Shown: positions 1 through 34,689 of the stretch, one piece after another
Layout: each line of letters opens with the position of its first letter
How positions within the stretch are numbered: the first letter of the stretch is position 1
From: Burkholderiaceae bacterium 26
GTDB taxonomy: Bacteria > Pseudomonadota > Gammaproteobacteria > Burkholderiales > Burkholderiaceae
Assembly: GCA_000955795.1 (NCBI GenBank)
Contig: JYOB01000005.1
Coordinates: 1 to 34,689, forward strand
Direction of reading: 5' to 3'
DNA length: 34,689 bases
The notes under the pieces: model-generated
The model's input: the letters and a program-made list of their open reading frames with translations, nothing else
Told to the model about the DNA's origin: nothing
Database searches by the model: none
Translations under genes and position numbers: made by a program

Positions 1-23
1 CACCTCCCTCGCACAAAAACAAC

Positions 24-50
24 AGGCCTCACAACGGAGGCCTCTATTTG
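24..50. terminator. Hairpin terminator of an upstream gene, possibly bidirectional
   Basis: A perfect 7-bp inverted repeat (AGGCCTC at 24-30, GAGGCCT at 37-43) encloses a 6-nt loop. It is followed on the plus strand by CTATTTG. Read on the minus strand, the stem is followed by a T-rich stretch, because an A-rich tract lies at 14-22. It probably ends a gene lying before the window and isolates the tRNA-tuf transcription unit. The gene it serves cannot be seen. Confidence 0.6.
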
Positions 51-330
51 CTCGTGAACGGGCGCCTGATGGTCCTCAGCCCGCCTGCTTGTTCCGAATC
101 GTGTCCCTGTAGCTGCGCGACTTGGACTCACAGTGTCCTGTTCTGCACCTCTTGGCTCGATGCCGATCTGCTTCATTTGCGACTGCCTGGGGATGCTCTG
201 CAGGCCTTTTTGTCGGCGCTTTCGCGCGAGCAATGGAGTGGGCACGGTGACGCGGACCCCGCTTAACTGTGTTGCTCTATAAGGATGAGAGCATGAATGC
301 TCGAAATCTCGCGATTTCATCAAGCAATGC
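44..330. other. Intergenic stretch without a recognisable gene
   Basis: No convincing gene is visible between the terminator and the tRNA promoter. A 72-codon frame (48-266) has no recognisable domain and no clear ribosome binding site, and its Cys/Ser-rich translation looks like non-coding sequence. A small dyad (GAAATC at 303-308, GATTTC at 313-318) lies 12 bp upstream of the promoter -35 box. It could be a protein-binding site for upstream activation, but nothing more supports that. Confidence 0.5.
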
Positions 331-359
331 TTGACAGGGTGGCCTGATGGTCCCATAAT
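331..359 (+). promoter_or_regulatory. Sigma70-type promoter of the tRNA-tuf-secE unit
   Basis: A perfect -35 hexamer TTGACA (331-336) and a -10 hexamer CATAAT (354-359, five of six consensus bases) are separated by an optimal 17 bp. Transcription would start near 366, only a few bases before the 5' end of tRNA-Tyr at 374, so the leader is very short. No other promoter of this quality is visible before rpoC, so it may also feed secE-nusG and beyond. Confidence 0.8.
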
Positions 360-373
360 CGCAAGTTCTCTTC

Positions 374-459
374 GGAGAGGTGCCCGAGTGGCTAAAGGGG
401 GCAGACTGTAAATCTGTTGGCTTACGCCTACGTTGGTTCGAATCCAACCCTCTCCACCA
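374..459 (+). tRNA. tRNA-Tyr (GTA anticodon)
   Basis: Acceptor arm GGAGAGG (374-380) pairs with CCTCTCC (449-455), followed by discriminator A and an encoded CCA (457-459). The anticodon GTA is at 408-410. The 86-nt length and long variable arm mark a class II tRNA, as expected for bacterial tRNA-Tyr. It is the first of three tRNAs ahead of tuf, the same Tyr-Gly-Thr order found before tufB in E. coli. Confidence 0.97.
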
Positions 460-515
460 GAATTAAGCAGTGAGTTCGGTCGCAGGGCCGGGCGGCAAGG
501 GAAGAAGTAGCCCGG

Positions 516-589
516 GCGGGTGTAGCTCAATGGTAGAGCAGAAGCCTTCCAAGCTTACGACGAGGGTTCGATTCCCTTCACCCGCTCCA
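516..589 (+). tRNA. tRNA-Gly (TCC anticodon)
   Basis: Acceptor arm GCGGGTG (516-522) pairs with CACCCGC ending at 585. Discriminator T and CCA follow (587-589). The anticodon TCC is at 548-550, reading GGA and GGG. The D arm (GCTCAATGGTAGAGC) and T loop (GGTTCGATTC) are canonical. Confidence 0.97.
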
Positions 590-608
590 TTCACTGTTCG
601 TAAGTTTT

Positions 609-683
<75 letters not shown>

Positions 684-726
684 CGCACCCACCAACGCAA
701 ATCGCTACCGAGACAGGAGTCGCGAC

Positions 727-1917
<1,191 letters not shown>

Positions 1918-1934
1918 GTGCTGTAACTCTTCCG

Positions 1935-1995
1935 TGCGGCTGCCAACCGGCCGCATGTGAAGTGCCAGAGTGGGGTTGACCGAAATGGCAACCCC
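1935..1995 (+). other. Two hairpins between tuf and tRNA-Trp
   Basis: TGCGGC (1935-1940) can pair with GCCGCA (1950-1955), and GGGGTTG (1972-1978) with CAACCCC (1989-1995). The second is followed by AAAGCTGTTTT just before tRNA-Trp at 2007. It could act as a weak terminator for tuf or as a guide for processing the tRNA 5' end. The T run is interrupted and does not abut the stem, so full termination is doubtful. Confidence 0.4.
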
Positions 1996-2006
1996 AAAGC
2001 TGTTTT

Positions 2007-2082
2007 AGGGGTATAGCTCAACTGGCAGAGCGTCGGTCTCCAAAACCGAAGGTTGGGGGTTCGATTCCCTCTGCCCCTGCCA
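2007..2082 (+). tRNA. tRNA-Trp (CCA anticodon)
   Basis: Acceptor arm AGGGGTA (2007-2013) pairs with TGCCCCT (2072-2078) with one wobble-type mismatch, then discriminator G and an encoded CCA (2080-2082). The anticodon CCA is at 2040-2042. It sits between tuf and secE, a common beta-proteobacterial arrangement. Confidence 0.97.
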
Positions 2083-2141
2083 ATTCATCAGCCGCGTCGC
2101 GCAGGAAAACGCGCCACGCGGCTTAGTCTCGTTTGGGAAAC

Positions 2142-2522
2142 ATGGCCAATCCGAACGTCGAAACCGTCAACACCACCAGCGGCAAATGGCTGCTGGTCTT
2201 GGCGTTCCTGCTGCTGGTTGCTGGGGTGATCGGTTTTTACCTGCTGGCGCAACAGCCGAGCTATGTCCGTGCTGCCTCGCTGATCGGCGGGCTGGTGTTG
2301 GGCGCAGGCGTTGCGCTAGTGTCAGCACCTGGGCAGGGCTTCATCGAGTTCGCGCGCGAGTCGTACCGCGAAGTCCGCAAAGTGGTGTGGCCGACGCGCA
2401 AGGAAGCCGGGCAGATGACCGGTCTGGTGTTTGCGTTCGTCGTGATCATGGCCCTGTTCCTGTGGTCTGCGGACAAGCTCATCGAGTGGGTGATCTTCTC
2501 GCTCGTGCTGGGCTGGAAATAA
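2142..2522 (+). CDS. secE: Preprotein translocase subunit SecE
   Basis: SecE is the small essential inner-membrane subunit of the SecYEG protein channel. The 126-residue product has three hydrophobic segments (about 16-35, 44-61 and 93-122), the three-span form found in many proteobacteria. The signature amphipathic stretch ESYREVRKVVWPTRKE lies at 73-88, before the last span. I chose the ATG at 2142 over an in-frame TTG nine bases upstream because the ATG directly opens the usual N-terminus. The Shine-Dalgarno is weak (GGGA just upstream). The nusG start lies 12 bp after the secE stop, the classic secE-nusG pair. Confidence 0.97.
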   Translation: MANPNVETVNTTSGKWLLVLAFLLLVAGVIGFYLLAQQPSYVRAASLIGGLVLGAGVALVSAPGQGFIEFARESYREVRKVVWPTRKEAGQMTGLVFAFVVIMALFLWSADKLIEWVIFSLVLGWK

Positions 2523-2534
2523 TTGGGTAAAGCC

Positions 2535-3119
2535 ATGACGGATAACGTAGCGAACGACACGTCCACGGATTCGTCCGCACCGGCCTCGAAGAAGCGCTGG
2601 TATGTTGTGCATGCCTATTCGGGCATGGAAAAAAGCGTGCAACGCGCGCTGCAGGAGCGCATCGAGCGCGAAGGCCTGCAACATCTGTTCGGTCAGATTC
2701 TGGTGCCGTCGGAAGAGGTGATGGAGAGCAAGAGCGGTCGCAAGACCGTGACTGAGCGCCGCCTTTTCCCCGGCTATGTCTTTGTTGAAATGGAGATGAC
2801 CGACGAGACCTGGCACTTGGTGAAGAACACTTCCAAGGTGACTGGTTTCATTGGTGGTACGGGCAATCGCCCCTCGCCGATTTCCAAGAGCGAAGTCGAC
2901 AAGATCATGGCCCAGATCCAGGAAGGGGTCGAGAAGCCGCGTCCCAAGACGCTGTTCGAAGTGGGTGAAATGGTGCGCGTGAAGGAAGGCCCATTTACCG
3001 ACTTCAACGGCAACGTCGAGGAAGTGAACTACGAGAAGTCGCGCCTGCGCGTTTCGGTGACGATCTTCGGACGTGCGACGCCGGTCGAGCTCGAGTTCGG
3101 TCAGGTCGAGAAGGTTTAA
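2535..3119 (+). CDS. nusG: Transcription termination/antitermination factor NusG
   Basis: NusG binds RNA polymerase, suppresses pausing, supports Rho-dependent termination and links polymerase to ribosomal protein S10. The 194-residue protein has an N-terminal NGN domain (about 21-130, opening [15 protein letters not shown]) and a C-terminal KOW domain (about 142-170, with [16 protein letters not shown]). A hydrophilic Ser/Thr-rich N-terminal extension of about 20 residues precedes the NGN fold. The ATG at 2535 is preferred to an in-frame TTG at 2523, which would overlap the end of secE. There is no strong ribosome binding site, so coupling to secE translation is likely. Confidence 0.98.
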
Positions 3120-3249
3120 GAAATTCGGTGTGGTGGCGAAAGCTACCGCGCCAGTCGCCCGGTCCACTGGACTTGGCGGGCAAAGGTGGCGAAGCCGCCT
3201 GCGCCAACAGAGGAGCGTCGGCCTTGCGCCGATGCGTTACCACTCAACA

Positions 3250-3281
3250 GGATTGCCATGGTTGTTTGAGCTAGGCAATCC
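3250..3281 (+). promoter_or_regulatory. Hairpin in the rplK leader, probable L1 autoregulatory site
   Basis: GGATTGCC (3250-3257) and GGCAATCC (3274-3281) form a perfect 8-bp stem with a 16-nt loop, ending 5 bp before the rplK Shine-Dalgarno GGAG (3287-3290). In E. coli, L1 represses rplKA by binding a structure at this same place that imitates its 23S rRNA site. Position and structure fit that role; L1 binding itself is inferred. A second small hairpin (CCAGT 3151-3155, ACTGG 3166-3170) lies further upstream. Confidence 0.6.
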
Positions 3282-3295
3282 GGATTGGAGTCAAG

Positions 3296-3727
3296 ATGGC
3301 CAAGAAAATTATTGGCTTTATCAAGCTGCAAATTCCGGCTGGTAAAGCAAATCCGTCCCCGCCCGTCGGCCCGGCCCTGGGTCAGCGCGGTCTGAACATC
3401 ATGGAGTTCTGCAAGGCGTTCAACGCGCAGACTCAAGGTATGGAACCGGGCCTGCCGGTGCCGGTGGTGATCACCGCCTTCGCCGACAAGAGCTTCACCT
3501 TCGTGATGAAGTCGCCGCCGGCGACCGTGCTCATCAAGAAGGCTGCCGGTATCCAAAAGGGTTCCGCCAAGCCGCATACCGACAAGGTCGGCAAGATCAC
3601 CCGCGCTCAGGCAGAAGAAATCGCCAAGGCGAAGAACGCTGACCTTACCGCAGCTGATCTGGACGCCGCCGTGCGTACGATCGCCGGTAGCGCCCGTTCG
3701 ATGGGTATCACGGTGGAGGGCCTGTAA
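3296..3727 (+). CDS. rplK: 50S ribosomal protein L11
   Basis: L11 binds the GTPase-associated region of 23S rRNA at the base of the L7/L12 stalk and is needed for factor-dependent GTP hydrolysis and the stringent response. The 143 residues are the usual length. The N-terminal domain carries the proline-rich helix segment ([20 protein letters not shown]), and the rRNA-binding C-terminal domain ends in the conserved [15 protein letters not shown] at 3287-3290 supports the ATG. The rplA start is two bases after the stop, so the two proteins should be translationally coupled. Confidence 0.99.
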
Positions 3728-3729
3728 TC

Positions 3730-4425
3730 ATGGCAAAGATTTCGAAGCGTACGGCCGCTAATAAGGCCAAGGTCGAGCGTACCAAGTTCTATCCGATCGA
3801 CGAAGCGCTGAGCCTCGTTAAGGAATGCGCCAGCGCCAAGTTCGATGAGTCCATCGACGTGGCCGTGCAACTTGGCATCGATGCAAAGAAGTCGGACCAA
3901 GTGGTCCGTGGTTCGGTGGTGCTGCCTGCTGGTACCGGCAAGTCGGTGCGTGTGGCCGTGTTTGCACAAGGCGACAAGGCCGAGCAAGCCAAGGCTGCTG
4001 GCGCTGAGATCGTCGGCATGGAAGACCTTGCCGAGCAGATCAAGGCCGGCAAGATGGACTTTGACGTCGTGATCGCTTCGCCGGACACGATGCGCGTGGT
4101 CGGTACGTTGGGTCAGATCCTTGGCCCGCGCGGCCTGATGCCGAACCCGAAGGTCGGCACCGTGACGCCGGACGTTGCCACGGCCGTGAAGAACGCCAAG
4201 GCTGGTCAGGTTCAATTCCGTGTCGACAAGGCCGGTATCATCCACGCCACCATCGGCCGTCGCTCGTTCGAGCCGGCAGCGCTGAAGAGCAACTTGGCTG
4301 CACTGCTGGACGCACTGACCAAGGCCAAGCCGGCATCGAGCAAGGGTGTCTACCTGCGCAAGGTCGCCGTCTCGTCGACGATGGGCGTGGGCGTGCGCGT
4401 TGACCAGGCGACCCTGGCTGCCTGA
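3730..4425 (+). CDS. rplA: 50S ribosomal protein L1
   Basis: L1 forms the mobile L1 stalk beside the E site and, in enterobacteria, represses its own rplKA message. The 231-residue length is typical. The family signature around [15 protein letters not shown] is intact, followed by the segment containing [19 protein letters not shown]. The gene begins two bases after rplK and is followed by a 376-bp leader that separates it from rplJL. The hairpin before rplK is the candidate target of its feedback control. Confidence 0.99.
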
Positions 4426-4580
4426 TCGCTCTCGATCATTCGCACCAGGTGGCCCGATAACCATCCCGGTGTTAGCAGTTTTCTTTCGCGTGGCCCCGGC
4501 CACGCGGACCCTTGAAGCTTGAGGGACAAGACTTTGGGCAGTGGTAGACGTTTGCGCGAGCAGGCCGATGCCGCTGGTTA
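4426..4580 (+). other. rplA-rplJ spacer with a strong hairpin
   Basis: This is the first half of the 376-bp gap between rplA and rplJ. CGCGTGGC (4487-4494) and GCCACGCG (4499-4506) form an 8-bp stem with a CCCG tetraloop. No T run follows, so it is not a canonical terminator; an RNA processing or stability element is more likely. I see no convincing promoter and no gene here. Confidence 0.45.
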
Positions 4581-4690
4581 TCAAAGACCGTTGGCGGTGA
4601 AAGGCTCCTTGGGGCCAGCGCCTTAATCGCGGCTCCCTCCGGAAACGGAGGCGATGCTCAGCCAACGCAGATGGCGCCCCCGAAGGGAAT
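4581..4690 (+). promoter_or_regulatory. Ribosomal protein L10 leader (rplJL autoregulation)
   Basis: The sequence matches the bacterial L10 leader pattern as I know it: a CAAAGACCG block (4582-4590) continuing into TTGGC, a central CCTTAATCGC (4621-4630), and a closing GCCAACGCAGATGG (4661-4674) that pairs back to the first block. A side stem CCTCCG (4636-4641) / CGGAGG (4646-4651) is capped by a GAAA tetraloop. The L10-(L7/L12)4 complex binds this element and represses translation of rplJ and rplL. Assignment rests on motif resemblance and position; a covariance-model search would settle it. Confidence 0.8.
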
Positions 4691-4747
4691 AAGTGACTTT
4701 GGTATTGCCGAAGTGATTTGTGCCAATCGGACGCCGTACTTTTGGAC

Positions 4748-4783
4748 TGACCGAGGTGACCGCAGTGACTGCGGAAACCGAAG
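4748..4783 (+). repeat. Four imperfect 9-bp tandem units before rplJ
   Basis: TGACCGAGG (4748), TGACCGCAG (4757), TGACTGCGG (4766) and the degenerate AAACCGAAG (4775) follow head to tail, ending 7 bp before the rplJ Shine-Dalgarno. The middle two units also form a hairpin (CCGCAG 4760-4765, CTGCGG 4769-4774, loop TGA). The function is unknown. A translational control element downstream of the L10 leader, or simple replication slippage, are both possible. Confidence 0.5.
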
Positions 4784-4801
4784 TCGTTTTGGAGCTTAAC
4801 C

Positions 4802-5308
4802 GTGGCACTCAATCTCGAAGATAAGAAGGCCGTCGTGGCCGAGGTAACGGCGCAAGTCGCCAAGGCCTCGACCATCGTCGTCGCTGAATATCGCGGTATC
4901 ACGGTTGGCGATCTGACCAAGCTGCGCGCGCAAGCGCGCCAGCAAGGCGTCTACCTGCGCGTTCTGAAGAACACGCTGGCACGCCGCGCTGTTGAAGGCA
5001 CGCCGTTTGCCGAACTCGCCGAGCAACTGACTGGCCCGCTGATCTACGGTATTTCCGAAGACGCAGTGGCCCCGGCCAAGGTGCTGAACGATTTCGCCAA
5101 GGGCAATGACAAGCTGGTGCTGCGCGCCGGTTCGTACGATGGCAAGGTTCTCGACGTCGACGCCGTGAAGGCGCTGGCAACGATTCCGAGCCGCGAAGAA
5201 CTGCTCAGCAAGCTGCTGTTCGTCATGCAGGCTCCGGTGTCGGGCTTTGCCCGCGCCCTGGGTGCCCTGGCTGCCAAGCAAGGCGAAGGCGAGGCTGCAG
5301 CGGCCTAA
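4802..5308 (+). CDS. rplJ: 50S ribosomal protein L10
   Basis: L10 anchors the L7/L12 dimers to 23S rRNA and forms the ribosomal stalk base. The 168-residue protein shows the family N-terminal rRNA-binding half ([15 protein letters not shown], then [17 protein letters not shown]) and a C-terminal helix ending in an Ala/Glu-rich tail that binds L7/L12. The start is GTG at 4802, supported by GGAG at 4791-4794 with a 7-base spacer and by the conserved N-terminus. The L10 leader upstream suggests feedback control of this gene and rplL. Confidence 0.99.
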
Positions 5309-5371
5309 TAGGCTGCTGCACCGCGTACAGATCGCACGATCGATACCGAATCACATTCTGGAGTTATTCAA

Positions 5372-5746
5372 ATGGCAATCACCAAAGACGACATCCTGGA
5401 AGCCGTTGGCGCGATGTCCGTGATGGAACTGAACGACCTGGTCAAGGCGTTCGAAGAGAAGTTTGGCGTGTCGGCTGCTGCTGTGGCCGTGGCCGGTCCG
5501 GCTGCTGCTGGTGGCGCTGCTGCCGCAGAAGAGCAAACCGAATTCACCGTGACGCTGAAGAGCGCCGGCGCGAACAAGGTTGGCGTCATCAAGGCCGTGC
5601 GTGAAATCACCGGTCTGGGCCTGAAGGAAGCCAAGGACCTGGTCGATGGCGCACCGAAGCCCGTGAAGGAAGGCGTCGACAAGAAGACCGCCGACGAGCT
5701 GGTGAAGAAGCTGGTGGAAGCCGGCGCGGAAGCCGAAGCCAAGTAA
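5372..5746 (+). CDS. rplL: 50S ribosomal protein L7/L12
   Basis: L7/L12 is the multi-copy acidic stalk protein that recruits translation factors to the ribosome. The 124-residue product has an N-terminal dimerisation domain ([20 protein letters not shown]), an Ala/Gly-rich flexible hinge (about 34-52) and a C-terminal factor-binding domain with [25 protein letters not shown] eight bases upstream of the ATG gives it a good ribosome binding site, as expected for a protein made at several times the level of L10. An attenuator-like terminator follows it. Confidence 0.99.
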
Positions 5747-5763
5747 GTGCAGGTCTCGCGTGC

Positions 5764-5820
5764 CGTACTCGGTACGCGATAGAGGCTGGCAAAGGGATAT
5801 TTCCCGGCGCCAGCCTTTTT
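5764..5820 (+). terminator. Attenuator-like terminator between rplL and rpoB
   Basis: GGCTGGC (5784-5790) pairs with GCCAGCC (5809-5815), with an inner GGGA/TCCC stem, and TTTTT (5816-5820) follows directly. This is a canonical intrinsic terminator shape. A separate small hairpin (CGTAC 5764-5768, GTACG 5772-5776) precedes it. Because no new strong promoter is evident before rpoB, it is likely partial, lowering rpoBC relative to ribosomal protein transcription as in E. coli. Confidence 0.75.
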
Positions 5821-6195
5821 GCGCTTGTAGGGTCGATTGTTGAGCGATCCCGCAATCACGCAGTAAGTATCGTTGAAGTCTCTTTGCCGGGTTTTCCGGC
5901 AGCAGGCCAGGACAAGGCCAGCAGAGGCCAAACATCAGTGGCACACTAGGCAGTTCGCAGTCCGCTGATGTTTGTCTTCTGAACCGACTGCAGAAGGCAA
6001 GTTTGGTCGGGTACTCCCCCGTCCGTAGCATGAGCTCCATGGGCCCATGTGCGGGTGGCGCGCGCAGTACCGTCAGCCAGAGGTTGGTAGCGGCCAACCG
6101 CCAAATCCCGTCACCAGTCGCTGAACACCTCAAGTGTCAGGCGTGCCTTATCGCCTTAAGTCCGTCGCGCGCACTTGCGATGATTCGGAGATCCC
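5821..6195 (+). other. rpoB leader with long hairpin, possible RNase III site
   Basis: This stretch follows the attenuator and contains no recognisable gene. AAACATCAGTGG (5930-5941) pairs with CCGCTGATGTTT (5962-5973) to give a 12-bp stem with a 20-nt loop. A smaller stem TGCCGG/CCGGCA (5885-5890, 5896-5901) precedes it. E. coli has an RNase III cleavage site in the equivalent gap, which makes a processing role plausible. I found no convincing -35/-10 pair here. Confidence 0.5.
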
Positions 6196-10302
<4,107 letters not shown>

Positions 10303-10316
10303 GCGCCGATGCGATG

Positions 10317-10404
10317 AGGGCGTGGCAGCACATCGCCATGCCCTGGTAACAGCAGCCATTGACGAAGATTTAGGGTCGGCGCCTTTGGGGCACCCCAAGA
10401 CGCC
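10317..10404 (+). other. Hairpins in the rpoB-rpoC gap
   Basis: AGGGCGTGGC (10317-10326) and GCCATGCCCT (10335-10344) pair over ten positions with an 8-nt loop. A second structure has an outer GGCG (10378-10381) / CGCC (10401-10404) stem around an inner TTGGG (10385-10389) / CCCAA (10394-10398) stem. Neither is followed by a T run. They probably influence mRNA processing or the relative yield of beta and beta'. Confidence 0.5.
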
Positions 10405-10428
10405 AGCCTCAAACTCAAGGAGTTTGGA

Positions 10429-14658
<4,230 letters not shown>

Positions 14659-14683
14659 GCGAACCCAAGCAACACCATCAAAG

Positions 14684-14709
14684 CCCGGCCATGTGCCGGG
14701 TTTTTTTTT
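14684..14709 (+). terminator. Strong intrinsic terminator after rpoC
   Basis: CCCGGC (14684-14689) pairs with GCCGGG (14695-14700) around a 5-nt loop and is followed by nine consecutive T (14701-14709). This is the clearest terminator in the window. It separates the housekeeping rpoBC unit from the exported-protein operon downstream. Confidence 0.93.
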
Positions 14710-14917
14710 GCCCGCTTTTTGCCCGGGCGCCGTGTGCAGACGCCAAACAACACCGGCGTTGCCCGATTCGGATTTTCTCGAAACGTTAACCCGCCTTAAC
14801 ATGCCAACCGCTATGATTTCGCGGTTATAGACCGGCACTTTTTACAATCTGCGCGCCCCCCAGCGGAGCAGGTTCCACCAAGTCGCCGGCCCTTCCAGTC
14901 TTGCCGACGATTCCTCC

Positions 14918-16777
14918 ATGAAGCTCACACGCAAGCAGATCGCCGTTGGTGCGGTCGCCCTGGTCGTTGCCGGTGCGGCGGTGGTGCAGATGGTCTGGCA
15001 CCCGTTTGGCCGCACGCGCGCGCTGCACGCTCGCCAGGTCCAGCTCGACCTGACATATCCCGATGCCCTGATCGACAGCCAAAGCCTGTCGCAACTGCCG
15101 CGCGACGTGCTGCGCGTGCCGCTGCTGCGCGATGTGCTGACCGAAGATTTCGTCGCCTATTACGAAGGCAACGAAGACCGGCTCTCGGTGGCTGGTGCGC
15201 TGCGCCGCCTGGCGTACGAGCAGAAGCTCGATCTGGCCGAGACGGTGCTCAAGCACGTGTTTGACGAGCCCGCCCGCGTGATGCTGTGGCGTGGCCCCGA
15301 CGACAAGCTGCGCTACTGGGTGCTCTCGATGCAGCGCAACGGCTTGGCGAAGGCGCTCGAAGCCGTGGCCACCGTCGCTACGAGCGACACGCAGCTCACC
15401 AAAGTCGCCGATGGGCTCGGCGATTCCGGCGCGCCGGTGTATGCGCTCAGGCTCTCGGCCACGCGCTCGATCCTGATTGCCAGCAAGGGCGATCGGCTGA
15501 TCGCGCTGTCCGAGCCGGGCATCCTGCTGGACAAGGACGGCAAGCCGATTTCCAAGCAGGCGAGCGCGCTGGCGGCGCTGCTGTCGGACGATGCCGGCAA
15601 GCGCAACGTGCAAGGTACGGCGTACGCGCTGCCTGCGCAGGAGCCGACGGGCCATCACGTTGTGGTGAGCGCCAACTATCTGTCGTTTGGTTATCAGCAG
15701 TACTTTCCCGGCATTGAAGCGCTGCGCTTCGACTTCGGTTCGGGCAAGGACGGCGGGGGCAACGGCTGGCAGAGCGCCGCGCTTATCGACCCGAGCCGCC
15801 TGACCGGCAAGTGGGATAACGCAGGCCTGTGGCGCGCACTCCCGTCTGACCCGGCCGCGTGCGCCACGCTGCCGGTCGACTGGAAGGCCGCGGGCACGCT
15901 GCTGAAGTCCGTGGCCGGCGACGCCAAGGAGGTCAGCGAAGCCGCCGCGCACGTTGGTGACGCGTTTGCGGGCCCGGCTGCAGCGTGCTGGTACGGCAAG
16001 TCGTCGCTGGTCGCGCCGCTGTTCGTGGCGAAGCTGTCGTCGGCGTCGCAGGCCGAGGCGGTCAAGCCGGCCCTGGCAGCGCTGTTCGGTCAGATCGTTG
16101 GGTCGTACGAAGCCAAGGCGCAGGCGGACGACAAGTCCGGCCCGTACAAGCGCCTGCCGGTGACGACGAAGCAAGGGCCCGCCAACGCCACGCTGTGGCA
16201 GCGCCCGGTGAGCGCGCGTTACGGTACGGCGCAATCGGCTGATGCTCCGTTTGCGGCGCAGCTGTCGTCGGATCGCTACTTCCCCGTCACGCTGGCGATT
16301 GCTGGAGACGTGGTGGTGTTCTCGCCGGACGCGCGCCTCGTCGATGATGCATTGGCAGTGCTCGCCAAGCGCTTCCCGGCAGTGGCGGATAGCCTGCCGA
16401 AGGACAAGACCGATCGCATCGTGCTGACGATGACGCCCGCATCGCTCGCGCCGCTCGTCCGCCGCGAAGCCGGTGCCGCGCTGCCGGCCGACCAGGAAGC
16501 GGTGTTCCTCAACGCCGCACAGACGCATCTGTTTCCGAAGCTCAAGGCGTTGTCGCGGTACGCGCCGGTGTCGCTGGCGCTGGATGGTGGTGTGCCGTCG
16601 TCGCGTGGCTGGGTGCCGGTGACGTGGCTCTCAATCGGACGCGGTCTGCCTGCCGGTGGCGATGGTACGCCGCCGTCGGCTGACGCGGCTGCAGCTGCAG
16701 CGTCTGCCCCGTCCGCCGATGCGCCGACCGCAGCGGTTGCGGCTCCCGCTTCCGAAGACAACACCAGCACGCAATGA
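14918..16777 (+). CDS. yfaA: DUF2138 family exported protein (YfaA-like)
   Basis: This 619-residue protein of unknown biochemical function is recognised as DUF2138 from its overall sequence and from its place as first gene of a yfaA-T-S-Q-P-type operon. A single N-terminal hydrophobic segment (about 8-27) after MKLTRKQ suggests a signal anchor, with the bulk in the periplasm. The last ~45 residues are Ala/Ser/Pro-rich and look disordered. No catalytic motif is evident. There is no clear Shine-Dalgarno before the ATG at 14918. The upstream 14710-14917 stretch has a TATGAT at 14812-14817 but no -35 at proper spacing, so the operon promoter is not pinned down. The stop overlaps the next start (ATGA). 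Confidence 0.85.
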
Positions 16778-17478
16778 CGCTGCGCGCCCAGGCCGCCGCG
16801 CTGAACCGCCGCCGTTGGTTGACGGCGGCGGGCGCCTGCCTGCTCGCGCCGTCCGTACATGCCTTGTCGGGCTGGGCCGACACGGCACCTGCGGATGCCG
16901 ATGCCCTAACGCCCGATCAATCCAGCGTGTTCCGGGCGTGGTTCGTCCGCATCGTCAACGAGCAACTCCGCCAAGGCCCGACGCCGCGCTGGACGCACCG
17001 CGACTGCGCCGGCCTTGTGCGCTTCGCTGCAGGCGAGGCGCTGCGCACGCACGACGCCCGGTGGCTGCGCGCCAACGGCATGCGCGATGCGGAATCCGCG
17101 CGACACCTGCCGCCCGAGCTGAATCTCACGCCTGCCCAGCGCACGCTCACGCAGCGGTGGGCACGCTTCGATGGCAGTACCGGGGCGTACGTCTCGGCGC
17201 TGGGCCTCATCCAGCAGAACAGCCGGTTCATCGCCAAGGACGTCAACCAGGCGCTCCCGGGCGATCTGCTCTTCTTCGATCAAGGCGACGACCAGCATCT
17301 GATGATCTGGATGGATCGCTACATCGCTTACCACACCGGCACCGTCACCCGCACCGACAACGGCCTGCGCGCGGTTCCGGTCTCTGAACTGATGCAATGG
17401 AAAGACTCGCGCTGGCAGCCGCAGAGCGGCAACCCCAACTTCATCGGCGTGTTTCGTCTGGCCTTTTTGACACGGTAG
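16774..17478 (+). CDS. yfaT: DUF1175 family exported protein (YfaT-like), NlpC/P60-like
   Basis: This 234-residue protein belongs to DUF1175 by resemblance and synteny. The N-terminus has an arginine-rich motif ([10 protein letters not shown], 11-20) followed by a short hydrophobic stretch ending near ALS, resembling a Tat signal, although a Sec signal is also possible. The mature part carries RDCAGLVRF with C78, then PGDLLFF (162-168) and DQHLMIWM with H175, then YHTG with H187. Spacing and the GDLLFF block resemble NlpC/P60 cysteine peptidases, which cleave peptidoglycan peptides. Activity is inference. Its ATG overlaps the yfaA stop by 4 bp, and the next gene starts 8 bp after its stop, so expression is coupled. 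Confidence 0.85.
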
Positions 17479-17486
17479 AAAAACTC

Positions 17487-20400
17487 ATGCGCAACCGTTG
17501 GCTGTCGTTCAATCTCGTTGCCGCCGTCAGTCTGATGGTGCTGGCGTTCGTCGCTTCGGTGCCGGCAGCGCAAGCGGCCGATGCTCCGGAAACGCCGAAC
17601 CCCACGTTGTTCGACGTGCCGGGCAGCGGCTACGAGCCGTTCAAGGGGCAGCCATTCTTCCTGTTGTCGGATGCGAGCTACGGCACCGATCAGGAAGCGA
17701 TGGTCCGCCTCGAGGCGCCGGGCCGCGAGTACAAGGACGAACTCTCCCGCTACGGCGGCGCGGACATCCTCGTCTACCGCGTGCCGCAGCCGTTGGAATT
17801 CTTGAAGGCTCAGAAGAACCTGCACCGCATCGACGTCAAGGCCAACTACACGGGCGAAGGCCTGGCCAACACGCTCGCCTATCTGTGGGACAACTGGACG
17901 CGCCAGGCCCGCCGCGCCTGGCAACGCGTGCTGTCGTTCGCCACGCGCAGCAAGGCCGTGGAGACCGCGCCGCAGTTCAGCATGGGCGATCAGATGACCG
18001 CGCCCACGCGCTTCTCGAACAACCCGCAATACGCACCGCTCAAGGGCTACGAACTGCTGGGCCGCTTCCGCTACCCGATCTGGGATGCCAAGCCCATCGC
18101 ACCGCCCAAGGACGTGAAGCTCGAGGGCAGCAGCAGCGAATGGATGCCGCAGAACGCCGGCAACGTGATGATTCCGGTTGGCAAGCTGCCGGCGGGTCTG
18201 TACATCGTTGAAGCCGTGATCGGCGCGTACCGTGCGCACACGCTGCTGTTCGTGTCGGACACCGTGGCCGTCACCAAGGGCACTTCGCAAGGGATGATGG
18301 TGTGGACGGCCGAGCGCAAGAGCGGCAAGCCCGTTGCCGGCGCGTCGGTGAGCTGGACCGACGGTGTGGGCGTGCTCGCCTCCGGCACCACCGAAGCCGA
18401 CGGCACGGCCGACCTGCGCCACGTGTCGCCTGAGCGCAGCTACGTGATCGGCAACGACCGCGCGGGCGGCGTGTTCATCTCCGAGAATTTCTATTACGAC
18501 AGCGAGATCTACAACACCAAGCTGTACGCCTTCACCGATCGTCCGTTGTATCGCCCGGGCGACGAAGTGAACGTCAAGTTCATCGGCCGCAACTTCAAGA
18601 ACGCAACCGAATCGACCGTGCCGGCTGCCGGCGACATCAAGCTGCAAGTGCTCGACCCGAATGGCGCGCCGGTGGCCACGTCCACCACGCGTCTGGCGGG
18701 CGAGACCGGCGCCGACGCGCGCTTTACCCTGCCGACCAACGCACCGGCCGGCGGCTACTCGCTGCGCTTTGATTACAACGGCGGCACCTATGGCGGCGCT
18801 TTCCGCGTGGCCGAATACATCAAGCCGCACTTTGACGTGAACCTGTCGCTGGACAAGGCGAGCTACGGCACGGGCGAAGCGGTCAAGGGCAAGATCAGCC
18901 TGCGCTATCCGGATGGCAAGCCGGTCAAGAACGGCAAGGTATCGGTCAGCCTGCGCGCGCAACAGGTGACGATGGTGGAGGGCGAGCTGCGTTACGCGGG
19001 TCTGTTCCCCGTCAAGCTGGAGCAGCAGGAGCTGACCACCGACGGCGACGGCAACGCCAAGCTGGAACTGCCCGCCGCCAAGGAACCGAGCCGCTACGTC
19101 GTGACCGTGTTTGCCAACGACGGCGCAGCGTACCGCGTGAAGGTCACGCGCGAATTGCTGATCGCACGTGGCGCCACGCCGTACAAGCTGTCGACCACGT
19201 CGAACTTCACCACGCCGGGGCAGAACGTCTCGTTCACGCTGACGCCGATGCCGGTTGTCGGTGGCGCAAGCGGAGCCAGCGCCCCGCCCGCGAAGTGGGA
19301 TCTGGTGCGCCTGGAAACGCGCACCCGCACCGAAGGCACGCTGGCGCCGGATGCCAAGGGCAACGCCACGTTCCCGGTCAAGTTTGACCAGCCGGGCTCG
19401 TACACGCTGTCGGTGCGCGATGCCGCCGGCAACCTGCTTGCCGCTTCGAGCCACTGGGTGGCCGGCGATGGCGTGCAGACCGTGCCGGGCAATATCGAAA
19501 TGGTGTTCGACCGCGATCGCTATCAGATTGGCGACACGGCCGAAGCGCTGATCACGTTCCCGCTGCCGGTGGATGATGCGCTGCTCACGCTGGAGCGCGA
19601 CAAGGTCGAGCGCCACGCGCTGCTCACGCGCGGTGGCGAATGGCTGAGCCTGCAGAAGGTCACGCCGTCGCAATACCGCGCGCGCATCAAGATCGGCGCG
19701 GAGTTCGCACCCAACATGACGTTCTCGGTGCTGTACGTGCGCGACGGCGACATGGTGTTCCAGAACGCCGGCATCGTCGTCACGCAACCCACGCTGGACT
19801 TGGGCGTCCGTGCCGACAAGGCCGTCTATGCCCCGGGCGAGACCGTCACGCTGGACCTGACCAGCGCGCTGGCGGGCAAGCCCGTGCCGGCCAACCTGAC
19901 CGTGTCGGTGGTCGACGAAATGATCTACGTGCTGCAGCCAGAGGTGGCGCCCAGCATCGTCGATTTCTTCTACCACCCGCGCCGCAACAGCGTGCGCACC
20001 ACGTCGAGCCAGAGTTTCATCAGCTACGACCTGGCGCTGGCGTCGCTGCCGGGCAAACCGGGTGGCACGTATGGCCGCCACAACGAGCGCGGCGTGAAGG
20101 TGCTGGAGCGGCCCCGCCGCGACGAGCAGGACACCGCCGCCTGGGTCGCCAACCTGCAGGCCGGCGCCGATGGCCGCGCCCGCATGACGTTCAAGATGCC
20201 GGATTCGCTGGCGCGCTGGCGCATTACCGTGCGCGCGGTGTCCACCACCGGCGCATCGGACGGCATCGTCGGCCAGCGCACCGCGAGCATCCGCTCCGAC
20301 AAGCCGCTGTACCTGAAGTGGACCGGCCCGCAACGCTTCCGCGAAAGCGATCAGCCGCGTCTGGACATGGTCGCCTTCAACCAGACCGACAAGGACATCA

Positions 20401-22271
20401 CCGCCGACTGGATCGTTTCCGGCGCTGGCCTGAACATCAACCAGCGCGTGACGCTCAAGCGCGGCGCCAACTATCTGCGTGCGCCCGTCACGGCGCTGCA
20501 GGCGGGTGTCGTGAATGCCGAGCTGAAGCAGGACGACAAGGTTTCGGACCGTCTGCAGACCACGCTCAAGCTGGATGCAACGGGCTGGCTGGCCGACCGT
20601 GAAAACGTCGTCCCGCTCACGCAGTTGCAGGGCACGCGCTTGCCGCTTGGCTTGCCGGCTGATGCGCGCGACGTGCGCCTGCGCGTGGTCGGCAACACGG
20701 CCAGCCAGTTCGCCCGCGTGGCGGATGACCTGATCGAGTATCCGTACGGTTGCGCCGAGCAGACCGCCAGCCGCCTGATCCCGCTGGCACTTGCACAGCA
20801 GAGCCTGGCTGCCACCGGCACGCGCGTGGGTGACGGTGGCCCCGCAGGCACGCAAGGCGTCGACGCGCTGCTGCGCACGCAGCGCCAGCGTCTGGCACTG
20901 CTGGCCGGCACCAACGGCACCTTCGGCTGGTGGGGCGAGCTGACGACGAGCAGCGCGCTGATCACGTCGTATGCGTATTACGCGGATTGGCTCGCCAGCC
21001 GCTCGGTCGGCATCAGCCTGCCGGCAGACAACTGGAAGCAGGTGCTCGAAGCCTACAAGCGCACCAGCCAGAACGAGCCGCTGTTGCATCGCGCGCTCGC
21101 GCTGTGGTTTGCCAACGAGATGGGCCTGCCGGTGGCGACGCCGCTGTCGGGCGTGGCCAACGAGCTTGCACCTAGTGGCGGTAAGGCGGCCAAGGCCCCG
21201 GCCGATGCCGATCCTGCAGCGGGTGACAGCCTGATCTTCGTGGCGCCGGATTCGCCACGCGGCCGTCAGGTCGCGACAGTGCTGACGGCACAGCTGATGC
21301 GCCAAGTCGGTCAGCCGGTGCCGGAAGCGCTGGTCTCCGCCGACATTGCTGCACGCAACGCGCTCGCCGCCAACAACTCGCCGCTGGTGCAGAGCCTGTT
21401 GCTGATGGGCGGTGGCCGCTCGGCTGCCGACCCGGCGCCGTTGCTGGCCCGCGCGAGTGCCGCCATGCCGACGATGGATCGCGCTATTGCGCTGGTCTGG
21501 CTGCAGAAGGGTCTGGGCGGCTTGCAAGGCGCCAGCGTTGCCACCGTCCAGCCGGCCGTTTCGGCTGGCGGCTGGCAGGCGACGCGCTCGCCGGTGGGTG
21601 TGCCGACGTGGCGCTGGACCGGCGCGCAAGTGCCCGCCGCACTGGACCTGACGGTGGCTCCGACCGACGTGACCACGCAATCGGCCATCGTGTCGTACCG
21701 CAGCCGCGCGGCTGAGGCCTCCAAGCTGCCGATCACGGTGGAGCGCAAGCTGTACCGTCTCGAGCCGATCGACAGCGCGCCCGCCAAGGCCGATCCGAAG
21801 GCGCCCAAGCAGCCGGCGGCCGATGCCAGCAGCAGCGGCATCGCCTTTACCGCCAAGCCGGTCAAGTCGGGCGACACGCTCGACAGCAACGCGCTCTACG
21901 TTGACGAGGTGGTGCTGACGCCGCGCCAGGGCACGTACCGCTACGGCCTGGTCGAAGTCCCGCTGCCGCCGGGCGCCGAAGTGGAAGCCACCACTTGGGG
22001 CATCCAGATCGACGGCTTGAAGGGCGAACCGAACGAAGGCAACGGCGCGCAGCCGTTCGAGCGCAAGGCCGCATATGAAATGGGCCAGCTCTCGTATAAC
22101 CAGCCGGTGCCCGCACTGGAGCGCCCGACCGTGCTGCGCCAGCTTGTGCGCTTCTCGCTGCCGGGCCGCTTCGCGCTGCCGCCGGTGCGCTACTTCCGCA
22201 TGTACCAGCCGGAAGCCAAGGCGTTCCAGGGCGACGGCAAGACGGCCAGCTATCCGTTCAAGGTGGAGTGA
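17487..22271 (+). CDS. yfaS: Alpha-2-macroglobulin family protein (YfaS-like), thioester motif present
   Basis: This is a bacterial alpha-2-macroglobulin, a family thought to trap proteases in the periplasm. I chose the ATG at 17487, 8 bp after yfaT, because a clean signal peptide follows (MRNRWLSFNL to an AQA cleavage site near residue 30). That gives 1594 residues; an upstream in-frame ATG inside yfaT would put 30 residues before the signal. The MG2 signature DRPLYRPGDE is at 351-360. A probable bait region, rich in Arg, Lys and Ser, spans about 818-884. The A2M domain follows (W886 onward). A thioester motif YGCAEQT places Cys1089 and Gln1092, and the helical thioester domain with GTFGWWGE comes next. 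The C-terminus resembles a receptor-binding-type domain. Confidence 0.93.
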   Translation: MRNRWLSFNLVAAVSLMVLAFVASVPAAQAADAPETPNPTLFDVPGSGYEPFKGQPFFLLSDASYGTDQEAMVRLEAPGREYKDELSRYGGADILVYRVPQPLEFLKAQKNLHRIDVKANYTGEGLANTLAYLWDNWTRQARRAWQRVLSFATRSKAVETAPQFSMGDQMTAPTRFSNNPQYAPLKGYELLGRFRYPIWDAKPIAPPKDVKLEGSSSEWMPQNAGNVMIPVGKLPAGLYIVEAVIGAYRAHTLLFVSDTVAVTKGTSQGMMVWTAERKSGKPVAGASVSWTDGVGVLASGTTEADGTADLRHVSPERSYVIGNDRAGGVFISENFYYDSEIYNTKLYAFTDRPLYRPGDEVNVKFIGRNFKNATESTVPAAGDIKLQVLDPNGAPVATSTTRLAGETGADARFTLPTNAPAGGYSLRFDYNGGTYGGAFRVAEYIKPHFDVNLSLDKASYGTGEAVKGKISLRYPDGKPVKNGKVSVSLRAQQVTMVEGELRYAGLFPVKLEQQELTTDGDGNAKLELPAAKEPSRYVVTVFANDGAAYRVKVTRELLIARGATPYKLSTTSNFTTPGQNVSFTLTPMPVVGGASGASAPPAKWDLVRLETRTRTEGTLAPDAKGNATFPVKFDQPGSYTLSVRDAAGNLLAASSHWVAGDGVQTVPGNIEMVFDRDRYQIGDTAEALITFPLPVDDALLTLERDKVERHALLTRGGEWLSLQKVTPSQYRARIKIGAEFAPNMTFSVLYVRDGDMVFQNAGIVVTQPTLDLGVRADKAVYAPGETVTLDLTSALAGKPVPANLTVSVVDEMIYVLQPEVAPSIVDFFYHPRRNSVRTTSSQSFISYDLALASLPGKPGGTYGRHNERGVKVLERPRRDEQDTAAWVANLQAGADGRARMTFKMPDSLARWRITVRAVSTTGASDGIVGQRTASIRSDKPLYLKWTGPQRFRESDQPRLDMVAFNQTDKDITADWIVSGAGLNINQRVTLKRGANYLRAPVTALQAGVVNAELKQDDKVSDRLQTTLKLDATGWLADRENVVPLTQLQGTRLPLGLPADARDVRLRVVGNTASQFARVADDLIEYPYGCAEQTASRLIPLALAQQSLAATGTRVGDGGPAGTQGVDALLRTQRQRLALLAGTNGTFGWWGELTTSSALITSYAYYADWLASRSVGISLPADNWKQVLEAYKRTSQNEPLLHRALALWFANEMGLPVATPLSGVANELAPSGGKAAKAPADADPAAGDSLIFVAPDSPRGRQVATVLTAQLMRQVGQPVPEALVSADIAARNALAANNSPLVQSLLLMGGGRSAADPAPLLARASAAMPTMDRAIALVWLQKGLGGLQGASVATVQPAVSAGGWQATRSPVGVPTWRWTGAQVPAALDLTVAPTDVTTQSAIVSYRSRAAEASKLPITVERKLYRLEPIDSAPAKADPKAPKQPAADASSSGIAFTAKPVKSGDTLDSNALYVDEVVLTPRQGTYRYGLVEVPLPPGAEVEATTWGIQIDGLKGEPNEGNGAQPFERKAAYEMGQLSYNQPVPALERPTVLRQLVRFSLPGRFALPPVRYFRMYQPEAKAFQGDGKTASYPFKVE

Positions 22272-22278
22272 TCTCGCG

Positions 22279-24009
22279 ATGCGTTCCCGCCTGCTCGCGC
22301 GTGGTGTGCTGACCAGCCTATTCTGGGCTGCCGGCACCTGCGCGCTTGCGGGGCAGGCTGGGCACGCCATCGCCGCGCCGGTCGGCCAACCGCTTTCGCA
22401 ACTGCGATATGCCGCTTTGCAAGGCGACGAAGCCAAGCTCTGGCAATTCGGCGCTGACCCGGCCGGCGGTATGCCGCAAGCCACCGCCTTGCCGCGCGAC
22501 GCCGAAACACCGCTGGGCAGCGTCTGGAAGCTCTTCGTCTACAGCTACCTCGTCTCGCGCCGCATCAGCACGCCCGACTACACGTGCCACGGCAACGACG
22601 CCGAAGAGGTCTACTGCTGCACCGCCGGCAACAGCATTGACCGCGAGCGCGCACTCATCCAATCGTGCGGGCGCTATTTCGAGCCCGCACGCCTCGGCCT
22701 TGATCGCGCGGATTGGCGCCGCTTCTGGCAGCAAGCCGGATCGCCCGCATGGTTGCGCGACCTGCGTGCCATGCAACCGACGCATCGCGTGCCGGTCGCC
22801 GATCTGCTCAGCGCGTTGCGGTCCGTCCCGGCCGATGGCCGCGAGACCGCGGCGCAAACGCTCGTCTCCGTGCTGACCGTCGGGCGTGGCGAGGGCACGG
22901 TGTCGGATTTCGGCGGCCTTCTGCGCGCCAAAACGTGGACGATGCCCGACCCGCAGCGCCCTGGCGCGTCGATCGGCGGCGCCGCGGGATGGCTGGCCGA
23001 CGGCACGCCCGTCTGGCTGGGCGGCGCCGGATCGAGCAACCAAGTGCTGGCCGCCGCCGCGCCGCGCCTCACGCCGTTGATCGAGCAGACGCCCGTGCCC
23101 GACGACGATGCCTGCGTCGCGGTGGACTTCTTCGCGCGTTACCCGATTCGGGAGGTGCGCGATGCCAGCGGCCGGCCGGTCGCCCCCGGTCGCCTCGAAG
23201 GCCGCTACGCCGTGCACTTCGTCAATGGCAATACGCTGCCGATCGAAAGCAAGGGTGAATTGACGCTCGCGCGCCAGAACAACACGCCGGTCATCACGGG
23301 CCGCCTGGGCATGAACGATTACGTGGCGCGCGTGGTCGAGCGCGAAGGCGAACTCGCCGAGCCACAAGCCGCGCGTGCGTTGGCCGTGGCGGCGCGCAGC
23401 TATCTCGTGCAGCACGCCACGCGCGACAAGGGCTGCTACCGCATCGCTGACAGCTCGCGCACGCAGCGCGTGCTACCGCGCCCGCCGCTGGCCGCCGCAC
23501 GCAACGCCGCCGAATTTACCGACACGCTGGTCCTGACCGGCCAGTCTGTGCAGTACCACGGCACCATCAGCGCGCGCGGCCAGATGAGCTGGACCGCCGC
23601 GCGTGCCGCCGCTCAGCGGGGCCAGGGGTTTGACGCGATCCTTGCGCAGTGGTGGCCGCAGGCGACGCTCACGTCGTTCCAGAGCCCGGTGGCGGGGGAT
23701 TGCTCACCCGTGGCGGGCGCGCAGCAGTGGCTGCAGGCGCGCGCGCCGGGTTGGTCCGCGCGCTTGGGCGCCGAGCCCGGTTACGAGACACCGCCGCTGC
23801 CCGCCGTGTGCGTCGTACAAGAGGGCCGCCCGTACGCCGATGCGCGCCGCAACCGGCTCTACGTGCATCGGCTTGCCACCGAGGAGGACCGCATCGCGCT
23901 GACGCACGAATATCTGCATCTCGCCTTTGCGCGGCACCCGCGCGGGCAGGACGAACAGTTTGTCGAGGCGATGGCGCGTCGCCTGATCCGAGGGGAGGGT
24001 TTGCTGTGA
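22279..24009 (+). CDS. yfaQ: DUF2300 exported protein (YfaQ-like) with PBP-like, SpoIID-like and HExxH segments
   Basis: This 576-residue protein starts at the ATG 7 bp after the yfaS stop, giving a signal peptide (about 1-32). An in-frame extension upstream would be antisense-like sequence inside yfaS. Three segments are visible. Residues about 75-255 carry SVWK (81-84), SCG (129-131) and KTWT (218-221), in the order and rough spacing of the SxxK, SxN and KTG motifs of penicillin-binding proteins. Residues about 340-440 resemble SpoIID, with YVARVVERE (348-356) placing E356 at the catalytic Glu position, then ALAVAARSYL and a downstream LTGQSVQYHG. The C-terminus has HEYLH (543-547) and downstream acidic residues E559 and E563, as in zinc metallopeptidases. 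All three activities are inferred from motifs. Confidence 0.88.
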   Translation: MRSRLLARGVLTSLFWAAGTCALAGQAGHAIAAPVGQPLSQLRYAALQGDEAKLWQFGADPAGGMPQATALPRDAETPLGSVWKLFVYSYLVSRRISTPDYTCHGNDAEEVYCCTAGNSIDRERALIQSCGRYFEPARLGLDRADWRRFWQQAGSPAWLRDLRAMQPTHRVPVADLLSALRSVPADGRETAAQTLVSVLTVGRGEGTVSDFGGLLRAKTWTMPDPQRPGASIGGAAGWLADGTPVWLGGAGSSNQVLAAAAPRLTPLIEQTPVPDDDACVAVDFFARYPIREVRDASGRPVAPGRLEGRYAVHFVNGNTLPIESKGELTLARQNNTPVITGRLGMNDYVARVVEREGELAEPQAARALAVAARSYLVQHATRDKGCYRIADSSRTQRVLPRPPLAAARNAAEFTDTLVLTGQSVQYHGTISARGQMSWTAARAAAQRGQGFDAILAQWWPQATLTSFQSPVAGDCSPVAGAQQWLQARAPGWSARLGAEPGYETPPLPAVCVVQEGRPYADARRNRLYVHRLATEEDRIALTHEYLHLAFARHPRGQDEQFVEAMARRLIRGEGLL

Positions 24010-24809
24010 AGAGTGGGATCACGCGCTTGGCGCTCGGGGCTGCCACGCTGCTGCTGGCCGCTTCGGCGCTGGCTGAGCCGGTGGCCGATCTGGAGGGGCC
24101 CATCGGCGGCTGGCGCAACAGCAAGCTGACCAACGAGCTGGAGCAATACACCGCTGCGTATCCGAAACCGCCCGTGGACCGTGGCGCGCAAAAATACCGC
24201 ACGCTCATCGCCGGACGCATCCGCGCGGTCGGCAAGCAGCGTCGCCCGCCGGTACTTGTCGTCAACGGCAACGCCATGCCGCTGTATGGAGATGGCGAAG
24301 GCCGCTTCGCGCGCCCCTGGGCGTTCGGCCCGGGCTCGAACAGCGTCGAAATCGTCAGCCCCGACGGCCAGTCGCGCCAACGCTTGCAGTTCTACGAGGC
24401 CGACACCACCAAGACGTCGGCCAAGCTGCGCGCCATCCTCACGTGGGACGACCCGCGCGCAGAGGTCGACATGCACGTCATTTCGCCGATTGGCGACCAC
24501 GCGTTCTGGGCGCAGCCGCTCCTGTCCGACGGCGGCGGGCTCGACGTGGACAGCGTCGACGGTGCTGGCCCCGAGATTTTCTCGACTGCCGCGCCGCGCC
24601 CCGGCGTGTGGCTGTTCTACGTGAACTACTGGGGCAACTTCAACGCCGGCGGCTACAACTTCGACGAAAAGGCGCACGACCGCGATCTCATCACCGCGCA
24701 ACTGACGCTGATCTATAACGAGAACACGCCCAACGAGCGGCGCGAGTTCGTCAGCGTGCCGCTGCGCAAGATCGGTGAGCTGGCGCTGATGAAATCCATC
24801 CGCTTCTGA
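24006..24809 (+). CDS. yfaP: DUF2135 exported protein (YfaP-like), first copy
   Basis: This 267-residue protein starts at GTG 24006, which overlaps the yfaQ stop (GTGA). A GGGAGGG at 23993-23999 gives it a good ribosome binding site. A signal peptide is clear (cleavage near ALA, residue 23). The C-terminal half from about residue 145 is DUF2135: TWDDPRAEVDMHVISP, then GGGLDVDSVDGAGPEIF. Upstream lies a Gly-Trp-Arg-Asn motif (GGWRN) and the block VVNGNAMPLYGDGEGRF, which read like an Ig-type domain. No function is known. The downstream paralog shares all these blocks, so the pair arose by duplication. The fully coupled arrangement ties it to the macroglobulin operon. Confidence 0.87.
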   Translation: MKSGITRLALGAATLLLAASALAEPVADLEGPIGGWRNSKLTNELEQYTAAYPKPPVDRGAQKYRTLIAGRIRAVGKQRRPPVLVVNGNAMPLYGDGEGRFARPWAFGPGSNSVEIVSPDGQSRQRLQFYEADTTKTSAKLRAILTWDDPRAEVDMHVISPIGDHAFWAQPLLSDGGGLDVDSVDGAGPEIFSTAAPRPGVWLFYVNYWGNFNAGGYNFDEKAHDRDLITAQLTLIYNENTPNERREFVSVPLRKIGELALMKSIRF

Positions 24810-24819
24810 CGTGACGCAC

Positions 24820-25662
24820 ATGATGCCTTCCACTTTCCGCCTTGCCGCTGCCATCGCGCTTGCCACATCTGCGGCCGCTGGCGGCGTGCTCGCGCAAACC
24901 GACGCCGGGAATATCGAGATCACTGCGCCGCTCAACGGCTGGCGCAATTCGGCGGGCGACGAATCCCGCTACACACAAGACGTGCATTACCCGGCGGTGT
25001 CGGTGTCGACGCCGCAAGGGCAGGGCATCGCGTCGATGATTGCCGGGCGCATCCGCAACCAGCCGAAGACTGCCGCAGCAGCGGACGAAAGTAAGCCGCG
25101 TCGCCGTCGTGGCGCCGATGGCTCCTCGGTGGGCACGCTGATCGTCAATGGCGTGGCCATGCCGCAGCGCATCGAGGCCGACGGTACGTTCTCGCGTCCG
25201 TACGCATTTGGCGCGGGCAGCAATAGCGTCGAGGTGCGCAGCGCGCGCGGCGACGCCAAGCGCGTGCAGTTCTACGACAGCTACTCCGGCAAGCAGCGTC
25301 CGCGTTTGCGCGTTGTCCTGTCGTGGGACACCGACGGCACCGACCTCGACCTGCATGTCATCTCGCCCGATGGCCAGCATGCCTGGTACGGCAACCGCGT
25401 GGTCCAGAACGGCGGCGCGCTCGACGTGGACGTCACCACCGGCTATGGTCCTGAGATCTATTCGAACCCGGCCCCCGTGCCGGGAACGTATCTCGTCTAC
25501 GTGAATTACTACGGCAGCGGCAATGACCGCAGCGCGATCACGACCGCCACCGTCACCATCATCACCGACGAGAACACGCCGTCCGAACGCCAGCAGACGT
25601 TTGTCGTGCCGATGCGCAAGGCCGGCGATCTGACGCTGCTACGCAGTTTCACGATGAAGTAG
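24820..25662 (+). CDS. DUF2135 exported protein, second copy
   Basis: This 280-residue paralog of the preceding gene shares the GWRN motif, the VNGVAMP block, and the DUF2135 core from about residue 168 (SWDTDGTDLDLHVISPDGQ, then GGALDVDVTTGYGPEIY). It has a signal peptide (cleavage near VLA, residue 25). It differs from the first copy by a basic/Ala insert (AAADESKPRRRRGADGSS) and a shorter segment before the last strands. The start is uncertain: GTG at 24811, one base after the previous stop, and ATGs at 24820 and 24823 are all in frame, and none has a good Shine-Dalgarno. I prefer 24820. It is the last gene that clearly belongs to the operon by function. Confidence 0.85.
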   Translation: MMPSTFRLAAAIALATSAAAGGVLAQTDAGNIEITAPLNGWRNSAGDESRYTQDVHYPAVSVSTPQGQGIASMIAGRIRNQPKTAAAADESKPRRRRGADGSSVGTLIVNGVAMPQRIEADGTFSRPYAFGAGSNSVEVRSARGDAKRVQFYDSYSGKQRPRLRVVLSWDTDGTDLDLHVISPDGQHAWYGNRVVQNGGALDVDVTTGYGPEIYSNPAPVPGTYLVYVNYYGSGNDRSAITTATVTIITDENTPSERQQTFVVPMRKAGDLTLLRSFTMK

Positions 25663-25684
25663 CCCACACGCTTTCGGAGCCGCC

Positions 25685-26275
25685 ATGGATACACAGACCG
25701 TTGCCGCCTACGACACCCTTGCCGAGACCTTCGCGCAGGAGTGGCGCGAGCAGCCCGCGCCTGAAGACCTGTACGCGTTGCTGCGACGTGAGTTCAAGGA
25801 AGGTGGCGCCACCGCCGACATCGGCTGCGGCGCAGGCCGCGAGGTGGCGTGGCTCAACGCTAACGGTTATCCAGCTGTCGGTTATGACGCCTCCGCCGGG
25901 CTGCTGGAAGCGGCGCGCGAGCAGTATCCAGGGCTGTCCTTCCGGCAGGCGCTGCTGCCCGAGTTGGTCGGTATTGCCGAAGGCGCGTTCGACAACGTCC
26001 TCTGCGAGACCGTCATCATGCATTTGCCGCCCGAGCAGATTGGTGCGTCGGTGGAGCGCCTAGTGTCGTTGCTGCGCCCGGAGGGCACGCTGTACCTGAG
26101 CTGGCGCGTCACGCCAGACTCCGACCAGCGCGATGGGCGAGGCCGGCTGTTCACGTCGTTCGATGCGACGCCCGTGCGCGAGGCGCTGGCCGGCACCGAA
26201 CTGGTCTTTGACGAGGCGGCTGTCAGCCAGTCGTCGGGGCGTACGATCCATCGCATCGTGGCGCGGAAGGTTTGA
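25685..26275 (+). CDS. Class I SAM-dependent methyltransferase
   Basis: This 196-residue cytosolic protein has the Rossmann methyltransferase signature: motif [10 protein letters not shown] (44-52), the acidic residue after beta-2 in GYDAS (D68), and VIMHLP (110-115) in the motif IV region. It resembles small UbiE/Tam-like methyltransferases, and the substrate cannot be told from sequence. CGGAG at 25675-25679 supports the ATG. It lies only 22 bp after the second DUF2135 gene, so it may be cotranscribed with the operon, although it lacks a signal peptide and is not part of the E. coli cluster. A weak 5-bp hairpin (26314-26328) follows the stop. Confidence 0.88.
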
Positions 26276-26387
26276 CAGCCGCGTTGCCCACAATCCGAGT
26301 GTCCTGATTGACCACCCCTCGGCGGGGTTTGTCACAATAGCGGTTTCGCCCAGCCCGCGCGTGACCCCGCGCGCACCCGCCGTCCCG

Positions 26388-28301
26388 ATGTACGACTCCC
26401 CCGCCATAGACCACGCGCTGCAGGCGCTGCCCGAAGACACCGCCGCCGCCACGCATGCGGTGCTGCACGATGTGTTCGGCTACAGCGCTTTCCGCGGCCC
26501 GCAGGCGGAAATCGTCACCCATGTGGCGGACGGCGGCGATTGCCTCGTGCTGATGCCTACCGGCGGCGGCAAATCGCTCTGCTATCAGATCCCGGCGCTC
26601 GTGCGGCACCGCCGCGGGCAGGGCGCGGGCATTGTGGTTTCGCCGCTGATCGCGCTGATGCAGGATCAAGTGGCCGCGCTGGAAGAAGCCGGCGTGCGCG
26701 CCGCGTATCTCAACTCCGCGCTGACGGGCGCCGAGGCCGCCCAGGTCGAGCGAGACCTGGCGGCAGGGCGGCTGGATCTCGTCTACGTCGCGCCCGAGCG
26801 GTTGATGACGCCGCGCTTCCTCGACTTGCTTGAGCGATCGCGCATCGGCCTGTTTGCCATCGACGAAGCGCACTGCGTGTCGCAATGGGGGCACGATTTC
26901 CGGCCGGAGTACATCCAACTTTCCGTGCTGCACGAGCGTTTCCCGCACGTGCCGCGCATTGCGCTCACCGCCACGGCCGATGCCGTCACGCGCGACGAGA
27001 TCGTTGAACGGCTGGCGTTGACGGACGCGCGCGTCTTCCTCTCCAGCTTCGACCGCCCGAACATCCGCTACACCATTGTTGAGAAGGACAGCGCGCGTCA
27101 GCAGCTGCTGCGCTTCATCCGCGCCGAACACATGGACGGTGACACCTGCGACGCCGGCATCGTCTACTGCCTGTCGCGCAAAAAGGTGGAAGAGACCGCG
27201 CAGTGGCTGGCCGAGCAGGGCATTCGCGCGCTGCCGTATCACGCTGGGATGGACTCCGAAGTGCGCGCCCGCCATCAGGCGATCTTCCGCAAGGAGGAGG
27301 GCGTCGTGATGGTGGCGACCATCGCTTTTGGCATGGGCATTGACAAGCCCGACGTGCGTTTCGTGGCGCATCTGGATTTGCCCAAGAGCCTGGAAGGCTA
27401 TTACCAGGAAACAGGCCGCGCTGGCCGCGACGGCATGCCGGCCAACGCGTGGATGGCGTATGGCCTGTCCGACGTGGTGCAGCAGCGCCGCATGATCGAC
27501 GAGTCCGACGCGGACGACGTGCACAAGCGCGTATCAACCGCCAAGCTCGAAGCGCTGCTCGGCCTGTGCGAAGCCGCTAGCTGCCGCCGCGTGGCGCTGC
27601 TTGCGTACTTTGGTGAAAGCAGCCAGCCGTGCGGCAATTGCGATACGTGCCTGACGCCGCCGCAAACCTGGGACGCCACGCGCGAGGCCCAGATGGCGCT
27701 GTCCTGCGCATACCGCGTGCAGCAGGCCAGTCGCGTGAGCTTTGGCGCCGGCCAGCTCATCGATATCCTGCGCGGCAACGCCACCGAGCGCATCAAACAG
27801 TGGCACCACGAGACGCTTTCCACCTTCGGCATCGGCAGCGATCTGTCCGAAGCCGCGTGGCGCGGTGTGTTCCGACAGTTGGTCGCGCAGGGTTTGTTTG
27901 CGGTGGATCACGGCGGCCACGGCGCGCTGATCCTGACCGACGCGGCGCGCCCCGTGCTCAAGGGCGCGCAGTCGGTGATCCTGCGCCGTCAGGCCGAGAA
28001 GGTGCGTGGCTCGTCGTCATCGTCGGCCAAGAAGGAGCGTCGCGCCGATCCGGCCGCCGAGCTTTCCACCGAGGCGCAGGTGCGCTGGCAGGCATTGCGA
28101 GCCTGGCGTACGCAGGCCGCGCGTGAGCACAGCGTGCCGGCGTATGTGATCTTCCACGACGCCACACTCGCGCGCATTGCCGAGACCGATCCGGATTCGC
28201 GCGAGGCGCTTGGCGAGCTGCCGGGCATTGGCATGGCAAAGCTGGATCGCTACGGCCAGGAGCTGCTCGACGTGCTGGAGAAATGCCGCGAGCAGGCTTA
28301 A
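26388..28301 (+). CDS. recQ: ATP-dependent DNA helicase RecQ
   Basis: RecQ is a 3'-5' superfamily 2 helicase acting in recombination, replication fork repair and suppression of illegitimate exchange. The 637-residue protein has Walker A GGGKS (59-63), DEAH (159-162), ALTATAD, the motif V segment [14 protein letters not shown] and motif [12 protein letters not shown]. The zinc-binding RQC segment (CEAASCRR...CGNCDTC) and a C-terminal HRDC domain follow. A Ser/Lys-rich linker ([11 protein letters not shown]) joins the last two. I chose the ATG at 26388; a GTG at 26361 is the alternative. A TTGACC at 26308-26313 with CACAAT at 26333-26338 could be a promoter, but the 19-bp spacer is long. The stop overlaps the stop of the convergent LysR gene. 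Confidence 0.96.
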
Positions 28302-29218
28302 GCGGACGGCGGCAATGGTCCCATCACGCCGGTGCTGCGGATGTGGTCACCCAGAAAATCGACAAACGCCCGTACCTTCGGCAGCAGGTGCACACGCTGC
28401 GTGAAGACGGCGTGCAACGGCACCTCCCGCGCCGTGTAGTTCGTCAGCACCGCCTGCAAGCGGCCGGCCGCAATATCGTCGCGCACCAGATACGCCGGCC
28501 CGAGCGATACCCCCAACCCTGAACGTGCCGCCTCTCGCAGCACAAGGCTGTTGTTGGCCAGCATCGAGCCATCCACGTGGGCGATATGGCGCTGGCCGGC
28601 TGCGTCAGTCAGCACCCAGTCGTGCGGCCCGTCGTAATTGGCGTAGACGAGGCAGTTGTGATTGCGCAAATCCTCCGGCGATTGCGGAATCCCCCGCTCG
28701 CGAAAATACGACGGCGCCCCGTAGATGGCGTGCGCGCAACTCGCCAGCCGCCGCGCCACCAGCGAAGAATCCTCCAGCATGCCGATGCGGATCGCCACGT
28801 CGATGCGCCCAGCGACAAGATCGGCGTAGCGGTCGTTCATATCCAGGTCGATCTGCACGGCGGGGTAGCGCGCCTGGAATGCGCCCAGCAGCGGTGCCAG
28901 CAATGTCACCGCAAACGATGCCGGCGCGGATACCCGCAGCGTGCCGCGCGCCTCATCGCGCAGGGCGGTTACGGCCTGTTCGGCCGCATCGACGAGCGCC
29001 AGGCCTTCGCGGCTTTTCTCGAAGAACGCCGCGCCTGCCTCGGTGAGTGACAGGCGCCGCGTTGTTCGTTGCAGCAGACGCGTCTGCAACCGAGCCTCCA
29101 GTCGCGCCAGCGCCTTGCTGATCACACCGCGCGACACGCCCATCGCATCCGCCGCCGCCGACAGGCTGCCGCGCTCCACTACCTGCACGAAGATCGCCAC
29201 GTCAGAGAGTCGGTCCAT
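28298..29218 (-). CDS. LysR family transcriptional regulator
   Basis: This 306-residue protein has a typical LysR layout: an N-terminal winged helix-turn-helix ([20 protein letters not shown], with [13 protein letters not shown] as recognition helix) and a C-terminal effector-binding domain. It resembles the large LysR subgroup near DsdC/YafC/AaeR whose inducers are mostly unknown. I chose the ATG at 29218; a TTG start 33 bases upstream is in frame but less likely. It is transcribed away from the MFS gene that starts 99 bp beyond, the standard arrangement for a regulator of a divergent target. Its stop codon overlaps the recQ stop by 4 bp (positions 28298-28301). Confidence 0.93.
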
Positions 29219-29317
29219 ATTTGCGCGTTTGCGGAAACAATATTGCGCCAAAGGCTACCTTAATCTGCGCGAATCGGCTGGCTACGATGGGCGCTCTGAT
29301 CCTTCGTCCTGTTCATC
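29219..29317. promoter_or_regulatory. Divergent lysR/MFS control region
   Basis: This 99-bp gap lies between two divergent starts. It contains a small dyad GTTT-GCGG-AAAC (29227-29238) and two copies of TTGCGC (29221-29226 and 29244-29249). An A/T-rich dyad in this position fits a LysR operator (T-N11-A type sites), but which bases are used cannot be told. No clear -35/-10 pair stands out on either strand. Confidence 0.35.
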
Positions 29318-30577
29318 ATGACTACCGAAGCTCCTGCCGTTACCGTTTCCAACCCGCCAGCCGCCGACCGGCTGCCCCGTGGCGCCACGCCGCTGTTTGC
29401 CGCCGCCGTCGGGCTCATCGTCATCAACCTGTTTGGCATCCAGCCGCTGATTGCTGAGATCGCCGCGAGCATCGGCTGGACCACGGCCGCAACTGGGCTG
29501 CTCGTCACCGCGACGCTCATCGGCTACGGCATCGGCCTGTTGCTGCTGATGCCGCTGACCGATCTGCAGGACAACCGCGCGCTCGCCTCGCGCACGCTGT
29601 GGGGCGCGGTGGCTTCGCTGGCGCTGACCACCGTCGCGCACAGCGGCCAAGTGCTGATGCTCGCCGCCTTTGCCATCGGCCTCACGTCGACCGTCATTCA
29701 GATGCTGATTGCGCTGGCGGGCCGCCTGGCCGCCGACTACCGGCGCGGGCGGGTGCTCGGCGACATCATGATTGGCCTGAACCTGGGCATCCTGCTGTCG
29801 CGCCCCGCGGCCAGCCTGATTGCGGCGCAGTGGGGCTGGCGAGCGTTCTACGGCGCATCGGCGGTGGCGATTGCCGTGCTGGCTGTCTTCCTGCCGCGCG
29901 TGATGCCGACCTTCGTGCCGCCGCGCACGCTGTCGTACGGCGCGCTGCTGGGCTCGTACCGTCGTCTGCTGCGTAGCGAACCGTTGTTGCGCCGCCGCGC
30001 CGCCACCCAGGCCTTGCTGATGGCCGCGTTCACGCTGTTTTGGACCGCTGTGGCCCTGCGGTTGGCGGCAGCGCCGTTCCATCTTTCGCAGAACGGTATT
30101 GGCATCTTCGCGCTGTGCGGCGCGGCCGGCGTTGTGGCCGCGCCGATTGCCGGACGGCTCGCGGATCGCGGTTTGGTGCGCGTGGGTACGCTGCTCGCGC
30201 ACGGCAGTGCGGCGACGGGTTTGTTGTTGGCACTGGCTTCGGCACTGTTGCCGGGGCTCAGCGTCCCCGCCATGTTGGCGATGTTGGTAGCTGCGGCGCT
30301 GCTGCTCGACTTCGGTGCCATCGGCGACCAGGCGCTCGGCCGCTACATGGTCAACACGCTGTCCCCGGAGATTCGCGGGCGCGTGAATGGTCTGTACACG
30401 GGGGCCTTCTTCTTTGGTGCAGCCGCAGGCGGTGGCTTGGCCGGCGTGGCATGGGCGGGAGGCGGATGGATCGGCGTATCCGTTTTGGCGCTTGGGTTTG
30501 TGGCGTTGGCGGCACTCGTCTTTCTGTGGCCAGCGAGCGCGCCGCGTGCCATTGGCGCCACACCCCGCCGTTGCTGA
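29318..30577 (+). CDS. MFS transporter
   Basis: This 419-residue inner-membrane protein has about twelve hydrophobic segments in two bundles, separated by a basic central loop (SYRRLLRSEPLLRRRAA). The loop motifs typical of the major facilitator superfamily are present in variant form: GYGIGLLLLMPLTDLQDNR after the second span and PIAGRLADRG in the second half. It resembles drug or sugar efflux members (AraJ/YbcL-like), but the substrate is unknown. The LysR gene is divergent and probably controls it. The start ATG has no strong Shine-Dalgarno. The stop lies 32 bp before the str promoter -35 box. Confidence 0.92.
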   Translation: MTTEAPAVTVSNPPAADRLPRGATPLFAAAVGLIVINLFGIQPLIAEIAASIGWTTAATGLLVTATLIGYGIGLLLLMPLTDLQDNRALASRTLWGAVASLALTTVAHSGQVLMLAAFAIGLTSTVIQMLIALAGRLAADYRRGRVLGDIMIGLNLGILLSRPAASLIAAQWGWRAFYGASAVAIAVLAVFLPRVMPTFVPPRTLSYGALLGSYRRLLRSEPLLRRRAATQALLMAAFTLFWTAVALRLAAAPFHLSQNGIGIFALCGAAGVVAAPIAGRLADRGLVRVGTLLAHGSAATGLLLALASALLPGLSVPAMLAMLVAAALLLDFGAIGDQALGRYMVNTLSPEIRGRVNGLYTGAFFFGAAAGGGLAGVAWAGGGWIGVSVLALGFVALAALVFLWPASAPRAIGATPRRC

Positions 30578-30609
30578 CCTCCTCACGCGTCGCCAGACTG
30601 GTGGCGCGC

Positions 30610-30638
30610 TTGACGCTTGCAAGTCAGCCCGCTATAGT
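30610..30638 (+). promoter_or_regulatory. Promoter of the str operon (rpsL-rpsG-fusA-tuf)
   Basis: TTGACG (30610-30615, five of six consensus bases) and TATAGT (30633-30638, five of six) are separated by exactly 17 bp. Transcription would start near 30645, giving a leader of about 230 nt before rpsL. A hairpin with CGCCA (30591-30595) and TGGCG (30602-30606) lies directly upstream and may close off the MFS transcript, although no T run follows. Confidence 0.82.
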
Positions 30639-30806
30639 GCTAGATTCGAGTTTTTGGCTTCTGGTTTCGCACGTCCGTGCCCGGCAAAGCGCTGTGCAAG
30701 ACATCTGAACCAGACGGGCTCGCGCTCTTTGGTCTTGATCTGTTCCCGCAGGTCCTCCCTTCAGAGCGTTCTGCTCGCCACTTCCATAAAACCCGACTGC
30801 GCCGTC

Positions 30807-30851
30807 CGCCTCACAAATGAGGCGTTCACGTTATGTGAACCGGCGATTTTT
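30807..30851 (+). promoter_or_regulatory. Structured rpsL leader with terminator-like hairpin
   Basis: Two adjacent stems are visible: CGCCTCA (30807-30813) with TGAGGCG (30818-30824, loop CAAA), and GTTCAC (30824-30829) with GTGAAC (30835-30840, loop GTTAT). They share G30824, so they are mutually constrained. TTTTT follows seven bases after the second stem. This could attenuate transcription or hold the leader in a regulated fold. The remaining ~160 nt of the leader (30645-30806) show no gene. Confidence 0.5.
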
Positions 30852-30874
30852 CAAAAACCAAGCTGGATTGAACA

Positions 30875-31252
30875 ATGCCAACCATCAATCAACTGGTTCG
30901 CAAGCCCCGCGTCTCGGAAAAGCTGAAGAGCAAGAGCCCGGCACTTGAGAACTGCCCGCAGCGTCGCGGCGTGTGCACCCGCGTGTACACCACGACGCCG
31001 AAGAAGCCGAACTCGGCACTGCGTAAGGTCGCCAAGGTGCGCCTGACCAACGGTTTCGAAGTCATTTCGTACATCGGCGGTGAAGGCCACAACCTGCAAG
31101 AACACAGCGTCGTGCTGATCCGCGGCGGCCGTGTGAAGGATTTGCCGGGTGTGCGTTACCACATCGTGCGCGGCTCCCTTGACCTGCAAGGCGTCAAGGA
31201 CCGTAAGCAAGCGCGTTCGAAGTACGGCGCGAAGCGTCCGAAGGCGGCTTAA
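30875..31252 (+). CDS. rpsL: 30S ribosomal protein S12
   Basis: S12 sits at the decoding centre of the 30S subunit and controls accuracy. The 125 residues carry the conserved core [19 protein letters not shown] and [13 protein letters not shown]. The streptomycin positions are wild type: K43 and K88. D89, the residue beta-methylthiolated by RimO in E. coli, is present. The Shine-Dalgarno is weak (GGA about eight bases upstream). It is the first gene of the str operon, with a 186-bp structured gap before rpsG. Confidence 0.99.
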
Positions 31253-31396
31253 GTCGTCAGTGAGATCGCGCCGCTTTTGCGGTCACGGTCTTGTCATGAG
31301 CAGGCGGTACAACGGTGCGTTTTTTGACCGCACTGGCACCGTCGAGTAAGTGGTCACCCGGCTCAGATTGTTGGAAGACAAGCTAGTTGGTGGCCG

Positions 31397-31415
31397 GAGA
31401 ACCGAAGCGGTTCTC
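31397..31415 (+). promoter_or_regulatory. Hairpin before rpsG, probable S7 autoregulatory site
   Basis: GAGAACCG (31397-31404) and CGGTTCTC (31408-31415) make a perfect 8-bp stem with a 3-nt loop, ending 12 bp before the rpsG Shine-Dalgarno AAGGA (31428-31432). In E. coli, S7 binds the rpsL-rpsG spacer to repress translation of the distal str genes. Location and structure fit, but binding is inferred. Confidence 0.5.
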
Positions 31416-31438
31416 AACTGAACAGAGAAGGAAAGAAG

Positions 31439-31909
31439 ATGCCACGTCGTCGTGAAGTCCCCAAGCGGGAAATTCTGCCGGACCCGAAGTTCGGCAATGT
31501 GGAAGTCGCCAAGTTCATGAACGTCCTGATGCTGGACGGCAAGAAGTCGGTGGCTGAGCGTATCGTCTACGGTGCGTTTGACCAGATCGAGAAGAAAGCA
31601 GGCAAGGCGCCTATCGAGGTGTTCACGCTGGCTATCGGCAACATCAAGCCGGTGGTCGAAGTGAAGAGCCGTCGTGTTGGTGGCGCCAACTATCAGGTGC
31701 CGGTCGAAGTCCGGCCGTCGCGTCGTCTGGCATTGGCGATGCGTTGGCTGCGGGAAGCTGCGAAGAAGCGCAGCGAGAAGTCGATGGCCCTGCGTCTGGC
31801 TGGTGAGCTGCTCGAAGCCTCGGAAGGCCGCGGCGGCGCCATGAAGAAGCGCGACGAAGTGCACCGCATGGCTGAAGCCAACAAGGCGTTCTCGCACTTC
31901 CGCTTCTAA
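31439..31909 (+). CDS. rpsG: 30S ribosomal protein S7
   Basis: S7 nucleates assembly of the 30S head and contacts the E-site tRNA. The 156-residue product has the family N-terminus [20 protein letters not shown] and the conserved [13 protein letters not shown] good AAGGA at 31428-31432 precedes the ATG by six bases. S7 is the known translational regulator of the str operon in enterobacteria, and the hairpin upstream is a candidate target. Confidence 0.99.
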
Positions 31910-31935
31910 GCGACGCGCGACACGTTGTTGGTTGC

Positions 31936-31973
31936 TGGGCGGGCTGTGTGCGCACATCTCGCCCATTTGTATT
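31936..31973 (+). other. Hairpin between rpsG and fusA
   Basis: TGGGCG (31936-31941) pairs with CGCCCA (31960-31965). An inner stem TGTG (31945-31948) / CACA (31953-31956) with a TGCG loop is set off by a symmetrical 3-by-3 internal loop. TTTGTATT follows. It resembles an imperfect terminator and could lower fusA transcription relative to rpsG, or mark a processing site. Confidence 0.45.
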
Positions 31974-32025
31974 AGGGGCGCTTGGCCATGGGTCGGCGCC
32001 CCGTTGACGAATCTGAGGATTAACC

Positions 32026-34152
<2,127 letters not shown>

Positions 34153-34235
34153 TCAACGTGTTTTGGGCGGCGCGCGTGTGCGTGCTGCCCACATCCAAAT
34201 CTAGTAATTAGCCCATTCCGAATTGAGGAGCTGAC

Positions 34236-34689
<454 letters not shown>

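Follow-up and report, generated by a model that had tools for sequence, protein, structure and literature searches.

YfaQ, a DUF2300 protein of the yfa operon, combines PBP-like and SpoIID-type domains with a candidate mini-zincin domain

What kind of protein is the DUF2300 member encoded beside a bacterial alpha-2-macroglobulin gene, and what might it do at the cell wall? The stretch of DNA that we analysed (the window, 34,689 nucleotides) carries on its forward strand, at 22279..24009, an open reading frame whose translation is a DUF2300 protein of 576 residues. It belongs to the same family as E. coli YfaQ (b2226, DUF2300), with 40.5% identity over 513 residues, and lies in the same operon, and we refer to it as YfaQ. 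The initial annotation had recognized a SpoIID-like segment with the catalytic glutamate in place, and had suggested that a glycan-cleaving or glycan-binding role would be new. Our literature search found no paper under the name DUF2300; among the literature matches for yfaQ, PMC12282094 (mSystems 2025; 17 occurrences) concerns the gene. In passages of that paper E. coli YfaQ appears bipartite, transpeptidase-like and then SpoIID-like, with a predicted signal peptide; cells deleted for it are wider, the deletion is linked with mepK, mepS, nlpI and further envelope mutants, and YfaQ is suggested to take part in the turnover or assembly of peptidoglycan. The precomputed Pfam domains likewise include SpoIID in 119/120 and 107/120 relatives shown in two listings (counted by eye). 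The SpoIID reading is thus sound, but it is already in print in outline, and the suggested novelty falls away because Pfam assigns SpoIID to these proteins and PMC12282094 describes YfaQ in the same terms.

The SpoIID-type domain occupies the middle of the protein (23095..23691, residues about 273-471). The blocks on which the initial annotation relied lie where it had placed them, namely YVARVVERE at residues 348-356, EPQAARALAVAARSYL at 361-376, IADSSRTQRV at 389-398, AARNA at 406-410 and LTGQSVQYHG at 419-428. Pfam PF08486 matches YfaQ with E 6.9e-6 and 27.0 bits, above its gathering score of 23, and the genome search gave 30.7 bits. NCBIfam TIGR02669 SpoIID_LytB reaches 23.6 bits, under its own cut-off of 83.3. 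A search of the PDB with the single YfaQ sequence found no match. A profile of 58 family members, compared with the PDB, placed three SpoIID chains at the top (E 0.0016, 0.023 and 0.026), and one unrelated chain followed with E 0.66. Judged by these sequence scores, the resemblance to SpoIID exceeds chance. An additional aligned segment joins YfaQ residues ~436-460 to the SpoIID end; it scores about -2 to -3 bits and has no significance by itself. In the structural model, the match to the SpoIID fold covers residues 275-468 and so reaches past the blocks quoted above.

The conservation counts given here are taken over 224 of 241 YfaQ proteins (P0001 and 240 found), those of 480-700 residues; the alignments A1 and A2 hold 58 sequences that we selected from the 241, and four odd sequences (P0010, P0122, P0198 and P0239) lie outside A1 and inside the 224. 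On the profile alignment, counted by hand, Glu356 (codon 23344..23346) aligns with residue 101 of SpoIID chain 5txu, which is the position of the catalytic Glu101 of C. difficile SpoIID and of Glu88 in B. subtilis; the E101A protein of C. difficile is inactive (passages of PMC6221140). Glutamate is found at this position in 222 of the 224 proteins, and the remaining two are gapped. The profile, the fold and the conservation across the family all support the SpoIID assignment and mark Glu356 as the counterpart of the catalytic glutamate. The position is able to change, since glutamate is absent in 2/10 other SpoIID-type proteins of the phylum. A chlamydial SpoIID depends on an aspartate at position 48, so the glutamate is not universal in the family (passages of PMC6635528). 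YfaQ shares the fold and the glutamate at position 101 with the SpoIID proteins of C. difficile and B. anthracis (5i1t, 5txu and 4rwr), whereas its domain is shorter and has another domain on either side. Unlike the organisms of those SpoIID proteins, the hosts of YfaQ are presumably non-sporulating bacteria. SleC of C. difficile (9h68), a spore germination enzyme according to its entry title, has partner domains that differ from those of YfaQ. The C-terminal half of SpoIID/LytB domains carries a GHGxG[YMF]S segment. GHG is present in 4/224 YfaQ proteins; the full pattern matched just 2/10 SpoIID-type proteins, which makes it an unfair test.

The initial annotation caught this middle part and missed the domains on either side of it. 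Residues 37-272 (22387..23094) adopt a penicillin-binding or serine beta-lactamase fold, of the kind found in class D beta-lactamases, penicillin-binding proteins (PBPs) and BlaR sensors. Serine transferases of this fold are marked by the motifs SxxK and KTG (K[ST]G). The SxxK motif is present as S81-x-x-K84 (22519..22530), in 58/58 sequences of A1 and with serine and lysine each in 220/224 proteins; both are missing in P0119, P0132, P0133 and P0136. No K[ST]G was found, and its place is taken by K218-T219-W220 (22930..22938), which reads KTW in all 224 proteins. KTW for KTG distinguishes YfaQ from class D beta-lactamases and from the BlaR1/MecR1 sensor domains, and compared with BlaR1/MecR1 it also lacks the membrane protease part, has the domain order reversed and carries SpoIID in between. 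Ahead of this domain, a helix at residues 3-24 reads by eye as a signal peptide, and we infer that the protein is exported.

The C-terminal domain (23692..24006, residues 472-576) is a mini-zincin-like unit of 105 residues with conserved cysteines at 475 and 511. Its motif H543-E544-Y-L-H547 (23905..23919) keeps HExxH in 220/224 proteins, and the next helix (559-571) carries E559 and E563 (23953..23967), the candidate third zinc ligands, likewise in 220/224. The four proteins without HExxH (P0015, P0130, P0138 and P0141) are the same four that are gapped at both glutamates, which suggests a missing or frame-shifted C-terminus. The motifs at Ser81, Lys84, Glu356 and HExxH are conserved across Burkholderiaceae, Pseudomonas and Enterobacteriaceae. 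Position 553 is histidine in 200 and tyrosine in 20 of the 224 proteins; a third histidine is described as a minigluzincin feature (passages of PMC6925264). Compared with the minigluzincins abylysin (4jiu) and selecase MJ1213, the YfaQ domain has the two conserved cysteines and is either fused to cell-wall domains or encoded beside a macroglobulin gene. The Pfam DUF2300 model matches YfaQ twice, at 22591-22938 and 23578-23940, that is, in two different model folds (PBP-like, and SpoIID/HExxH), and probably needs splitting.

The last domain also occurs as a separate protein. When 398 genomes of the phylum were searched for DUF2300, 15 scored above the cut-off, nine with the long protein and six with the last part only; 369 genomes of the class added one further short form (G461) besides the protein of the window. 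Matches below the Pfam cut-off (G009, G457 and G702) were dropped, as was G580, whose match spans residues 119-194 (E 2.1e-4) and contains two stops. Of 14 controls for DUF2300, E. coli alone was positive, and a search of the 369 genomes with whole YfaQ gave three matches. The pattern HEYxH-x11-E-x3-E is present in all seven short proteins, which are 35-46% identical to the domain in the window, and in P0244, from a Magnetococcales MAG. By tblastn with the window proteins, yfaS lies directly before the short gene in 5/5 loci readable there (L027, L028, L029, L030 and L040), since L031 and L032 stop short of the yfaS side, and yfaP follows it in 7/7. No SpoIID match was found in the seven genomes with a short form, of which G125 is 78% complete. 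The C-terminal domain is thus a unit in its own right, encoded behind yfaS also where no SpoIID domain was found.

The gene order in the window is yfaA-yfaT-yfaS-yfaQ-yfaP-yfaP, all on the forward strand. The operon starts with yfaA (DUF2138, 14918..16777), followed by yfaT (DUF1175, 16774..17478) and yfaS (17487..22271), a bacterial alpha-2-macroglobulin with MG2, bait-region and A2M domains and a CAEQ motif; the start of yfaS at 17487 was chosen by us, and an earlier ATG of the open frame lies at 17397. Seven bases separate the end of yfaS from the start of yfaQ, and the likely GTG start of the first yfaP (DUF2135, 24006..24809) overlaps the yfaQ stop; the second copy lies at 24811..25662. 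The genes of E. coli MG1655 stand in this order too, but there is a single yfaP where the window has two in tandem, and yfaS is annotated there as a pseudogene. Among the matches listed, the closest named relatives are Ralstonia species. In the best 80 of 312 loci in named genomes, yfaQ is full-length in 75, and 70 of these have yfaA, yfaT, yfaS and yfaP all nearby; in the other five no full-length frame was found, the match lying 58-1030 bases from the sequence end with no room for the gene start. The NlpC/P60 match of YfaT stays below threshold (E 0.0014 in the window, 0.00038 in E. coli). DCAGL lies at residues 77-81 of the window's protein; the cysteine of DCAGL/DCASL and the histidine of QHLM are kept in the copies of the window, E. 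coli, G461 and G045.

We think it reasonably probable that YfaQ is an exported three-domain cell-wall enzyme, in which a PBP-type serine domain, a SpoIID lytic transglycosylase and a mini-zincin are joined and encoded beside YfaT and YfaS. In such an enzyme, the short middle domain would use Glu356 as general acid/base to cleave glycan strands, as SpoIID does, and the PBP-type domain with SxxK and the unusual KTW would most likely bind stem peptides. The 105-residue mini-zincin would hold zinc on His543, His547 and either Glu559 or Glu563, and would most likely cleave a peptide bond, either of the wall or of a partner protein. YfaQ would work beside the NlpC/P60-like YfaT and the alpha-2-macroglobulin YfaS, products of one operon. 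In C. difficile, SpoIIP strips the peptides first and SpoIID acts after (passages of PMC6221140). YfaT could take such a preparing part before glycan cutting, although its family, DUF1175, is called an inactive peptidoglycan binder in passages of PMC10318531.

That description of DUF1175 also suits a rather unlikely alternative, in which YfaQ binds or senses the wall, its folds holding stem peptide and glycan while catalysis is lost or vestigial. The short SpoIID domain and the sequences KTW and SCG, which are off the catalytic consensus of serine transferases, point the same way; however, the near-unbroken Ser81, Lys84, Glu356 and HExxH exceed what a binding fold would need, and the SpoIID proteins of the phylum that lack the glutamate show that it could have changed. 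We consider it improbable that the HExxH stretch is a coincidence in a metal-free helical tail: HEYxH and both glutamates are kept in the 58 sequences of A1 and in the 7/7 stand-alone forms with their 35-46% identity, and the structural matches listed for the domain are metallopeptidases or similar in 17/17 cases.

The stand-alone forms bear on a further alternative, to which we give a tentative place: the zinc-protease-like domain may be an ancestral core that serves YfaS, for example by cutting the bait region or by being trapped, and the cell-wall domains a later peptidoglycan anchor. The position of the short gene between yfaS and yfaP and the lack of SpoIID matches in its seven genomes favour this, but the tie to YfaS is one of gene order, which may reflect co-regulation only; it is just as possible that a long ancestor lost the two domains, and one of the seven genomes is the incomplete G125. 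A more speculative and improbable extension would make YfaQ a soluble periplasmic damage sensor on BlaR1/MecR1 logic, in which the PBP-like KTW domain would sense stem peptides and the SpoIID domain would sense or cleave glycan, after which the mini-zincin would cut the YfaS bait region or another partner, so that wall damage arms the protease trap; the stand-alone forms would then be the ancestral protease partner of YfaS.

If the constant neighbour of YfaS is indeed a wall-cutting enzyme with a small zinc protease attached, one can test whether the operon serves as a wall-repair or protease-defence unit, and the residues named above give the E. coli deletion phenotype in the passages of PMC12282094 specific test sites. 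The E. coli YfaQ positions that correspond to Glu356, His543 and Ser81 are E334, H520 and S60. The bipartite description gains a third, separable domain: 'zinc' and 'metallo' occur 0 times in the main text of PMC12282094. We found the zinc-protease-like domain and its tie to yfaS in none of the papers seen, and the supplements of PMC12282094 may list the domain. Among the papers listed on selecase, on SleC and on zincins with peptidoglycan, none connects a mini-zincin with SpoIID. Of the other literature matches listed, none by title and abstract is a functional study of yfa genes besides yfaQ, and none addresses the function of bacterial alpha-2-macroglobulins of the YfaS branch. Another macroglobulin gene, yfhM, is often paired with the PBP1C gene (passages of PMC4498604).

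Three smaller observations concern the surroundings. The usual order of this chromosomal stretch is rpoBC-rpsL-fusA. In the window, within the region 6196-34152, the yfa operon lies between rpoB-rpoC (end 14658) and recQ, an MFS gene and fusA (start 32026). In G045, which belongs to the same phylum and has the short DUF2300 form, yfaP (L029, 8530-9597) carries an N-terminal LprI lysozyme-inhibitor-like match before DUF2135, at 22.3 against 22 bits. Finally, an open frame of 1718 residues runs antisense to yfaS (17328-22484, reverse strand) and probably arises from the codon use of high-G+C DNA.
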